A stretch of DNA of 64,000 nucleotides, taken from contig NZ_JAUSTE010000010.1 in NCBI RefSeq assembly GCF_030812675.1, positions 1-64,000 on the forward strand, in the 5' to 3' direction. This document shows positions 1-64,000 of this stretch, piece after piece. The DNA is from Sinomonas atrocyanea (GTDB taxonomy: Bacteria; Actinomycetota; Actinomycetes; Actinomycetales; Micrococcaceae). Every line of letters starts with the position of its first letter. Position 1 is the stretch's first letter. The notes under the pieces were generated by a model, which made no database searches, was not told where the DNA came from, and was given only the letters and a program-made list of their open reading frames with translations. The translations under genes were made by a program, and so were the position numbers.

Positions 1-51
1 CCGGCCGAGCTGTTCGAGCAGCTCCAGCCGGGCCTCGCCGCACTCGGATAG
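1..51 (+). CDS. 3' end of an unidentified gene (partial)
   Basis: The first 16 codons are open and end at a TAG at 49-51; the visible C-terminus reads PAELFEQLQPGLAALG. The rest of the gene lies outside the window. The tail is too short to assign a family. Its codon use fits the high-GC neighbours, and the 147-base gap that follows leads into the next operon. Confidence 0.6.
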   Translation, partial: PAELFEQLQPGLAALG

Positions 52-198
52 GGCCAGGCCTCCCGGAGCAGAAAGTTCTGCAACGAAACCTTCCTTCCGC
101 GGCCCCTCCTGCGGTACAAATACGCCGGGACCTGCGAAGACGTCCGGCGACCCCGCGCATCGGCGACGGCCCACCGGAGGCGACCAAAGGAGGCCACG

Positions 199-648
199 TT
201 GTCCGAGTCCAATGCCCCCACCCGCGACACACCCACCCGGGCGCCGGCCAGACCGGTGCCGTACGCGGTGGCGGGGATCCTCCTGGCCGCCGCGATCGTG
301 CTGCCGCTCATGCCGCAGATGTACTCCTTCGACCAGCCGCGGCTGGGCGGCATGCCCTTCTTCTACTGGTACCAGCTGCTGTGGGTGCCCATCTCCGCGG
401 CGCTCAGTGGGATCGCCTACTGGCTTGTGACCGCCGAGGACCGCCGGCGCCGCGGGGCGGCCCGCACGGGCGCCACCGCCTCCCCGGCCGGCCCGGCCGG
501 GACGGGCAGCCCGGGCAGCCCAGGCAGTCCGGGCGGGACAGGCAGCCCCGGCGGCACAGCCGGCCCCGACACCGGCGGGCGGGGCAGCGGCGGCCGCCAC
601 GCGGCGTCGTCCGACGAGGCAGACAGCGAAGGAGGTGAGCCGAGATGA
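199..648 (+). CDS. DUF3311 small membrane protein, symporter partner
   Basis: A 149-residue protein with a TTG start, chosen because AAAGGAGG lies at 186-193. Residues about 24-72 hold two hydrophobic segments around a PQMYSF...PFFYWYQLLW stretch typical of DUF3311. The C-terminal 70 residues are a low-complexity Gly/Ser/Pro tail (SPGSPGSPGG-type repeats) and are probably disordered. It overlaps the following symporter gene by 4 bases, so the two are almost certainly translationally coupled. DUF3311 proteins are commonly encoded just before sodium:solute symporters for monocarboxylates and are thought to be accessory subunits; that role is inferred from context. The repetitive tail is unusually long for the family. 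Confidence 0.85.
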   Translation: MSESNAPTRDTPTRAPARPVPYAVAGILLAAAIVLPLMPQMYSFDQPRLGGMPFFYWYQLLWVPISAALSGIAYWLVTAEDRRRRGAARTGATASPAGPAGTGSPGSPGSPGGTGSPGGTAGPDTGGRGSGGRHAASSDEADSEGGEPR

Positions 649-2303
649 ACCGTCCCATCGACTGGACCGCCCTGATCATCGTGATCCTGCTCTTCGTCAT
701 CGTGGCAGTCATGGGGTTCATGGCGGCGCGCTGGCGCCGCTCCAAGGAGGAGACGGGGCTGCACAGCCTCGACGAGTGGGGCCTCGGCGGCCGCGGGTTC
801 GGCACCTGGATCACCTGGTTCCTGCTCGGCGGCGACCTCTACACGGCCTACACCTTCGTGGCCGTCCCCGCCGCCATGTGGGCCACCGGGTCGGTGAGCG
901 GCTTCTTCGCGGTGCCGTACACGATCGTGCTGTACCCGATCATCTTCATCATCATGAGCCGGATGTGGTCGGTGTCCCACCGGCACGGGTACGTCACGAG
1001 CGCGGACTTCGTGGGCGGGCGCTACGGGAGCCGCTGGCTGTCCCTCGCCGTCGCGGTCACCGGCATCGTGGCCACCATGCCGTACATCGCCCTCCAGCTC
1101 GTGGGCATCAAGGCCGTGCTCACGGTCCTCGGGCTCGGCAGCGCGCAGAACGCGTTCCTGACCGACCTCCCGCTCATCATCGCGTTCGTGGTGCTCGCCG
1201 CCTACACGTACACGTCCGGGCTGCGCGCGCCGGCCATGATCGCCGTGGTGAAGGACCTGCTGATCTACCTGGCCGTGATCGTGGCCGTGATCTACCTGCC
1301 GATCAAGTTCGGCGGCTGGGACGCGATCTTCGGCGCCGCGCAGACGAAGCTCGGCACCGTCAGCCAGGCGACGGGCAAGCCCGCGGGCGTGTTCATCCCC
1401 ACCGGCTCGAGCTACTCGGCGTACTGGACGCTCGCGCTCGGCTCGGCGATGGCGCTGTTCATGTACCCGCACTCGGTCACCGGCGTGCTCGCGTCGAAGG
1501 CTCGCAACACGATCCGCCGCAACGCAGCGATCCTGCCGCTGTACTCGCTCATGCTCGGGTTCCTCGCACTGCTGGGCTTCGTGGCCATCAAGGCCGGAAC
1601 CAAGCCCGTGGACCTCGACGGCTCCACCAACCCGCAGCTCGTGGTGCCGCAGCTGTTCCTGGACCACTTCCCCTCGTGGTTCGCCGGGATTGCACTCGCG
1701 GCCATCGCGATCGGGGCGCTCGTGCCGGCGGCGATCATGTCCATCGCCGCCGCGAACCTCTTCACCCGCAACATCTACCGGGACTTCTTCAAGCCGGACG
1801 CCGATCCCAAGACGGAGGCCAATGTCTCCAAGATCGTCTCCCTCGTGGTCAAGGTCGGGGCGCTCATCTTCGTCATCGGCATGGACCAGTCCGCGGCCAT
1901 CAACATGCAGCTCCTCGGCGGCATCTGGATCCTCCAGACCTTCCCCGCGGTCGTCGGTGGCCTGTACACGCGGTGGTTCGACCGGTGGGCGCTGCTCATC
2001 GGCTGGGCCGTGGGCATCATCTTCGGCACCGTGTCGGCGTACAGCGTGGTCAACCCCGTCACGCACGCGCACTTCGGCGGTTCGACGGCGGCGTTCCCCG
2101 GGACGAACTTCACCGTGTACATCGCGATCTCCGCGTTCGTGCTCAACCTCGTCGTCTCGGTGGTGCTGACGCTGCTCCTGCGGCTCTTCAGGGTGCCCCA
2201 GGGGGCGGACGAGACGCGGCCGTCCGACTTCGGCGCGGACGAGACCGATCCGAAGGTCAAGCAGATCGAGGCCACCGCAGGCCCCACGGGTCCGTTCGCG
2301 TAG
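645..2303 (+). CDS. Sodium:solute symporter (SSS family), probable monocarboxylate uptake
   Basis: A 552-residue integral membrane protein with about 13 predicted hydrophobic segments, the usual size for the SSS/SLC5 fold. The start ATG at 645 overlaps the TGA of the DUF3311 gene and is preceded by GAAGGAGGTGAG. The N-terminal EWGLGGRGFGTW and the central segment around residues 260-285 fit the acetate/pyruvate/lactate branch (ActP/MctC-like). Pairing with a DUF3311 protein supports that subgroup, but the substrate cannot be read from sequence. It most likely imports a short organic acid coupled to Na+ or H+. A GC hairpin at 2313-2334 separates it from the convergent gene downstream. Confidence 0.88.
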   Translation: MNRPIDWTALIIVILLFVIVAVMGFMAARWRRSKEETGLHSLDEWGLGGRGFGTWITWFLLGGDLYTAYTFVAVPAAMWATGSVSGFFAVPYTIVLYPIIFIIMSRMWSVSHRHGYVTSADFVGGRYGSRWLSLAVAVTGIVATMPYIALQLVGIKAVLTVLGLGSAQNAFLTDLPLIIAFVVLAAYTYTSGLRAPAMIAVVKDLLIYLAVIVAVIYLPIKFGGWDAIFGAAQTKLGTVSQATGKPAGVFIPTGSSYSAYWTLALGSAMALFMYPHSVTGVLASKARNTIRRNAAILPLYSLMLGFLALLGFVAIKAGTKPVDLDGSTNPQLVVPQLFLDHFPSWFAGIALAAIAIGALVPAAIMSIAAANLFTRNIYRDFFKPDADPKTEANVSKIVSLVVKVGALIFVIGMDQSAAINMQLLGGIWILQTFPAVVGGLYTRWFDRWALLIGWAVGIIFGTVSAYSVVNPVTHAHFGGSTAAFPGTNFTVYIAISAFVLNLVVSVVLTLLLRLFRVPQGADETRPSDFGADETDPKVKQIEATAGPTGPFA

Positions 2304-2312
2304 GCGCCTGCC

Positions 2313-2334
2313 GGGGCGCCCCCAGGGGCGTCCC
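2313..2334. terminator. Hairpin between convergent genes
   Basis: GGGGCGCC at 2313-2320 pairs with GGCGTCCC at 2327-2334 (8 bp with one G:U), loop of 6. It sits ten bases after the symporter stop and touches the stop codon of the convergent gene. There is no T-run, so it is a factor-assisted or bidirectional terminator candidate only. Confidence 0.5.
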
Positions 2335-3524
2335 TACGGGCGGACGGCGCCGAGCTCCACGTCGATGCGCCGGTCCAGCTCCTCCTGCGTGAACACGGTC
2401 GAGCCGCCGTGGGCCCGCAGGTGGAGGAGGCTGCCCAGGCGGAGCATCCGCCACGCGCGCTCCTCGGCGTGGTCCTTGGAGGCCGCCGCGCGGGTGACCT
2501 CCTTGTCGTAGAGGTTCGGCGCATTGAGGGCGCGCTGGCGCACCCGTTCGGCCATGCGGGCGCGGAAGGGGTCGGTCTCGGCGGTGTCGGGGGTGCGGAG
2601 CAGCTCGCCGTAGGCCTCGGCCCGCTCCTCGTCGCCCTCCTTCCGGGCGAGGTGGGCGGCCAGCCCCAGCGCGGACTCGATCGAGGCCCAGCGCGCCGGG
2701 TTGCCGTCGTAGGGGAGCACGGCGAGCAGGTCGGCGACCTTGAGGGCGTTCCCGGTGTCGTCCTGGCCCACGTAGAGCTCGAAGGCGAGCTCGCGCAGGT
2801 CGGCCAGGCACGCGCCGGACTTGACGTTGATGCCCTTCGCGAGGCGCCCGGCGAGCTCGTTGACCGCGTGCCGGCCGGGGTGGGCGGCGTCGATGGCGCG
2901 CATGAGCTCCTCCGGCTTCTCGTCCAGAGCGGGGATGCGGGCCAGGAGGTCCGGGCGGAGGCTGGACGCGGCGGCCGGAGCGGCGCCCGGCACGACCACC
3001 ACGTCGCCCGTCTCGAGGGTGATCTCGGACGGCCCGCGCAGGGGGGCCTGGGGCACGGCCGCGGGGGAGGCCCCGGCGGCCGGCGGCTCGGTGGCGTGCG
3101 GCTCGGTGGAGACGAGGACCTCGGTCTCGGTACGCGCGGGGGCGGAGTCGGTGCGGTAGGCCCCCGTGCCGCCGGCGTCCGGCGCTGCCGAGGCTGCCGG
3201 GGCGGCAGAGTCCCCGGCGCCGGCGGACCCGGCGGAGTCGCGCCCTGCCCCGGCGAACAGCAGGTCAGCGGGGCGGCCGCCCTTGCCCCGGGCCACGCGG
3301 ACGCGGGTGCCGTGGGCGACCCGCAGGTTCAGGTCGTTGTCGAGCACCGCGAAGTAGAGCGCGGGATGGCCGTAGTCGTCCAGCACGGTGTCCACTTCGA
3401 GGACCTCGGCGCTGCCCTCACCGTCGGGCAGGAGCAGCCGTTGGCCGTGCTTGAGCTCGTGGGCGTCGATCTCGTGGAACTCGGGGGTTCCGGGCCGCTC
3501 GTGCGGTCCCGAGCTGTGGTGCAT
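2334..3524 (-). CDS. Hypothetical protein, possibly DUF6707 family
   Basis: A 396-residue soluble protein of unknown function. I start it at the ATG at 3522-3524 (MHHSSG...) because GGAGG lies six bases upstream; an in-frame start 12 codons earlier lacks this. Residues about 15-80 form a small beta-rich segment (HGQRLLLPDGEG, HGTRVRVARG). A long Ala/Pro/Thr-rich linker follows to about residue 190, then an alpha-helical region of about 200 residues rich in Leu, Ala, Glu and Arg. The helical C-terminus resembles what I recall as DUF6707 from Arthrobacter, though I cannot confirm that. No signal peptide, membrane segment or catalytic motif is visible. CCTATA at 3561-3566 (TATAGG on the coding strand) is a possible -10. 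Confidence 0.7.
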   Translation of the reverse strand: MHHSSGPHERPGTPEFHEIDAHELKHGQRLLLPDGEGSAEVLEVDTVLDDYGHPALYFAVLDNDLNLRVAHGTRVRVARGKGGRPADLLFAGAGRDSAGSAGAGDSAAPAASAAPDAGGTGAYRTDSAPARTETEVLVSTEPHATEPPAAGASPAAVPQAPLRGPSEITLETGDVVVVPGAAPAAASSLRPDLLARIPALDEKPEELMRAIDAAHPGRHAVNELAGRLAKGINVKSGACLADLRELAFELYVGQDDTGNALKVADLLAVLPYDGNPARWASIESALGLAAHLARKEGDEERAEAYGELLRTPDTAETDPFRARMAERVRQRALNAPNLYDKEVTRAAASKDHAEERAWRMLRLGSLLHLRAHGGSTVFTQEELDRRIDVELGAVRP

Positions 3525-3620
3525 CTGGGTCCTCCGTGGTGGCTTTCGGTCCGCTCCCACCCTATAAAGGATTGGTAACGACCGCCCACAGGCGCGCGGG
3601 GGCCGGACGGAACCGGAGGG

Positions 3621-4160
3621 CTACGGGGCGATCCCGGCGAACGCGAGGGCCTGCCGCACGAGCTCCCCGCGGCCGCCCACGAACTCCAGCTGGACCGGGC
3701 CGCTGAGCACCTCGGCGGGGGACATCCACGTCAGCTCGAGGGCGTCCTGCCGCGGCTGGCACTCGCCGGTCACAGGGATCACGTAGGCCAGCGCGACGGC
3801 GTGCTGGCGCTCGTCGGTGAAGCCCGTCTGCGACGGCGAGGGGAAGTACTCCACCACGGTGAACGGAACAGGGCTGACGGGCAGCTGCGGGAACGCGAGG
3901 GTGCCCAGGTCCTTCTCGAGGTGGCGCAGCAGCGCCGCGCGGATCGTCTCCTTGTACAGGACGCGGCCCGAGACGAGGCTGCGCATCATATTGCCCTCGT
4001 CGTCGGCCTGCAGCAGCAGCCCCACCTCGTTGACGTACCCGAGGGGGTCCAGGCGCACGGGCACTGCCTCGACGTACAGCATCGGCAGACGGTTCCGCGC
4101 CTCGTAGAGGTCCTCCGGGGAGAGCCAGCCGGGATACGGGTCGGGGGTGCGAACTGCCAT
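3621..4160 (-). CDS. DUF4916 / NUDIX-type hydrolase
   Basis: A 179-residue protein that opens with PYPGWLSPEDLYEARNRLPMLYVEAVPVR and continues with EVGLLLQADDEGN and SGRVLYKETIRAALLRHLEKDLG. This is the pattern of the DUF4916 branch of the NUDIX fold. The region matching the NUDIX box (ETIRAALLRHLEKDLG) lacks a canonical REUXEE core, so ordinary nucleoside-diphosphate hydrolysis should not be assumed. The family is common in Actinobacteria. TAGAAC at 4168-4173, 7 bases before the ATG, suggests a leaderless transcript. Confidence 0.8.
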   Translation of the reverse strand: MAVRTPDPYPGWLSPEDLYEARNRLPMLYVEAVPVRLDPLGYVNEVGLLLQADDEGNMMRSLVSGRVLYKETIRAALLRHLEKDLGTLAFPQLPVSPVPFTVVEYFPSPSQTGFTDERQHAVALAYVIPVTGECQPRQDALELTWMSPAEVLSGPVQLEFVGGRGELVRQALAFAGIAP

Positions 4161-4167
4161 GCCTACT

Positions 4168-4173
4168 GTTCTA
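4168..4173 (-). promoter_or_regulatory. Possible -10 element, leaderless start of the NUDIX gene
   Basis: TAGAAC on the coding strand, 7 bases before the ATG at 4160. There is no Shine-Dalgarno sequence. It lacks the final T of TANNNT, so it is one of the weaker examples in the window. Confidence 0.4.
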
Positions 4174-4914
4174 CCGCATCTCGGCTCCCGTGGCGGGGCC
4201 CGCCGCCAGGATCGTGACGCCGCGTCCGTCCGGGGTCGGGATCCGCACGCGCGCGACGCCGCCCGGCCGGCTCCCCTCCTCGGCCTCCTCGGCGGTGACC
4301 TCCTCGGCGGCCCAGCCGGCCAGCGCGAGGCGGGGCATGAGCTCGCTGCGCCGCCCGGAGTATTCGAGGACGAGCCCGCCGGCCGAGGCGGCGTCGGCCC
4401 TGACCGCGGCGATGACTCCGCCGTTCTTGGCGGTGAACTCGCGGGCGGTGGCGGGGCCGAGCTGCGGATCCGGCCGCGGCCGGGCTCCGATGGCGGCGAG
4501 AGTCGCGGCGGCGCCGTCGAGGTCGGGGGTGTTCCACTCGAGCCGCACGGTCATGTCCGGATCGGCGTCGACGGGGCGTCCGGCGTGGGAGGTGGGCTCG
4601 GCCGTGAACCCGAAGCCGTCCGGCCCCGTGATCCGCACCCGGGGGCCGCCGGCGGAATCCTCGAGGGCCGCCTGTCCGCCGTCGTCCGCGGTGCGGCGGG
4701 CGAACTCCTGCGGGTCCCGGACCTCGACCCCGAACACGGTGGTGCCGTCCTGCGGCGAGCCGGGCTCGGCGGAGCGGAGGCGCACCCGGCCGCTGTGCGA
4801 GTCGAGCACCGCCCAGCCCTCGCCCTCCTCCCCGGGCACGAGGCCGAGGTCGAGCAGGAGCCGGCGCAGCTCCGGCAGCGCGGACGTGTAGCGGGTGGCG
4901 AGGACACGCAGCAT
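4171..4914 (-). CDS. VOC (glyoxalase-like) superfamily protein, two-module
   Basis: A 247-residue protein whose ATG at 4912-4914 is supported by AAGGGAG a few bases upstream; a longer in-frame start would swallow that site. It shows two tandem beta-alpha-beta-beta-beta modules: residues 1-115 (MLRVLATRYTSALPELRRLL, VFGVEVRDPQEFARR) and 120-247 (ADPDMTVRLEWNTPDLDGAAATLAAIG). That gives a complete VOC pseudo-barrel in one chain. I cannot identify the metal ligands or substrate. It stops ten bases before the neighbouring NUDIX gene, whose start lies beyond its stop. The region upstream of its start carries the 32-bp intergenic repeat. Confidence 0.72.
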   Translation of the reverse strand: MLRVLATRYTSALPELRRLLLDLGLVPGEEGEGWAVLDSHSGRVRLRSAEPGSPQDGTTVFGVEVRDPQEFARRTADDGGQAALEDSAGGPRVRITGPDGFGFTAEPTSHAGRPVDADPDMTVRLEWNTPDLDGAAATLAAIGARPRPDPQLGPATAREFTAKNGGVIAAVRADAASAGGLVLEYSGRRSELMPRLALAGWAAEEVTAEEAEEGSRPGGVARVRIPTPDGRGVTILAAGPATGAEMR

Positions 4915-4976
4915 GGAGACTCCCTTCGCGGCAGGTGCCCACCATCCTCCCACCTCCCGCCACCCCGCCCCCTCTC

Positions 4977-5056
4977 GTTTCGGGTACGCATCTCGCGGCC
5001 CTTCCTGCGTTTCGGGTACGCATCTCGTCTCGATTCCGGCGTTCCGGGTACGAGCG
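4977..5056. repeat. 32-bp-period intergenic repeat (copy set 1)
   Basis: GTTTCGGGTACGCATCTCG occurs at 4977-4995 and 5009-5027, with a degraded third copy (GTTCCGGGTACGAGCG) from 5041, giving a 32-base period. The same sequence in the opposite orientation recurs at 9776-9832. It fills the divergent gap between the VOC and YdeI-type genes. The core on the other strand is CGAGATGCGTACCCGAAAC. Confidence 0.85.
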
Positions 5057-5094
5057 CCTTGCGCCCGCGCCCGCTCCCGGGAAGGGTAGGCCGC

Positions 5095-5685
5095 ATGGCC
5101 CCCGAGCTCCCCGAACTCGTTGTCCCCGATGCCACCGCATGGCGGTCATGGCTCGCCGAGAACCACCGCGAGAGCCCTGGCGTATGGCTCGTGCTGCACA
5201 AGAAGGGCGGGACCGTGACCGGGCTCGCCTACGAGCCGGCAGTGCTCGAGGCGCTGTGCTTCGGCTGGATCGACGGCCAGCTCCGGGCGCGGGACGCGCA
5301 GAGCTCGGCCATCCGGTTCACACCGCGCTCGCCCAGGAGCCGATGGTCGCAGAGCAACGTGGAGCGCGTGGGCCGGCTCGAGGCCGAGGGCCGCATGACG
5401 CCGGCCGGCCGGGCAGCCGTTGACGCGGCGAAGGCCGACGGCCGGTGGGAGGCGGCCTACAGCGGCGCGGCCTCGGCCGAGGTCCCCGCGGACCTGGCCG
5501 CGGCCATCGCAGCCGTCCCCGAGGCCCAGGCGATGTTCGACGTCCTCACCTCGACCAACCGCTTCGCGCTGATCTACCGCACTACCTCGGTGAAGCGGCC
5601 CGAGACGCGGGCCCGGAAGATCGCCGAGTTCGTGGACATGCTCGCCCGGCAGGAGACCGTCTACCCGCAGAAGAGGCGGCCCTGA
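5095..5685 (+). CDS. YdeI/OmpD-associated-type protein
   Basis: A 196-residue soluble protein starting at the ATG at 5095-5097. Diagnostic stretches are the N-terminal WRSWLAENHRESPGVWLVLHKK, the central CFGWIDGQ and FTPRSPRSRWSQSN near residues 58-90, and a C-terminal helical region ending KRPETRARKIAEFVDMLARQE. These match the YdeI/OmpD-associated family, whose molecular role is unknown. The length is standard. The gene is divergent from the VOC gene, with the 32-bp repeat array in between. No strong ribosome binding site is visible (GGGAAGGGTAGG). Confidence 0.82.
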   Translation: MAPELPELVVPDATAWRSWLAENHRESPGVWLVLHKKGGTVTGLAYEPAVLEALCFGWIDGQLRARDAQSSAIRFTPRSPRSRWSQSNVERVGRLEAEGRMTPAGRAAVDAAKADGRWEAAYSGAASAEVPADLAAAIAAVPEAQAMFDVLTSTNRFALIYRTTSVKRPETRARKIAEFVDMLARQETVYPQKRRP

Positions 5686-5737
5686 CCGAGGGATACTGTG
5701 CCCTGACGCGGCCGGCGCAGGGCCCACGGCCTCCGGT

Positions 5738-7684
5738 TCAGGCCCCCAGCGCCCGCGCGACCACCGCGGCCGAGGCCGCGCTCCACGCCTGGGGCCGGCA
5801 CGCCGCCGGGTAGGCGAGGGCGCGCGCCGATTCGGCGGACCCGACGCCCGAGAACAGCTCGGGCAGCGACCCGCCGAGCGACTCCGCGGCCCGGACGAGC
5901 CCCCGCGCCACCGTCGCCGCCTCGGCCCGGAAGCCCTCGGCGAGCATTCCGCGCACCGCGATGGCGGTGTCGTGGCTCCAGACCGACCCGCAGTGGTAGC
6001 TCAGCGGCCAGTATCCCGCCGCGGCCGTCGAAAGGGTCCGGATGCCGTAGCCGCTGAACAGTTCGTCCCCGAGGAGCCGGTCCACCACGAGGCGCGCCTC
6101 GTCGGCGTCCAGCAGCCCCGTGCCGAGCAGGTGGCCCATGTTGGACCCGGCCACATCGAGGGGGGTGCCGCCGCCGTCGAGCGCCATCGCCGGGAACCTC
6201 CGGGCGCCGTCCTCCACCCAGAACGACTCCCGGAACCGCGCACGGATTCCCGCCGCGAACTCCCGCAGCTCCGCCGCCTGGGCGCGCAGCCCCTCGCCGC
6301 CGCCCGGCCCTCGCAGCTCCTCGAAGAGGGCGGCGGCCTCGAGCGCGGCCTGGTGCGCGTACCCCTGCACCTCGGCCAGGGCGATCGGCCCCTCCGCGCG
6401 GCGGCCGTCGCGGAACTGCATCGCGTCCGCCGAGTCCTTCCAGCCCTGGTTGCTCAGCCCGTGCCCGGTCTCGTCGCGGTACGCGAGGAACCCGCCCGGC
6501 CCGGTGGCGGAGGCGAGGAGCCAGTCGGCTGCGCGCCGCGCGGCCGGCAGCAGCGCGCGCACGGTGTCCGGGGCGCGCCCGGTCCGGGACAGTTCTCCGG
6601 CCAGGCACAGCCACAGGGCGGTCGCGTCCACGGTGCCGTAGTAGACCGGGGGCAGCCGGAGCTGGTCCCCGCCGGGCCCATGGTCCACCACGAGCTCGCC
6701 GGCCCGGATCTCGTGCGGGATCTTGCCCGGTTCCTCCGCGGACTCCGGGACGTGCTCGGAGCCCTGGTATGCCGCGAGCGCGCGCAGGGTCCCGGCCGCG
6801 AGGGCGGTGTCGCGGGGGAGCAGGAGCCGGGCCGACCACAGCGAGTCCCGCCCGAACAGGGTGAAGTACCAGGGTGCACCGGCGGCGACGAAGGGCGCGT
6901 CGGGCAGCCGGGTCGTCGCGAGCCGGAGGCCTGCGAGCTGCTGCAGGGAGGTGGCCAGCAGGCGGCCGACGGCGCCGGGCCGGCTCTCCGCCCCGTCCTC
7001 CTCCGCGCCGCCCGGCGCCGCACGCACGACGGCGTCCGCGTCCTCGAGCGCGACGCTCCACGACACGCGGAACGGCTTGCCGCGGCCCAGCACCGCGGAC
7101 CAGACGAGGGCGGGGTGGCCCGAGGGGAACCCGTCCGTGTCGTCGGAGTCGCGGTCGATCGAGGTGGACACGCTCGCCCCCTCGGTGTCGGGGGTGGCCA
7201 CGGCGCGCCGGCCGCCGCGCTCCCAGGCCAGCCGCCCGGCGTCGTGCGCGGGTTCCACCGGATCCCCGGGGTGCCCCACCCGCACCGCGGCCATCGGGGC
7301 GAAGTCCGCGCCGAGGTGGACTGCGAGCGTGCAGGCGAGCTCGGGCAGGGACGTGCTGAGCTCGATCGTGTGCCGCACGGTCCCGGGCTCCACGGTCCAC
7401 GTCTGGACCACCCGGACGGCGGGGTCGAGGGTGGGCCCGGCGATGTTCCGGGCGAGGCCGTCCACCGTGACGCGGGCGCCGGCCGCGGAGACGCCCACCG
7501 GCTGCGGCTCGGCGCCGTTGACGGTGACGGCCGCGTGGTCCAGGAATCGGGTGTCCGCGTGGAAGATGCCCGTAAGGCCGGCCGGGTCCGGGGCAAGGCG
7601 GCCCTCGGCGCTGAGCCACAGCTGGGTCGGGGCGGCCACGGCAATGTGCTGGCGGTGCAGGGAGGGCTGGAGGGGAGCGCTCAT
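5738..7684 (-). CDS. Glycogen debranching-type enzyme (amylo-alpha-1,6-glucosidase family)
   Basis: A 648-residue protein. Residues about 15-220 match the N-terminal domain of bacterial glycogen-debranching-type proteins (GIFHADTRFLDHAAVTVNG). Residues 260-640 form an (alpha/alpha)6 catalytic region containing PWYFTLFGRDSLW, GKIPHEIR, YYGTVDATALWL and SNQGWKDSADAM, as in the GH63/GH133-like clan. It probably trims alpha-glucosidic linkages of glycogen, trehalose-derived or similar oligosaccharides in the cytosol; the exact substrate is not readable. I choose ATG 7684 over a GTG three codons upstream because TAGCGT lies 7 bases before the ATG, implying a leaderless message. The gene is divergent from the PAP2 gene. 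Confidence 0.85.
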   Translation of the reverse strand: MSAPLQPSLHRQHIAVAAPTQLWLSAEGRLAPDPAGLTGIFHADTRFLDHAAVTVNGAEPQPVGVSAAGARVTVDGLARNIAGPTLDPAVRVVQTWTVEPGTVRHTIELSTSLPELACTLAVHLGADFAPMAAVRVGHPGDPVEPAHDAGRLAWERGGRRAVATPDTEGASVSTSIDRDSDDTDGFPSGHPALVWSAVLGRGKPFRVSWSVALEDADAVVRAAPGGAEEDGAESRPGAVGRLLATSLQQLAGLRLATTRLPDAPFVAAGAPWYFTLFGRDSLWSARLLLPRDTALAAGTLRALAAYQGSEHVPESAEEPGKIPHEIRAGELVVDHGPGGDQLRLPPVYYGTVDATALWLCLAGELSRTGRAPDTVRALLPAARRAADWLLASATGPGGFLAYRDETGHGLSNQGWKDSADAMQFRDGRRAEGPIALAEVQGYAHQAALEAAALFEELRGPGGGEGLRAQAAELREFAAGIRARFRESFWVEDGARRFPAMALDGGGTPLDVAGSNMGHLLGTGLLDADEARLVVDRLLGDELFSGYGIRTLSTAAAGYWPLSYHCGSVWSHDTAIAVRGMLAEGFRAEAATVARGLVRAAESLGGSLPELFSGVGSAESARALAYPAACRPQAWSAASAAVVARALGA

Positions 7685-7691
7685 GCGAGCC

Positions 7692-7697
7692 ACGCTA
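7692..7697 (-). promoter_or_regulatory. -10 element for a leaderless glycogen-debranching gene
   Basis: TAGCGT on the coding strand, 7 bases before ATG 7684, with no ribosome binding site between. It also decides the start over an upstream GTG that would lie inside the promoter. Confidence 0.55.
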
Positions 7698-7828
7698 CCG
7701 CCGGGCCGCCGGGCGGGACAGCGCGGGACGCCGCCGGGCGGGAGCGGGCGGGACGCCGCGCGCCGACTCCCAGCCGGGGCCGAGCTTCTTCCCGGTCATC
7801 TCCCACGCGTCGGCGCGAGACTGGGGGG

Positions 7829-8530
7829 ATGCTCAAGGTCACCGCTTCCGCCCGGCGCGCCCTGGCCGCCGCGCTGGCGGCGGCGGGCCTCATCGCGTTC
7901 GGCTGGCTGCTCGAGTCCGTGGCGGGGAGCTGGAGCCTCGCGGACTTCGACTGGCCGGTGCTGGACGGGCTCGCGGCCCACCGCAGCGGCCCCGCCACCG
8001 CGGCCGCGCACGCGCTCAGCGCCGCGACCGGACCGGCGGCCGTGCTGGCGGCGTCGGCCGTGGTCGCCGTCGTCTGGGCGGTGTGGCGCCGCGAACTGTG
8101 GCGCCCCGCCCTCCTGGCGGGCGCCTCGCTCGCCGACTTCCTCCTCGTCATGGGGGCCCGGTACTGGGTGGGCAGGTCCCGCCCACCGGCGTGGTTCGAG
8201 GCCGTCGGAGGCAACGAGGGGCCGGCGTTCCCGTCGGCGCACACGGCCGGCGCCGCCACCCTGCTGTTCGTGGGCCTCTATCTGGTGTACTCGCGCCGCG
8301 CGAGCACCCGCGGGCTGCCCCTCGCAGCCCTGGGCGCGGGCATCCTCGTCCTCGCCGTGGCTGCGAGCGACCTCTACCTGGGCCGCCACTGGCTCACGGA
8401 CGTCGCCGCGTCCTTCTCGATCGGGGCGGTCGTGCTCGCGGCGGTGCTGTGGGTGGACGCCCTGAGGACGCCGGAAGGAGACCGGGGGCGCGCCGCGGTG
8501 GCGGCCTCCCGGGCGGCGGCGGACACTTGA
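7829..8530 (+). CDS. PAP2-family membrane phosphatase, divergent motifs
   Basis: A 233-residue membrane protein with about six hydrophobic segments. The ATG at 7829 follows a G-run (GGGGGG). The PAP2 signature is present in altered form. Motif 1 is R111-x6-R118-P119 with Arg replacing the usual Lys. Motif 2 is PSAH at 135-138, retaining the catalytic His. Motif 3 is S180-D-LYLGR-H187-x3-D191, with Asp where the phosphate-binding Arg is expected. The family dephosphorylates lipid phosphates such as undecaprenyl pyrophosphate. Loss of the motif 3 Arg suggests altered chemistry or reduced activity. Three bases separate it from the acylphosphatase gene, so they form an operon. Confidence 0.85.
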   Translation: MLKVTASARRALAAALAAAGLIAFGWLLESVAGSWSLADFDWPVLDGLAAHRSGPATAAAHALSAATGPAAVLAASAVVAVVWAVWRRELWRPALLAGASLADFLLVMGARYWVGRSRPPAWFEAVGGNEGPAFPSAHTAGAATLLFVGLYLVYSRRASTRGLPLAALGAGILVLAVAASDLYLGRHWLTDVAASFSIGAVVLAAVLWVDALRTPEGDRGRAAVAASRAAADT

Positions 8531-8533
8531 GGC

Positions 8534-8869
8534 ATGTCGATCTTCCGGCGCCGCGGCCCGCACAGCACCTCCGGCACCGCGGGGACGCCTGAGCCGCCCG
8601 AGGCCCGGCTCAGCGCCACGGTCTCCGGCATGGTGCAGGGGGTGGGATTCCGCTTCCGGACCCTCGGGCAGGCCGAGCGGCTGGGCCTCGTGGGCTCGGC
8701 CGGCAACCTCCCGGACGGGACCGTCGAGGTGGTCGCCGAGGGTGCGCGCGACGGCGTCCAGGCGATGCTGGACTGGCTGCGCTCCGACGAGGCGCCCGGC
8801 CGCGTGGACGAGGTCCGGGCCAGCATCGGCCCGGCCACCGGCGAGTTCTCGGAGTTCAGCCTGTTCTGA
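8534..8869 (+). CDS. acyP: Acylphosphatase
   Basis: A 111-residue protein. The family core begins near residue 25 and carries GMVQGVGFR (residues 32-40), whose Arg40 binds phosphate, and Asn58 in GSAGNLPDG, the catalytic Asn. The first 24 residues are a low-complexity extension not seen in minimal 90-residue acylphosphatases. The enzyme hydrolyses carboxyl-phosphate bonds such as those in acetyl or carbamoyl phosphate in the cytosol. It follows the PAP2 gene by three bases, so it is probably co-transcribed. Confidence 0.93.
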   Translation: MSIFRRRGPHSTSGTAGTPEPPEARLSATVSGMVQGVGFRFRTLGQAERLGLVGSAGNLPDGTVEVVAEGARDGVQAMLDWLRSDEAPGRVDEVRASIGPATGEFSEFSLF

Positions 8870-8887
8870 GCGGCCGGTCCCGGCCGT

Positions 8888-9679
8888 CTATCCGCGCAGG
8901 TAGTCCAGCTGGGCGGCCACCGAGTTCTCGGCGGCCCGGCGCACGCTCGCGTCGACGTCCGCGTACACGGCGTCGGTCACCTGCGCCACCGTGGCGTCCC
9001 CGCCCAGCTCTGCGAGCGCGGCGCGCACCTGGTCGAGGCGTTCCTCACGGTGGGCGAGGTAGGCGCGCGCGATGCCGGCCAGGTCGGGGAGCACCGGACC
9101 GTGGGCGGGCAGCACCGTGGCGGGGCCCAGGGCCTCGAGCCGGCGCAGGGTCGCGAGGTAGTCGCCGAGCCGCCCGTCGGGGAACATGATCACCGTGGTG
9201 CCGCGGCCCAGGATCGTGTCGCCCGTGAGCACCGCGCCGTGCTCGCCGTCGTCGGGGAGCGCCAGGCAGATCGAGTCCGCTGTGTGGCCCGGGGTGGCGA
9301 GGACCTCGATCCGCACCCCGGCGGCCTCGAGGCGCTCGCCGTCCTCGAGCGGTTCCGCGCCGCGGCACAGTGCGGCGTCCTTGGCCCGCACGGGGGCACC
9401 GGTCATGCGGTGGAACTCCCCGGCCGCCTCGGTGTGGTCCGGGTGGTGGTGCGTGAGGACTACGAGCTCGACCCGCCCGGCGCCGGCCAGCTCGGCCAGA
9501 TGTTCGGGGTCGAGGGGGCCCGGGTCCACGACCACTGCCGAGTCGGAGTCCGGCGCCGCGATCACGTACGAGTTCGTCCCGTCGAGGCTCATCGGCCCGG
9601 GATTGGGGGCGAGCCGGTACCGGGTGAGGGCGGAGCTGCGGACCCAGCGGGTCGCGGGGGCGGTGACGTCGTCGGCCAT
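8888..9679 (-). CDS. MBL-fold metallo-hydrolase
   Basis: A 263-residue protein with the metal-binding HHHPDH motif at residues 77-82. Further MBL markers are ATPGHTADS (metal His), TGDTIL and LPAHGP. The arrangement with NSYVI near residue 37 and GPLDPEH near 54 fits the LACTB2/glyoxalase II-like group, which hydrolyses thioesters or acts on nucleic acids; the substrate is undetermined. TACGCT sits 6 bases before the ATG, so a leaderless message is predicted. It converges on acyP with an 18-base gap. Confidence 0.88.
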   Translation of the reverse strand: MADDVTAPATRWVRSSALTRYRLAPNPGPMSLDGTNSYVIAAPDSDSAVVVDPGPLDPEHLAELAGAGRVELVVLTHHHPDHTEAAGEFHRMTGAPVRAKDAALCRGAEPLEDGERLEAAGVRIEVLATPGHTADSICLALPDDGEHGAVLTGDTILGRGTTVIMFPDGRLGDYLATLRRLEALGPATVLPAHGPVLPDLAGIARAYLAHREERLDQVRAALAELGGDATVAQVTDAVYADVDASVRRAAENSVAAQLDYLRG

Positions 9680-9685
9680 GCCTTC

Positions 9686-9691
9686 AGCGTA
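9686..9691 (-). promoter_or_regulatory. -10 element, leaderless MBL hydrolase
   Basis: TACGCT on the coding strand, exactly 6 bases (GAAGGC) before the ATG at 9679. This spacing places the transcription start at the first base of the start codon. Confidence 0.55.
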
Positions 9692-9755
9692 GCCCGGCGC
9701 ACGACGCCGCCTGCTCGCCTCGGGTGGGCCGCCCGCGGGAGGCGGGCGGCCGCCG

Positions 9756-9832
9756 TCGTACCCGGAAGGCCGAAAGGGCGGCGAGATGCGTACCCGAAAC
9801 CGGAGGAAGGCGGCGAGATGCGTACCCGAAAC
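9756..9832. repeat. 33-bp-period intergenic repeat (copy set 2)
   Basis: CGAGATGCGTACCCGAAAC occurs at 9782-9800 and 9815-9832 (the latter without surplus), each preceded by GGCGG, with a 33-base period. A degraded copy (CGTCGTACCCGGAA) starts near 9756. It is the inverted counterpart of the array at 4977-5056. It fills most of the 208-base gap between the MBL gene's promoter and the 3' end of the iron ATPase gene. Nothing else recognisable is in that gap. Confidence 0.85.
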
Positions 9833-9887
9833 GGTGAGGGTGCGGGGGAGGAGCAGGGTCAGGGGGCGGTCAGTCGAGGGCGGCGGG

Positions 9888-11036
9888 TCAGTCGAGGGGG
9901 AAGGCCACGCCCTCGCCGATGACCTTGAGCGCGAGGTCCATCCCGGCCCGGGCCATGGCGGCGTTCCAGTGGCGGATGGTGATGACCTCTCCGCCGCCAG
10001 GGATGCGCGGGTCCGCCGGGCGCTCGGGCAGCTTGATGCGCACGGAGGATTCGGGGCCGAAGTAGTCCCAGTCGAGCACGGTGCCGTGGATGCGCGAGTC
10101 CGCGGCGATGCGGATCTGCTCGGGGCGCAGCATGATCTGCACGCGGCCCTGCGCGGGCGGCCGGCGGACGGGGATCGCGCCGAGGGAGCACATGGCCAGC
10201 GAGCCCTCGAGCCAGGCGTCGAGGATCACGGCGTCGCCGAGGAACTCGGCCGTGGCGCGGTCCGCGGGCCGGGTGTAGACCACGAACGGGTTGCCGATCT
10301 GGGCGAGCCGGCCGCCGCGCATCACGGCGACCTGGTCGGCGAAGGAGAGGGCCTCGGCCTGGTCGTGGGTGACGAGGATCGTGGTGACGCCGGCGTGGTG
10401 CAGGACCTTGCCGATCGCCCGGCGGGTGGCGACCCGGAGGCCTGCGTCGAGCGCGGAGAACGGCTCGTCCAGGAGCATGACCTCGGGCTCGCACGCCATG
10501 GCCCGGGCGAGGGCGATCCGCTGCTGCTGGCCGCCGGAGAGCTGGTGGGGGCGGCGCTTGGCGTACGCGGGGTCGAGGGCCACCATCTCCAGCAGCTCCT
10601 CGACCCGCTCCTGGACCGCCCTGCGGCCGCGGAACTTCTCCCGGTCCAGCCCGAACGCGACGTTCTGCCCGACGGACAGGTGCGGGAACAGGGCCCCGTC
10701 CTGGGCGACGTAGCCGATGTTGCGCCGGTGGGCCGGCACCCACGTGCTTCCGGCGACCTCCTTGCCGTCCATGAGGATCCGGCCGGTGTCGGGCGCCTCG
10801 AACCCGGCGATGAGCCGCAGGAGGGTGGTCTTGCCGGAGCCGCTCGGGCCCACGATGGCCGTGGTCCCGCCCCGGGCCACGGAGAGGTTGATGCCCTTGA
10901 GCACCTGCTGGCGCCCGAAGTCCTTGGTCACCTCCTCGATGTCGAGGTGGTGGTCCGCGGTCTGGGCGATCTGCGGGGCCACCCGCGGGCTGGGGAAGCG
11001 GGCCGCCGCTGCGGGCGTGGGGGTCTGTTCGGTCAC
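9888..11036 (-). CDS. fbpC: Iron(III) ABC transporter ATP-binding protein
   Basis: A 382-residue ATPase. It has Walker A GPSGSGKT (63-70), the signature LSGGQ (166-170), Walker B LLDEP (188-192) and the switch His in LVTHDQAEAL. A C-terminal TOBE-like beta region (VQIMLRPEQIRIAAD) follows, as in FbpC/PotA/CysA. I start at GTG 11036, which overlaps the TGA of the permease (GTGA), a typical coupled start; the open frame extends far upstream only because of GC bias. It energises ferric-iron uptake with the two upstream genes. The first 28 residues before the ABC domain are a short Ala/Pro-rich extension. Confidence 0.92.
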   Translation of the reverse strand: MTEQTPTPAAAARFPSPRVAPQIAQTADHHLDIEEVTKDFGRQQVLKGINLSVARGGTTAIVGPSGSGKTTLLRLIAGFEAPDTGRILMDGKEVAGSTWVPAHRRNIGYVAQDGALFPHLSVGQNVAFGLDREKFRGRRAVQERVEELLEMVALDPAYAKRRPHQLSGGQQQRIALARAMACEPEVMLLDEPFSALDAGLRVATRRAIGKVLHHAGVTTILVTHDQAEALSFADQVAVMRGGRLAQIGNPFVVYTRPADRATAEFLGDAVILDAWLEGSLAMCSLGAIPVRRPPAQGRVQIMLRPEQIRIAADSRIHGTVLDWDYFGPESSVRIKLPERPADPRIPGGGEVITIRHWNAAMARAGMDLALKVIGEGVAFPLD

Positions 11037-12637
11037 TGTCCGGCTGCTTTCTTGGACTGCTGGAACAACAGGTACGTCATCGGCGCGGAGAGCGCGATCA
11101 TCACGAGCGCGTACGGGGCCGCCCTGACATAGTCGATCTCGCTCGTCAGGGCCCAGAACTCGGTGGCGAGCGTCCTGGTGCCCAGCGGGGAGAGGAGCAG
11201 GGTGGCCGTGAGCTCGTTGACCACGGCGAGGAACACGAGCGCGGCGCCGCCCGCGGCGGCCGGGGCCACGAGCCGCAGCGTGACGCGCGCGAACGCGAGC
11301 AGCGGGGGCTTCCCGAGGGCCTGGGCGGCCTCCTCGAGCTCCTTGGGGGCCTGGGCGAGGCCGGCGCGCAGGTTCACGAGCGCGCGGGGGAGGAAGAGCA
11401 GCACGTAGGCGGCCACGAGCAGGCCCGTGGTCTGGTACACGCCCGGGATGACGCGCAGCGCGACCGTCACGAACGCGAGCGCGAGGACGATCCCGGGCAT
11501 CGAGCTCGTCACGTAGTTGGACAGCTCGAGCCCGCGGGAGAGCCATCCCGGGAACCGCACGGCGAGGAACGCGAGGGGGAAGGCCACCACGGTGGTCACG
11601 ATGGCGCCGAGCAGCCCCAGCCACAGGCTCGCGCCGAGCGCCCCGGCCAGGTCCGCCGTCTGCCAGATGCCCGCCCCGCCTTGGGCGGCCCAGGTCACGG
11701 TCATCCACAGCGGCACCCCCACGGCGAGGACGGCGACCGCCAGGAGCGCCAGCTGTGCAGGAAGCTGCCACGTCCCGAGCCCGAGGCGGGTCGGGGTGGC
11801 CTGGGCGCCGGAGCCGATGCGCGCGTACCGGGCGTTGCCGCGCACCCGCGCCTCGGCCACGAGGAACACGAGGCAGACCGTGACCAGGACGGAGGCGAGC
11901 ATGTTGCCCGCGGCGCCGTTGAAGGTCGAGCGGTACTGCTCCATGATCGCGGTCGTGAACGTGTCGAAGCGGATCATCGCGAAGGCGCCGTACTCGGCCA
12001 GCAGGTGCAGCGCCACGAGCAGCGCCCCTCCGGACACCGCGATCCGCAGCTGGGGCAGCACCACGCGGAAGAACGTCCGCCACGCGCCCAGCCCCAGCGA
12101 TGCCGCGGACTGCTCGATCGCCGGGTCCATCCGGGAGAGCGTGGCGGCCACGGGGATGTACACGAGCGGGTAGTACGAGAGCGTGGCGATGAGGACCCCG
12201 GAGAACACCCCTTCGAGCCGCGGCACCGCGGACACCCAGGCGTACGAGTTCACGAACGCCGGGATGGCCAGCGGCGCCGCCAGGACCACCGCCCAGACCC
12301 GGTGCGCCCGCAGCGCGGTCCGCTCCACGAGCCACGCCCCGCCCACCCCCAGCACGATGCACAGGGGCACCGTGATGAGCGCGAGCAGGAGCGTGTTGCC
12401 GAGCAGCTCGAGGGTGCGCTCGCGGAAGATGAGCGCCGCCGCGGTGTCCCAGCCGGTGCTGACGGTCATGAACGCCACGAACCCGAGCGGGATCAGCGAC
12501 GCGGCGGCGACGAGGCAGGCGGCGAGGACGACGCCGAAGGGCGGGCGGGGGCGCTTGCCCTCGCCCGCCTCCGGGGTCGCCTCGCTCGGCACTGGGAGTC
12601 CGGTGACGGCGAGGACGGCGGCTGGGGCGGATTCCAC
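11033..12637 (-). CDS. fbpB: Iron(III) ABC transporter permease
   Basis: A 534-residue fused permease with about 12 membrane segments and two binding-protein-dependent transport modules, as in FbpB/SfuB. EAA-type loops are visible near residues 185-205 (QSAASLGLGAWRTFFRVVLPQL) and in the second half (ELEEAAQALGKPPLLAFARVTL). The start is GTG, three bases after the stop of the lipoprotein gene. It forms the membrane channel for iron released by the binding protein. Gene order is binding protein, permease, ATPase on the minus strand. Confidence 0.92.
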   Translation of the reverse strand: MESAPAAVLAVTGLPVPSEATPEAGEGKRPRPPFGVVLAACLVAAASLIPLGFVAFMTVSTGWDTAAALIFRERTLELLGNTLLLALITVPLCIVLGVGGAWLVERTALRAHRVWAVVLAAPLAIPAFVNSYAWVSAVPRLEGVFSGVLIATLSYYPLVYIPVAATLSRMDPAIEQSAASLGLGAWRTFFRVVLPQLRIAVSGGALLVALHLLAEYGAFAMIRFDTFTTAIMEQYRSTFNGAAGNMLASVLVTVCLVFLVAEARVRGNARYARIGSGAQATPTRLGLGTWQLPAQLALLAVAVLAVGVPLWMTVTWAAQGGAGIWQTADLAGALGASLWLGLLGAIVTTVVAFPLAFLAVRFPGWLSRGLELSNYVTSSMPGIVLALAFVTVALRVIPGVYQTTGLLVAAYVLLFLPRALVNLRAGLAQAPKELEEAAQALGKPPLLAFARVTLRLVAPAAAGGAALVFLAVVNELTATLLLSPLGTRTLATEFWALTSEIDYVRAAPYALVMIALSAPMTYLLFQQSKKAAGQ

Positions 12638-12640
12638 GGT

Positions 12641-13675
12641 CTAGAGGAGTCCTGTGGCGGTCATGAGCTCGTTGACCTTCTGCGAGTTGAGCTTGGCCGG
12701 ATCGATCTTGGGCGCTTGGAGCTGCTCGAGGGGAACGAGCTTGGCATTGGACGGGACGCCGGAGCCCACGGCGTACTCGTAGGAGGAGCCCTTCTGCAGG
12801 ACCTCCTGGCCCTTCTTGCCGGTGATGAACTTCAGGAACTCCTGCGCGGCGGCCTGGTTCTTCGAGGACTTGAGCACGCCGCCGCCCGAGACGGAGACGA
12901 AGGCGCCCGGGTCCTGGTTCTTGAAGTACTCGAGGCCCACGTTGTTGGAGTTCTCGCCCGTCTTGGCCTGATCGCCGAACCAGTAGTAGTGGTAGATGAC
13001 CGCGCCATCCACCTCGCCGCTGTTGACGGCCTTCATGGCGGTCGAGTTGCCCTTGTAGGACTTGGCGCCGTCCTTGAGCGCCTGGAGCCACGCCTTGGTG
13101 GCGTCCTCGCCCTTGAGCTGCAGCATCGCGGAGACGATCGCCTGGAAGTCGGCGCCGGAGGGCGAGGCCGCCCAGCGGCCCTTCCACTGGGGGCCCTCGA
13201 GGTCCATGAGGGACTTGGGCAGCTTGTCCTGGGACACCTTCGACTTGTTGTAGGCGAACACGGTGGAGCGCGCGGCGATGCCGACCCACTTGTTGGTGGA
13301 CGGGCGGTACTCGGCGGGCACCTGGGCAGCGGTGGCCGGGTCGATGTCGGCGAAGAGGCCGGCGTTCTCCACCTGGGTCATCGCGGGGGAATTCTCGGTG
13401 AGGAAGACGTCCGCCGGGGAGGCAGGGCCCTCCTGGATGATCTGGTTCGACATCTCGGTGTCGTCGCCCTGGCGGTAGTTGACCTTGATCCCGGTCTCCG
13501 CCGTGAACTCGTCGATCCACTCCTTCGTGAGGGACTCGTGCTGGGCGTTGTAGACCGTGATGGTGCCCTTGTCGCCGGAGGCGGTGCCGGGTGCCGAGGA
13601 TCCGCAGGCGGCGAGGCCGAGCGAGGTGGCGGCGACCAGGGCGATGCCAGCGAGGGCGCGGGGTCGGAGCTTCAT
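12641..13675 (-). CDS. fbpA: Iron(III) ABC transporter substrate-binding lipoprotein
   Basis: A 344-residue lipoprotein with a basic N-terminus, hydrophobic segment and lipobox LAAC (Cys24). The mature part starts near ITVYNAQHESLTKEWIDEF and contains a YHYYWFG stretch supplying Tyr ligands like those that bind Fe3+ in FbpA-type proteins. It captures ferric iron at the outer face of the membrane for the downstream permease and ATPase. The ATG is supported by AAGGGAAG six bases upstream. An IdeR-like operator (13760-13778) overlaps the likely core promoter and a CRP-like site lies further upstream, so iron repression and possible CRP activation are predicted. Confidence 0.93.
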   Translation of the reverse strand: MKLRPRALAGIALVAATSLGLAACGSSAPGTASGDKGTITVYNAQHESLTKEWIDEFTAETGIKVNYRQGDDTEMSNQIIQEGPASPADVFLTENSPAMTQVENAGLFADIDPATAAQVPAEYRPSTNKWVGIAARSTVFAYNKSKVSQDKLPKSLMDLEGPQWKGRWAASPSGADFQAIVSAMLQLKGEDATKAWLQALKDGAKSYKGNSTAMKAVNSGEVDGAVIYHYYWFGDQAKTGENSNNVGLEYFKNQDPGAFVSVSGGGVLKSSKNQAAAQEFLKFITGKKGQEVLQKGSSYEYAVGSGVPSNAKLVPLEQLQAPKIDPAKLNSQKVNELMTATGLL

Positions 13676-13759
13676 CGAAAGCTTCCCTTTCGTGGGGTCA
13701 CAGGGATGGTGGGCGACGGCGCCGCCGGCTGGCGTCGTCGGGTGACGTCACGATCGACT

Positions 13760-13778
13760 GTAGGTTAGCCACACCTAA
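13760..13778. promoter_or_regulatory. IdeR/DtxR-type iron box upstream of fbpA
   Basis: GTAGGTTAGCCACACCTAA matches the 19-base DtxR/IdeR consensus at about 15 positions and keeps the inverted AGGTT/CACCT arms. A -10-like TACAGT (coding strand, 13762 to 13757) touches the box, so bound regulator would block RNA polymerase. Iron-replete repression of the fbpABC operon is the natural inference. Confidence 0.8.
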
Positions 13779-13801
13779 GACGCCGCCCATTCTTCCCATA
13801 A

Positions 13802-13817
13802 TGTGACGCATCTCACG
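13802..13817. promoter_or_regulatory. CRP/GlxR-like site upstream of fbpA
   Basis: TGTGACGCATCTCACG matches TGTGA-N6-TCACA in 9 of 10 defined bases. Its centre is about 60 bases upstream of the predicted fbpA transcription start, a typical activator position. It lies between the iron box and the GH76 stop codon. Confidence 0.5.
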
Positions 13818-13841
13818 TCAATTACGCAACCTTGACCTTCG

Positions 13842-14999
13842 CTAATCCCCCTGAGTGAGCCGATGCGCGGCCTCGGAGACCATCCACGCCTGCAGCTGGG
13901 TGGACAGCTCGACCCGGCGTCCGGGCGGATACGCGTCCGACGCCGCCTCGCCCGGCCTCTGCGGGAAGGTCCACCAGGCCGCGTCCCGGCGGCCGCGGCC
14001 GGGCTCCGTGCGCAGCTCGGCCCCCGCCCACAGCGCCTCGGCGGTGGCCGTGACCAGCCCCCGCGCGGTGCTCCGCGCCGCGAGCGGAAGCCGCGGGTCG
14101 CCGGCCGCGTCGGCGAGGTGGCGCGCGAGGATGCCCATGAACAGGCCGCCGTCCCCGCCGCCGTCCGCCCGCAGCGCGCGGCGGTGGCCGCCGTCGTGCG
14201 CCGTCTCGACAGTGAGGCGCTCCGCCACGGCGTGCGTCAGGGCCGCCGCCCGGGCGAGGTTGTCAGCGCCGCCCAGCGCGAGCAGTGCGCCGAGGATCGG
14301 GCCCTGGTTGTAGGTCCAGACGTCCCGGACGAGCTCGCCCGCCCCGCCCGGGGCCAGATTGAGGCCGTCGAGGTACAGGCCCTGCTCGGGGTCGAGGAGC
14401 CTCTCGTTGAGCCAGTCGACGAGACGCTGGGCGCGGGCCGGGTCGCCCGTGCGGGCGAAGAACAGGGCGCCGGGGCCCGTGGAGGCGGTGTTCTTGTACC
14501 GCCGGCGCGTGTTCCAGAAGAGCCCGCCGCCGAGGTCGTCGGTCTCCGCCGAGACGAGCTCCCGGCCGAGCTCCCGCACGGCGGCCCGTGCGGCGGGGAG
14601 GCCGGCGCCGGACGCTCCCGGCAGGCCCTGCAGGCGGCCGAGCCGGTCCGAGGCCAGCGCGAGCCAGGCCATGTCGTCGTAGAACCAGTTCCGGTACCGG
14701 AAGCCGTTGCGGACGCGGATGCCGGCCAGGAGGTCCCGCGCGAGGGCGAGCTCCCGCGGTGCCGACGCGGGCCCGGTGGCCGCCGCCAGCCGGCGCTGCG
14801 CCGCGTCCACGAGGCAGTCGAGATAGTGGGCCTGCCACCAGTAGTGCCACGGGGCCCACGGGGTCCGGACCCGCTGGGCGGGCCGGGCCACCGAGGCGAT
14901 CCAGGTTCCGGGGACCGCGCCCAGGAGGCGGTGGCCGAAGCCGGAGTTGACGCTGTCCGCAGCGGCGTGGGCGCGTTCGGCCCAGATGGTCGGGTCCAT
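13842..14999 (-). CDS. Glycoside hydrolase family 76-type protein
   Basis: A 385-residue protein with the GH76 catalytic Asp pair at 108-109 (NWFYDDMAWLALA). Other GH76-like stretches are the N-terminal WHYWWQAHYLDCLVDA, GGLFWNTRRRYKNTAST and VWTYNQGPILGALLAL. GH76 enzymes cleave alpha-1,6-mannosidic bonds. No signal peptide is present, so it would act in the cytosol, unlike secreted yeast-mannan-degrading members. TAGGGT lies 6 bases before the ATG, predicting a leaderless mRNA. Confidence 0.85.
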   Translation of the reverse strand: MDPTIWAERAHAAADSVNSGFGHRLLGAVPGTWIASVARPAQRVRTPWAPWHYWWQAHYLDCLVDAAQRRLAAATGPASAPRELALARDLLAGIRVRNGFRYRNWFYDDMAWLALASDRLGRLQGLPGASGAGLPAARAAVRELGRELVSAETDDLGGGLFWNTRRRYKNTASTGPGALFFARTGDPARAQRLVDWLNERLLDPEQGLYLDGLNLAPGGAGELVRDVWTYNQGPILGALLALGGADNLARAAALTHAVAERLTVETAHDGGHRRALRADGGGDGGLFMGILARHLADAAGDPRLPLAARSTARGLVTATAEALWAGAELRTEPGRGRRDAAWWTFPQRPGEAASDAYPPGRRVELSTQLQAWMVSEAAHRLTQGD

Positions 15000-15005
15000 G
15001 CGCCC

Positions 15006-15011
15006 ACCCTA
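15006..15011 (-). promoter_or_regulatory. -10 element, leaderless GH76 gene
   Basis: TAGGGT on the coding strand, 6 bases (GGGCGC) before ATG 14999; no ribosome binding site is present. Confidence 0.5.
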
Positions 15012-15027
15012 GCGGCGCGGCTGGGCC

Positions 15028-15080
15028 GTGACCGGTCTCACAGCCGTGCGCTACGATGCTTCCGGTTAGTGACCATTAAC
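15028..15080 (+). promoter_or_regulatory. Promoter with palindromic operator, SDR/acyl-CoA dehydrogenase operon
   Basis: GTGACC (15028-15033) and TACGAT (15052-15057) form a plausible -35/-10 pair with an 18-base spacer. Immediately downstream, GTTAGTGACCATTAAC (15065-15080) is an interrupted palindrome with GTTAnTG/CAnTAAC arms over the predicted transcription start. This placement suits a TetR-type repressor of fatty-acid or amino-acid catabolism genes, but no such regulator is encoded nearby. Confidence 0.5.
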
Positions 15081-15091
15081 TGGGAGGCGCC

Positions 15092-15868
15092 ATGGAGCTT
15101 CAGGGGACGGCAGCGCTCATCACGGGAGGGGCGTCCGGGCTGGGCGCCGCGACGGCCCGGCGGCTGCACGCAGACGGGGCGGCGGTGCTGCTCGTCGACC
15201 TGCCCGGCAGCGCCGGCGAGGCCCTCGCCGATGACCTCGGGGACCGGGCCGCCTTCGCCCCCGCCGACGTGACGGACGAGGCCCAGGTGCGGGCCGCCGT
15301 CGTGCGCGCGGGCGAGCTCGCCCCGCTGCGCGTCGTGGTCAACTGCGCGGGCGTGGCGACGCCCGGGAAGGTCCTCGGCCGCGAGGGCGTGCTGCCGCTG
15401 GAGCAGTTCGAGCGGGTGATCCGCGTGAACCTCCTCGGCACCTTCAACGTGATCCGGCTCGCGGCCGAGGCGATGGCCGCGACCGAGCCCGTCTCCACCG
15501 ACCTCGGCGGACCGGAGCGCGGCGTCATCGTCAACACGGCGTCCGTCGCCGCGTTCGACGGGCAGATCGGCCAGCCCGCCTACTCCGCATCCAAGGGCGG
15601 AGTCCACGCGATGACCCTCCCGATCGCCCGGGAGCTCGCCCGCTCGCTCATCCGGGTCGTCACCATCGCGCCGGGCATCTTCGAGACGCCCATGATGGCC
15701 GGGCTGTCCCGCGAGGCGCAGGACTCGCTCGGCGCCCAGGTCCCGCACCCGGCCCGCCTCGGCCGGCCCGCCGAGTACGCCAACCTCGTGGCGCACATCG
15801 TGGACAACGCGATGCTCAACGGGGAGACGATCCGCCTCGACGGGGCCATCCGGATGGCCCCCAAGTGA
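15092..15868 (+). CDS. Short-chain dehydrogenase, 3-hydroxyacyl-CoA dehydrogenase type
   Basis: A 258-residue SDR. The NAD-binding TGGASGLG is at 11-18, NCAG at 84-87, the catalytic Ser at about 151, Tyr164 and Lys168 (YSASK). The pattern [20 protein letters not shown] and [10 protein letters not shown] is characteristic of the HSD17B10/type II 3-hydroxyacyl-CoA dehydrogenase group, which oxidises short branched 3-hydroxyacyl-CoAs. GGGAGG precedes the ATG. Its stop overlaps the GTG of the acyl-CoA dehydrogenase gene, so both act in one pathway, probably beta-oxidation or isoleucine-type degradation. Confidence 0.9.
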
Positions 15869-17064
15869 CCGCCGTCGCCTCCGGCGGCCCGCGTGCCGCG
15901 GAACTGCCCGCCGCGGACTACTACGACCTCGAGCGGCGCCTCGAGCCCCGCGAGCGGGCCAAGCTCGCCGAGCTGCGCGAGTTCCTCGCCGCCGAGATCG
16001 CCCCGCACGCCGTGGGCTGGTGGGAGCGCGAGGAGTTCCCGCACCACGTCCTGCCCCGGCTCGCCGCACTGGGGCTCTCCACCCCGCACCGCCACGGCCA
16101 CTCGCGGCTGTTCACGGGGCTGGTCATCGCCGAGCTGACCCGGGCCGATACCTCGATGGCGACCTTCTTCATGGTCCACCACGACCTCTTCGTCGAGGGC
16201 CTGTACGAGTTCGGGACGGCGGAGCAGCGCGCCCGCTACCTCGACGACGCCGTCTCGCTGCGCACCACCGGGGCGTTCGCGCTGACCGAGCCGGGGCACG
16301 GGTCCGACGTCGCCGGCGGCCTGACGCTCTCGGCCCGCCGCGACGGGGACTCGTGGGTGCTCGACGGAGCGAAGCGCTGGATCGGCAACGGCACCTTCGC
16401 CGACCACCTCCTCGTCTGGGCCCGCGAGGCCGGGGGCGCCTCGGAGGGGGCCCTGCGGGCCTTCATCGTGCCCGGCACCGCCCCGGGGCTGACCCGCGCC
16501 CGGATCGAGCACAAGACCGCCCTGCGGACCGTGCAGAACGCCGACCTCGTCTTCGAGGGCGTGCGGGTGCCCGAGGCCGACCGCTTCGCGCGGGTCTCCT
16601 CGTTCGACGACGCCCGCACCATGCTCCTCGGCTCGCGCCTGCTCGTCGCCTGGCAGGCCGTGGGGCAGCAGCTCGCGGCGTTCGATGTGGCCCGCGCCTA
16701 CGCGCTCGAGCGGGAGCAGTTCGGGCGCCCGCTCGCCAGGTTCCAGATGGTCCAGGGCCAGCTCGTGACGATGCTCGGCAACGCGACCGCGTCGATGGCG
16801 ATGCTCGCCGAGCTCTCCGCGCTCCAGACCGAGGGCCGGGCCACCATGGCCCGGGTGGCACTCGCCAAGGCGTGGGCGACCGCCCGGATGCGCGAGACCG
16901 TGGCGCTCGGGCGCGGCATCCTGGGCGGCAACGGCATCCTGGCCGACTACGCGATGGCCAAGGTCTTCGCCGACGCGGAGGCCATCTTCACCTACGAGGG
17001 CACCTATGAGGTCAACGCCCTCATCGCGGGCCGGGACATCACAGGAGTCTCGGCCATCGCCTGA
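15865..17064 (+). CDS. Acyl-CoA dehydrogenase family protein
   Basis: A 399-residue flavoprotein dehydrogenase. The start GTG overlaps the SDR stop (GTGA). Visible family marks are [15 protein letters not shown] (FAD/substrate region, about residues 136-152), the C-terminal [11 protein letters not shown] and YEGTYEVN. Glu378 in YEGT is the expected catalytic base position. Sequence character is near the glutaryl-CoA dehydrogenase/crotonobetainyl-type branch. It would introduce the alpha-beta double bond in an acyl-CoA, the step before hydration and oxidation by the upstream SDR. The specific acyl chain is not readable. Confidence 0.9.
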
Positions 17065-17083
17065 CCTCCGCGCGCCCCGTGGC

Positions 17084-17899
17084 TCAGGCGGGGTCGGGCG
17101 TCTTCTCCCCGGCCTCGACGGCAAGGTCGAGCGAGTTCCCGCGCACCGGCATGGGGCAGGTGCCGTAGGCGGTGAACGCGCTCGGATAGTTGATCGCCCG
17201 GTTGAAGTCGAGCACCACGGACCCGTCGGGGCGGGGCCGGGGCGTCTCGACCTTGCGCCAGTCGTCGGTGGTCCGGCCGTTGGTCTCGTCGTGGAACGTG
17301 ATGGTCAGCTCGCCGAGCCTGCCCTGTTCGGCCTGGAGCCGGTACTCGTGGCCGTGACGGCGGAACACCACCTCGCCGGCGGAGCGGTGCACTCCGTCCA
17401 CGAGCGGGTTCGCCGTGGAGATCGGCACGTCGCGCGGCTCGGGATACGGCTCCCAGCGCGCGTCGACGACCCACTCGGGCGCGTAGTCGAAGACGGGCAC
17501 CCCGGTGAAGCCAGTCAGGGTCGGGGACGCGGAGTCGCGGGTGCGGATCGCGTACCTGTTCCCGCGCACGGCCAGCTCGACCAGGACCGTCCCGTACACC
17601 ACCCAGTCCAGCGACTCCTCGTCCGCGAGCTCCGCGGTGTACGTCCCGTCCACAGGGTCGCCCGAGTCCGCGAAGACCAGGCCCTCGTCGGCGCGGGCGG
17701 TGAGCACCGCCGTCGTGCGCCCGCCCTCCGTGGCGGCGGACCACAGCCCGGGCACCACCTCGACGGGGGACGGCGTCGGCTCGAGCCATTGGAACGAGGT
17801 GAGCGTGAGCCAGCCGTGCTCCGCGGCGAGGGCGCGGTTGCGGCTGTCGCGGAAGCGCTGCCAGCGGGCCAGCTGGGCGTCGGCGGGGGAGTCAGTCAT
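17084..17899 (-). CDS. DUF1684 domain protein
   Basis: A 271-residue soluble protein matching DUF1684. Typical stretches are the N-terminal RWQRFRDSRNRALAAEHGWLTLTSFQWL, the middle YFAYAP-like FDYAPEWVVDARWEPYPEPRDVPIST, and the C-terminal DFNRAINYPSAFTAYGTCPMPVRGN (quoted only in part here). The family is widespread and lacks an assigned activity. The ATG at 17897-17899 has GAGGG just upstream and also CATTGT 7 bases before it. It converges on the acyl-CoA dehydrogenase with a 19-base gap. Confidence 0.85.
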   Translation of the reverse strand: MTDSPADAQLARWQRFRDSRNRALAAEHGWLTLTSFQWLEPTPSPVEVVPGLWSAATEGGRTTAVLTARADEGLVFADSGDPVDGTYTAELADEESLDWVVYGTVLVELAVRGNRYAIRTRDSASPTLTGFTGVPVFDYAPEWVVDARWEPYPEPRDVPISTANPLVDGVHRSAGEVVFRRHGHEYRLQAEQGRLGELTITFHDETNGRTTDDWRKVETPRPRPDGSVVLDFNRAINYPSAFTAYGTCPMPVRGNSLDLAVEAGEKTPDPA

Positions 17900-17937
17900 G
17901 CCCTCGACAATGCCACGGCGAGGCCGCGTATTCCCGC

Positions 17938-18585
17938 TCAGGCGCGGCGCAGCTCCAGGACCGCCACGACCCCGAACGCGCCCAGCACCGTCCCGGTCAC
18001 CCGGTCGATCCACTTCCGGAACGTGGCCCCGTTGAGCCAGCGCCCGAAGAACTGCGCCGCCGCGACGATCGCGAGGAACCACACGAGCGCCTCGGCGTTC
18101 GCCACGACCGAGAGCAGCAGGCCCATCGCCACCGGCGGGACCCCGGGGACGAGGAACTGGGGGATGACGGCGACGCAGAACATGCCGTACTTGGGGTTGA
18201 GCAGGTTGGAGACGAGCCCCTTCGCCCACGCCTTCCGCAGGGGCTCGAGGCTGTGGTGCGGCAGTGCGCCCGGCGGCAGGTCGCCGTCGCGCCGGGTGAG
18301 CGAGGCGCGCCACAGGCCGATGCCGAGCCAGACCATGTACGCCGCCCCGGCGATCCGCAGCACGTCGTACGCCACCTCTGAGACCGCGAGCAGCGCCGAG
18401 ACGCCGGTGGCCGCGGCCGCGCCCCACACGAACGCGCCCGTGATCATGCCCAGGGCGGCGGTGTACGCGTGCCGGCGGCCTTGGCTGAGCGTGTAGCGCA
18501 GCACGAGCGCCGTGTCCGTCCCGGGGATGACGGTGATGAGGGCGGCGATCGCGGCGAAGCCGAGCAGGGAATCGGTCAGGGTCAC
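17938..18585 (-). CDS. LysE-family translocator
   Basis: A 215-residue membrane protein with six hydrophobic segments. The family signature PGTDTALVLRYTLSQGRRHAY is near residues 21-41, followed by GAFVWGAAAATG and GAAYMVWLGIGLW. Members export amino acids or related small solutes. The start is GTG; TATCCT lies 6 bases upstream on the coding strand, consistent with a leaderless mRNA. It is upstream of and co-oriented with the DUF1684 gene, 38 bases apart. Confidence 0.88.
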   Translation of the reverse strand: MTLTDSLLGFAAIAALITVIPGTDTALVLRYTLSQGRRHAYTAALGMITGAFVWGAAAATGVSALLAVSEVAYDVLRIAGAAYMVWLGIGLWRASLTRRDGDLPPGALPHHSLEPLRKAWAKGLVSNLLNPKYGMFCVAVIPQFLVPGVPPVAMGLLLSVVANAEALVWFLAIVAAAQFFGRWLNGATFRKWIDRVTGTVLGAFGVVAVLELRRA

Positions 18586-18591
18586 CGTTCA

Positions 18592-18597
18592 AGGATA
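18592..18597 (-). promoter_or_regulatory. -10 element, leaderless LysE gene
   Basis: TATCCT on the coding strand, 6 bases (TGAACG) before GTG 18585. No Shine-Dalgarno sequence is present. Confidence 0.55.
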
Positions 18598-18740
18598 TCG
18601 AGGCCCAATGCCGCGGCGTGGGTAGCCGTTCAGCGCACCGGAAGTACCGTTCGGCGCAAAAGTGACGAAAGCCACTCGCGGGGGCATAGCGTGTGCGGGG
18701 AACGGTCGGGGCTCGGCCCGGCCGCGGACAGGAGGACCCG

Positions 18741-20126
18741 ATGGCGTGGCTCGACCGCGAGCATAGCGTTGCCCGACCAGGATTCAACCGCTGGCTCATC
18801 CCTCCCGCGGCGCTCGCGGTGCACCTGTGCATCGGCCAGGCGTACGCCACGAGCGTGTACAAGACAGCGCTCGTGAAGCACTTCGGGGTGGGCCTGACCG
18901 AGATCGGCGTGATCTTCTCGGTCGCGATCGTGATGCTCGGCCTCTCGGCGGCGGTCATGGGCACCTGGGTGGACCGCAACGGGCCCCGCAAGGCCATGGT
19001 CGTGGCAGCCGTGTTCTGGGCCGGCGGCTTCCTCGTGGGGGCCGCCGGGATCTTCACCCGCCAGCTGTGGCTCGTGTACCTCGGGTACGGGGTGATCGGC
19101 GGGGTCGGGCTCGGGATCGGCTACATCTCGCCCGTGTCCACCCTCATCAAGTGGTTCCCGGACCGCCCGGGCCTCGCGACGGGCCTGGCGATCATGGGGT
19201 TCGGCGGCGGCGCGCTCATCGCCAGCCCGCTCTCAACCGCGCTCCTGAACGCCTACGACCCGGCGTCCGCGGCGCCCGGCGCCGTGGCGAGCGGCGACGC
19301 CGTGGGCAAGCTCTTCCTCACCCTCGCGGTGGTCTACTTCGCCTACATGCTCTTCGGCGCCTTCACCATCAAGGTCCCGCCGCCCGGGTGGTCGCCGGCC
19401 GGCTTCGACCCCGCCTCGGTCCGCTCCCACGCCCTCATCACCACGGGCCAGGTCCGGGCCGCGAAGGCCATCAGGACCCCGCAGTTCTGGCTCCTGTGGG
19501 TCGCGCTGTTCTGCAACGTCACGGCCGGGATCGGGATCCTCGAGCAGGCCGCGCCGATGATCCAGGACTTCTTCCGGCAGCCCGGCGGCAAGTCCCTCGT
19601 GGCGGCGTCGGTGGCCGGCGGGTTCGTGGGGCTGCTCTCGATCGGCAACATGGCCGGCCGCTTCGTCTGGTCGGCGACCTCGGACAAGATCGGCCGCAAG
19701 CGCATGTACATGGGCTACCTCGGCGTCGGGGCGGTCCTGTACGTCCTGCTGGCCTTCGCCGGGCACACCTCCACGGCCCTGTTCGTGCTCTTCGCGTTCG
19801 TCATCATCTCGTTCTACGGCGGCGGCTTCTCCACGGCGCCCGCATACCTGCGGGACCTCTTCGGGACCCTCGAGGTGGGCGCCATCCACGGCCGGCTCCT
19901 CACAGCGTGGTCCGCGGCCGGCGTGGTGGGCCCGCTGGTCGTCAACGGGGTCCTCGATGCGCAGGGCACACCCGGCAAGCTCACCGCGGCGGCCTACCAG
20001 CCTGCGCTGCTGATCATGGTGGGCCTGCTCGTGGTCGGGTTCGTGGCGAACCTGCTCATCAAGCCCGTCGACACGACATTCCACGAGCCCGAGCCCGCCG
20101 CCGCGGGCGCAGCGAAGGAGAGCTGA
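18741..20126 (+). CDS. OFA-family MFS transporter (oxalate/formate antiporter-like)
   Basis: A 461-residue, 12-segment major facilitator. I start it at ATG 18741, which has GGAGG six bases upstream; an in-frame start 16 codons earlier does not. OFA-type marks are NRWLIPPAALAVHLCIGQAYATSVYK, the motif A-like DRNGPRKAMV near residue 80, and YGVIGGVGLGIGYISPVSTLIKWFPDRPGLATG. The family exchanges organic anions. The next gene, two bases downstream, encodes a 33-residue single-span peptide of the kind annotated as an MFS small subunit, so the functional unit is probably a complex. A possible -10 (TAGCGT) lies near 18690. Confidence 0.88.
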   Translation: MAWLDREHSVARPGFNRWLIPPAALAVHLCIGQAYATSVYKTALVKHFGVGLTEIGVIFSVAIVMLGLSAAVMGTWVDRNGPRKAMVVAAVFWAGGFLVGAAGIFTRQLWLVYLGYGVIGGVGLGIGYISPVSTLIKWFPDRPGLATGLAIMGFGGGALIASPLSTALLNAYDPASAAPGAVASGDAVGKLFLTLAVVYFAYMLFGAFTIKVPPPGWSPAGFDPASVRSHALITTGQVRAAKAIRTPQFWLLWVALFCNVTAGIGILEQAAPMIQDFFRQPGGKSLVAASVAGGFVGLLSIGNMAGRFVWSATSDKIGRKRMYMGYLGVGAVLYVLLAFAGHTSTALFVLFAFVIISFYGGGFSTAPAYLRDLFGTLEVGAIHGRLLTAWSAAGVVGPLVVNGVLDAQGTPGKLTAAAYQPALLIMVGLLVVGFVANLLIKPVDTTFHEPEPAAAGAAKES

Positions 20127-20127
20127 C

Positions 20128-20229
20128 ATGAAGACCGCACGCCTTGCCCTCGGCTGGATCCTCGTGGGCCTGCCGCTCCTCTACGGGGTCGCGACCACGC
20201 TCATGAAGGCCGCCGACCTGTTCGGCTGA
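20128..20229 (+). CDS. MFS transporter small subunit, 33 residues
   Basis: A short ORF with ATG at 20128, one base after the MFS TGA, preceded by GAAGGAG. The peptide begins MKTARLALGWILVGLPLLYG and ends KAADLFG. It is one transmembrane helix with a basic N-terminus, so N-in topology is likely. Tiny single-span proteins just downstream of OFA-type transporters are a recognised family (MFS transporter small subunit). The match here is by context, size and sequence character. It presumably stabilises or modulates the transporter in the membrane. Confidence 0.8.
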   Translation: MKTARLALGWILVGLPLLYGVATTLMKAADLFG

Positions 20230-20328
20230 CCGCTACGCCGGCGCTCCCCGCCGCGCGGCGGCGCGCGATGGCCGTGAGGGCGGAGGCCAGGAGGAAGCGC
20301 GGGCCCGCGCTCACCCTCGCGGCTTCGG

Positions 20329-20334
20329 TACGGT
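20329..20334 (+). promoter_or_regulatory. -10 element, leaderless 101-residue hypothetical gene
   Basis: TACGGT lies exactly 6 bases (GGCCCC) before ATG 20341, with no ribosome binding site. The preceding gap from 20230 contains only a short palindrome (CCGCCGCGCGGCGG, 20248-20261) that may terminate the MFS operon. Confidence 0.5.
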
Positions 20335-20340
20335 GGCCCC

Positions 20341-20646
20341 ATGCCCAGCTACCGCGCCGTCCTCCAGATCACGGGCCTGCGCCCAGGCCAGCCGCCGGAG
20401 CGGGTCATGGATGCCGCCCGTGAGGCCCTCGGCTCGCTCCACCACGTCGAGGCCCACCAGATCGACGTGGTCCGGGGCGTCCCCCAGATCACGCTGCGGT
20501 TCCTCGTCGAGGCCGAGAACGACGACGCCGAGGTCGCCGCCGCCCGCCGGGCCGCGCTGGTCCTGCAGGACGCGGTGGAGGATGTGGCGACCACGGGCAG
20601 GCTGCAGGTGCTCCGGCGCCGGCGCGGGGCCTGGATCCCGGTGTAG
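20341..20646 (+). CDS. Hypothetical protein, 101 residues
   Basis: I do not recognise a family. The protein reads as a small alpha/beta domain. A beta strand (SYRAVLQITGL) is followed by a helix (ERVMDAAREALGSLHHVEAH), strands (IDVVRGVPQITLRFLVEA), a long charged helix (DDAEVAAARRAALVLQDAVED) and a final strand (RLQVLRRRRG). This order (beta-alpha-beta-beta-alpha-beta) is ferredoxin-like, suggesting an ACT- or RNA-binding-like fold. It has no Cys, signal peptide or membrane segment. A TACGGT -10 six bases before the ATG and normal codon use support a real gene. Confidence 0.6.
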   Translation: MPSYRAVLQITGLRPGQPPERVMDAAREALGSLHHVEAHQIDVVRGVPQITLRFLVEAENDDAEVAAARRAALVLQDAVEDVATTGRLQVLRRRRGAWIPV

Positions 20647-20748
20647 CCGGGCAGGAACTGCGTCACTCACCGCCCCATCGGGCCCGTTTCGGGCGGATCC
20701 GACCGTGAATGGTGCAGTTTCGCGCGCCGCAGGTCCCCAGCGGCCGGC

Positions 20749-21267
20749 TCAGCCCGCCCGGTGCAGCGCGGCGGCGAAGGCGGCGGCGGTCGTCGCCCCG
20801 AACAGCACGAATTCGACGCGCTCCACCGTCCCGGGGTCCGCGGCCCGGACGGTCTCGATCGCCGTCGCCGCCACCACGTCCCGGTCCCACCCGTAGATCC
20901 CCGCCGAGATCGCGGGGAACGCGACGGACGCCGCGCCGAGGCTCCGGGCCACCGCCAGGCTCTCGGCGAAGCACGAGGCGAGCAGGGCCCGGTCCCGCTG
21001 GCCCGCGTTCCAGTTCGGCCCCACGGTGTGGATCACCCAGGACGCCGGCAGCCGGAACGCCGGGGTCGCCACGGCCTCGCCCACCGGCAGGCCGCCGGGG
21101 AGGCGGGTCTGGCGGAGGTCGCGGCAGGCCTCGAGGAGCTCCGGGCCCGCGGCCCGGTGGATCGCGCCGTCCACGCCCCCTCCGCCGAGCAGCGAGGAGT
21201 TCGCGGCGTTCACGATCGCGTCGACCCGACGCGTGGTGATGTCCCCTTCGACGATGTCGATCTGCAT
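20749..21267 (-). CDS. Macrodomain protein (O-acetyl-ADP-ribose deacetylase-like)
   Basis: A 172-residue macrodomain. The ATG at 21265-21267 ([12 protein letters not shown]) is chosen because the fold begins exactly there; an in-frame start 7 codons upstream adds nothing. The signature [30 protein letters not shown] (residues about 14-43), VIHTVGPNW, and [14 protein letters not shown] match the MacroD/YmdB class that removes ADP-ribose or acetyl from ADP-ribose. CACACT lies 6 bases before the ATG, the same unusual -10-like hexamer and spacing as the sulfite-oxidase-fold gene. Confidence 0.93.
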
Positions 21268-21316
21268 GCCACCAGTGTGCGCCTCCACGGGCCAGGCGGC
21301 GGACCAGGCGGCGGGA

Positions 21317-22273
21317 TCAGGCGGGGGACTCCTGCAGGGAGAGCCGGCTGCGGAACTCCGTCTCCCGGTTGGTCAGCGGGTCCCGGAATCGGATCCCCCG
21401 CGCGAGGAGCTGGAGGGGGCGCGTGTAGTCGTCCGGGGCCTGGTCCAGCAGCACCGGGTAGAACGGATCGTGCAGGATCCCGGCCCCGAGCCCGGCCATG
21501 TGGACGCGCAGCTGGTGGGTCTTGCCGGTGTGCGGCTCGAGCCGGAACAGCGCGCGCGGCGCATCCGCCGGCCCGCCCACGCGCTCCAGGCTCACGCGGG
21601 TCTCGGCGTTCGGCTCGCCCTCCACCACCGAGGCGAGGAGGTAGTCGCGCCGCTTCTCCATGCGGTTGCGGACGACGACGGGTGCCGCGAACCGCTCGGC
21701 CGCCCACTCGGCGTCGTGGGCCGCGGCCCCGGCGGGGGCGAGCGCGGAGACGCACTCGTACTCCTTCCGCACGGCCCGCCGCTCGAAGAGGACCTGGTAC
21801 TTCCCTCGGGTGTCCGGGTTCACAGAGAACAGCAGCACCCCGGCCGTCATGCGGTCCAGACGGTGCATGGGGATGAGGTCGGGCAGGTCCAGGGCGTTGC
21901 GCAGCCGCACGAGCGCCGACTCCTGGATGTAGGCGCCGCCCGGGGTGGTGGGGAGGAAGTGCGGCTTGTCCGCGACCAGGACGTGCTCGTCGCGGTGCAG
22001 CACGGTGATCTCCACCGGCAGCCGCTCCTCCGGCGGCAGCGTGCGGTAGTACCAGATGAACGTGTGCTCCTCGAGCGGCGTGGCCCGGTCCAGGGGGGAG
22101 CCGTCCATCCCGACGATCTCGCCGCCGTCGAACCTGGCCAGGATCCCCTCCGGGTCGATGTGCCCCCAGCGGTGCAGCATGTAGTCCAGCGCGGTGTCCC
22201 ACGGTCCCTCGGCCGGCAGCCGCAGGCGGGTCGCGTTGACGCCGTCGCGCACGGGCAAGGGGGATTTCATCAC
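21317..22273 (-). CDS. RluA-family pseudouridine synthase
   Basis: A 318-residue enzyme. The catalytic Asp is D140 in HRLDRMTAG. The flanking [12 protein letters not shown] near 102-113 and the C-terminal [19 protein letters not shown] are standard RluA motifs. It isomerises uridine to pseudouridine in rRNA or tRNA; the exact site is not predictable. The start is GTG 22273 or ATG 22270. TACCCT six bases before the GTG favours GTG and a leaderless message. It is divergent from ppc with only 45 bases between start codons. Confidence 0.92.
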
Positions 22274-22279
22274 CTATCA

Positions 22280-22285
22280 AGGGTA
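22280..22285 (-). promoter_or_regulatory. -10 element, leaderless pseudouridine synthase gene
   Basis: TACCCT on the coding strand, 6 bases (TGATAG) before GTG 22273. It lies inside the 45-base divergent region; the ppc -10 (TAGCCT, 22303-22308) is only 18 bases away on the other strand. Confidence 0.5.
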
Positions 22286-22318
22286 TCCTCGCGCTGGAAA
22301 CCTAGCCTCTGGAGTGCC

Positions 22319-25177
22319 ATGCCCGCGTCTTTCGACGCCCCAGATCCCGCCGCCACGCCGCCGGAGGACGCCGCCCCCGCCGCGGAGCTGCGCGCCGACG
22401 TCCGGCGCGTCTCGACCCTGCTCGGCGAGTCCCTCGTGCGCCAGCACGGCCAGGGGCTCCTGCGCCTGGTCGAGGAGGTGCGGCTGCTGACCAAGGAGTC
22501 GAAGGAGGCCGCGCGCGGCGGGGCGGGGGCGCTCGGCCCGTGGAACGCGGCCGACGTCGCCGCGCAGGTCCGCGAGCTGCTCGCCTCCCTGCCGCTCGAG
22601 CAGGCGACCGAGCTCGTGCGGGCCTTCGCGTTCTACTTCCACCTGGCCAACGCCGCCGAGCAGCTGCACCGGGTGCGGGAGCTGGGGGAGAGGCCGGACG
22701 ACGCCGGGTGGCTGGCCGCCGCCGTCCGGGACATCGCCGAGCAGGCCGGCCCGGAGGCCCTCCAGCAGGCGGTGGACTCCCTTGACGTCCGCCCGGTCTT
22801 CACTGCCCACCCCACCGAGGCCACGCGCCGCTCCGTCCTGGACAAGCTCCGGGCGATCGACCGCATCCTCGAGGTGCCCGCCGCCGAGGGCTCGGCGCTC
22901 AGGCGGCGGCAGGACCGGCGCCTGGCGGAGATCATCGACCAGATGTGGCAGACCGACGAGGTCCGCCTCGTGAGTCCGGCCCCGCTCGACGAGGCCCGCA
23001 ATGCGGTCTACTACCTGGGCGAGATCCTCACCGGGGCACTGCCGGAGGTCCTCGACCAGCTCGCCGACCTCCTCGCCGAACACGGGGTCACGCTCCCGCC
23101 GGGGCGCGCACCCCTGCGGTTCGGCTCCTGGATCGGCGGGGACCGGGACGGCAACCCGAACGTCACCCCGGAGGTGACGCGCGAGATCCTGGGGCTGCAG
23201 AACCAGACCGCGGTGCGGATCGCCGTGGGGGTCATGGACGAGCTCATCAGCTCCCTGTCGAACTCGACCGACCTCACGCCGGTGGTGCCCGAGCTCGAGG
23301 AGTCGATCCGCCACGACCTGGACCGGCTCCCGGCACTCGACCCGCGCGTCCTGGAGCTCAACGCCCACGAGCCGTATCGGCTCAAGCTGACCTGCATCAA
23401 GGCCAAGCTGCTCAACACCGGCCGCCGCGTGGCCTCCGGCGCGGCCCACGAGCCCGGCCGCGACTACATCAACGCCGCCCAGCTCGCGGCGGACCTCGAT
23501 GTCGTCGAGCGGTCCCTCCGCTCGCACTCGCCGCTGGCGGCCGACGGCGTGCTGGGCACCGCCCGCCGCGTCCTCGCCTCGTTCGGGCTGCACCTCGCGA
23601 CGCTGGACATCCGCGAGCACGCCGACTACCACCACGAGGCCGTGGGGCTCCTGCTCGACCCGCTCGGCGAGCTGCCGAGGCCGTTCCTCGAGCTGCCGCG
23701 CGCCGAGCGCCAGCGCGTGCTGGCCCGCGAACTCGGCTCGCGGCGTCCCCTCTCCGGCCACCCGGTGGTCCTCCCCGGGCACGCGGGCAGGATCTACGAG
23801 ACGATGCGGGTGATCCGCCAGGCCCGGCGGCTCCTCGGCCCCGACGTCATCGAGACGTACATCGTGTCCGTGACCCGCGGGCCCGACGACGTCCTGGCCG
23901 CCGCGCTGCTGGCCCGCGAGGCCGGGCTCGTCCGGCTCTTCGGGGACGAGCCGTACTCGCACATCGGGTTCGCGCCGCTGCTCGAGTCGCTCGAGGAGCT
24001 GCGGCATGCGGCGGAGATCGTTGACGGGCTGCTGTCCGAGCCGGCGTACCGCGAGCTCGTGCGGCTGCGCGGGGACGTGCAGGAGGTCATGCTGGGGTAC
24101 TCGGACTCCAACATGGAATCCGGCGTGTTCACGAGCCAGTGGGAGATCCACAAGGCCCAGCGGAACCTGCGCGACGTCGCCGCCCGCCACGGGGTGCGGC
24201 TGCGGCTGTTCCACGGCCGCGGCGGCTCGGTGGGCCGCGGAGGCGGCCCCACGTACGAGGCCATCATGGCCCAGCCGAACGGTGTCCTCGAGGGCGAGAT
24301 CAAGTTCACCGAGCAGGGCGAGGTCATCTCGGACAAGTACTCGCTGCCCGGCCTGGCACGCGAGAACCTCGAGCTCTCGCTCGCCGCCGTCATGCGGGCC
24401 ACGGCGCTGCACCGGGACCCCCACACCGCCCTGCGCGACCGCGAGCGCTTCAGCGCCCTCATGGACCTCGTCTCGGACGCGGCGTTCGCCCGGTACCGGA
24501 CCCTCATCGACGACCCGGACCTGCCGGCCTACTTCCTCGCGTCGACGCCGGTGGAGCTCATCGGTCGGCTCAACATCGGGTCCCGCCCGGCGCGGCGGCC
24601 CGAGGCGGAGCCGGCGTCGGACGGGCTCCCCGGGCTGGAGGGGATGCGGGCGATCACCTGGGTCTTCGGCTGGACCCAGTCGCGGCAGATCGTCCCCGGC
24701 TGGTTCGGGGTCGGGTCGGGGCTGCGGGCGGCCCGGGAGGCGGGCAAGGACCGCGAGCTGCGCGAGATGTACGCGCGCTGGCCCATCTTCGCCTCGGTCA
24801 TCTCCAACGTCGAGATGACCCTGGCCAAGACCGACCTCGAGATCGCCTCGCACTACGTCTCGACCCTCGTCCCGCCCGGGCTGCACCGGTTCTTCGACGC
24901 GATCCGCGCCGAGTTCGAGCTGACGGTGGCCGAGGTGCGCCGGCTCACCGGGGAGTCGGAGCTGCTCGATGCCTCCCCGACGCTCAAGCGGACGCTCGAG
25001 ATCCGGGACCAGTACCTCGACCCGATCAGCTACCTGCAGGTCGAGCTGCTGCGCCGGCTCCGCTCCGGCGCGGAGGGGGAGCACGACGTCGAGGGGCCGG
25101 GAACCGCGGAGAAGCTGCAGCGGGCACTGCTCATCACCATCAACGGAGTCGCCGCGGGCCTGCGCAACACTGGCTAG
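22319..25177 (+). CDS. ppc: Phosphoenolpyruvate carboxylase
   Basis: A 952-residue enzyme of standard length. It converts PEP and bicarbonate to oxaloacetate, an anaplerotic cytosolic step. The catalytic His164 sits in [26 protein letters not shown] near 277-290 and the PEP-binding loop [15 protein letters not shown] near residues 631-645 are intact, and the C-terminus ends in NTG as usual. I start at ATG 22319-22321 because GGAG lies four bases upstream and TAGCCT (22303-22308) supplies a -10; the frame is open much further upstream only through GC bias. Confidence 0.97.
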
Positions 25178-25278
25178 CCCAGGGGGGACCATAGGCCCTT
25201 CCTCCCCGGACGGGCGCGCGGCAGGCTGGTTCCGGTGGGACCGCCAGGAGCCCCGCCGAGGGAGGAAGGTGAGCAGAG

Positions 25279-25704
25279 ATGACTGAACTGACCCGATGGT
25301 TCGACTCGCGTCGCACGCCCTTCGAGCTCATCGAGAGGCTCTTCGAGGGCGACGCGGGCCAGGGCGCGGGCATCAAGGTCGAGGAGGTGCGCGACGGCGA
25401 TTCGCTGGTGGTCCGGGCCGAGCTCCCCGGCATCGACCCCGAGAAGGACGTCGACGTGAGCGTCTCCAACGGGGCCCTCCACATCAGCGCGCACCGCGAG
25501 GAGAAGTCCGAGGAGAAGTCGAAGGGCTCCTACCGCAGCGAGTTCCGCTACGGCTCGTTCTCCCGGACGCTGCCGCTGCCGGAGGGCGCGACGGCCGAGT
25601 CGGTCACGGCTTCCTACAAAGACGGCGTGCTCGAGGTCCGGGTGCCGGTTCCCACGACGCCGCCCGCGCCGCCGTCATCCAAGGTCCAGGTCACGCGCGG
25701 CTGA
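25279..25704 (+). CDS. Hsp20/alpha-crystallin small heat-shock protein
   Basis: A 141-residue small heat-shock protein. The ATG follows GGGAGGAAGGTGAGCAG. Residues about 32-130 form the alpha-crystallin domain: VRAELPGIDPEKDVDVSV, ALHISAHREE, a YRSEFRYGSFSRTLPLPEG segment and the closing KDGVLEVRVPVP. The C-terminal tail is Pro-rich. It holds unfolding proteins in the cytosol. No HAIR or CIRCE element is visible upstream, so heat regulation cannot be inferred. Confidence 0.95.
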   Translation: MTELTRWFDSRRTPFELIERLFEGDAGQGAGIKVEEVRDGDSLVVRAELPGIDPEKDVDVSVSNGALHISAHREEKSEEKSKGSYRSEFRYGSFSRTLPLPEGATAESVTASYKDGVLEVRVPVPTTPPAPPSSKVQVTRG

Positions 25705-25754
25705 GGCCTGGCGTCCGGGCAGCGGCCTCAAGCAGCTGGGACTGCCGTCCGGAA

Positions 25755-25804
25755 GAGGTGGCCCCGCACCGTACAGGACACCCTGTGTGATGCGGGGCCA
25801 CCTC
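25755..25804. terminator. Large hairpin between convergent hsp20 and PEP synthase genes
   Basis: GAGGTGGCCCCGCA (25755-25768) and TGCGGGGCCACCTC (25791-25804) form a perfect 14-bp stem. Inside the loop, ACAGG-ACAC-CCTGT forms a second 5-bp stem. There is no T-run. It may act as a bidirectional terminator, but its right arm is also the first copy of the 21-bp tandem repeat, so it could be a remnant of a mobile sequence. Confidence 0.55.
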
Positions 25805-25853
25805 CCTGTGTTGAGGGGTCATGTCCCTGCGCTGAGGGGTCATGTCCCTGCGC
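25791..25853. repeat. Three 21-bp tandem repeats
   Basis: Units at 25791-25811 (diverged), 25812-25832 and 25833-25853 (identical to each other). The unit starts TGAGGGGTCATG and ends TCCCTGCGC. The hairpin's left arm is an inverted partial copy. No coding potential is seen; the rest of the 215-base gap has nothing recognisable. Confidence 0.8.
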
Positions 25854-25919
25854 TGACCAGGCGGCGGAGCCAAGGCCCCCATGACCCTGGCTCCACCGTC
25901 CGGAGTGTGATGGCGGCGC

Positions 25920-28328
<2,409 letters not shown>

Positions 28329-28333
28329 GCGGC

Positions 28334-30632
<2,299 letters not shown>

Positions 30633-30667
30633 GGAACCTGTGGACCAGGCTTAGTGGGAATCCGGGC

Positions 30668-31345
30668 TCAGTAGAAGTGGGGCGCGTTGCGGGCCACGAA
30701 CAGCGCGGCCTGGGTCCGCCGCTCGAAGCCGAGCTTGGCCAGGAGGGAGGAGACGTAGTTCTTGACGGTCTTCTCCGCCAGGAACAGCTTCTCGCCGATC
30801 TCCCGGTTGGTCATGCCCTCGCCGATGAGCGCCAGGACCCGGCGCTCCTGCGGGCTGAGGAGCTCCAGGCGGGGATCGAGCTCCTCTTCCTGGGGCTTGA
30901 GCCCCTCGAGGGCCTTGGCCTTCACCGCCGGGTCGAAGAGGGAGGCGCCGTGGGCCGCGCGGCGCAGCGCGGTCACGAGGTCGGTCCCGCGGATCTCCTT
31001 GAGGACGTAGCCGCTCGCGCCGGCGAGGATCGCACCGCGGAGGGACTGGTCGTCGTCGTAGCTCGTGAGCATGACGCACGCCAGGGACGGGTCCACCGAG
31101 TGGACGTCGCGGCACACCTCGATCCCGGTCCCGTCCGGCAGCCGCACATCCAGCACCGAGACGTCCGGCTTGAGCGCAGGGATGCGGCGCGTGGCCTCGG
31201 CGGCGGTTCCGGACGTCCCGACCACCTCGAATCCCTCGCCCTCGAGGAGCTCCTGGAGCCCCCGGCGCACGAGCTCGTGGTCGTCGAGGATGAAGACGCG
31301 CAGGCGCTCGTCCCCCGAGTCCGGGGTGGGCGTTTCGTGCGGCAC
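30668..31345 (-). CDS. DevR/DosR-type NarL-family response regulator
   Basis: A 225-residue regulator. The receiver domain has Asp21-Asp22, the phosphorylated Asp66 (VSVLDVRLPDG), and Lys116 (GYVLKE). The LuxR-type HTH spans about 160-222 (LSPQERRVLALIGEGMTNREIGEKLFLAEKTVKNYVSSLLAKLGFERRTQAA, whose KTVKNYVS segment is the DNA-recognition helix typical of DevR). It starts at GTG 31345, supported by GGGAAGGA. It converges on the kinase gene and is the obvious cognate partner. Probable targets are the DosR-like box at 28829-28842 and dormancy-type genes elsewhere. Confidence 0.92.
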   Translation of the reverse strand: MPHETPTPDSGDERLRVFILDDHELVRRGLQELLEGEGFEVVGTSGTAAEATRRIPALKPDVSVLDVRLPDGTGIEVCRDVHSVDPSLACVMLTSYDDDQSLRGAILAGASGYVLKEIRGTDLVTALRRAAHGASLFDPAVKAKALEGLKPQEEELDPRLELLSPQERRVLALIGEGMTNREIGEKLFLAEKTVKNYVSSLLAKLGFERRTQAALFVARNAPHFY

Positions 31346-31456
31346 GGCGGCGGTCCTTCCCTGAAATGTGGCAGGCGGCTGTCGCGTCCATTCTGTCCGC
31401 GGGGCGGCGGCGTTGCTAGGGCCTTACGGAGGAAGTGCTCGACATCCTTTCCGTCC

Positions 31457-31485
31457 TTGACAAAAAATATTGTCGGTTGGACTAT
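31457..31485 (+). promoter_or_regulatory. Strong promoter with embedded palindrome, leaderless ArsR-type gene
   Basis: TTGACA (31457-31462), 17-base spacer, GACTAT (31480-31485), then 6 bases to ATG 31492. This predicts a leaderless transcript. GACAAAAAATATTGTC (31459-31474), an A/T-rich palindrome with GACAA/TTGTC arms, overlaps the -35 and spacer. It is a natural autorepression operator for the ArsR-type regulator encoded immediately downstream. Confidence 0.7.
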
Positions 31486-31491
31486 AGAGGC

Positions 31492-32115
31492 ATGCAGGAC
31501 GTCATGGTCATCGAGGACCCCGCCGCGGCCGCCGCGAGCCTGGACCCGCTCAGGGCCCGGCTCCTGCGGGAGCTGGCCGCGCCGTCGTCCGCGGCGGCGT
31601 TGGCCGCGAAGGTGGGGCTGCCCCGCCAGAAGGTCAACTACCACCTCCGCGCCCTCGAGGACCACGGGCTCGTCGCGCTCCTGGAGGAGCGGCGCAAGGG
31701 CAACGTCATGGAGCGCGTCCTGCAGGCCACCGCGGCGTCCTACATCATCTCCCCGGCTGCGCTCGCGGTCGTCGAGCCCGATCCCGAGCGCCTCCGGGAC
31801 CGCTTCAGCGCCTACTGGCTCCTCGCCCTCGCCGCGCGCACCGTCAGGGAGGTGGGGCGCCTGCTCGCCGGCGCGGTCGCGGCGGGACGGCAGCTGGCCA
31901 CCTTTGCGGCCGACGGCGAGATCACCTTCGCGTCCGCGGCCTCGCGGGCGGCGTTCGCGACCGAGCTGGGCGCCGAGGTGGCCAGGCTCGCCGCCAAGTA
32001 CCACGATCCCTCGGCGACCGGCGGGCGGCGGCACCGGCTCGTCGTCGTGCTCCACCCCGCCCTCAAGCCGGACGCCGCCACCGGCTCCGCACCAGACCAG
32101 GAGGTCCAGCCATGA
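31492..32115 (+). CDS. ArsR-type HTH transcriptional regulator
   Basis: A 207-residue protein. Residues about 12-85 form a winged helix (DPLRARLLRELAAPSSAAALAAKVGLPRQKVNYHLRALEDHGLVALLEERRKGN), with VGLPRQKVNYHLRAL as recognition helix. The C-terminal 110 residues are helical and hydrophobic and probably form the dimer or ligand domain. There are no metal-binding Cys clusters. ATG 31492 is exactly 6 bases after the -10. Its stop overlaps the ATG of the SRPBCC gene (ATGA). ArsR plus SRPBCC pairs are common in Actinobacteria; the ligand is unknown. Confidence 0.88.
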   Translation: MQDVMVIEDPAAAAASLDPLRARLLRELAAPSSAAALAAKVGLPRQKVNYHLRALEDHGLVALLEERRKGNVMERVLQATAASYIISPAALAVVEPDPERLRDRFSAYWLLALAARTVREVGRLLAGAVAAGRQLATFAADGEITFASAASRAAFATELGAEVARLAAKYHDPSATGGRRHRLVVVLHPALKPDAATGSAPDQEVQP

Positions 32116-32825
32116 CCGAGCAGCACCCCTTCGAGATCGTCCAGGACGTAGTCCTCCACGCAGCCCCCGAGCGGATCTGGGAGGCCGTCACCGACGGCAC
32201 CGCCGCGTGGATGTTCCCCACCGACCAGTGGCCGGCGGTCCGCACGGTCGAGGACTATCCCCGTCACCTCGTCTCCCGCATGGAGGGCCCCGACGGCTGG
32301 TACAACCAGCTCGAGCACGTCCTCACCCCCGGGCCCGAGGGGACGAACCTGCACTACGTGCACTCCGGCATCCTCACGGACAACTGGGAGCAGCAGTACG
32401 ACGGCGCCGCCCAGCACACCCTCTTCTACCTCCACACCCTCGGCGAGTACCTCGAGCACTTCGACGGCCGCGCCGTCTCCTTCGTGGACGTCCAGGGCCC
32501 GGACGGCGCCACGGCGCCCGACGCCCTCGAGCGGTTCGCCGCCGCGCTCGCCCTGACCGACGTGATGGCGGGGGAGAAGAAGGACCTCGGCCTCCCGGGC
32601 CTCGGGCCCGTCGAGGCCACCGTGGACTACGCCACCGGACCCTTCCTCGGCCTGCGGACCGAGGACGCGATGGTGCGCGTGTTCGGCCGGGAGGCCTTCG
32701 GCCAGCGGCTGGGCCTGACGGTCCACGACTTCTCGCTGGACACGGCGGACGACGCCGCACGGTCGGCCCGTGCCCAGGAGCACGCCGAGGCGTGGGGCGA
32801 GTACCTCGGGGCGCTGTACGCCTGA
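32112..32825 (+). CDS. SRPBCC-domain protein (AHSA1/activator of Hsp90-like)
   Basis: A 237-residue protein translated from an ATG overlapping the regulator stop. The N-terminal half is an AHSA1-type START/SRPBCC fold: VVLHAAPERIWEAVTDGTAAWMFPTD, a central EHVLTPGPEGTNLHYVHSGI and the helix HTLFYLHTLGEYLEHFDGR. The C-terminal 90 residues (FVDVQGPDGATAPDALERF onward) look like a second, related domain. It probably binds a hydrophobic ligand. The tight coupling to the ArsR-type gene suggests it is its main target or a co-sensor. Confidence 0.82.
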   Translation: MTEQHPFEIVQDVVLHAAPERIWEAVTDGTAAWMFPTDQWPAVRTVEDYPRHLVSRMEGPDGWYNQLEHVLTPGPEGTNLHYVHSGILTDNWEQQYDGAAQHTLFYLHTLGEYLEHFDGRAVSFVDVQGPDGATAPDALERFAAALALTDVMAGEKKDLGLPGLGPVEATVDYATGPFLGLRTEDAMVRVFGREAFGQRLGLTVHDFSLDTADDAARSARAQEHAEAWGEYLGALYA

Positions 32826-32873
32826 TCCGGCAGCCCTGATCCCGCGCGGCGCCCTGGGCCGCTACGCCCGGCG

Positions 32874-32879
32874 TAGCAT
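32874..32879 (+). promoter_or_regulatory. -10 element, leaderless mgtA
   Basis: TAGCAT is 6 bases (GGCCCC) before GTG 32886. It supports the GTG as the real start even though no ribosome binding site exists. Confidence 0.5.
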
Positions 32880-32885
32880 GGCCCC

Positions 32886-35645
32886 GTGAGCGTCGAGACC
32901 GTCTCCGAGCGGGTCCAGCTGTCCGCCGCCGAGGCCGCGGCCATGCCCATCGAGGGGGTGCTCGCGGCCCTCGGCACGTCCGCCCGCGGGCTCGACGAGG
33001 CCGAGGCCGCCCGCCGGCTCGCGCAGGGCGCCAACGTGCTCGAGGCGCGCCGGGTGAGCTGGTTCCACGTGCTGGTGCGCCAGTTCGCGAGCCCGCTGCA
33101 GGCGCTGCTCGTCGCGGCCGCCGCGATGTCCTTCGCGACCGGCGACCGCCTCAACGCGAGCATCATCGTCGCCATCCTGCTCGGCAGCGCGCTGCTCGGG
33201 TTCGTCAACGAGTTCCGGGCAGAGAAGACCGCCGCGGACCTCCACAGCCGGATCTCGCACACGGTGGTCGCCGTGCGCGGCGGGACCGAGCGGACCGTGC
33301 CGGTGCGCGAGCTCGTCCCGGGGGACGTCATCAGGGTCAGCCTCGGCGGCATCGTCCCGGCGGATGCCCGCGTCCTCGAGGCCGTGGGGCTCGAGGCCGA
33401 CGAGGGCGTGCTCACCGGCGAGTCGGCCGCTGTCGAGAAGTCCCCCGAGGCCGTGCCCCAGGGCTCCGACCTCGCGGACCTGACCGACTGCGTCCTCATG
33501 GGGACGGTGGTCCACGCCGGCTCGGCGCGCGCGGTGGTGACGGCGACCGGGCGCGGCACGGAGTTCGGCCGGATCGCCGCCGGCCTCGCCCAGGGCCTGC
33601 CCGAGACGAGCTTCCAGAGGGGCCTCAAGGAGTTCTCCCTCATGCTCCTGTGGGTCGGCGTCGCGCTGACCGCGGGCATCCTCGTGATCAACCTGCTCCT
33701 GCAGCGGCCGTTCCTGGACTCGGTCCTGTTCTCCCTCGCGATCGCCGTGGGCATCACGCCGCAGCTGCTGCCCGCCGTCGTGAGCACCTCCCTCGCCGCC
33801 GGCTCCCGCCTGCTGGCCAAGCGCGGCGTACTCGTCAAGCGGCTCCTCGCGATCGAGGACCTGGGGAACCTCGACGTCCTCATCACCGACAAGACGGGGA
33901 CCCTCACCGAGGGCCGGATCGGCTTCGAGGAAGCGGTCCCCGCGGCCCCGCGGGGAGCGGGCGACCCGGCCGGACCCGACGCGGCCCCCGGCCAGGCCGA
34001 GCGGCGGCTCGCCGAGCTCGCCATGCTGTGCTGCGAGGCCGATCCCTCGGTGCCCGGCGCCTCCGGGGCGGGGCAGAACCCCGTGGACGCCGCGCTGTGG
34101 GAGGCCTTCGAGGGCCTTCCCGCCGCCCTCGCGGACCGCCGCCGGCTCTCGATGCGGCCCTTCGACCACGAGAGCCGGACCATGGAGACCGTGGTCGCCC
34201 CGGCCGCGGGCGGCGAGGGGCCCGTGCGCATCCTCAAGGGGGCCCCCGAGGCCGTCCTCGAGGCCTGTGCGGGCGTCAGCGACGCTGACCGCGCCGCGCT
34301 CGAGACGCTGTTCCGGCGCGGGGCGCGGGTGGTCGCCGTCGCGAGCGGCCCCGCCTCCGGGGCGGGTCCGGCGGCGCACGACGACGCCGGTCAGCTCGCG
34401 CTCGCCGGGTACCTCAGCTTCATCGACCGGCCCAAGGCGGACGCGCGCGAGTCGCTCGCGCGGCTCGAAGGCCTGGGCGTGGACGTCAAGATCGCCACCG
34501 GCGACAACGCTCTCGTCGCCGAGCACGTCACCTCGGTGCTCAAGATGAGCCCGGGCTCGGTGCTGACGGGCACCGAGGTCGAGGCGATGGACGACGACGC
34601 CCTCGCGGCGGCCGCGCCCGGAACCCGCGTGTTCGCCCGGGTCTCGCCCGAGCAGAAGGCCAGGATCGTCACGGTCCTGCGGCGCACCCACTCCGTCGGG
34701 TTCCTCGGCGACGGCGTCAACGACGCGCTCGCGCTCAACAGGGCCGACGTGGGGATCTCCGTCGACTCGGCGACGGACGTCGCGAAGGACGCGGCCGACG
34801 TCGTGCTCCTCGAGAAGGACCTCGGCGTCCTGGCCGACGGCGTCACCGGGGGCCGGCGGATCTTCGCCAACACGATCAAGTACCTGCTCATGGGCACGAG
34901 CAGCAACTTCGGCAACATGTTCTCGGCCGCCGCCGCGAGCGCGTTCCTGACCTTCCTGCCCATGCTCCCGGGCCAGATCCTGCTCAACAACCTGCTCTAC
35001 GACTCGAGCCAGCTCGCCATACCCACCGACAGGGTGGACCGCGAGCAGCTGCGCAAGCCCGCCCACTGGGACATCGGGGCGATCCGGCGGTTCATGGTCG
35101 TGTTCGGGCCCATCTCCTCGCTGTTCGACTTCGCGACGTTCGGGCTCATGCTGTGGGTCTTCAACGCCGCGCCCGAGGAATTCCGGGCCGGCTGGTTCGT
35201 GGAGTCGCTCGCGACCCAGACCCTCATCGTGTTCGCGATCCGCACGCGCCGCATCCCGTTCCTGCGCTCCCGGGCGTCCGTCGCGCTGACGGTGAGCGTG
35301 CTCGCCGTCGTGGTGGTCGGCGCGGTGCTGCCGTACACGGCCGCCGGGGCGCTCGTCGGGTTCCACCCCCTTCCCCCGGACTTCTTCCTCGCGCTCGTGG
35401 GGATGGTGCTCCTGTACCTGGTCCTCGTCGAGGTCGCCAAGCACTTCTACTACCGCGCCGCCGACGCCCGCCTGGCCCGCGAGGCCCCCGCCCGCGCGCA
35501 GGCCCGCATGGCCGCCCGCGTCGCCCTCGGGCTGCACCACGGCGGCGCCCGCGTGCACCGGCGCGCGGCGCCGTTCCTCGTGCACACGGGCAGGCCCAAG
35601 TTCCGGCGTCCGCCGGGCCACGGGGTCGCCCCGGGCCGCCGCTAG
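32886..35645 (+). CDS. mgtA: Magnesium-translocating P-type ATPase
   Basis: A 919-residue P-type ATPase (type IIIB). In order: N-terminal cytosolic region, actuator motif TGES near 176-180, phosphorylation motif DKTGTLTEG with Asp near 335, nucleotide-binding region with KGAPEAVLEAC, hinge GDGVNDALALNRADVGISVDSATDVAKDAADVVLLEKDL (GDGVND), and about 10 membrane segments ending in the MgtA-type LLNNLLYDSSQLAIPTDRVD. It imports Mg2+ at the expense of ATP. The C-terminus has a 60-residue basic Ala/Arg/Pro tail beyond the usual end. GTG start with -10 six bases before. No M-box riboswitch is visible: the 60-base upstream gap is too short. Confidence 0.94.
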   Translation: MSVETVSERVQLSAAEAAAMPIEGVLAALGTSARGLDEAEAARRLAQGANVLEARRVSWFHVLVRQFASPLQALLVAAAAMSFATGDRLNASIIVAILLGSALLGFVNEFRAEKTAADLHSRISHTVVAVRGGTERTVPVRELVPGDVIRVSLGGIVPADARVLEAVGLEADEGVLTGESAAVEKSPEAVPQGSDLADLTDCVLMGTVVHAGSARAVVTATGRGTEFGRIAAGLAQGLPETSFQRGLKEFSLMLLWVGVALTAGILVINLLLQRPFLDSVLFSLAIAVGITPQLLPAVVSTSLAAGSRLLAKRGVLVKRLLAIEDLGNLDVLITDKTGTLTEGRIGFEEAVPAAPRGAGDPAGPDAAPGQAERRLAELAMLCCEADPSVPGASGAGQNPVDAALWEAFEGLPAALADRRRLSMRPFDHESRTMETVVAPAAGGEGPVRILKGAPEAVLEACAGVSDADRAALETLFRRGARVVAVASGPASGAGPAAHDDAGQLALAGYLSFIDRPKADARESLARLEGLGVDVKIATGDNALVAEHVTSVLKMSPGSVLTGTEVEAMDDDALAAAAPGTRVFARVSPEQKARIVTVLRRTHSVGFLGDGVNDALALNRADVGISVDSATDVAKDAADVVLLEKDLGVLADGVTGGRRIFANTIKYLLMGTSSNFGNMFSAAAASAFLTFLPMLPGQILLNNLLYDSSQLAIPTDRVDREQLRKPAHWDIGAIRRFMVVFGPISSLFDFATFGLMLWVFNAAPEEFRAGWFVESLATQTLIVFAIRTRRIPFLRSRASVALTVSVLAVVVVGAVLPYTAAGALVGFHPLPPDFFLALVGMVLLYLVLVEVAKHFYYRAADARLAREAPARAQARMAARVALGLHHGGARVHRRAAPFLVHTGRPKFRRPPGHGVAPGRR

Positions 35646-36523
35646 CCGCGCCCCCGGCCGGGCTGGTCCTGCCGAGGCGGCTGGCAGCTGGGGCAGTAGT
35701 AGATGTCGCGCTCGCGGGTGTCCCCGAGCCGCGTCCCCGTGCCCGGCACCGGCTCGGCGAGCGTGCTGTGCCGGATCCGGGTCCTGCAGCGCAGGCACGG
35801 CTGCCCGGCGCGCCCGTACACCCAGGTGCCGTTGCGCGGGCCGAATCCGCCCACCGTGTTCCGGGACCGCGCCTTGTTCGCCTCGAGGAGCCGCTTGGCC
35901 GTCGCGACCATCCCCGCGAGGTCCGGGACCTCGCCGACCGGGGTGTCCGGATGCACGCGGGAGAGGAAGCACAGCTCGCACCGGTAGATGTTGCCGACCC
36001 CGGCGAGGTTGCGCTGGTCGAGCAGCGCGAGGCCGATGGCGCGGTCGGGCTGGGCGCGCAGGTTCGCCTCGGCGCGTTCAGCGTCCCAGTCCGGGCCGAG
36101 CAGGTCGGGGCCGAGGTGGCCGACGGCATCGCCCTCCTGCGCGGTCGCGATGACCTCGAGCATGCCGAGGGAGAAGCCCACGGCGCTCGTGCCGTCCTCG
36201 GCGGTGAGGGCCGCGCGCGCCGTGTGCGCGGGCTTGCGCCACCGCTCGCCGGGGGCATAGACCTGCCAGCTGCCCTCCATCGAGAGGTGGGAGTGGATGC
36301 TGAGGCGGCCCTCGGGGGCGGCCGCGGCGGCGCCACCGGGCCCGGGCGGGGCGAGGCGGTGGAGGAGGTGCTTGCCGCGGGAGACGACCCCGAGGACGGT
36401 CCAGCCGGACAGGTCCAGGGTCGCGAAGGCGGGCACGCGGAAGTCGCTCGCGGCGAGGCGCTTGCCGGCGAGGGCCGCGTCCATCCTGCGCGCGGCCTGG
36501 TAGACGTTGTCACCCTCGGGCAT
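35642..36523 (-). CDS. nei: Formamidopyrimidine/endonuclease VIII-type DNA glycosylase
   Basis: A 293-residue Fpg/Nei enzyme. It begins MPEGDNVYQAARRMD: the catalytic Pro2 and Glu3 are intact, and PEGDN is typical of the Nei2 subgroup. The H2TH region includes LLDQRNLAGVGNIYRCELCFL near 165-190. The C-terminal zinc finger is CLRCRTRIRH...YYCPSCQ. It removes oxidised bases (5-hydroxy-cytosine, hydantoins) and nicks the abasic site. Its TAG stop shares CTAG with the mgtA stop, a tail-to-tail overlap of 4 bases. It lies just downstream of Lhr on the same strand, so the two repair genes are likely co-transcribed. Confidence 0.93.
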   Translation of the reverse strand: MPEGDNVYQAARRMDAALAGKRLAASDFRVPAFATLDLSGWTVLGVVSRGKHLLHRLAPPGPGGAAAAAPEGRLSIHSHLSMEGSWQVYAPGERWRKPAHTARAALTAEDGTSAVGFSLGMLEVIATAQEGDAVGHLGPDLLGPDWDAERAEANLRAQPDRAIGLALLDQRNLAGVGNIYRCELCFLSRVHPDTPVGEVPDLAGMVATAKRLLEANKARSRNTVGGFGPRNGTWVYGRAGQPCLRCRTRIRHSTLAEPVPGTGTRLGDTRERDIYYCPSCQPPRQDQPGRGRG

Positions 36524-36532
36524 CGGGCTGGA

Positions 36533-36574
36533 TCCTCACGCTCTGGTCCTCACGCTCTGATCCTCACGCCGCGA
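36533..36574. repeat. 14-bp tandem repeats across the lhr stop codon
   Basis: TCCTCACGCTCTGG (36533-36546), TCCTCACGCTCTGA (36547-36560) and a third partial TCCTCACGCCGCGA (36561-36574). The lhr TGA lies in the second unit. The first unit reaches to within ten bases of the Nei start codon. Confidence 0.7.
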
Positions 36575-39500
36575 GGGGTCGAGTAGGCCCCGGCGGCGGT
36601 GAGGGCGCCCGCGAGCGGCGTGTCGAGGAGGTCGTGGCCGTTGACCTTCTCCATGGCCAGCTTGTCCACCGCCCCGCCGCGCACGACGCCGACGAGCGCC
36701 TCCGCGGCGGGCACCAGCACGGCGTCGTCCTCGGTGAAGGCCAGCAGCGTCTTGCCGCCGCGCTCGACGTACAGGGCGAGCGCGCCGTCGACTGTCACGA
36801 CGAGCGCGCCGGCCTTGCGGCCGGGCCGGTGGCCGGTGGCGGCCCCGGGGACCTCCGGCCAGGCGAGGGCGGCTCCGTAGGGGTTCGCCGGGTCCGTCGC
36901 GGCGAGGGCGAGCGCGTCGAGCGGCGGGGCGGCGCCCGGGTCCTCGGAGACGTCGTCGCGTGTGAACTGCCGCAGCCGGTCCACCGTGGCGGGGACGGCG
37001 AACTGGGCGGCGCCGAGCCGGTCCACGAAGTAGCCGCGGCGGCACACCCCGGACTCCTCGAGGCGCGAGAGGACCTTGTAGAGCAGCCCGAAGCCGCCGG
37101 GGACGTTCTCGGCCATAACGGATCCGCGTGTGAGGACGCCGTAGCGGTCCATGAGCAGCTGCGCGAGCGCGTGGGTCTTGATCGTCGTCTCGAGCTGGAC
37201 CGAGTGCACGGCGGACCAGCGCCCGGCGGCCATGGGAGGAGCCGTGGCCGAGGGCGCGTCGAAACCGCGGGCCCCGGCGGCGCCGAGGCGGCTGACGCCC
37301 CGGAGCGAGGTGCCGATCCGGCCGCCGCGCAGGCCCGCGTGGCCGAGTGAGCGCACGCGCGGCGTCCTGGAGGGCTGGCGGTGGGCGGTATGGCCGGCGT
37401 CGAGCATGGCCCGCACGGGCGCGAACGTGTCTCCCGTGAGGCGTCCTGCCCACACGAGGCCCCAGATCAACTGGAGCACGGCGTCGTCGGGCGGGACCGG
37501 ACCCGCCTGGTCGCCCTCGCCTCCCGGGTCGCGGGCGGCGTCCGCCACCTGGCGGAAGAAGTACCCCCCGCCGCCGGCAAGGAGGTCGAGGATGCGCTGC
37601 TGCGCGGCGTCGGGCGCGAACTCGGGGTCCGGGGCCAGGGTGAGCGCGGCAGACTCCGCCAGGTGCAGGCTGATCCAGCCGTCGTTGCCGGGGATAGGCC
37701 CGGCCCCCGTCCAGAGGACCTCCCCGCTGGCCATGAGCTCGTCCAGCAGCGCCGGCGTGTAGTCGGAGACGCGCGAGGGCAGCACGAGTGACTCCCACGC
37801 GCTCGCAGGCACTGGCACGCCTGCGAGCTGGTCCACGGCCGTGAGCACGCCGTCGAGCCCCTTGAGGCTGCCGCGCGGGCGCGGCCTGCCTCGGCTGTCC
37901 TTGGCGTCGCCGATGTGCTGCCAGGCGGCGAGGAAGCGGGCGAACGCGGCCTGCTCCACCGGCTCGACGTCGGCCCGCAGCGCGGCGAGCGAGCGCCGGC
38001 GGACCCTCCTCAGGACCTCGGCATCGCACCATTCCTCGGCCGGGGACGCCGCGGAGTCGCCGGCGCGGGGGCGGAAGGAGCCCTCGATGACGCGGCCGTC
38101 CGCGGCGAGCCGCTTGAGGGTGGTGTGCACGACGGCGACGCCGAGCCCGAGCCTGGCCGCCGCCTCTGGCGCGGTGAACGGCGCGTGCGTTCGTGCGTAC
38201 CGGCCCACCAGGTCGCCGAGCGGGTCGGCGACCGGCTCGATGAACGCGAGCGGGATGCCCACCGGCAGGGGCACCCCGAGCGCGTCCCGCAGCCGGGAGG
38301 CGTCCTCGACGGCGGCGTACCGCTCCGCGCCCCCGACGGTTACCACCAGGGCCCGGCGCGCCGACACCAGTTCCTCCAGGTCCGCCGCGACGGCCTCCAG
38401 ATGGGGTTTCGACTCCGCTGCGCTCCGCTCGACCACCGTTCGGGCGGCCACCTCGTCGACCGACAGCGGCCCCAGCAGCCGGAGCAGGTCGGCCGCGCCC
38501 TCGAGGCCCTTGAGCTTCCGGTCCTCGGCCAGCCGCTGGAGTTCGCGCTCGGTCTGCTCGATCACCTTGGGGTCGAGCAGCTCGCTGAGCTCGGCGCGCC
38601 CGAGGAGTTCGTTGAGGAGCGTCGAGTCGAGGGAGAGTGCGGCCGCGCGCCGCTCAGCCAGCGGCGAGTCGCCCTCGTACAGGAACTGGGCGACGTAGCC
38701 GAACAGCAGGGACCGCGCGAACGGCGAGGGCTGCTGGGTGGTGGTCTCGACGAGCTGGAGCTCGCGCCGTTCCACCGCCGAGGCCACGTCGCGGAGAGCA
38801 GGGAGGTCGTAGACGTCCTGGAGGCACTCGCGCACGGCCTCGAGGATGATCGGGAACTGGGGGTACTTCTTGGCCACGTCGAGCAGCTGCGAGGCGCGCT
38901 GGCGCTGCTGCCACAGGGGCTGGCGCTTGCCGGGGTTGGGCCGGGGCAGGAGGAGGGCGCGGGCGGCGCACTCGCGGAAGCGCGCGGCGAACAGGGCTGA
39001 CCCGCCGACCTCCTCCGTGACGATCCCGTCGAGCTCGTCGGGGTCGAACACGAACAACTCGGCGCCGGGGGGCTCGTCCTCCATCATGGGCACCCGCAGC
39101 ACAATGCCGTCGTCGGCCGCCATGGCGGAGCCGTCGAGGCCGTACCGCTCGCTCAGCCGGCGCCCCACGGCGAGGGCCCACGGTGCGTGGACGGGCATTC
39201 CGAAGGGGGAGTGCAGCACCACGCGCCAGTCGCCGAGCTCGTCCTGGAACCGCTCGACGACGAGGGCGCGGTCGTTCGGGACCAGGTTGGTGGCCTGCTT
39301 CTGCTCGTCGAGGTACTGCAGGAGGTTGCCGGCGGCGAAGGCATCGAGCCCCGCGGCTTCGATGCGGGCGAGGGCGTGCTCCCGGTCGGCACCCGAGACC
39401 TCGCGCTGGAAGGCGCCGAGGGCGCGTCCGAGCTCGACCGGCCGGCCCGCGCCGTCGCCCTTCCAGAAGGGGAGCTTGCCGGGCTGGCCGAAGGCGGGGG

Positions 39501-41592
39501 AGACGAGGACCCGATCGTGGGTGATGTCCTCGATCTTCCAGCTCGTGGCCCCGAGCGCGAACACGTCCCCCACCCGGGACTCGTAGACCATCTCCTCGTC
39601 GAGCTCGCCGACGCGGCGGCCGCCGCGCGCGGCCTGCGACGCCGTGGTGCCCTCCTCTTCGCTGCCGACGATGAACACGCCGAAAAGGCCGCGGTCCGGG
39701 ATGGTGCCGCCGGAGGTGACCGCGAGCCGCTGGGCGCCGGGACGGCCCTCGATGGTCCCCTCCGTGCGGTCCCAGACGATGCGCGGGCGGAGTTCGGCGA
39801 ACTCGTCGGAGGGGTACTTGCCGGAGAGGAGGTCCAGTGTCGCGTCGAAGGCGGAGCGCGGGAGGGTGGCGAAGGGGGCGGAGCGGCGGACCACATCGAA
39901 CCACTCCTCGACGTCGACGGGCCCGAGGGCCGTGGCGGCCACCGTCTGCTGGGCGAGGATGTCGAGCGGATTGGCCGGGACGCGCAGGGCCTCGATCTGG
40001 CCCGCGAGCATGCGCTCGACCGTGATGGCGGTGTGCACGAGGTCCGCGCGGTGCTTGGGGAACAGGACGCCCTGGGAGACCTCGCCGACCTGGTGGCCGG
40101 CGCGGCCCACGCGCTGGAGGCCGGAGGCGACCGAGGGCGGGGACTCGACCTGGATGACGAGGTCCACGAGCCCCATGTCGATGCCGAGCTCGAGGCTGCT
40201 CGTGGCCACCACGCAGCGCAGGCGCCCGGTCTTGAGGTCGTCCTCGATCTGGGCGCGCTGCTCCTTCGAGACCGACCCGTGGTGGGCACGGGCCAGCACC
40301 GGCTCCGCGCCGGCGCTCTGGCCCGCCTGAGCCATCATCTCCGCGGGGGTGCGGCGGGACAGCGTCGCGGCGACAGCCTCGGCGGCCTGCCCCGCGGTGG
40401 TGGGCCCTCGCTCCTGTCCCGTCCCGGGGCCGTCCGCGAGGGGCTCGTCCCACACGCTCGGCTGCATCCGCTCGGAGTAGATCTCGTTCAGGCGGCCCGT
40501 GAGCCGCTCGGCGAGTCGGCGCGAGTTGGAGAACACGATCGTGGACCGGTTGGCGAGGATCAGGTCGACGATCTTCTCCTCGACGTGCGGCCAGATCGAG
40601 GCCTGCGGCTGCAGGCCCGAGGCGGGCCCCGCATCGTGCGCTGCGGCCGCGCCCTGCAGGTCGCTCATGTCCTCGACCGGGACGGTGACCGTGAGCTCCC
40701 AGGTCTTCGCGGCCGGGGGCGCCACGACCTCGCACGGGGCACGGCCGGCGAGGAACTGGGCCACGAGCTCCTTGGGCTCGACGGTCGCCGAGAGCCCGAT
40801 GCGCTGCGCCGGCCTGGGCAGGATCGCGTCGAGGCGCTCGAGGGTCACCGCAAGGTGCGCGCCGCGCTTGGTCCCGGCGACCGCGTGCACCTCGTCCACG
40901 ATCACGGTCTCGACCTCGGAGAGCGTCTCGCGGGCCTGCGAGGTCAGCATCAGGTACAGCGATTCGGGGGTGGTGATGAGGATGTCCGGCGGATTCGAGA
41001 GCAGGGCGCGCCGGTCCGAGGCCGAGGTGTCCCCGCTGCGCACGCCCACGCTCACCTCGGGCACCTCGACGCCGAGGCGCCGGGCCGTCTGGGAGATGCC
41101 GATCAGCGGCGCGCGCAGGTTCCGTTCGACGTCGACGCCCAGGGCCTTCAGCGGCGAGATGTAGAGAACCTTCGTGTGGTTCTTCGGCGCACGACGCCGG
41201 CCCCCGCCGCGCGCGGTCGCCGCTCCGGGCGTGGGGGCCGGCTCCAGATCCGCGGCGCCCAGACCGGGAAGTGCCGCCTCCTCGGGCCGGGACGGGACGG
41301 CAGGCGCCCCGGACGGCCCGGGCGGGGCGGCGCCGCCGTGCGCCAGGAGGCGGTCGAGCGAGAAGAGGAAGGCCGCGAGCGTCTTGCCGGAGCCGGTGGG
41401 TGCCACGACGAGCGCGTGCCGTCCCGAGGAGATGGCCTCCCAGGCACCGGCCTGGGCGGGCGTCGGGCGGCGGAAGGCGCCCAGGAACCACTCGCGGGTG
41501 GCAGCGCCGAAGCGGTCCAGCACCGCCACGTCTCCGGCTGCCACGGCCGGGCCCTCCTGAACACCCTGTCTCACCCGACCATCATCCTCCAT
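36550..41592 (-). CDS. lhr: Lhr-type ATP-dependent helicase
   Basis: A 1680-residue superfamily 2 helicase of the Lhr (long helicase-related) family. Residues about 55-70 hold APTGSGKT. DEVHAVAGTKRGAHLA (motif II, near 232), SATVEPKELVAQF, the long C-terminal helicase region and DUF1998-like/HTH domains complete the standard architecture. GRAGHQVGEVS (motif VI) and TSSLELGIDMG (motif V) are present. I start at ATG 41592; another ATG 17 codons upstream is possible but adds a non-conserved, basic stretch. Lhr unwinds RNA:DNA hybrids and is induced by DNA damage in mycobacteria. The downstream Nei gene fits a shared repair operon. Confidence 0.93.
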   Translation of the reverse strand: MEDDGRVRQGVQEGPAVAAGDVAVLDRFGAATREWFLGAFRRPTPAQAGAWEAISSGRHALVVAPTGSGKTLAAFLFSLDRLLAHGGAAPPGPSGAPAVPSRPEEAALPGLGAADLEPAPTPGAATARGGGRRRAPKNHTKVLYISPLKALGVDVERNLRAPLIGISQTARRLGVEVPEVSVGVRSGDTSASDRRALLSNPPDILITTPESLYLMLTSQARETLSEVETVIVDEVHAVAGTKRGAHLAVTLERLDAILPRPAQRIGLSATVEPKELVAQFLAGRAPCEVVAPPAAKTWELTVTVPVEDMSDLQGAAAAHDAGPASGLQPQASIWPHVEEKIVDLILANRSTIVFSNSRRLAERLTGRLNEIYSERMQPSVWDEPLADGPGTGQERGPTTAGQAAEAVAATLSRRTPAEMMAQAGQSAGAEPVLARAHHGSVSKEQRAQIEDDLKTGRLRCVVATSSLELGIDMGLVDLVIQVESPPSVASGLQRVGRAGHQVGEVSQGVLFPKHRADLVHTAITVERMLAGQIEALRVPANPLDILAQQTVAATALGPVDVEEWFDVVRRSAPFATLPRSAFDATLDLLSGKYPSDEFAELRPRIVWDRTEGTIEGRPGAQRLAVTSGGTIPDRGLFGVFIVGSEEEGTTASQAARGGRRVGELDEEMVYESRVGDVFALGATSWKIEDITHDRVLVSPAFGQPGKLPFWKGDGAGRPVELGRALGAFQREVSGADREHALARIEAAGLDAFAAGNLLQYLDEQKQATNLVPNDRALVVERFQDELGDWRVVLHSPFGMPVHAPWALAVGRRLSERYGLDGSAMAADDGIVLRVPMMEDEPPGAELFVFDPDELDGIVTEEVGGSALFAARFRECAARALLLPRPNPGKRQPLWQQRQRASQLLDVAKKYPQFPIILEAVRECLQDVYDLPALRDVASAVERRELQLVETTTQQPSPFARSLLFGYVAQFLYEGDSPLAERRAAALSLDSTLLNELLGRAELSELLDPKVIEQTERELQRLAEDRKLKGLEGAADLLRLLGPLSVDEVAARTVVERSAAESKPHLEAVAADLEELVSARRALVVTVGGAERYAAVEDASRLRDALGVPLPVGIPLAFIEPVADPLGDLVGRYARTHAPFTAPEAAARLGLGVAVVHTTLKRLAADGRVIEGSFRPRAGDSAASPAEEWCDAEVLRRVRRRSLAALRADVEPVEQAAFARFLAAWQHIGDAKDSRGRPRPRGSLKGLDGVLTAVDQLAGVPVPASAWESLVLPSRVSDYTPALLDELMASGEVLWTGAGPIPGNDGWISLHLAESAALTLAPDPEFAPDAAQQRILDLLAGGGGYFFRQVADAARDPGGEGDQAGPVPPDDAVLQLIWGLVWAGRLTGDTFAPVRAMLDAGHTAHRQPSRTPRVRSLGHAGLRGGRIGTSLRGVSRLGAAGARGFDAPSATAPPMAAGRWSAVHSVQLETTIKTHALAQLLMDRYGVLTRGSVMAENVPGGFGLLYKVLSRLEESGVCRRGYFVDRLGAAQFAVPATVDRLRQFTRDDVSEDPGAAPPLDALALAATDPANPYGAALAWPEVPGAATGHRPGRKAGALVVTVDGALALYVERGGKTLLAFTEDDAVLVPAAEALVGVVRGGAVDKLAMEKVNGHDLLDTPLAGALTAAGAYSTPRGVRIRA

Positions 41593-41723
41593 GCCCCCGA
41601 CATTCCTGGGCCGCGCGGCCCTGCTGCTGGGGCCGCCATGCACGGCTGGCTTTTATTTATTTCTCCGGTATGGTCGTTGGCACAGGTATTCCAGTTTTCG
41701 AATCCACATATCAGGGAGCTGAA

Positions 41724-41855
41724 ATGTCGGGAAAGTCGCCACGAAGTTCGAAGAACCTCAAGCAGGGGCGGTCCATCAAGGAAAAGCGGGCCGACAAGAA
41801 GGCGAAGGCCGCCACGGAGCAGTTCCTGCCGCGGCGGCGCAAGGGCCCCCTCTGA
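41724..41855 (+). CDS. Small basic hypothetical protein, 43 residues
   Basis: ATG 41724 has GGGAG seven bases upstream. The peptide begins MSGKSPRSSKNLKQG, continues with KEKRADKKAKAA and ends RRRKGPL. About a third of its residues are Lys or Arg, and it has no Cys, Trp or hydrophobic segment, so it is probably a disordered nucleic-acid- or ribosome-binding peptide. The upstream 70 bases are the most A/T-rich stretch of the window (TTTTATTTATTT, 41651-41662), pointing to a strong promoter. A clear terminator follows. Similar tiny basic proteins are common in Micrococcaceae, but I know no function. Confidence 0.75.
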   Translation: MSGKSPRSSKNLKQGRSIKEKRADKKAKAATEQFLPRRRKGPL

Positions 41856-41861
41856 GCGAGG

Positions 41862-41880
41862 GCCCGGCCCGGTGCCGGGC
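41862..41880 (+). terminator. Short hairpin after the 43-residue gene
   Basis: GCCCGGC (41862-41868) pairs with GCCGGGC (41874-41880), loop CCGGT. It lies seven bases after the TGA; no T-run follows. Confidence 0.45.
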
Positions 41881-41950
41881 TCCCCAGGGGGTCCGCCGGC
41901 AGCCCGGCTCCGCGGCGTCGCCGCGTTGAGCAGTCCACGGGTGCCGGCGC

Positions 41951-41984
41951 GGACGGCCGGAGTGCTCTGAGCCTCCGGCCGTCC
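41951..41984 (+). terminator. Intrinsic-type terminator hairpin
   Basis: GGACGGCCGGAG (41951-41962) and CTCCGGCCGTCC (41973-41984) form a perfect 12-bp stem with a 10-base loop. CTCTTG follows. It terminates the small basic gene and may also stop the convergent DUF4232 gene. Confidence 0.75.
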
Positions 41985-42097
41985 CTCTTGCGGGGCACCT
42001 GGGCTGCGCGGGGAAAAGCCGAGGCCGGCGAATTCCCTGAACAATTGTCCTAGGAAATTCCCCGGCCCCGGATGCGCAGATTATCCCCGCGCGGAAA

Positions 42098-42745
42098 TCA
42101 GGAAGGCTGGAAGGCGCGCAGCGTCAGCAGATGGATGTCGCCATTCGAGCAAGCCGTGACCTGGGCGGGAATGAACAGCGACCCGTAGTCCTCCGGCGGG
42201 TACACCCGGTAGCCCGCGGCGGTCACCGCCGTGCACCCCGTGTAGTTCCTCGCCTGGTGCAGTCCGAAGTCCGCCGCGCCGCTCTGGCCGGGCTGGAGCA
42301 CGATCGGCACGACGGGCACTGTGGTGTCCCGGTCGGCCGGTGCACCGATGGGGGCGCCGGTGGGTCCGTCGGTCAGTGAGACGCCGGCAAAGCCCTCGAG
42401 GAGGCAGGGCGACTGGGAGACGTTCTTGAGGGCGATCTTCTGGTACACGGTCCCGGCGGCACCGCCCGCGCCAGGCTGCAGGCTGCCCTGGAGCTGGTTC
42501 GCGACGCATCGGGCCACTCCGCCGGCAGCGGGGGTGGAAGCGGCCGCGCTGCCCGTGCCCGGCGTCGCGCTGTCGGATCCCGTCGGGGTTCCGCTGGGGG
42601 AGGGGCTCGCGCTCGAGGACGCGGGGCTGGGCGAGGCGGACGAGGGCGACGCGGCCGGCTGGGCGCCCCCCGTGCCGCACCCGGCCAGCACCGCTGCGAG
42701 GGCGAGCGGTGAGAAGAGAGCAAGGCTGCGCTGGACGCGGTTCAT
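42098..42745 (-). CDS. DUF4232 lipoprotein
   Basis: A 215-residue lipoprotein. The signal peptide ends in LAGC (Cys near residue 23). A Ser/Pro/Ala-rich spacer follows to about residue 70, then a DUF4232 domain beginning ARCVANQLQGSL and containing NVSQSPCLLEGFAGVSLTDG, VLQPGQSGAADFGL and a terminal TACSNGDIHLLTL. Four Cys probably form two disulfides. It is anchored outside the membrane; DUF4232 function is unknown. The ATG at 42743-42745 is 6 bases after the -10, so the start is confirmed and the transcript is leaderless. Confidence 0.85.
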   Translation of the reverse strand: MNRVQRSLALFSPLALAAVLAGCGTGGAQPAASPSSASPSPASSSASPSPSGTPTGSDSATPGTGSAAASTPAAGGVARCVANQLQGSLQPGAGGAAGTVYQKIALKNVSQSPCLLEGFAGVSLTDGPTGAPIGAPADRDTTVPVVPIVLQPGQSGAADFGLHQARNYTGCTAVTAAGYRVYPPEDYGSLFIPAQVTACSNGDIHLLTLRAFQPS

Positions 42746-42751
42746 ATTCCC

Positions 42752-42780
42752 ACAATTCACTCCCGTCACACTGGCGTCAA
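42752..42780 (-). promoter_or_regulatory. Promoter, leaderless DUF4232 gene
   Basis: Coding strand: TTGACG (42780 to 42775), 17-base spacer, AATTGT (42757 to 42752), 6 bases, ATG 42745. It is the best -35/-10 pair among the leaderless candidates after the ArsR-type gene. Confidence 0.65.
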
Positions 42781-42858
42781 GGCACGACACGGCCACAGTC
42801 CGGCCACGGCGTTCTGTGGCCCCCGTGGCCCCGGGGGCGGGGGCGGGACGGGGCTGCC

Positions 42859-44055
42859 TCAGGCGCGCACGTCGACCGTGGTCTCCTGGACGGCGTTGTT
42901 GCCCATTCCCTGGAACGTCCAGGCCTGCTCGAGGGGCTGGACGTGGCCGCCGGCGTCAGTGGCGCGGCTGGCGAGCGTGTGGGTGCCCGGAGCAGCGATC
43001 CAGGGCAGCGTGAACTCCTGCCACGCGTGCGCTGCGCCCGGAGGCTCCACCTGTGCCTCCGCCCAGGCCCCGTCGATCGCGACCTCGACCCTCACCACCG
43101 GCCCGTCGCCCGACCAGGCCCTGCCACGGAGCGTGGTAGGCCCGGCTCCGAGGGTCCGGCGCCGCGTGAAGAAGTCGGGCATGCCGGGCGGGACCATCAG
43201 CGAGCGGACCCTCATGCGGCCCACCGGCTCGCCCGGATCGTCCGCGTCCCGCGAGTAGCGGTAGGTGCTCTCGTTCTGGAACACGTGCGCGGGCCTGTCG
43301 AGCACCTCGATCGAGGCGAGCCACTTCACGCTCGCCATCCCGTACCACCCCGGCACGAGGAGCCGCAGCGGGTATCCGTGCTGGGGCGGGAGGGGCTGGC
43401 CGCCCATCTCGTAGGCGAGGAGCACCTCGGGGGCCATCGCCTCGTCCACCCGCAGCGAGCGGGCGTAGTCCTGCTCGAGGCCGCCCTGGACGCCGCGGTC
43501 GGCGCCGGTGAAGACGACGTCGACGGCCTCGGCACCGATGCCGGCCTCGGCCAGGAGCGGGGCGAGCGGAGTCCCGGTCCACTCCGCAGTGCCCACGGCG
43601 CCCGTGTCCCACGGGATGCTCTGGGGGCGGGGCTCGAGGCGGCCGCGTCCGTTGCCGGCGCACTCGAGGGTGACTGCCGCCGTGCGGCGGGGGCGCCGCC
43701 GGATCTCGCTGAGGGTGAGGTTGAGGGGATGTCCGAGTGACCCGTGGATCCTCAGGCGCCAGTCCTCAGGGTGCAGGTCTGGGATGTCGAAGTGGACCAC
43801 GGTGTAGTGCAGGCCGGGCGGGGTCAGGTGCCAGCGGAGGGCCTCGAGCGGAGCCGAGTGGTTGCGGCGGGCCAGCTCGAGCTCTTCGCCGGTGACCGGC
43901 CCTGTGAGGGGCGGCCGCGGCGGGGCGGGAGCCGCCCCGGCGGAGCGGCCGGCTTCTGGCGTGCCGGCGCCGGCCCGGGCGGCGTCCTGGACCGTCGCGG
44001 CCTGGGCCGTTTCGTGGTGGTGCGGCCGGTGCGGAGTGCTGATCTTGGCTCGCAT
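42859..44055 (-). CDS. Sulfite oxidase-fold molybdopterin oxidoreductase
   Basis: A 398-residue enzyme. Residues about 85-265 are the oxidoreductase molybdopterin-binding domain; Cys132 in LECAGNGRGRL is the expected Mo ligand. Also visible are PWDTGAVGTAEWTG and PLRLLVPGWYGMASVKWL. Residues 290-398 are a Mo-co dimerisation domain (FFTRRRTLGAGPTTLRGRAWSGDGPV). The first 50 residues are Pro/Ala-rich with no twin-arginine signal, so it seems cytosolic. The family oxidises sulfite or related substrates; no cytochrome partner gene is adjacent. CACACT lies six bases before the ATG. Confidence 0.88.
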   Translation of the reverse strand: MRAKISTPHRPHHHETAQAATVQDAARAGAGTPEAGRSAGAAPAPPRPPLTGPVTGEELELARRNHSAPLEALRWHLTPPGLHYTVVHFDIPDLHPEDWRLRIHGSLGHPLNLTLSEIRRRPRRTAAVTLECAGNGRGRLEPRPQSIPWDTGAVGTAEWTGTPLAPLLAEAGIGAEAVDVVFTGADRGVQGGLEQDYARSLRVDEAMAPEVLLAYEMGGQPLPPQHGYPLRLLVPGWYGMASVKWLASIEVLDRPAHVFQNESTYRYSRDADDPGEPVGRMRVRSLMVPPGMPDFFTRRRTLGAGPTTLRGRAWSGDGPVVRVEVAIDGAWAEAQVEPPGAAHAWQEFTLPWIAAPGTHTLASRATDAGGHVQPLEQAWTFQGMGNNAVQETTVDVRA

Positions 44056-44118
44056 GCGGCCAGTGTGGGCTCGGACGTGGACGGTGTCCAGAGCCGCGTC
44101 CCCGGGGTGGGCGCGGTC

Positions 44119-45306
44119 CTACTGGGCCGGTCGGGCGCCCCCGTCGGCGGGGGCAGCCGGCCCCGGCGCCGGGGGCGCCCCCGCGGCGCGCTGGGCGGCC
44201 CAGGAGGCTGCCGCCGTCGTGCTCCCGATGGTGAGGAGGGCGCCGAGGAGGAGCGCGGAGTCCTCGCCAGGGGCGAGGACTCCGAGGCTGCGTCCGATCG
44301 TCGCGGCGGCGACCGGGACCCCGAGCTGGGCAGCCGAGCCGATCGCGAACGGCAGGGGGAGGCCGGTCATGCGGCCCACGGCATGGGCGACCACCGCGCC
44401 GACGCCGAGCAGCAGGCCGAGCACGATCATCTGCGGGTGGCCGCCGAGCTGGCGCAGGTCGATCGAGGCGCCGAGCCACACGAAGAACACGGGGCCCAGG
44501 AAGCCGTCGTTGAGGGCGAACAGCTGACGTGCCAGCCTCCGAGGCTCGCCCACGGCGGAGACCGCGAGGCCGAAGGCGAAGCCCGAGAGCATGACCGACA
44601 CGTGCGTGAACACGGCCAGCCCTGCCAGCGCGAACAGGATCGAGAGCTGGATGCGCAGCTCCAGGGCGAACTTGCGCTCCTCGGAGAAGCTGTGGAGCCG
44701 CTGCCGCGAGCCGTCCCTTTCGAAGTGCCGCAGTGCCCACCAGAGCACGACGGCGCAGACGGCCACTGCCAACGCCCCGATCGCCTTGGGCCTGGCGTTG
44801 GCCGGGTCGATGGCGAGCGGCAGCGCCACGATCGCTGCAACGTCGGCGAGCGCGACCTGGGCCGTGAGCTCGAGGACGCTGCGGCCGGTGAGTTTGAGCG
44901 AGTCGACGATCGGCAGCACGAGGGCTGCGGAGGACGAGGCCATGAGGACCACATACAGGGGAGCATGGGCCGAGCCGATCAGGAGGGCGATCCCGATGCC
45001 GAGCGCGGCGGCGACGGCCGATGTCACGACCGTCCGGAGGGCACCCTTGCCGACGGCCTCCCGGATGGTCCGGTCCCGCACCGGCACATGGGTTCCCGCG
45101 ACGAACATCATCAGGGCGAAGCCGAGGTCGGCGAGGAAGGCCAGCGTCTCGTTGCCGGAGTCGACCCAGCCGAGCAGCGACTTGCCGACCACGACGCCGG
45201 CGATGAGCTCGCCGAGCACGAGCGGCAGGTGCCAGGACTTCCTGGCCGCGAGTGCCGGACCGAGGAGCGCGACGATGCAGATGAGGGACAGCTCGACGAA
45301 GGACAC
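44119..45306 (-). CDS. CPA2-type cation:proton antiporter
   Basis: A 395-residue membrane protein with about 12 segments. The Kef/NhaS-like core is recognisable by LPLVLGELIAGVVVGKSLLGW, FALMMFVAGTHV, SSSAALVLPIVDSLKLTG, QVALADVAAIVALPL and FFVWLGASIDLRQLGG. There is no C-terminal TrkA-N domain; it ends in an Ala/Pro/Gly tail. It exchanges Na+ or K+ for protons. The start is GTG 45306; the frame is open further upstream but would run through a tRNA gene. A 30-residue ORF ends 11 bases upstream, so this gene is probably translated after it. Confidence 0.88.
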   Translation of the reverse strand: MSFVELSLICIVALLGPALAARKSWHLPLVLGELIAGVVVGKSLLGWVDSGNETLAFLADLGFALMMFVAGTHVPVRDRTIREAVGKGALRTVVTSAVAAALGIGIALLIGSAHAPLYVVLMASSSAALVLPIVDSLKLTGRSVLELTAQVALADVAAIVALPLAIDPANARPKAIGALAVAVCAVVLWWALRHFERDGSRQRLHSFSEERKFALELRIQLSILFALAGLAVFTHVSVMLSGFAFGLAVSAVGEPRRLARQLFALNDGFLGPVFFVWLGASIDLRQLGGHPQMIVLGLLLGVGAVVAHAVGRMTGLPLPFAIGSAAQLGVPVAAATIGRSLGVLAPGEDSALLLGALLTIGSTTAAASWAAQRAAGAPPAPGPAAPADGGARPAQ

Positions 45307-45317
45307 CTCTCGTGCCC

Positions 45318-45410
45318 TCACCCGCTCCGGGGCGGGAAGTCCGCGATCCTGACGGGGATGAGGTCGGAGCGGACGTGGGCGTTGGCCTCGTCGAGCCATG
45401 TCGCGGCCAT
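45318..45410 (-). CDS. Small ORF ahead of the antiporter, 30 residues
   Basis: ATG 45408-45410 is preceded by GAGAGGGAC, a good ribosome binding site, and the TGA is 11 bases before the antiporter GTG. The peptide begins MAATWLDEANAHVRSDLIPV and ends DFPPRSG. It is acidic-to-neutral and not hydrophobic, so it is not a membrane subunit. It could be a leader peptide or a small regulator. TAGGAT (43-48 of the 45400 block) is a possible -10. No family is known to me. Confidence 0.5.
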   Translation of the reverse strand: MAATWLDEANAHVRSDLIPVRIADFPPRSG

Positions 45411-45428
45411 GGGGTCCCTCTCGTTTCA

Positions 45429-45458
45429 ACGCTGTGGGCGGCATCCTACGCTGTGGGC
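45429..45458 (-). promoter_or_regulatory. Promoter with 11-bp direct repeats ahead of the antiporter
   Basis: ACGCTGTGGGC occurs at 45429-45439 and 45448-45458 (19-base period). On the coding strand a -10-like TAGGAT (45448 to 45443) lies between them. The repeats overlap the predicted core promoter of the small ORF and antiporter, so they are a candidate operator. Confidence 0.45.
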
Positions 45459-45528
45459 AGTGGAACGAGCAGGTGCAGCCGGCGATCTGCCCGCCCCCAG
45501 CCGGGCTCGGTCGGCGCAGGGAATGACA

Positions 45529-45570
45529 AAGGCCTCGCGATCCCCGGGATTCCGGGGAAGGCGAGGCCTT
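45529..45570 (-). terminator. Terminator of tRNA-Ser
   Basis: AAGGCCTCGC (45529-45538) and GCGAGGCCTT (45561-45570) form a perfect 10-bp stem. The loop holds a second stem, TCCCCGG-GATT-CCGGGGA. On the tRNA strand the stem is followed by TGTCATTCC. It lies 10 bases past the 3' end of the tRNA. Confidence 0.8.
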
Positions 45571-45580
45571 CGTGCTGGGC

Positions 45581-45664
45581 GGTGGTGGAGGGATTTGAAC
45601 CCCCGTTGGGTTGCCCCAAACATCATTTCGAGTGATGCACCTTCGGCCGCTCGGACACACCACC
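45581..45664 (-). tRNA. tRNA-Ser (anticodon CGA)
   Basis: The cloverleaf reads GGTGGTG / CACCACC for the acceptor stem and CATCA-CTCGAAA-TGATG for the anticodon arm with anticodon CGA (45628-45630 on the plus strand as TCG). There is a long variable arm (GGGGCAACCCAAC region) as expected for serine, and a TTCAAAT T-loop. The D arm starts TCCGAGCGGCCGAAGG, typical of serine tRNAs. CCA is not encoded. It decodes UCG. Confidence 0.95.
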
Positions 45665-45767
45665 AGCAGGCATCTACTCTACCGAGTCGGGCCGCCGAGT
45701 CCAAACTGGGGCGATGCGCCGGGCCCGGCCCCGGCCTCCGCTGTGCCCTGCCTCGGCCGCCGGGTGC

Positions 45768-46652
45768 TCAGCGCGTGTAGGCCGTGGCGGTCCACAGGTG
45801 CACGAGTGCATAGGCCCGGAACGGCCGCCACGCCTCGGCGCGGCGGGCCGCCTCGGCCGCGCTGATGCCGCCGAGGGCGCGGCGCAGCACGAGGTCGCCG
45901 GGGGCAAAGGCATCCGGTTTGCCGGTGCGGACCTCGAGGTAGTCTGCGGTCCAGGGGCCCACGCCGGGGACCGCGAGGAGCTCCTCACGCGTGAGCCGCA
46001 GGCCGGTGTCCCCGGGGGAGTGGCTCCGGTCCGCGAAGGCCTGTGCGAGGGCGCGGACCGTGCGGGCGCGGGAGGACGTCAGGCCGACGGCGGACTGGAG
46101 GTCCTCGGCGCGGACCCCGGCGAGGGCAGCGGCGGTGGGGAACTGGGCCAGCAGGTGGGGGCCGGGTTCGCCGTAGGCGGCGACGAGCCGGCCCGCGAAC
46201 GTGCGGCCCGCCGCGAGCGAGACCTGCTGGCCCAGCACGGTCGTCACGGCCGTCTGGAAGGCGTCCGTCGTTCCGGTGACCCTCAGCGCGGGCCGGGCGT
46301 CCACGAGGGGCCGGAGGAGCGGGTCTGCCCGCAGGGCCGCGCGGACGGGCCCCAGATCGGTCGCGAGGTCCAGCCACGCCCGGACCGCCGGGACCACGGG
46401 CGTGACGACCTCGTGGGCCGCGCGGACGGCGAGGTCCACGCCGTCGGCATCGAGCCGCACCGAGACGGCGACGGGTCCGCCCGCGGTGTGGACGAGCCGC
46501 TCGTGGGTGCCCGCGGCGAGGTCGGTGCGCTCGGCGCCAGGCACGGTGTGGGCGGCGAGGCCCGCGAGCATCGCGGCGGGAGCGAGGCCGCCCGGGGCCT
46601 CCAGCCGGAGGGGAGCAGCGGCGGCCTCTGGATGGCGGGGCTCCGACGCCAT
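45768..46652 (-). CDS. alkA: AlkA-type DNA-3-methyladenine glycosylase II
   Basis: A 294-residue HhH-GPD glycosylase. The start ATG 46652 follows CGGCGGA; a GTG six codons upstream is an alternative. The N-terminal 100 residues are the AlkA-type beta domain, followed by helices with TDAFQTAVTTVLGQQVSLAAGRTFAGRLVA near residues 155-185 and the HhH motif LLAVPGVGPWTADYLEVRTG. A conserved acidic residue follows in FAPGDLVLRRALGG and supplies the catalytic Asp. It excises alkylated purines. It is the last gene of the operon with a 50-base gap after tag. Confidence 0.88.
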   Translation of the reverse strand: MASEPRHPEAAAAPLRLEAPGGLAPAAMLAGLAAHTVPGAERTDLAAGTHERLVHTAGGPVAVSVRLDADGVDLAVRAAHEVVTPVVPAVRAWLDLATDLGPVRAALRADPLLRPLVDARPALRVTGTTDAFQTAVTTVLGQQVSLAAGRTFAGRLVAAYGEPGPHLLAQFPTAAALAGVRAEDLQSAVGLTSSRARTVRALAQAFADRSHSPGDTGLRLTREELLAVPGVGPWTADYLEVRTGKPDAFAPGDLVLRRALGGISAAEAARRAEAWRPFRAYALVHLWTATAYTR

Positions 46653-46702
46653 TCCGCCGTGCTCAGGCACTGTCGACCCCGCGCTGTGCGCGACCACCGG
46701 GG

Positions 46703-47299
46703 CTACGCCCACACGCCCGAGCTGCCGCGGCGATGGCTGCCCACGAGGTGGGTGTCGATGATGCCGATGGCCTCCATGAGCGCGAACATCGTGGTCGGGC
46801 CCACGAACGCGAAGCCCTTCTTGCGCAGCGCCTTCGAGAGCGCGATGGATTCCGGCGACGTGGACGGGATCTCGGCGAAGGAGGCGGGCGCTGGAGTCTC
46901 GGCGGGCTGGAACGACCACACGAACTCCGCCAGGCCGCCCTCCTCGCGCAGCGCGAGCGTGGCCGCGGCGTTGGTGACGGCGGCCTTGATCTTGGCCCGG
47001 TTGCGGACGATTCCCCCGTCGAGCATGAGCCGCTCGACGTCCTCCGGCGTGAACCGCGCGACCGCCTCGGGGTCGAAGCCGGCAAAGGCCGCGCGGAACG
47101 CGGGCCGCTTACGCAGGATCGTGGCCCACGAGAGGCCCGCCTGGAAGCCCTCGAGGCAGATCCGCTCGTGGACGCCCTGCTCGTCGCGGACGGGCATGCC
47201 CCACTCGGTGTCGTAGTACTCGCGCATGAGCGCATCCGCGCTGGCCCATACAGGCCGGGACAGGCCGTCCTCGCCGGTGATCAGTGCTGCCTCGGCCAC
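46703..47299 (-). CDS. tag: DNA-3-methyladenine glycosylase I, zinc ligands replaced
   Basis: A 198-residue Tag-type enzyme with YYDTEWGMPVRDEQGVHERICLEGFQAGLSW, ILRKRPAFRAAFAGFD, GIVRNRAKI and GFAFVGPTTMFALMEAIGIIDTHL. The E. coli zinc-snap residues are mostly lost: the N-terminal Cys is missing (SRPVWAS), the YHDTEWG His is Tyr, and the C-terminal Cys is absent (HLVGSHRR). Catalytic Glu and aromatic pocket residues remain. It removes 3-methyladenine. GTG start, with AAGGAG upstream. It is 12 bases after alkB. Confidence 0.92.
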   Translation of the reverse strand: MAEAALITGEDGLSRPVWASADALMREYYDTEWGMPVRDEQGVHERICLEGFQAGLSWATILRKRPAFRAAFAGFDPEAVARFTPEDVERLMLDGGIVRNRAKIKAAVTNAAATLALREEGGLAEFVWSFQPAETPAPASFAEIPSTSPESIALSKALRKKGFAFVGPTTMFALMEAIGIIDTHLVGSHRRGSSGVWA

Positions 47300-47311
47300 G
47301 GGGGTGCTCCT

Positions 47312-47983
47312 TCAGTCCAGTCCGGTCACGCGGAGGGTGATGTTGATGCGCCCGGCCTCGAGGCCGCACCCGGAGGGCGCGGTGCCCGGGTAGGTCTTCA
47401 TGACGCCGTGGAAGGCGAGCCGCGCCGGACCGCCGAACACGAAGAGGTCGCCGGAGGCCAGCACGAGGTCCTCGTACGGCCGGCCCCGCGACTCGGAGTT
47501 GCCGAAGCGGAAGAGGCAGCTGTCGCCGACGGACAAGGACACGACCGGCTCGCGGGAGACCTCATCCTTGTCCTGGTGCATGCCCATCCGGGCGGCGTCG
47601 TCGTAGTAGTTCACCAGGGCCGTGTCGGGGGCGTACTGGCGGGCCGCCTCGCCGGGGCCATAGGCCTCGGCGACGGCGAGCCGGCCCACGCGCGCGAGCC
47701 AGTCGGGCAGCGGCAGCACGCGGGCCCCGTTGACGTCGGTGGCCTCGCGGGAATAACGGTAGGGCTGCCAGTGCCAGCCCAGGCACACGGTCTTCACGGA
47801 CATCTCGTGTCCCCGCACGGCCGCGGCCCGAGGTGGTACCGGTCCCGCGGACCACTGGCGGAACTGCCCGGTGATCCATGCCTGCTGCTCGAGGGTGAGC
47901 CACCCGGGCACATGCACGGCGCCCGGTGCGAGCTCGTGGCGGGGCCGCTCGAGCAGGTCGTCGCCGAAGAGCGTGCCGCTCAC
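47312..47983 (-). CDS. alkB: AlkB-type Fe(II)/2-oxoglutarate DNA dioxygenase
   Basis: A 223-residue enzyme. The Fe ligands are His136 and Asp138 (MGMHQDKDE) and His192 (AFHGVMK). The 2-oxoglutarate-binding Arg is Arg212 (RINITLRVTG, with Arg218 following). It oxidatively demethylates 1-methyladenine and 3-methylcytosine. GTG start 47983 overlaps the ogt TGA (GTGA), so translation is coupled. Without an Ada protein in the window, this is an ogt-alkB pairing under an ECF sigma factor. Confidence 0.94.
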   Translation of the reverse strand: MSGTLFGDDLLERPRHELAPGAVHVPGWLTLEQQAWITGQFRQWSAGPVPPRAAAVRGHEMSVKTVCLGWHWQPYRYSREATDVNGARVLPLPDWLARVGRLAVAEAYGPGEAARQYAPDTALVNYYDDAARMGMHQDKDEVSREPVVSLSVGDSCLFRFGNSESRGRPYEDLVLASGDLFVFGGPARLAFHGVMKTYPGTAPSGCGLEAGRINITLRVTGLD

Positions 47984-48648
47984 GCGGCCGCCTCCAGGGA
48001 GAGCAGTGCCGTCTTCGCCTCCAGGCCGCCGATGTAGCCGCCGAGGCTCCCGTCGGAGCGCAGCACCCGGTGGCACGGGATCACGAGCGGTAGGGGATTG
48101 GTCGCGCACGCAGTGCCGACGGCGCGGACGGCCTTCGGGTTCCCCACGGCCCGGGCGACCTCGGTGTAGCTCTCAGTGGCGCCGAAGGGGATCTCGCCGA
48201 GGTGGGCGAGGACGGTGCGGCGGAACCCGGCGGAGAGGCTCAGGTCCAGGGGCAGGTCGAAGCGCGTGCGCCGTCCGGCGAAGTACTCCTCGATCTCCCG
48301 GGCGGCGGAGCCCAGGCGGCCGGGGGCCTCGAGGATGCGCGGGCTGAGCCGGTCGGCGAGTGTCTGCAGGACGGCGTCGAGGCCCTCGCGTTCGAAGGCC
48401 ACCCGGACCAGACCGCGTTCGGTCGCGGCGACGAGGAGCTGGCCCAGCGGCGAGTCGACCACCCGGTAGGCAACGTCGAGCAGTCCCTCCCGGCCGGCCT
48501 CGGCCGCCAGTGTTCCGCGCAGCCGCTCGAGGGTGCCGGGCTCGATGGCCGTCAGGTGGGGTGCGACGGCAAGGTCCACGGTGCCGAGGGCGGCCAGTTC
48601 GGCAGGATCTGCGCCTGTCGAGGTCGGGTCGGTGTGGGGGCGGTTCAT
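47980..48648 (-). CDS. ogt: Methylated-DNA-protein cysteine methyltransferase with N-terminal extension
   Basis: A 222-residue protein. Residues 58-222 are the Ogt/MGMT domain, with the acceptor Cys192 in PCHRVLRSDGSLGGYIGG and the helix GFRRTVLAHLGEIPFGATESYTEVARAVGNP. Residues 1-57 (TGADPAELAALGTVDLAVAPHLTAIEPGTLERLRG) are extra and lack zinc-binding Cys, so this is not an Ada N-domain. ATG 48648 overlaps the sigma-factor stop (ATGA); AAGGAGA lies upstream. It transfers methyl from O6-methylguanine to itself, irreversibly. The extension is a candidate contact for the co-encoded sigma factor. Confidence 0.93.
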   Translation of the reverse strand: MNRPHTDPTSTGADPAELAALGTVDLAVAPHLTAIEPGTLERLRGTLAAEAGREGLLDVAYRVVDSPLGQLLVAATERGLVRVAFEREGLDAVLQTLADRLSPRILEAPGRLGSAAREIEEYFAGRRTRFDLPLDLSLSAGFRRTVLAHLGEIPFGATESYTEVARAVGNPKAVRAVGTACATNPLPLVIPCHRVLRSDGSLGGYIGGLEAKTALLSLEAAA

Positions 48649-49151
48649 GAGGGGTCTCCTTCCGGCAGCAGGTCTGCCGAGACGAGGGCGCGCAGCTTCC
48701 TGAGCCCGTCCGCGGCGGAGCGGCGGGCAGCGGCGGGAGTGCCGCCGACGATCGCGGCGATCTCCCCGAAGGGCAGGTCGCCGAGGTAACGGTAGGCGAT
48801 GACGCGCCGCTGCTTGTCGGGCAGGCGTGCAACCTGGCCCCACACGCCGCTGTCCGGCGGGGCGGGGTTCCCGAGGGGCGAGCGTCCCTCCGGCACCGAC
48901 TCGATCGGGACGGCGCGGCGCCCCGCTGCCCGGACGGCGTCGAGGGAGCGGCGGTGGGCGATGGTCACGAGCCAGGCCTCGACGTTGGCATCGGGCGGGA
49001 GGTCGGTGTAGGCGCGGAGGGCCGACAGGAAGGTCTCCTGCCAGACGTCCTCGGCATCCAGCGGGCCGACGACCGCGCGGCACACCCGCAGCACCGAGGC
49101 TCCGTGGAGCTCGACGAGCTTTTCGAAGGGCTGTTTCGTGTCCATCACCAT
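48645..49151 (-). CDS. ECF-type sigma factor heading the DNA alkylation operon
   Basis: A 168-residue sigma factor. Region 2 (residues about 8-72): FEKLVELHGASVLRVCRAVVGPLDAEDVWQETFLSALRAY and WLVTIAHRRSLDAVRA. Region 4 (about 105-160): LPDKQRRVIAYRYLGDLPFGEIAAIVGGTPAAARRSAADGLRKLRAL. The start is ATG 49151 or 49145 (MDTKQ). Its stop overlaps the ogt start. No separate anti-sigma gene is adjacent; the ogt extension or another protein could play that role. It probably directs transcription of its own operon under alkylation stress. Confidence 0.9.
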   Translation of the reverse strand: MVMDTKQPFEKLVELHGASVLRVCRAVVGPLDAEDVWQETFLSALRAYTDLPPDANVEAWLVTIAHRRSLDAVRAAGRRAVPIESVPEGRSPLGNPAPPDSGVWGQVARLPDKQRRVIAYRYLGDLPFGEIAAIVGGTPAAARRSAADGLRKLRALVSADLLPEGDPS

Positions 49152-49220
49152 GAAGACGCCGGGGAGGCCGGAAATGTGAGGTCGCCGGCCGAGGTCATGG
49201 CCATCATTCCACCCATGGCC

Positions 49221-49760
<540 letters not shown>

Positions 49761-49816
49761 TCAGCCGGCCGCACCCCGTCGCACCCGGCCGGAACGCCGG
49801 GGGAGAGGAGGCGCGC

Positions 49817-50599
49817 GTGGACGAGGGAGGCACGCTGGGCCGCTGGGCTGCCGAGATCGGCCGCCGGCTCGGCCCCAACGCCACGATGTGGATGGTGCTC
49901 GCCGTGGGGGCTGCACTGACCCTCGGGTTCTCCTGGGCCGGCGGCGAGGTGTACGAGTCGGTGGTGAAGCGGGACGAGCTCGCGGCGCTGGACCAGCCGG
50001 TGCTCGATTGGGCGGTCTCCGCCCGGACCCCGACCCTCGACGCGGCGGTCACCGTCGTCACCGACATCGGGGGCGGGGTGATCGCGCCGATCGTGGCGGC
50101 CGTGGCGATGGTGCTCCTGGCCGTGTGGATGCGCCACTGGCGGCCCCTCGTCCTCGTGCCGGCGGCGGCCCTCGGCTCGCTGTCCGCGACCGTCTTCGGC
50201 AAGCAGCTCACCGGACGGGCCCGGCCGCCGCACGAGCTCGCGGTCCCCCCGTACGAGTACTCCGCGTCCTTCCCGAGCGGGCACACCCTCAACGCGACGG
50301 TCATCGCCGGGATCGTGGTCTACCTCGTCTGCCTCCGGGTCCGCAGCGCGTGGACCCGGACCGCGGTGATCTGCCTCGGCGCGGTCTACGCCCTCGGGAT
50401 CGGCCTCTCCCGGGTCTTCCTCGGCCACCACTGGCTCACCGACGTCGTGGCCGCCTGGTTCCTGGGATGCGCGTGGCTGACGGTGGTGATCATCGCCCAC
50501 CAGGTCTTCCACCTCGTGCGCCGCTCACGGGCGGAGCACGCCACCGGCGAGGCCGCGCCCGACGGCGGCGGGCGGGTGCCGCCGTCGTCCTCGCTCTGA
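49817..50599 (+). CDS. PAP2-family phosphatase (lipid phosphate phosphatase)
   Basis: A 260-residue membrane protein with about six segments. All three motifs are canonical: Lys129-x6-Arg136-Pro137 (KQLTGRARP), PSGH at 153-156, and Ser198-Arg199-x5-His205-x3-Asp209. Known relatives dephosphorylate undecaprenyl pyrophosphate or phosphatidate. GTG start 49817 is preceded by GAGAGGAGG. In contrast to the PAP2 protein at 7829-8530, no key residue is missing. Confidence 0.92.
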
Positions 50600-50645
50600 C
50601 GAGAAGGCGAGGGCAGGACGGGGTGAGCCCGGCAGGCGGGGCTGG

Positions 50646-50651
50646 TAGGTT
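50646..50651 (+). promoter_or_regulatory. -10 element, leaderless upp
   Basis: TAGGTT is seven bases (CTCTGCC) before ATG 50659. No ribosome binding site is present. Confidence 0.55.
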
Positions 50652-50658
50652 CTCTGCC

Positions 50659-51294
50659 ATGCGAACTCTCGTCGTCGACCACCCCCTCGTCGCGCACAAG
50701 CTGACCGTGCTGCGGGACAAGAACACCTCCAGCCCGGTGTTCCGGCAGCTGGCTGAGGAGCTCGTGACCCTCCTGGCCTACGAAGCCACCCGTGAGGTGC
50801 GCACCGAGCCCGTGACGATCGAGACCCCAGTCACCACCACCGTGGGGACGGCCTTCACCAAGCCCACCCCGCTGGTCGTGCCGATCCTGCGGGCAGGCCT
50901 GGGCATGCTCGAGGGCATGGTCAAGCTCGTGCCGACGGCGGAGGTCGGCTTCCTCGGGATGGCCCGGGACGAGGAGACGCTCGACATCGTCACCTACGCG
51001 GAGCGGCTGCCGGAGGACCTCACGGGCCGCCAGGTCTTCGTGCTCGATCCCATGCTCGCCACCGGGGGGACCCTGAGCGAGGCCGTGAAGTTCCTCTTCC
51101 GCCGCGGGGCCAGCGATGTCACCTGCATCTGCCTGCTGGCCGCGCCCGAGGGGCTCGAGCGCCTCGAGAAGGGCCTAGGGGATGCGAACGTGAAGATCGT
51201 CCTCGCCTCGATCGACGAGCGGCTCAACGAGAAGGCCTACATCGTTCCCGGGCTCGGGGACGCGGGCGACCGCCTCTACGGCCTGGCCAAGTAG
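50659..51294 (+). CDS. upp: Uracil phosphoribosyltransferase
   Basis: A 211-residue enzyme of normal length that makes UMP from uracil and PRPP. Diagnostic stretches are [22 protein letters not shown] near 14-35, the PRPP loop [12 protein letters not shown] near 128-139, and [24 protein letters not shown] at the C-terminus. Active-site residues appear intact. It starts at the ATG 7 bases after the -10, so no leader sequence exists for a PyrR-type attenuator. Confidence 0.97.
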
Positions 51295-51306
51295 CGGGCC
51301 CCCGCG

Positions 51307-51338
51307 CCGAAGGGCCTGCCGTCCTACGGCAGCTTCGG
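51307..51338. terminator. Bidirectional hairpin at the upp/anti-sigma junction
   Basis: CCGAAG (51307-51312) pairs with CTTCGG (51333-51338), and CTGCCG (51316-51321) with CGGCAG (51327-51332), separated by a GGC bulge; loop TCCTA. The hairpin spans the stop codon of the minus-strand gene and lies just past the upp stop. There is no T-run. Confidence 0.5.
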
Positions 51339-52139
51339 CAGCAGGCCGGAGAGCAGCGACGGCGACGTGGGCGCAGGCGGCAGGTGCGGCATGGTGGGCA
51401 CCGCGCTGGGAGCCAGCGAGGGCGGGCTGAGCGGCAGCTGCGGGAGCGGCACCCCGGGGACGCTCGCCGCCGGAGCGGGAACGGACGGTGTGACGGGCGA
51501 CGCCGGCCGGGTCGACTTGGGGGAGACGCCTGCCGGGCCCTGGGTGCCCTCGGGCGCCGACGTGCTCGTCGGTCCCGGTACGGCGGGCGCCACCCGGGCC
51601 GGCAGCGGCGCCTGGCCGGTCCCATCCGGGGACGGTGCCTGGCTGGGCGCGGTGTCCACAGCACTGGTGCCGCTGCCCGGCCAGAGGTGGAAGCCGTCCT
51701 GGGCCACGGCGGCCGCGCCGGCGGAGGCCGCACCGGCGGTGATCGCGATGATGAGCGCTGTCGTGGCCGGGCGGCCGCGCCGCCGGCGGGACCGCGAGCG
51801 GGTGCTGCGGGCCGCCTCGAGGTCCACCACCGTGGCCGGCGCGGGCTCGTGCTCGGTCTCCGGGAGCTGCTCGGGGGCGGCAGGCTGGAGGGCGGTGACG
51901 GCGGCCGGGAGCTGTTCGGGGGCGGCGGGCTGGAGGGCGGTGACGGCGGCCGGGGCGGCCGCGGCGGCGCCGGCGGCGAGGAGGCTGCTGAGCCGGCGGT
52001 TGGGGAGCACAGGTTCGGACTCTGCGAGCCCGCGGAGCTCGGCGAGGACCGGACGGAGGGACTCGGCGTCCTCGGAGTCCAGTCCCTCGAGGAGCTCGTC
52101 GACGACGTCGAGGTCGTCCGGGTCAAAGGCGGAAGTCAT
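51324..52139 (-). CDS. Single-pass membrane protein, probable anti-sigma partner
   Basis: A 271-residue protein. Residues 1-60 are an acidic helical segment (DPDDLDVVDELLEGLDSEDAESLRPVLAELRGLAESEP, then LPNRRLSSLLAAG). A 15-residue unit (PAAVTALQPAAPEQL) is duplicated near 63-92. After an Arg-rich stretch (RSRSRRRRGRP) a single membrane helix follows at about 124-147. The outer part is a long Pro/Ser/Ala-rich region. Its ATG overlaps the sigma stop, so the two are coupled. N-terminal cytosolic part plus one membrane helix fits an anti-sigma factor, but no zinc HxxxCxxC motif is seen. Confidence 0.65.
   Translation of the reverse strand: MTSAFDPDDLDVVDELLEGLDSEDAESLRPVLAELRGLAESEPVLPNRRLSSLLAAGAAAAAPAAVTALQPAAPEQLPAAVTALQPAAPEQLPETEHEPAPATVVDLEAARSTRSRSRRRRGRPATTALIIAITAGAASAGAAAVAQDGFHLWPGSGTSAVDTAPSQAPSPDGTGQAPLPARVAPAVPGPTSTSAPEGTQGPAGVSPKSTRPASPVTPSVPAPAASVPGVPLPQLPLSPPSLAPSAVPTMPHLPPAPTSPSLLSGLLPKLP
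51862..51951. repeat. 45-bp tandem duplication inside the anti-sigma-like gene
   Basis: The 45-base unit occurs at 51862-51906 and 51907-51951 with a few substitutions. It encodes the PAAVTALQPAAPEQL repeat, so the reading frame is kept. It looks like a recent in-frame expansion in a disordered linker. Confidence 0.8.
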
Positions 52140-52732
52140 GGCCTGCTCAGTTCTGTGGTCGGCACGTGCGTGCGGAGTTCGTTCAGGGCCCGGCGCTGGA
52201 GCTGCTTGACGGCGCCCGTGGTCCGGCCCATGACCGCGGCGGTCTCCTCGATCGAGAGGTCGGCGACGATGCGCAGGAGGAGGACTTCGCGGTAGTCCTC
52301 GGAGAGCCTGCTGAGGAGGGCGAGCGCGCCGCTGTCGGCGACGACGGCATCCTCGGGGGTGGTGGCCGCGCGGCGGGGATCTGTCTCTGCCTCGTGGGGC
52401 ACCAGGTAGGGGGTCCTCGCCCTGCGCCGGTGATGGTCGACGGCGCGCCCGTGGGCGATGGTGAAGGCCAGGGCCTTCGTTCCCGCGAGGCCGCCGATGA
52501 AGCCGGGCCCCTCATCGGTGCCGCCCTGGGTCAGCCGTGTGTAGAGGGCCAGGAAGACGTCGTGCGTCACGGCGTCGGGGTCGTCAATGCCCCGCGCGCG
52601 CAGGTAGCCCCTGACGGGGCCGGAGTACTCGCGGTAGGCGGCGGTGAAGAGTGCTTCCGGGCTGTCCTGATCGTCCGCGGCGATCACGACTCCGGGGTCC
52701 TCGCTCGTGTGCAACCACTCCATCCTGTCCAT
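52136..52732 (-). CDS. ECF-type sigma factor
   Basis: A 198-residue sigma factor. Region 2 spans about 25-105 (ALFTAAYREYSGPVRGYLRARGIDDPDAVTHDVFLALYTRL, KALAFTIAHGRAVDHHRRRA) and region 4 about 130-185 (LSEDYREVLLLRIVADLSIEETAAVMGRTTGAVKQLQRRALNEL). ATG 52732 (MDRM) is chosen; ATG 52723 (MEWLH) is an alternative, and neither has a clear ribosome binding site. It overlaps the anti-sigma-like gene downstream. It likely responds to envelope stress, and the secreted protein gene upstream may be a target. Confidence 0.85.
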   Translation of the reverse strand: MDRMEWLHTSEDPGVVIAADDQDSPEALFTAAYREYSGPVRGYLRARGIDDPDAVTHDVFLALYTRLTQGGTDEGPGFIGGLAGTKALAFTIAHGRAVDHHRRRARTPYLVPHEAETDPRRAATTPEDAVVADSGALALLSRLSEDYREVLLLRIVADLSIEETAAVMGRTTGAVKQLQRRALNELRTHVPTTELSRP

Positions 52733-52778
52733 CGGCCACGGCGCATGGCGCCCGTGGGGGACGGGCACTGTGCCGGTT

Positions 52779-52813
52779 CGTGCCGGAGCCGCCGCAGGGG
52801 CGGCTCCGGCACG
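52779..52813 (-). terminator. Strong hairpin after the secreted-protein gene
   Basis: CGTGCCGGAGCCGCC (52779-52793) pairs perfectly with GGCGGCTCCGGCACG (52799-52813), loop GCAGG. It lies 21 bases after the stop of the secreted-protein gene and separates it from the sigma gene. No T-run follows. Confidence 0.7.
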
Positions 52814-52833
52814 GTCAAACACCCTACCGCAGG

Positions 52834-53526
52834 TTACTGGTGGAGGGTGCTGCCGAGGTCGGAGGGCACGGCAGGGACGCTCGGGGCGGCCGGGACGCTG
52901 GGCAGCGAGCCCTGGGCCGGGACAGCGGGGACGCTCGGGAGGGCGGGCGTGCCGGGGACCGCACCCTTGGCGGCGGATGCGGCGCTGCCGACGGCCTGCT
53001 TCACGGAGCCGGCGGCGGCCTGGGCGTCGAGGCCCTGGCAGTAGGCGGCGATGTTGGCCTGGCCCTTGGCCGCGACCTCGAGGCTCTTGAAGCCGGCCGA
53101 GGAGGCGTTGAGCGAGCCGTTGGCGTCCGCGTGGCACAGGCCGACGAGGTCGAGGTCCGCGGCACCGGTGGAGCTGCCCTCGGCGGAGGAGCCGGCGCTG
53201 CCGGCAGTCTTCTGGGCGTCGGCGGCCGCGCCCTGGGCCTGGGAAGCCGCCTTAGTGGCGGCGTCCTTGGCCTGGGCGGCACCCTTGGCCGCGACGTCCT
53301 GGACCTTCTGGCCCGCGGCGGTGGCATCGCCCTTCGCCGCGTCCACGGCGGTCTGGGGCGCCGGGGCGCCGAGGATCTGGTGGGCCACGCCCTGGGCCTC
53401 GGCCGGAAGGGCGCCGGTGTACGCGGCGGTTCCCACGCCGCCGACCGTGAGGACACCGAGCGCGGCGGCGCTGGCGGCGATCTTGCCCGACGTGAGGCCA
53501 GAGGTGATGACGGTGAGGATCGACAT
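52834..53526 (-). CDS. Secreted Ala/Lys-rich protein of unknown function
   Basis: A 230-residue protein. I start at ATG 53524-53526 (MSILTVITSGLTSGKIAASAAALGVLTVGGVG), supported by TTAGGAG at nine bases. Residues 5-32 form a hydrophobic signal or anchor ending near AYTGALPAEA. Residues 70-110 are LEA-like, rich in Ala, Lys, Gln and Asp (KGAAQAKDAATKAASQAQ). Two Cys (in VGLCHADANG and AAYCQGL) bracket a small helical part that may form a disulfide. The C-terminus has Pro-Ser-Val-Pro-Ala repeats. Together with the downstream sigma gene it looks like an envelope-stress module. Confidence 0.7.
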   Translation of the reverse strand: MSILTVITSGLTSGKIAASAAALGVLTVGGVGTAAYTGALPAEAQGVAHQILGAPAPQTAVDAAKGDATAAGQKVQDVAAKGAAQAKDAATKAASQAQGAAADAQKTAGSAGSSAEGSSTGAADLDLVGLCHADANGSLNASSAGFKSLEVAAKGQANIAAYCQGLDAQAAAGSVKQAVGSAASAAKGAVPGTPALPSVPAVPAQGSLPSVPAAPSVPAVPSDLGSTLHQ

Positions 53527-53588
53527 GGATCGGCTCCTAAGGATCGAAGTCAGTGGACAGGACGCCAAGCACGCGCCCTACACCCCTT

Positions 53589-53616
53589 GAACCGACCGGT
53601 GCCGTGGAAAGGTCAC
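53589..53616 (-). promoter_or_regulatory. Candidate ECF-type promoter of the secreted-protein gene
   Basis: On the coding strand GTGACC (53616 to 53611) and CGGTTC (53594 to 53589) are separated by 16 bases, as in ECF-dependent promoters. A perfect ECF motif (GGAAC/CGTC) is not present. The rest of this 201-base gap to the VOC gene has no recognisable element. Confidence 0.35.
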
Positions 53617-53715
53617 TCGCTCCCGAGAATTTTTTCTGAGATGTTTCCAGATCGCTGCGGACCGTCCCCGTCCGCAGCCGTCCGCCGGTCCCTTCCGAGG
53701 CCGTCCGCCCGCGTC

Positions 53716-53721
53716 TAGCGT
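53716..53721 (+). promoter_or_regulatory. -10 element, leaderless VOC gene
   Basis: TAGCGT is six bases (GGGCGC) before ATG 53728, with no ribosome binding site. Confidence 0.55.
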
Positions 53722-53727
53722 GGGCGC

Positions 53728-54102
53728 ATGGACTGGAAAATCGAACTGGCCTTCATCCCCGTGAGCGACGTCGACCGATCCATCGACTTCTACGTCAACA
53801 AGGTCGGCTTCCACCTCGACTACGACCAGCGGGTCAGCGAGGACCTGCGCTTCGTGCAGATCACCCCGCCGGGGTCCGCGTGCTCGATCGCGTTCGGCGA
53901 GGGCCTGTCCGAGAAGCCGCCCGGCACCGCGGCCCTGCAGATCGTGGTCGCGGACATCACCGCGGCGCACGACGAGCTGGCCGCCCGCGGGGTCGAGGTC
54001 AGCGACGTCCAGGTCCTCGACTGGGGCCACTTCGTGAACTTCGAGGACCCGGACGGCAACCGCTGGGCGATCCAGTACCTCCCGAACCGGCCCAACGGCT
54101 GA
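53728..54102 (+). CDS. VOC (glyoxalase-like) superfamily protein
   Basis: A 124-residue single-module VOC protein. It begins MDWKIELAFIPVSDVDRSIDFYVNKVGFHLDYDQ, with GTAALQIVVADITAAHDELAARGVEV in the second half and the terminal WGHFVNFEDPDGNRWAIQYL. The fold binds a metal in dimeric enzymes; likely roles include dioxygenase, glyoxalase or resistance functions, not resolved here. It converges on LigD. Confidence 0.88.
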   Translation: MDWKIELAFIPVSDVDRSIDFYVNKVGFHLDYDQRVSEDLRFVQITPPGSACSIAFGEGLSEKPPGTAALQIVVADITAAHDELAARGVEVSDVQVLDWGHFVNFEDPDGNRWAIQYLPNRPNG

Positions 54103-54135
54103 CTCGCCTGCGCGCCGGCTGCCGCCGCGGCAGGC

Positions 54136-56313
54136 CTACCGGTCCCCGCTCAGCACCGAGGACAGGTCGTAGCTGACCGGTTCCTCCAGCTGGTCGTAGG
54201 TGCAGGACGAGGGAGCCCGGTCCTCCCGCCACCGCACCCACTGGGCGGTGTGCCGGAAGCGGTCCCCCTCGGTGTGGTCGTAGCGCACCTCGGCGACGCG
54301 TTCCGGCCGCAGCGGGATGAAGGACAGGTCCTTGTTCGCGTTCCAGCGCGAGTGGGCCGCGGCGGTCGGGGTGCGCGGGGTCGACTGGTCCCGGTTGTCC
54401 GGTGCCTCCTTCGCGGGCTGGGCCCACGCCCACGGATGGTCGTCGAAGGTCGTGACGAGGGGCTGCAGCTCGGTGAACAGCTCACGCCGGCGAGCCATCG
54501 GGAATGCCCCGACGACCCCCACCGAGTGGAGCTGGCCCTTGTCGTCGTGCAGTCCCAGGAGCAGGGAGCCGACGGCGTCGGTCTCGTCCTTGTACAGCCG
54601 GTATCCGGCGACGACGCAGTCCGCCGTCCGCTCGTGCTTCAGCTTAGACATGATCCGCTTGTCCTCGGCGTAGGGCTCACCGAGCGGCTTGGCCACGATG
54701 CCGTCCAGGCCTGCCCCCTCGAAGGCGGTGAACCACTCCAGCGCTAGGGCCGGGTCCCGGGTCGCGTCGGTGAGGTAGACCGGCGGCTCCGCGCCCTCCA
54801 TGGCCTCCTCGAGCGCCGCCCGCCGCTCCGCGAACGGGCGCTCGACGTAGTTGGCCTGCCCCAGCGCCAGCAGGTCGAACGCGACGAAGCTGGCCGGCAT
54901 GGCGGCGCTGAGTTTGGCGATGCGTGACGCCGCCGGATGGATCCGCTGCTGCAGCGCGTCGAAGTTCAGGCGGTCCCCGGACTCGGGGTCCACCAGGATG
55001 ATCTCGCCGTCGATGACCGAGTGGTCGGGGAGGTTCTCCACGAAGGCGGCGACGAGCTCCGGGAAGTAGCGGGTCATGGGCAGGGCATTGCGCGAGCCGA
55101 TCTCGACCCTGTCGCCCGAGCGCCAGACGATTGCGCGGAAGCCATCCCATTTGGGCTCGTAGAGGAAGTCCCCTTCCGGCAGCTTCTTGACCGGCTTGGC
55201 GAGCATCGGCCCGTACGGAGGTGCGATGGCGGTGCCCCACTCGGCGTCCCGCTCCGCCTTGGGCGCCAGGTAGTCGGCGTCCAAGCGGTCGGCCTTGCGC
55301 TTGCTGGGCGGCACGCGCGGCGGTTCGCCGGGCATCTTGGGGTAGTCGGGCGGGAAGTTCAGCTCGCCGAGCCCGCGCTCGAGGTCCCGCTCCCACAGCG
55401 CCAGTGCCCCGCCGACGTCGCCCGCGGTGCGGTCGATGTCCGTCCAGGGGCATTTCCGGCTGGCCAGGAGCGCCGGGACGGTCCGCACCGTGAAGTCGCG
55501 CGGGTCGGCGTCGGCCAGCTCGTCCCAGGTCAGCGGGGTCGAGACCGGCGCGTGCGGCAGGGGCCGGGGCGAGTACGCGGCGGCGATCGTGCGGTCCCGG
55601 TTGGCCTGGTTGAAGTCGACGAAGACCCGCTCGCCGCGCTCCTCCTTCCACCAGAACGTGGTGACCAGCTCCGGCAGCCGCCGCTCGAGCTCGCGGGCGA
55701 TCCCGATGACGCCGTGGCGCACGTGCTGGAACTCGTGCGTGGGCCGGATCCGCGCGTAGACGTGGACGCCCCGATTTCCGGAGGTCTTCGCGTAGGCCGT
55801 GAGTCCGGCGTCGGCCATGACCTCGCGGAGGGCCTGGGCCGCGGTGACGGCGTCGGCGAACGTCCGTCCCGGCTGGGGGTCCAGATCGATGCGCAGCTCG
55901 TCCGGGTTGTCCAGATTGGCGGTGCGCACCGGCCACGGATGGAAGGTCACCGTTCCCATCTGGGCGGCCCAGGCCAGCGCAGCCGGCTCGTCGAACACGA
56001 GCTGGTCGTGGCGCCGGCGGGACGGGTACGTGCACGTCACCGTCCGCAGGTAGGCCGGTGCGCCCCGCGGCGGCCGCTTGGAGAAGAACTCCTCGCCGTC
56101 GATCCCCTCGGGGAAGCGCTGCAGCGTCATGGGCCGGTCCCCGTTGAGGTGGAGGAACGGCGTAGCCACCGCCAGCAGATATCCCGCCAGGTCCCGCTTC
56201 GTGAGGGGTCCGCCGCCGTCGGTGCCGGGCCAGAGCACCTTGTCCGGGCTGCTCAGCTTCACTTCCCGTACGCCGTCGGGGCCGTCCACGCGCAGGATCT
56301 CGGAATCCGCCAT
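54136..56313 (-). CDS. ligD: LigD: polymerase-ligase for non-homologous end joining
   Basis: A 725-residue protein. Residues about 10-290 are the LigD polymerase (primase-like) domain with LRIDLDPQPGRTFADAV (catalytic Asp pair) and TSGNRGVHVYARI. Residues about 375-560 are the ATP-dependent ligase adenylation domain; the nucleophile is the Lys near 384 in EPKWDGFRA, with IDGEIILVD and AKPLGEPYAEDKRIMSKLK. An OB domain ends the protein. The 3'-phosphoesterase domain of mycobacterial LigD is absent. No Ku gene lies in the window. ATG 56313 has TACGGT 6 bases upstream (leaderless). Confidence 0.94.
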   Translation of the reverse strand: MADSEILRVDGPDGVREVKLSSPDKVLWPGTDGGGPLTKRDLAGYLLAVATPFLHLNGDRPMTLQRFPEGIDGEEFFSKRPPRGAPAYLRTVTCTYPSRRRHDQLVFDEPAALAWAAQMGTVTFHPWPVRTANLDNPDELRIDLDPQPGRTFADAVTAAQALREVMADAGLTAYAKTSGNRGVHVYARIRPTHEFQHVRHGVIGIARELERRLPELVTTFWWKEERGERVFVDFNQANRDRTIAAAYSPRPLPHAPVSTPLTWDELADADPRDFTVRTVPALLASRKCPWTDIDRTAGDVGGALALWERDLERGLGELNFPPDYPKMPGEPPRVPPSKRKADRLDADYLAPKAERDAEWGTAIAPPYGPMLAKPVKKLPEGDFLYEPKWDGFRAIVWRSGDRVEIGSRNALPMTRYFPELVAAFVENLPDHSVIDGEIILVDPESGDRLNFDALQQRIHPAASRIAKLSAAMPASFVAFDLLALGQANYVERPFAERRAALEEAMEGAEPPVYLTDATRDPALALEWFTAFEGAGLDGIVAKPLGEPYAEDKRIMSKLKHERTADCVVAGYRLYKDETDAVGSLLLGLHDDKGQLHSVGVVGAFPMARRRELFTELQPLVTTFDDHPWAWAQPAKEAPDNRDQSTPRTPTAAAHSRWNANKDLSFIPLRPERVAEVRYDHTEGDRFRHTAQWVRWREDRAPSSCTYDQLEEPVSYDLSSVLSGDR

Positions 56314-56319
56314 GGGCCC

Positions 56320-56325
56320 ACCGTA
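56320..56325 (-). promoter_or_regulatory. -10 element, leaderless ligD
   Basis: TACGGT on the coding strand, six bases (GGGCCC) before ATG 56313. The same hexamer precedes the 101-residue gene at 20341. Confidence 0.55.
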
Positions 56326-56357
56326 GCCGCAGCACCCGCCGTTCCGGCACCCCACTC

Positions 56358-58394
56358 TCACCCGAGTCGGTAGACCGTCGTCCCGCCGATCGTCTGGGCG
56401 GCGTAGTTGGCCTCGACCCACTGGGCAATCTGGCGGGCAGCGTCGGAGCCCGAATCGCCTCCCATGAGCGAGGCCGCGATGAACCAGTGCACCCTGCCTT
56501 CCGCGACGAGCCGCTGGAACTGCTCGAGCGTGGGGGAGGGGTCGGTGCCGTTGAAGCCGCCCAGTGCCATGACCGGCTGCCCGCTCGCGAGCTGGTAGCC
56601 GGCGGCGTTGTTCGACCCGACCACGGCCGCGGCCCACGTGTACTTCGAGGCGTCCGCGGTCAGGGCCGCGACGAGTGCGGCCGACGGCCTGCTGGCACCG
56701 AGGAGGCCAGCCCCGCCCCCGCGTCCGACGAAGCCCGTCGCCGCCGGGCCGCCCGTGCCCTGGCCGAACTGGCCTTGGATGAACTGGCGCCGGCCCCCGA
56801 ACCCGCCCGGGCCGCCGAACCCGAATCCCGAGGACGGGCCGGCGCTCACGATCGCCCCGGTGTGCGCGGTGGACACGGTCTGCACCGTGAAGGCCAGCGG
56901 GCCGGCGAGGCCGGCGAGGAGGGCGAGGGCCGCCGTCGTCCGCGCGGCCCGGCCGCTCCACCGAGGGGCGACGGGCACGCCGAACGGTCCTGCGAGCACG
57001 CCGAGCGCCGCGGCGATCCCCGCGACCGCCACCGCCGGGGCCAGCCAGGGGACGAAGCCCGTGGCGCGGCCCAGCAGGACGGCGCCCATGGCCCCCGCCG
57101 AGAGGACTGCCGCGGCCAGGACGGCCGCCTCCGTGCGCCGGCCGCGCCGGTGCCACAGGACGCCCGCGCCGAGACCGGCCAGCGCCGCGATGGCGGGGGC
57201 AAGCGCCACCGTGTAGTACTCGTGGATGATGCCCGCCATGAGGCTGAACGTGAGGCCCGTGACGAGCACCCAGCCGCCCCACACCATCACGGAGGCGCGC
57301 ACCGGGTCGGTCCGGGGGGCGCGGCGCCCCACCCAGAGGAGGGCGGCCCCCAGGATGAGCGCGGAGGGCAGGAGCCAGGCGATCTGGCCGCCAAACGACT
57401 CCGAGAAGAGCCGGAGGAGCCCCGGCCGGCCCCAGCCGTTGCCGCCGCCCACCGAGCCGACCTCGTTGCCGTCGAGCCGGCCGAACCCGTTGTAGCCGAA
57501 GGTGAGCTCCAGGATCGAGTTGGTCTGGGACCCGCCGATGAAGGGCCTGGCGCTCGCGGGGGTCAGCTGGACGGCGAGGATCCACCAGCCCGCGGCGGCC
57601 GCCATCGCGGCGAGCGCCCCGGCCAGGTGGAGCAGCCGCCGCCCCAGCGGGTGCGGGGCGGCCCACAGGTAGGCGAGCCCGAAGCCCGGGACCACCAGCA
57701 GGACCTGGAGCTGCTTGGCGAGGAACCCGACGCCGAGCAGGGCGCCGGCCGCGATGAGCCAGCGCGCCGTCCCGTCCTGGACCGAGCGCACCACGGCGTA
57801 GCCGGCCGCCGCCATGAGCAGCACGAGCAGCGCGTCCGGGTTGTTGAACCGGAACATGAGCGCCGCGACGGGGGTCAGGGCGAGCACGACGGCGGCGAGG
57901 AGCCCGCCGCGGTGCGCGGCGGCATCGCTGCCGGTCGCCGCCAGGACGGCCCTGCGCACCGCGAGGTAGAGGATCCAGGCGGTGGCGACGCCCATGAGGA
58001 CCTCGGGGACGAGGATCGAGGCGGAGCTGAGCCCGAACACGCGCACCGAGAGGTCCACGATCCACAGCGACGCCGGGGGCTTGTCGACCGTGATCGAGTT
58101 CCCGGCGTCCGAGGAGCCGAAGAAGAACGCCTCCCAGTTCTGGCTGCCGGCCTGGGCCGCGGCCGAGTAGAACGCGTTCGCCCAGCCGTTGGCGGTGAGG
58201 TTCCACAGGTAGAGGGCCGCGATCGCCCCGAGGACCACCGCGAGCTCGGCGCGCCGGCGCGACGCCGCCGCCCCGGTACGCCCGGCGGCCGGACCCGCAG
58301 GACGTGACCTCCAGGAGGTGACTCCCAGACGGCCGGGGCGGCGCGGGGACGCCCCAGGTGCCCCGGGCGGCTCGTAGCCGAGCGTGCTGGCCAT
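56358..58394 (-). CDS. GT39/ArnT-like membrane glycosyltransferase
   Basis: A 678-residue membrane protein with about 12 segments and a periplasmic C-terminal part. GT39/ArnT marks are LYLWNLTANGWANAFYSAAAQAGSQNWEAFFFGSSDAGNSITVDKPPASLWI, with catalytic-type acidic residues in the first loop, and ALMFRFNNPDALL. ATG 58394 overlaps the TGA of the upstream paralogue. The C-terminal soluble part (GQPVMALGGFNGTDPSPTLEQFQRLVAEGRVHWFIAAS) is shared with it. It would transfer a polyprenyl-phosphate-linked sugar to a wall or lipid acceptor outside the cell. Codons 23-30 contain the 25-bp repeat. Confidence 0.88.
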   Translation of the reverse strand: MASTLGYEPPGAPGASPRRPGRLGVTSWRSRPAGPAAGRTGAAASRRRAELAVVLGAIAALYLWNLTANGWANAFYSAAAQAGSQNWEAFFFGSSDAGNSITVDKPPASLWIVDLSVRVFGLSSASILVPEVLMGVATAWILYLAVRRAVLAATGSDAAAHRGGLLAAVVLALTPVAALMFRFNNPDALLVLLMAAAGYAVVRSVQDGTARWLIAAGALLGVGFLAKQLQVLLVVPGFGLAYLWAAPHPLGRRLLHLAGALAAMAAAAGWWILAVQLTPASARPFIGGSQTNSILELTFGYNGFGRLDGNEVGSVGGGNGWGRPGLLRLFSESFGGQIAWLLPSALILGAALLWVGRRAPRTDPVRASVMVWGGWVLVTGLTFSLMAGIIHEYYTVALAPAIAALAGLGAGVLWHRRGRRTEAAVLAAAVLSAGAMGAVLLGRATGFVPWLAPAVAVAGIAAALGVLAGPFGVPVAPRWSGRAARTTAALALLAGLAGPLAFTVQTVSTAHTGAIVSAGPSSGFGFGGPGGFGGRRQFIQGQFGQGTGGPAATGFVGRGGGAGLLGASRPSAALVAALTADASKYTWAAAVVGSNNAAGYQLASGQPVMALGGFNGTDPSPTLEQFQRLVAEGRVHWFIAASLMGGDSGSDAARQIAQWVEANYAAQTIGGTTVYRLG
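58304..58328 (-). repeat. 25-bp repeat copy inside the GT39 gene
   Basis: The sequence is an exact reverse complement of 60654-60678 (core GGAGTCACCTCCTGGAGGTC on the coding strand). It encodes GVTSWRS within the disordered N-terminal part of the protein, in frame. Confidence 0.85.
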
Positions 58395-60595
58395 CACTTC
58401 ACCAGCTTATAGACGGTCGTGGAGCCGACGGTCTGGGCCTGGAAGTTCGCCTCCACCCACTGGGTGATCGCGGAGGCGTCCGTGGACCCCCCGCCACGTC
58501 CGCCGAAGCCGCCGCCTCCTGCGATGTAGTACGTGACCTCGCCCTTGGAGACCAGGGCCTTGAACTCGTCGAGGCTCGGGTAGGGGTCGCTGCCCATGAA
58601 GCCGCCCATGGCGATGACGTTGGTGCCCGAGGCGAGCTCGAGGGAGGCCGCCGAATTCGCACCGGTGGTCGCCGCGGACCACGTGCTGGTGGTCTGCTTC
58701 AGGAGCGCCACCAATGCGCTCGACGCCGTCGCCCCGCCGCCCGGGCCGCCTTGCACCTGCCCGCCGAAGCCGCCCGTCTGGCCAGGAGTGCCAGCCGGAC
58801 CCGTGGCCCCGCCGCCGGGGGCCTCGCCGGCGGAGCCGTCACGCGAGGCTCCCAGACGGTCGCGGAACTGCGCGAACCCGGCTCGCGTCCCGAAGCCGCT
58901 GGCACTGGACGGCCCTGAGGTCGGGATCGCGCCGCTGTGGCCCACCGAGGCCGTGGCGACCGTGAACGCCGCGGAGCCGAGCCCACCGGCGAGGAGCGCC
59001 GTCACGGCCAGCGCCATCGCACCGGCGCGGACCCTGCCCGCCCCGAAACGGTCCACCCGCACCAGGAAGCCCAGCGCGGCGAGGACGCCGAGCACCACCA
59101 CCACGACCCGCAGCCACGGCAGCCACGACGCGTCGCGGCCCAGGAGCACCGCGGTCCAGACGCTCGTGCCGAGCACCGCCACGGCCAGGACGGTCCGGGA
59201 CGGCCAGTAGGACCTGCCCCTGAACAGCTCGGCGGCGCCGATGCCCACGACTCCGGCGATCCCGGGCGCAAGGGCGATCGCGTAGTAGTTGTGCACGGTC
59301 CCGGTCATGAACGAGAAGACCAGGGCCGTGAGGATGGTCCAGCCGCCCCAGATGATCAGGGAGGCACGCACCCGGTCGGTGCGGACGGCCCGCCGGGTGA
59401 ACCAGAACCCGGCCACGAGCAGGATCAGCGCCGCCGGCAGGAGCCAGGAGATCTCGGACCCGAAGGTCGTGCCGAACATCCGCGTGATCCCGGCCGCCCC
59501 TCCGAATCCGCCGCCACCCGGGCCCCCGCCGCCCGGCGCGCCGCCGGCGAAGCCGCCGAGGCCCCCGCCGCCGGTCGCGCCCGAGCCGGCGGCAGCACCG
59601 GCGTCGGACGCGCGGTCCCGCACCGCGCCCCCGAAGCCGCCGCCGCGGTTGCCGAAGATGCGGGCGAGCCCGTTGTACCCGAAGGTGAGCTCGAGGAAGC
59701 TGTTGGTCTGCGAGCCGGCCATGTACGGACGCACGCTCGTGGGGGTCAGCGTGAACACGGCGATGTAGGCGCCCGCGACGGCGACGAGGCCGCCCAGCGC
59801 ACCGAGCAGGTGCAGGATCCGCCGCCGCAGCGTGGTCGGGGCCGCCCACAGGTACGCGAGGCCGAGCGCGGGGACGATGATGAGGCCGGCGAGCATCTTG
59901 GTCAGGAACGCGAGGCCGAGGACGGCGCCCACGCCCACGAGCCACTTCCAGCCGGCCTTCTCGATGGCCCGGACGGTCATGTAGGCGGCGAGGACCAGGC
60001 AGAACGTGAGCATCGCGTCCGGGTTGTTGAACCGGAACATGAGCGCGGCGACCGGGGTCGCCGCGAGCGCGCCGCCCGCGATGAGGCCGGCGGCCGGCCC
60101 GCTCACGCGCTTCACCGCGGCGTACATGAGCGCGACCGAGGCCACCCCCATGAGCGCCTCGGGCAGGAGCATGGTGAACGAGTTGAAGCCGAAGATCCGG
60201 CCCAGGAGTCCTGGGATCCAGAACGCGGCCGGAGGCTTGTCCACGGTAATGGCGTTGCCGGCGTCGAGGGAGCCGAAGAACCACGCGGTCCAGTCCTTGC
60301 TCCCGGCCTGGACTGCCGCGGCGTAGAACTCGTTGCCCCAGCCGGAGTTCGTCAGGTTCCACAGGTAGAGGAAGCCCGAGGCGACGACCAGGCCGAACGC
60401 GGACGGGCGGGCCCAGCGGGGCTGGTCCGCGCCGAAGGCGACGCGGCGCCAGGAGGGCCGGGCGGGCGGACGACGGCGGGAGGAGGCCGCCGCCGTGCGC
60501 CCACCCGGGGCTGTGGGGGACGCGGTGTCCGGGGTGCCCGAGCCGGCGGTGGGGATGGCGCCGGTACCGGTGTCCGGAGTGAGCGAGGTGGTCAT
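58394..60595 (-). CDS. GT39/ArnT-like membrane glycosyltransferase, Gly-rich loops
   Basis: A 733-residue paralogue of the neighbouring enzyme. It shares the first-loop region YLWNLTNSGWGNEFYAAAVQAGSKDWTAWFFGSLDAGNAITVDKPPAAFWI and ALMFRFNNPDAMLTF. It has two long glycine-rich insertions, near 310-365 (GGGGLGGFAGGAPGGGGPGG) and 600-660, absent from classical ArnT. Start ATG 60595. Its stop overlaps the next GT39 gene. The N-terminal 45 residues are Thr/Ala/Ser-rich and disordered. It likely acts with the GT2-GtrA protein that supplies the lipid-linked sugar. Confidence 0.88.
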   Translation of the reverse strand: MTTSLTPDTGTGAIPTAGSGTPDTASPTAPGGRTAAASSRRRPPARPSWRRVAFGADQPRWARPSAFGLVVASGFLYLWNLTNSGWGNEFYAAAVQAGSKDWTAWFFGSLDAGNAITVDKPPAAFWIPGLLGRIFGFNSFTMLLPEALMGVASVALMYAAVKRVSGPAAGLIAGGALAATPVAALMFRFNNPDAMLTFCLVLAAYMTVRAIEKAGWKWLVGVGAVLGLAFLTKMLAGLIIVPALGLAYLWAAPTTLRRRILHLLGALGGLVAVAGAYIAVFTLTPTSVRPYMAGSQTNSFLELTFGYNGLARIFGNRGGGFGGAVRDRASDAGAAAGSGATGGGGLGGFAGGAPGGGGPGGGGFGGAAGITRMFGTTFGSEISWLLPAALILLVAGFWFTRRAVRTDRVRASLIIWGGWTILTALVFSFMTGTVHNYYAIALAPGIAGVVGIGAAELFRGRSYWPSRTVLAVAVLGTSVWTAVLLGRDASWLPWLRVVVVVLGVLAALGFLVRVDRFGAGRVRAGAMALAVTALLAGGLGSAAFTVATASVGHSGAIPTSGPSSASGFGTRAGFAQFRDRLGASRDGSAGEAPGGGATGPAGTPGQTGGFGGQVQGGPGGGATASSALVALLKQTTSTWSAATTGANSAASLELASGTNVIAMGGFMGSDPYPSLDEFKALVSKGEVTYYIAGGGGFGGRGGGSTDASAITQWVEANFQAQTVGSTTVYKLVK

Positions 60596-60624
60596 GGGAG
60601 GGCCTTTCGGAGGGGCAGGCTACG

Positions 60625-60692
60625 TCTGGGAGTCACCTTCTGGAGGTCACCTTCTGGGAGTCACCTCCTGGAGGTCACCTCCCGCGGGTCAC
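60625..60692. repeat. 14-bp tandem repeats upstream of the GT39 pair
   Basis: Units start at 60625, 60639, 60653 and 60667, alternating TCTGGGAGTCACCT and TCTGGAGGTCACCT (the fourth begins CC). A degraded fifth (CCCGCGGGTCAC) from 60681 covers the stop codon of the GT2-GtrA gene at 60689-60691. The array fills the 93-base gap between the two genes. Confidence 0.9.
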
Positions 60693-62050
60693 GTGCGGCG
60701 GCGGAACACCCAGTGGCGGAAGAGGAGGAACTTGAGGGCTGTCGCGGCGAGGTTGGCGGCGACGAGGATGCCGAGCTCGAGCCACGTCGCGGGGTCGGCG
60801 ACCGTGTGCATCCAGGCGAGCGCCCCGGCAGTGAGGGCCCAGCCGAGGCCGAACACGATGAGCCCCTCGAGGTGGTGCCGCCCCAGCCGCTCCGCGCCGA
60901 GCACGCCGAACGTGAAGCGGCGGTTCGCGACCGTGTTCGCCACCGCGGTGATGAGCAGCGCCACGAAGTTCGAGGCCTGCGCGTCCATGAACTCCCGCCC
61001 CAGCACGAACAGGGCCGCGTACGCGAGCGTCGAGGCGAGCCCGATGGCCGCGAACCGCGCGAGCTGACCGAACAGGCTCTGCCGCCGCCCGGCCTCCGCG
61101 GCGCGCTCGCCGGCCGGGAGAGGCCCACGGGCCAGGGCATCGCGCAGCTCGGTGAGGGGGATGCGGCCGCGGGCCATGTCCTTCGTGAGCCGGTACATGC
61201 CCCGGAGGTCGTCGAGCGCCGTGCGGACCACGTCCACCTTCGAGTCCGGATCGTCCGTCCAGTCCACCGGGACCTCGTGGCAGCGCAGGCCGCAGCGCTC
61301 GGCGAGGACCAGGAGCTCGGTGTCGAAGAACCACGCGGTGTCGAGCGTGTGGGGCAGGAGCTGCTGGGCCACGTCCGCGCGGATCGCCTTGAAGCCGCAC
61401 TGCGCGTCGGAGAATCCGGTCCCCATGAGGGAGTGCAGCAGGAAGTTGTAGGAGCGCGAGACGAACTCGCGCTTGGGGCCGCGGATCACCCGCGAGGTCC
61501 GAGCCAGCCGGGTGCCGATCGCGAGGTCCGAGTGGCCGGACAGGAGCGGGGCCACGAGCGGGCCGAGCGCCGCGAGGTCGGTGGAGAGGTCCACGTCCAT
61601 GTAGGCGAGCACCGGAGCATCCGAGGCGAGCCATACCCGCCGGAGCGCGTTGCCGCGGCCCTTCTGGTCGAGGTGGACCGCGCGGACCTCGGGCAGCTCG
61701 CGCGCGAGCCGCTCGGCCACGCGGAGCGTCGAGTCGGTCGACGCGTTGTCAGCCACGGTGATCCGGAACCCGTGCTTGAACGTGCGGGAGAGATGCGAGT
61801 GGAGACGCCGGACGCACTCCTCGAGGTCCTCCTCCTCGTTGTAGACGGGGACCGTGACGTCGAGGACGGGGATGCCCGCCGCGTCGAGCGCGTGCGCGTC
61901 GATGGCGGTGCCCGGGCGGAGCCCGGACACGAGGGCGGGGAGGCCGCCGGGATGGACGACGCCGCCGGCCGCCTGCGCGGTCGGCTCGCCGGAGGCGGGG
62001 GCCAGGGAGCCGGCGGCTGCGTCCGTGATGCTGGGGTCGGTGAGCGTCAT
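60689..62050 (-). CDS. GT2 glycosyltransferase fused to GtrA-like domain
   Basis: A 453-residue protein. Residues about 60-300 are a GT2 polyprenyl-phosphate glycosyltransferase: VTVPVYNEEEDLEECVRRL, DNASTDSTL, AYMDVDLSTDLAALGPLV (DxD-type) and GFSDAQCGFKAIRAD. Residues about 325-450 are a four-helix GtrA-like domain (QLARFAAIGLASTLAYAALFVLGREF, NRRFTFG, FRHWVFRRR). The fusion makes and possibly flips the lipid-linked sugar used by the GT39 pair. The N-terminal 50 residues are Ala/Pro-rich. Confidence 0.92.
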   Translation of the reverse strand: MTLTDPSITDAAAGSLAPASGEPTAQAAGGVVHPGGLPALVSGLRPGTAIDAHALDAAGIPVLDVTVPVYNEEEDLEECVRRLHSHLSRTFKHGFRITVADNASTDSTLRVAERLARELPEVRAVHLDQKGRGNALRRVWLASDAPVLAYMDVDLSTDLAALGPLVAPLLSGHSDLAIGTRLARTSRVIRGPKREFVSRSYNFLLHSLMGTGFSDAQCGFKAIRADVAQQLLPHTLDTAWFFDTELLVLAERCGLRCHEVPVDWTDDPDSKVDVVRTALDDLRGMYRLTKDMARGRIPLTELRDALARGPLPAGERAAEAGRRQSLFGQLARFAAIGLASTLAYAALFVLGREFMDAQASNFVALLITAVANTVANRRFTFGVLGAERLGRHHLEGLIVFGLGWALTAGALAWMHTVADPATWLELGILVAANLAATALKFLLFRHWVFRRRT

Positions 62051-62120
62051 GTACTGACTGTCGCGGGCTACCTTTTGACCGCCTTAGCGCGATGCTGTGG
62101 CGCTGCTGTGAGCCTCGGGG

Positions 62121-62168
62121 CGACCTCGCGCTCCCGCGGGTGATCTCGCGCTCCCGCGGGGTGACCTC
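62121..62168. repeat. 20-bp tandem repeats in the GT2/EamA divergent gap
   Basis: Two near-identical 20-base units: 62121-62140 (CGACCTCGCGCTCCCGCGGG) and 62141-62160 (TGATCTCGCGCTCCCGCGGG), followed by GTGACCTC. CTCCCGCGGGT also ends the 60625 array. The rest of the 229-base gap holds the EamA promoter and mini-ORF. Confidence 0.8.
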
Positions 62169-62232
62169 GGCCGACCCGGGGCGGCGATGATTCGGCCCAG
62201 CCCGAATCGTTCCGGATGTCCGGGCCCCCGCC

Positions 62233-62238
62233 TAGAGT
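62233..62238 (+). promoter_or_regulatory. -10 element for the leaderless mini-ORF ahead of EamA
   Basis: TAGAGT lies six bases (GGCATC) before a GTG at 62245, not before the EamA ATG at 62280. The predicted transcript therefore begins at the mini-ORF. Confidence 0.55.
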
Positions 62239-62244
62239 GGCATC

Positions 62245-62283
62245 GTGATCCACTCCACCGCCCTCCAGGACCGGGTCCGATGA
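62245..62283 (+). CDS. 12-codon leaderless mini-ORF overlapping the EamA start
   Basis: GTG 62245 to TGA 62281-62283 encodes VIHSTALQDRVR. The TGA overlaps the EamA ATG (ATGA). The -10 six bases upstream makes the GTG the first codon of a leaderless mRNA. Ribosomes that finish it would be placed on the EamA start, which has only a weak AGGA site 9-12 bases upstream. It is probably a coupling device rather than a functional peptide. Confidence 0.5.
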   Translation: MIHSTALQDRVR

Positions 62284-63188
62284 GCCGCCGCGCCTGGGTC
62301 CTCTTCGCGGCCATGAGCCTCATCTGGGGCGTGCCGTACCTGCTCATCCGCGACGCGGTGCACGAGGTGAGCCCCGCCGTCGTCGTGTTCTCGCGGACGG
62401 CGATCGGCGCGGTCGTGCTCCTGCCGTTCGCCCGCCGGGGGATGCGCATCGTGTGGGAGCACCGCTGGCCCGTCCTCGCGTTCGCGCTGCTCGAGATGGT
62501 CGGCCCGTGGTTCCTCCTCAGCGACGCCGAGCGGTTCCTCACCAGCTCGCTGGCCGGGCTCCTCATCGCCTTCGCACCGGTGCTCGCCCTCGTCGTCGCG
62601 CGGCTGATCGGGCTCGAGAAGCGCATCGGACGGCTGCGGATCGCCGGCCTCGCCGTCGCGGTCGGGGGAGTGGCGGCCCTCGGCGGCGGCGGCATGGAGG
62701 CCGCCGGACCGTGGCCCGTGGTCGAGATGATGCTCGTGGCGGTGGGCTACGCGATCGCGCCGCAGATCGCCGCCACGAAGCTGCGCGAGGTGCCGGCGCT
62801 GCCCATGACGGCGGCGTGCCTGACCGTCGCTGCGGCCATCTCCTCGCCGTTCGCCCTCATGTCCTGGCCCGCCCAGGCGCCGTCGGCGCTCGCGACCGGC
62901 TCGCTCGTGCTCCTGGGGCTGCTGTGCACCGCCCTGGCGTTCCTGCTCTTCTTCCGCCTCATCGCGGACGCCGGGCCGGCCCGGGCGACGGCGATCGCCT
63001 ACGTCAACCCGGTCGTGGCCCTCGCGCTCGGGGTCGCCCTCCACGGCGACCCGCTCACGCCGCTGATCGGCGCCGGCGCGGTGCTCGTCCTCGCGGGGAC
63101 CTTCATGGCCACGCGCCGCAGCGCCCACGAGGCCGAGCCCTCGCCGGCCGGCCCCGCGCAGGCGCCCTCCGCGCAGGCTTCGGGATGA
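62280..63188 (+). CDS. EamA/DMT-family transporter
   Basis: A 302-residue membrane protein with ten hydrophobic segments in two EamA repeats: RAWVLFAAMSLIWGVPYLLIRDAV at the start, SSLAGLLIAFAPVLALVVARLIGLEKR in the first repeat and ARATAIAYVNPVVALALGVALHGDPLT in the second. The family exports amino acids or other metabolites. ATG 62280 overlaps the mini-ORF stop. The last 30 residues are a cytosolic Ala/Pro/Ser-rich tail. Confidence 0.9.
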   Translation: MSRRAWVLFAAMSLIWGVPYLLIRDAVHEVSPAVVVFSRTAIGAVVLLPFARRGMRIVWEHRWPVLAFALLEMVGPWFLLSDAERFLTSSLAGLLIAFAPVLALVVARLIGLEKRIGRLRIAGLAVAVGGVAALGGGGMEAAGPWPVVEMMLVAVGYAIAPQIAATKLREVPALPMTAACLTVAAAISSPFALMSWPAQAPSALATGSLVLLGLLCTALAFLLFFRLIADAGPARATAIAYVNPVVALALGVALHGDPLTPLIGAGAVLVLAGTFMATRRSAHEAEPSPAGPAQAPSAQASG

Positions 63189-63237
63189 CCGGGGCGCCGC
63201 GCGATGCTCGGCGCGCGCGGCTCCCTCGGCCCGGGGG

Positions 63238-64000
63238 CTACGCGGCGGGCAGGTAGACGGCGAACTCGGTCCGGCCGGGCCTCGAGGTGACGTCGATGGA
63301 GCCGCCGTGCGCCTTGACGATGGCGTCGACGATGGAGAGCCCGAGTCCCGTGGAGCCCTCGCCCGTGGAGGTGCGCGCCTTGTCGGCGCGGGTGAAGCGG
63401 GAGAAGACGGTGTCCCGCAGGTCGGCGGGGATGCCCGGGCCGTCGTCCGTCACGGTCAGCACGGCTTCGCCGGTCGCCGACCGGCCCGCCGCCGCGGTGA
63501 CCGTGGTCCCCGCCGGCGTGTGCTTGCGGGCATTGCTCAGCAGGTTCACGAGCACCTGGTGCAGCTTCGCACCGTCGGCCGTGATCTCGACCGGCTCCTC
63601 GGGCAGGTCGAGGCGCCACACATGGTCCGGTGCAATGACCTTCTGGTCCGTGACCGTCTCCACGAGCAGCTGGGTGAGGTCCACGGGCCCCCGCTTGAGC
63701 GGCTGGCCCTCGTCGAGCCGGGCCAGCGTCAGCAGGTCCTCCACAAGCCGGGACATCCGCAGCGACTGCGACTCGACCCGCCCGAGCGACTCCGCGCCCT
63801 GGTCGGTGAGCGGCTCGGTCAGGCGCAGCATGTCCGTGTAGCCGCGGATCGCCGTGAGCGGGGTGCGCAGCTCGTGCGAGGCGTCGGCGACGAACTGGCG
63901 CACCTTCATCTCCGAGGCCTGGCGCGCCTGGAGGGCACCGGAGACGTTGTCCAGCATCCGATTGAGCGCGTTCCCCACCTGGCCGACCTCGGTCCCGGGG
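63238..64000 (-). CDS. Sensor histidine kinase (partial, 5' end outside the window)
   Basis: The visible 253 residues start inside a HAMP-type segment (PGTEVGQVGNALNRMLDNV). They continue with the H box VRQFVADASHELRTPLTAIRGY (phosphorylated His), LVEDLLTLARLDEG, the N box VLVNLLSNARKHTPAG, and the G boxes DDGPGIPADL and GLGLSIVDAIVKAHGG. It is a class I EnvZ/MtrB-like sensor kinase. The gene runs off the right edge, so its sensor domain and cognate regulator are not visible. Confidence 0.95.
   Translation of the reverse strand, partial: PGTEVGQVGNALNRMLDNVSGALQARQASEMKVRQFVADASHELRTPLTAIRGYTDMLRLTEPLTDQGAESLGRVESQSLRMSRLVEDLLTLARLDEGQPLKRGPVDLTQLLVETVTDQKVIAPDHVWRLDLPEEPVEITADGAKLHQVLVNLLSNARKHTPAGTTVTAAAGRSATGEAVLTVTDDGPGIPADLRDTVFSRFTRADKARTSTGEGSTGLGLSIVDAIVKAHGGSIDVTSRPGRTEFAVYLPAA

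Follow-up and report, generated by a model that had tools for sequence, protein, structure and literature searches.

The adaptive response to DNA methylation, known through Ada, is the textbook example of a repair protein that serves as its own sensor; in E. coli its gene set comprises ada-alkB, alkA and aidB. In classical ECF sigma/anti-sigma pairs, such as SigE/RseA and SigR/RsrA, the sigma gene comes first, the partner gene comes next and the promoter lies before sigma. For another set of sigma factors, group ECF122, a promoter may reportedly already have been predicted by Casas-Pastor 2021. In the available part of a review, ECF122 has no known anti-sigma factor, its conserved neighbours are 6-O-methylguanine DNA methyltransferases and the protein that serves as its model comes from Cellulomonas sp. 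Root930 (PMC8999054). The sigma-methyltransferase neighbourhood is already in print there, with the mechanism given as unknown. No experimental study of the sigma-ogt pair was found in the open-licence literature searched.

The locus described here lies in a window of 64,000 nucleotides from Sinomonas atrocyanea, the whole stretch of DNA that was analysed. As in the E. coli Ada system, a single dedicated regulator governs an O6-methylguanine transferase, AlkB and AlkA; should the explanation favoured below hold, methylation of the transferase is the signal in both. It differs from E. coli in that a separate sigma factor acts as the regulator and no Ada N-domain was found in the genome. The absence of that domain, claimed in the initial annotation, was borne out by a search for Ada_Zn_binding (PF02805), which gave 0 matches in the 4.12 Mb assembly and was positive in 6 of 14 control genomes. 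With the classical ECF pairs the locus shares a leading sigma gene, a partner gene directly behind it and a promoter in front, but the partner here is a soluble DNA-repair suicide enzyme without a known anti-sigma domain. Of 280 evaluable loci from actinobacteria, 278 have ogt directly behind sigma, an association that exceeds chance and agrees with the methyltransferase neighbourhood of ECF122 as described in the review. The Cellulomonas strains Leaf395, Leaf334 and Root485 are among the loci found. Beyond ECF122 as described in that part of the review, we report a promoter, ogt targets in trans, an inverse Ada pattern and an Ogt helix tied to sigma.

Gene layout and protein products

Five co-oriented genes, sigma-ogt-alkB-tag-alkA, form a single minus-strand unit from 49151 to 45768, as originally proposed. 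The features are as follows:

49152..49181, minus strand: putative cognate promoter, CCTCACATTTCCGGCCTCCCCGGCGTCTTC, with -35 CCTCAC and -10 CGTCTTC (motif comparison)
48645..49151, minus strand: ECF sigma factor gene (Pfam Sigma70_r2 1.6e-13, Sigma70_r4 9.2e-08; conserved family)
47980..48648, minus strand: ogt, O6-methylguanine-DNA methyltransferase (Pfam DNA_binding_1 and Methyltransf_1N)
47312..47983, minus strand: alkB-type 2OG-Fe(II) dioxygenase gene (Pfam 2OG-FeII_Oxy_2, PF13532 1e-46)
46703..47299, minus strand: tag, 3-methyladenine DNA glycosylase I (Adenine_glyco PF03352 3e-65; TIGR00624 2.3e-64)
45768..46652, minus strand: alkA, 3-methyladenine DNA glycosylase II (AlkA_N PF06029 2.2e-15; HhH-GPD PF00730 2.2e-11)

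The junctions are also as first read: sigma and ogt overlap by ATGA, ogt and alkB by GTGA, and gaps of 12 and 50 bases follow. The 50-base gap between tag and alkA assumes an alkA ATG at 46652, and the alkA open frame extends further upstream. Pfam domains back each of the products named initially (ECF sigma, Ogt, AlkB, Tag and AlkA); Tag scored 216.4 bits against TIGR00624, under the curated cut-off of 232.5.

The sigma factor is 168 aa long and consists of regions 2 and 4 only (PF04542 and PF04545/PF08281), with no further Pfam match at E <= 0.05. As a short protein with these two regions alone, it belongs to the ECF family. An AF2 model of sigma alone consists entirely of helices (mean pLDDT 90.1, pTM 0.48). 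When Sinomonas loci were compared by eye, the start at 49151 was absent from some of them (e.g. L034 and L038), and the GTG/ATG codons at 49148/49145 were kept throughout. The true start is probably 49148 or 49145, not 49151. These conserved codons lie 3 and 6 nt downstream of the promoter, so the sigma transcript is probably leaderless.

The genome contains a single Ogt match (E <= 1e-10), which fits the Ogt/MGMT family in its PCHR site, Asn hinge and transferase fold. The catalytic residue, Cys192, and the hinge residue, Asn184, are invariant (43/43), and the PCHR active site is retained in 252 of 253 sigma-linked Ogts. The AF2 model of Ogt alone (mean pLDDT 92.9) carries an extra N-terminal helix at residues 37-53; in Foldseek, it matched C-Ada (1sfe, 2.6e-15) and also M. 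tuberculosis OGT.

Spread of the sigma-ogt pair and its probable promoter

The sigma-ogt pair was found across Actinomycetota, well beyond Micrococcaceae. Among the genomes sampled, the sigma system was present in 52 of 394 for the class and 125 of 396 for the order. The two genes overlap in 272 of the 278 loci, with an identical 4-base overlap in 230, when ogt is taken to start at the first ATG, GTG or TTG codon, reading from 25 nt ahead of the sigma stop. The genes alkB, tag and alkA vary between loci and are optional companions; among the 10 of 80 neighbourhood loci listed, no gene matched sigma and ogt in constancy. The five-gene order, which the initial annotation had suggested tracing through Micrococcaceae, held in 14 of 15 Sinomonas genomes, but among the loci examined the compact order is mainly a Sinomonas trait.

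A probable promoter of consensus CCTCAC-N17-CGTYTNC (-10 also given as CGTYTAC) accompanies the pair. In the 900 nt preceding sigma, or preceding an ogt0-sigma-ogt unit, 219 of 252 pairs had the strict motif and the reversed control had 0 of 252; the core motif, in the same placement, was present in 250 and 13, respectively. The promoter at 49152..49181 is a probable cognate of the sigma factor. In the two relatives in which ogt does not follow sigma (G134 and G790), a helix-type ogt at another genomic position carries the promoter (2/2 loci), and additional strict sites precede a second ogt in G175, G081 and G057. Autoregulation is suggested by the conserved ECF-like promoter, which precedes the operon and, in relatives that carry sigma, unlinked ogt genes as well. 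On this sequence evidence, the operon here and ogt in relatives are very probably under sigma control.

Relatives were called sigma-positive using a cut set within a score gap from 80.8 to 53.3 bits. Strict sites were present in 66 of 90 sigma-positive and 18 of 108 sigma-negative relatives (raw counts that include shared ancestry); among the latter, G168 carries one repeated sequence in 8 copies. The sigma-positive genomes hold 25 further strict sites. We read 15 of these, picked by likeness to operon sites, and 4 of the 15 adjoin an ogt downstream, which counts against the mechanism proposed below. A second site in the S. atrocyanea genome (G000:C8:129966) was rejected as a regulon member: GGCTCAC replaces CCTCAC and no repair gene adjoins it. 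Its neighbours are a LysR-type gene on one side and a transporter gene on the other. Viral contigs gave 17 pattern matches and 0 relatives of the sigma factor.

An Ada-type domain occurs in 10 of 90 sigma-positive compared to 52 of 108 sigma-negative relatives (raw counts, in which shared ancestry is not factored out), leaving 80 sigma-positive relatives without Ada. The 10 that carry both systems count against the proposed mechanism.

Ogt as the candidate partner of sigma

The initial annotation had proposed an Ada-independent, sigma-driven response. The missing PF02805 domain, the co-encoded sigma as regulator and the conserved ECF-like promoter support this in part, but neither a sensor nor a brake was proposed. 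An autoregulated ECF factor needs one or the other, and the evidence points to Ogt filling this gap. Helix-type Ogts were found in 81 of 90 sigma-positive compared to 2 of 108 sigma-negative genomes (raw counts, again including shared ancestry), using a cut of E <= 1e-79 and a profile start <= 25 that was chosen after the scores had been seen, with up to 15 candidates scored per genome. Both of these sigma-negative genomes show apparent sigma relics. Among Ogts of the same clade without an adjacent sigma, 15 of 17 were read; the helix is missing in 13 of the 15 and the remaining 2 adjoin apparent sigma relics. Those lacking both sigma and helix fall at several separate positions in the tree. 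Ogt is thus likely to be the regulatory partner of sigma, judging from gene order and helix distribution.

Residue C181 was considered as sensor-specific and rejected; it occurs in 96% of linked Ogts, yet all 15 Ogts that were read from this clade and have no sigma beside them carry it too. It lies 11 residues before the catalytic Cys, by spacing the position of human MGMT Met134, a contact of which is said, in the part of the source available, to break upon alkylation (PMC10814553).

We propose, as the likeliest explanation, that Ogt is the sensor and the probable brake of sigma. Sigma would transcribe its own operon, sigma-ogt-alkB-tag-alkA, from CCTCAC-N17-CGTYTNC, and the overlapping genes would produce Ogt in step with sigma. 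Unmethylated Ogt would hold sigma via the extra N-terminal helix. Once Cys192 accepts the methyl from O6-methylguanine, Ogt would change shape or be lost, releasing sigma, and freed sigma would raise the operon. Once damage is cleared, new unmethylated Ogt would recapture sigma. In the boldest version, to which we give somewhat below an even chance, the suicide repair enzyme is itself the anti-sigma factor: each repair would free one sigma, so that lesions are counted into transcription, with spent Ogt as the signal and fresh Ogt as the off switch, giving an Ada-free adaptive response in many Actinomycetota. The data suggest that the use of Ogt in repair turns the response on; that its sign is negative, making it an anti-sigma factor rather than a co-activator, we consider an even call.

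Several results count against the proposed mechanism. Coevolution analysis of the 253 unique pairs remaining after removal of duplicates (effective number 165) gave a weak signal and no clear sigma-Ogt interface. Of 10 full shuffles, 2 scored above the best sigma-Ogt value, 1.643, which lay slightly above 10 local shuffles (highest 1.603); only the tenth-best was clearly raised, at 1.200 compared to at most 1.057 for local and 0.954 for full shuffles. Ogt contains no recognised anti-sigma Pfam domain, its extension being a short helix, and in 9 sigma-positive genomes with more distant sigmas the Ogts miss the helix part of the profile.

The same adjacency and sigma-tied helix would equally suit an Ada-like co-activator, in which methylated Ogt would use the helix to bind sigma, or RNA polymerase at the promoter, and thereby activate transcription, the unmethylated form having no effect. 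We regard this as unlikely. Autoregulation without a brake would run away, and an autoregulated sigma gene that overlaps its partner gene and is translated together with it is more typical of sigma/anti-sigma pairs. Precedents for it appear in the accessible parts of two sources: the E. coli ada promoter is bound by RNA polymerase only with methylated Ada (PMC4437013), and alkylated human MGMT, also an O6-methylguanine transferase whose alkylated form alters its protein contacts, reportedly undergoes a change of shape and binds the oestrogen receptor, although no sigma or operon is involved there (PMC10814553).

Less likely still is that Ogt is a passenger, merely the most constant target of a sigma controlled by transcription, proteolysis or an unlinked anti-sigma factor. 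The promoter before ogt in trans in G134 and G790 is expected of any target, sigma-Ogt coevolution is weak, and several other controls are listed for ECF factors without an anti-sigma in the part of the review available (PMC8999054). This leaves unexplained why the helix is kept with sigma and missing from most same-clade Ogts without it. A constitutive repair operon, with sigma active whenever expressed and no damage sensing, is very improbable: no signal is apparent in the sequence, but a dedicated sigma, a promoter before its own gene and the inverse Ada distribution suggest a regulated response.

We therefore favour, with reasonable rather than strong confidence, an Ada-independent, sigma-driven and autoregulated alkylation response with Ogt as the sensor and probable anti-sigma partner. 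If true, this would be a second, sigma-based route coupling repair to transcription, used for the most part where Ada is missing, as in 80 of the 90 sigma-positive relatives. It would also supply a testable mechanism for an ECF group that has none so far, and Ogt would be a simple one-protein damage sensor.

The operon and the spread of the sigma-ogt pair

The five genes have the order and the junction overlaps and gaps reported in the initial annotation, and Pfam backed every product.

49151-45768, minus strand: five-gene unit of ECF sigma factor, ogt, alkB, tag and alkA, in this order, with Pfam support for each product
49718-49221: tadA, upstream of the operon
45665-45576: tRNA-Ser gene, downstream of the operon
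49152-49181: putative promoter CCTCAC[AG]-N16-CGTYTNC, directly upstream of the sigma gene

The reported lack of an Ada N-domain was borne out for the whole genome (4.12 Mb), in which PF02805 had no match; the same search did match in 6 of 14 control genomes. The single Ogt of this genome is the sigma-linked copy (profile A1, E <= 1e-10). Another sigma-factor-like gene lies at 52139-52708 (minus strand), with Pfam region 4 only in the tested stretch, followed by a 271-aa frame without a Pfam match.

Some match to sigma at E <= 0.001 was present in 193 of 198 relatives. A strong match was set at 80.8 bits or more (the next score was 53.3), which classed 90 of the 198 as sigma-positive. Sigma loci were fetched from 80 of these 90 and, together with 5 of the 20 loci fetched for promoter sites and distant sigma factors and 197 from wider sigma searches, formed a census of 282 loci, some of which repeat a genome. 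The ogt gene directly followed sigma in 278 of the 280 evaluable loci (two were without it and two further loci were cut by a contig end), and 272 of these 278 pairs overlapped, 230 of them with an overlap of exactly 4 bases. Removal of duplicates and of pairs with stops or X left 253 unique pairs, 78 of which have a second, divergent ogt (ogt0) just upstream of sigma (e.g. L044, L057, L087).

Conservation of the full five-gene set, put forward as a check on the operon, held within Sinomonas, where the genes were together in 14 of 15 genomes, and did not hold across the wider loci, where alkB, tag and alkA are optional. At the Sinomonas sigma locus L039, an alkA match was not found. All three genes were absent within the ~4 kb fetched flanks in 47 of 80 named loci (the best 80 of 567). 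At E <= 1e-25, 52 of the 394 genomes sampled from the class had sigma, as did 125 of the 396 from the order; hosts among the best 80 of 567 include Mycobacterium, Mycolicibacterium, Rhodococcus, Streptomyces, Amycolatopsis, Cellulomonas, Clavibacter and Acidimicrobiia. The sigma-ogt system is real and widespread, and is of more interest than the five-gene operon.

Putative promoter and predicted targets

The putative motif was searched at two stringencies. The strict form occurred within 900 bases upstream in 219 of 252 pairs compared to 0 of 252 in a reversed-sequence control, and the core form, CTCAC-N17-CG, in 250 compared to 13. In ogt0-sigma-ogt operons the motif often stands before ogt0 instead of sigma, and 21 of the 78 such pairs had strict sites both near sigma and further upstream. 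Among the 179 pairs with a strict site within 130 bases of sigma, the distance from the -10 end to the first in-frame start was 5 nt for 98 pairs, 3 nt for 44, 6 nt for 13 and 0 nt for 10. Because this start codon is so close, the sigma transcript is probably leaderless.

In the window's genome, the looser pattern CTCACR-N16-CGWYTNC gave two zero-mismatch sites, at the operon and in a LysR/transporter gap; when CCTCAC was demanded, the operon site alone remained. The promoter-like site between the LysR-type and transporter genes (G000:C8:129966-129994; L119 5967-5995) has the exact spacing, reads GGCTCAC and keeps its position in five Sinomonas genomes, this one among them.

Across the relatives, the strict pattern was present in 84 of 198 genomes: 66 of 90 sigma-positive compared to 18 of 108 sigma-negative (Fisher p 3e-16). 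Sigma-positive genomes contained 25 strict sites beyond operon promoters, of which 15 were fetched, plus five distant-sigma loci. An ogt lay downstream of four of the 15 (G134, G175, G081 and G057 contig 2) and was not found downstream of ten (G182, G131, G178, G132, G180, G083, G057 contig 11, G007 contig 28, G124 and G148); in G132 only a short stretch of contig follows the site. The strict site on G007 contig 31 (G007:C31:197902; L187 7903) lies some 9 kb away from the sigma operon and 356 bases upstream of a helicase frame.

L187 2447-7546, minus strand: Lhr-type helicase frame with DEAD, WH_Lhr and DEAD_assoc

By this position, the helicase is a possible extra regulon member. The best test of ogt as a sigma target is provided by the two loci where ogt does not follow sigma. 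In G134 the promoter was found elsewhere, at an ogt with an extra N-terminal helix, and at the sigma gene too. In G790 it was found at an ogt0-ogt-alkB stretch elsewhere, and the pattern was not matched at the sigma locus, L359. Comparison from several sides supports the view that the operon would be under sigma control.

The N-terminal helix of the linked Ogt

At the N-terminus, linked Ogts are extended by a stretch that holds a conserved helix, which AF2 places at residues 37-53 of the window's Ogt; the alignment of M. tuberculosis OGT starts only at profile position 43 of 206. With helix-type Ogt defined by E <= 1e-79 and a profile start <= 25, 83 of the 198 genomes had one. Of these 83, 81 are sigma-positive, and the nine sigma-positive genomes that lack it are those with more distant sigma factors.

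Of 17 same-clade Ogts that have no sigma next to them, 15 were read (14 genomes); the G093 copy is a second one, beside a linked pair. The helix was missing in 13 of the 15. The profile match starts at position 37 or later in 11 of these 13; in L408 and L415 it starts earlier, yet the start codon and sequence, judged by eye, leave the helix no room. Within 700 bases, the strict promoter was found at none of the 15, and the core form with another -10 at three. The two unlinked Ogts keeping the helix, L401 and L402, have apparent sigma-start relics alongside, judged by eye. These relics are short stretches like sigma's first residues, from ~2348 onward on the plus strand in L401 and on the minus strand in L402. 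They suggest a recent loss of the sigma gene in the two genomes concerned, G043 and G151. Ogt cores were also placed on a FastTree tree, with 81 linked, 15 unlinked and 8 upstream ogt0 sequences. On it the unlinked Ogts were spread over several groups; the Fitch count was 7 changes across three labels, outgroup included, and some supports were low. On the simplest reading of these sequences, the helix is retained for sigma's sake.

PCHR was intact in 252 of 253 linked Ogts. Since its catalytic residues are intact, the linked Ogt should still be able to repair and become methylated. Cys181 of the window Ogt precedes the catalytic Cys by 11 residues; it is near-invariant across the clade, with or without sigma, and by spacing takes the position of Met134 in human MGMT. 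Position 24 of the window sigma, in region 2, is occupied by Cys in 236 of the 253 sigma sequences.

Relation to Ada and possible mechanism

PF02805 matched in 62 of 198 relatives: 10 of 90 sigma-positive compared to 52 of 108 sigma-negative (Fisher p 1.4e-8, shared ancestry not corrected for). We propose that Ogt would sense damage and hold sigma. A published precedent for a transferase that alters its contacts once alkylated is human MGMT (PMC10814553). Sigma-Ogt coevolution did not yield an interface: 2 of the 10 full shuffles surpassed the best score. The tenth-best score was higher than in any of the 20 shuffles.

The kind of protein is not new, and the sigma-Ogt neighbourhood has been noted already: ECF122 is associated with 6-O-methylguanine methyltransferases, by a mechanism given as unknown in the review PMC8999054. 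To this published picture our analysis adds a promoter, targets, an inverse pattern with Ada and the Ogt helix. We read the system as an alternative to Ada built on a sigma factor, in which Ogt is the likely sensor.
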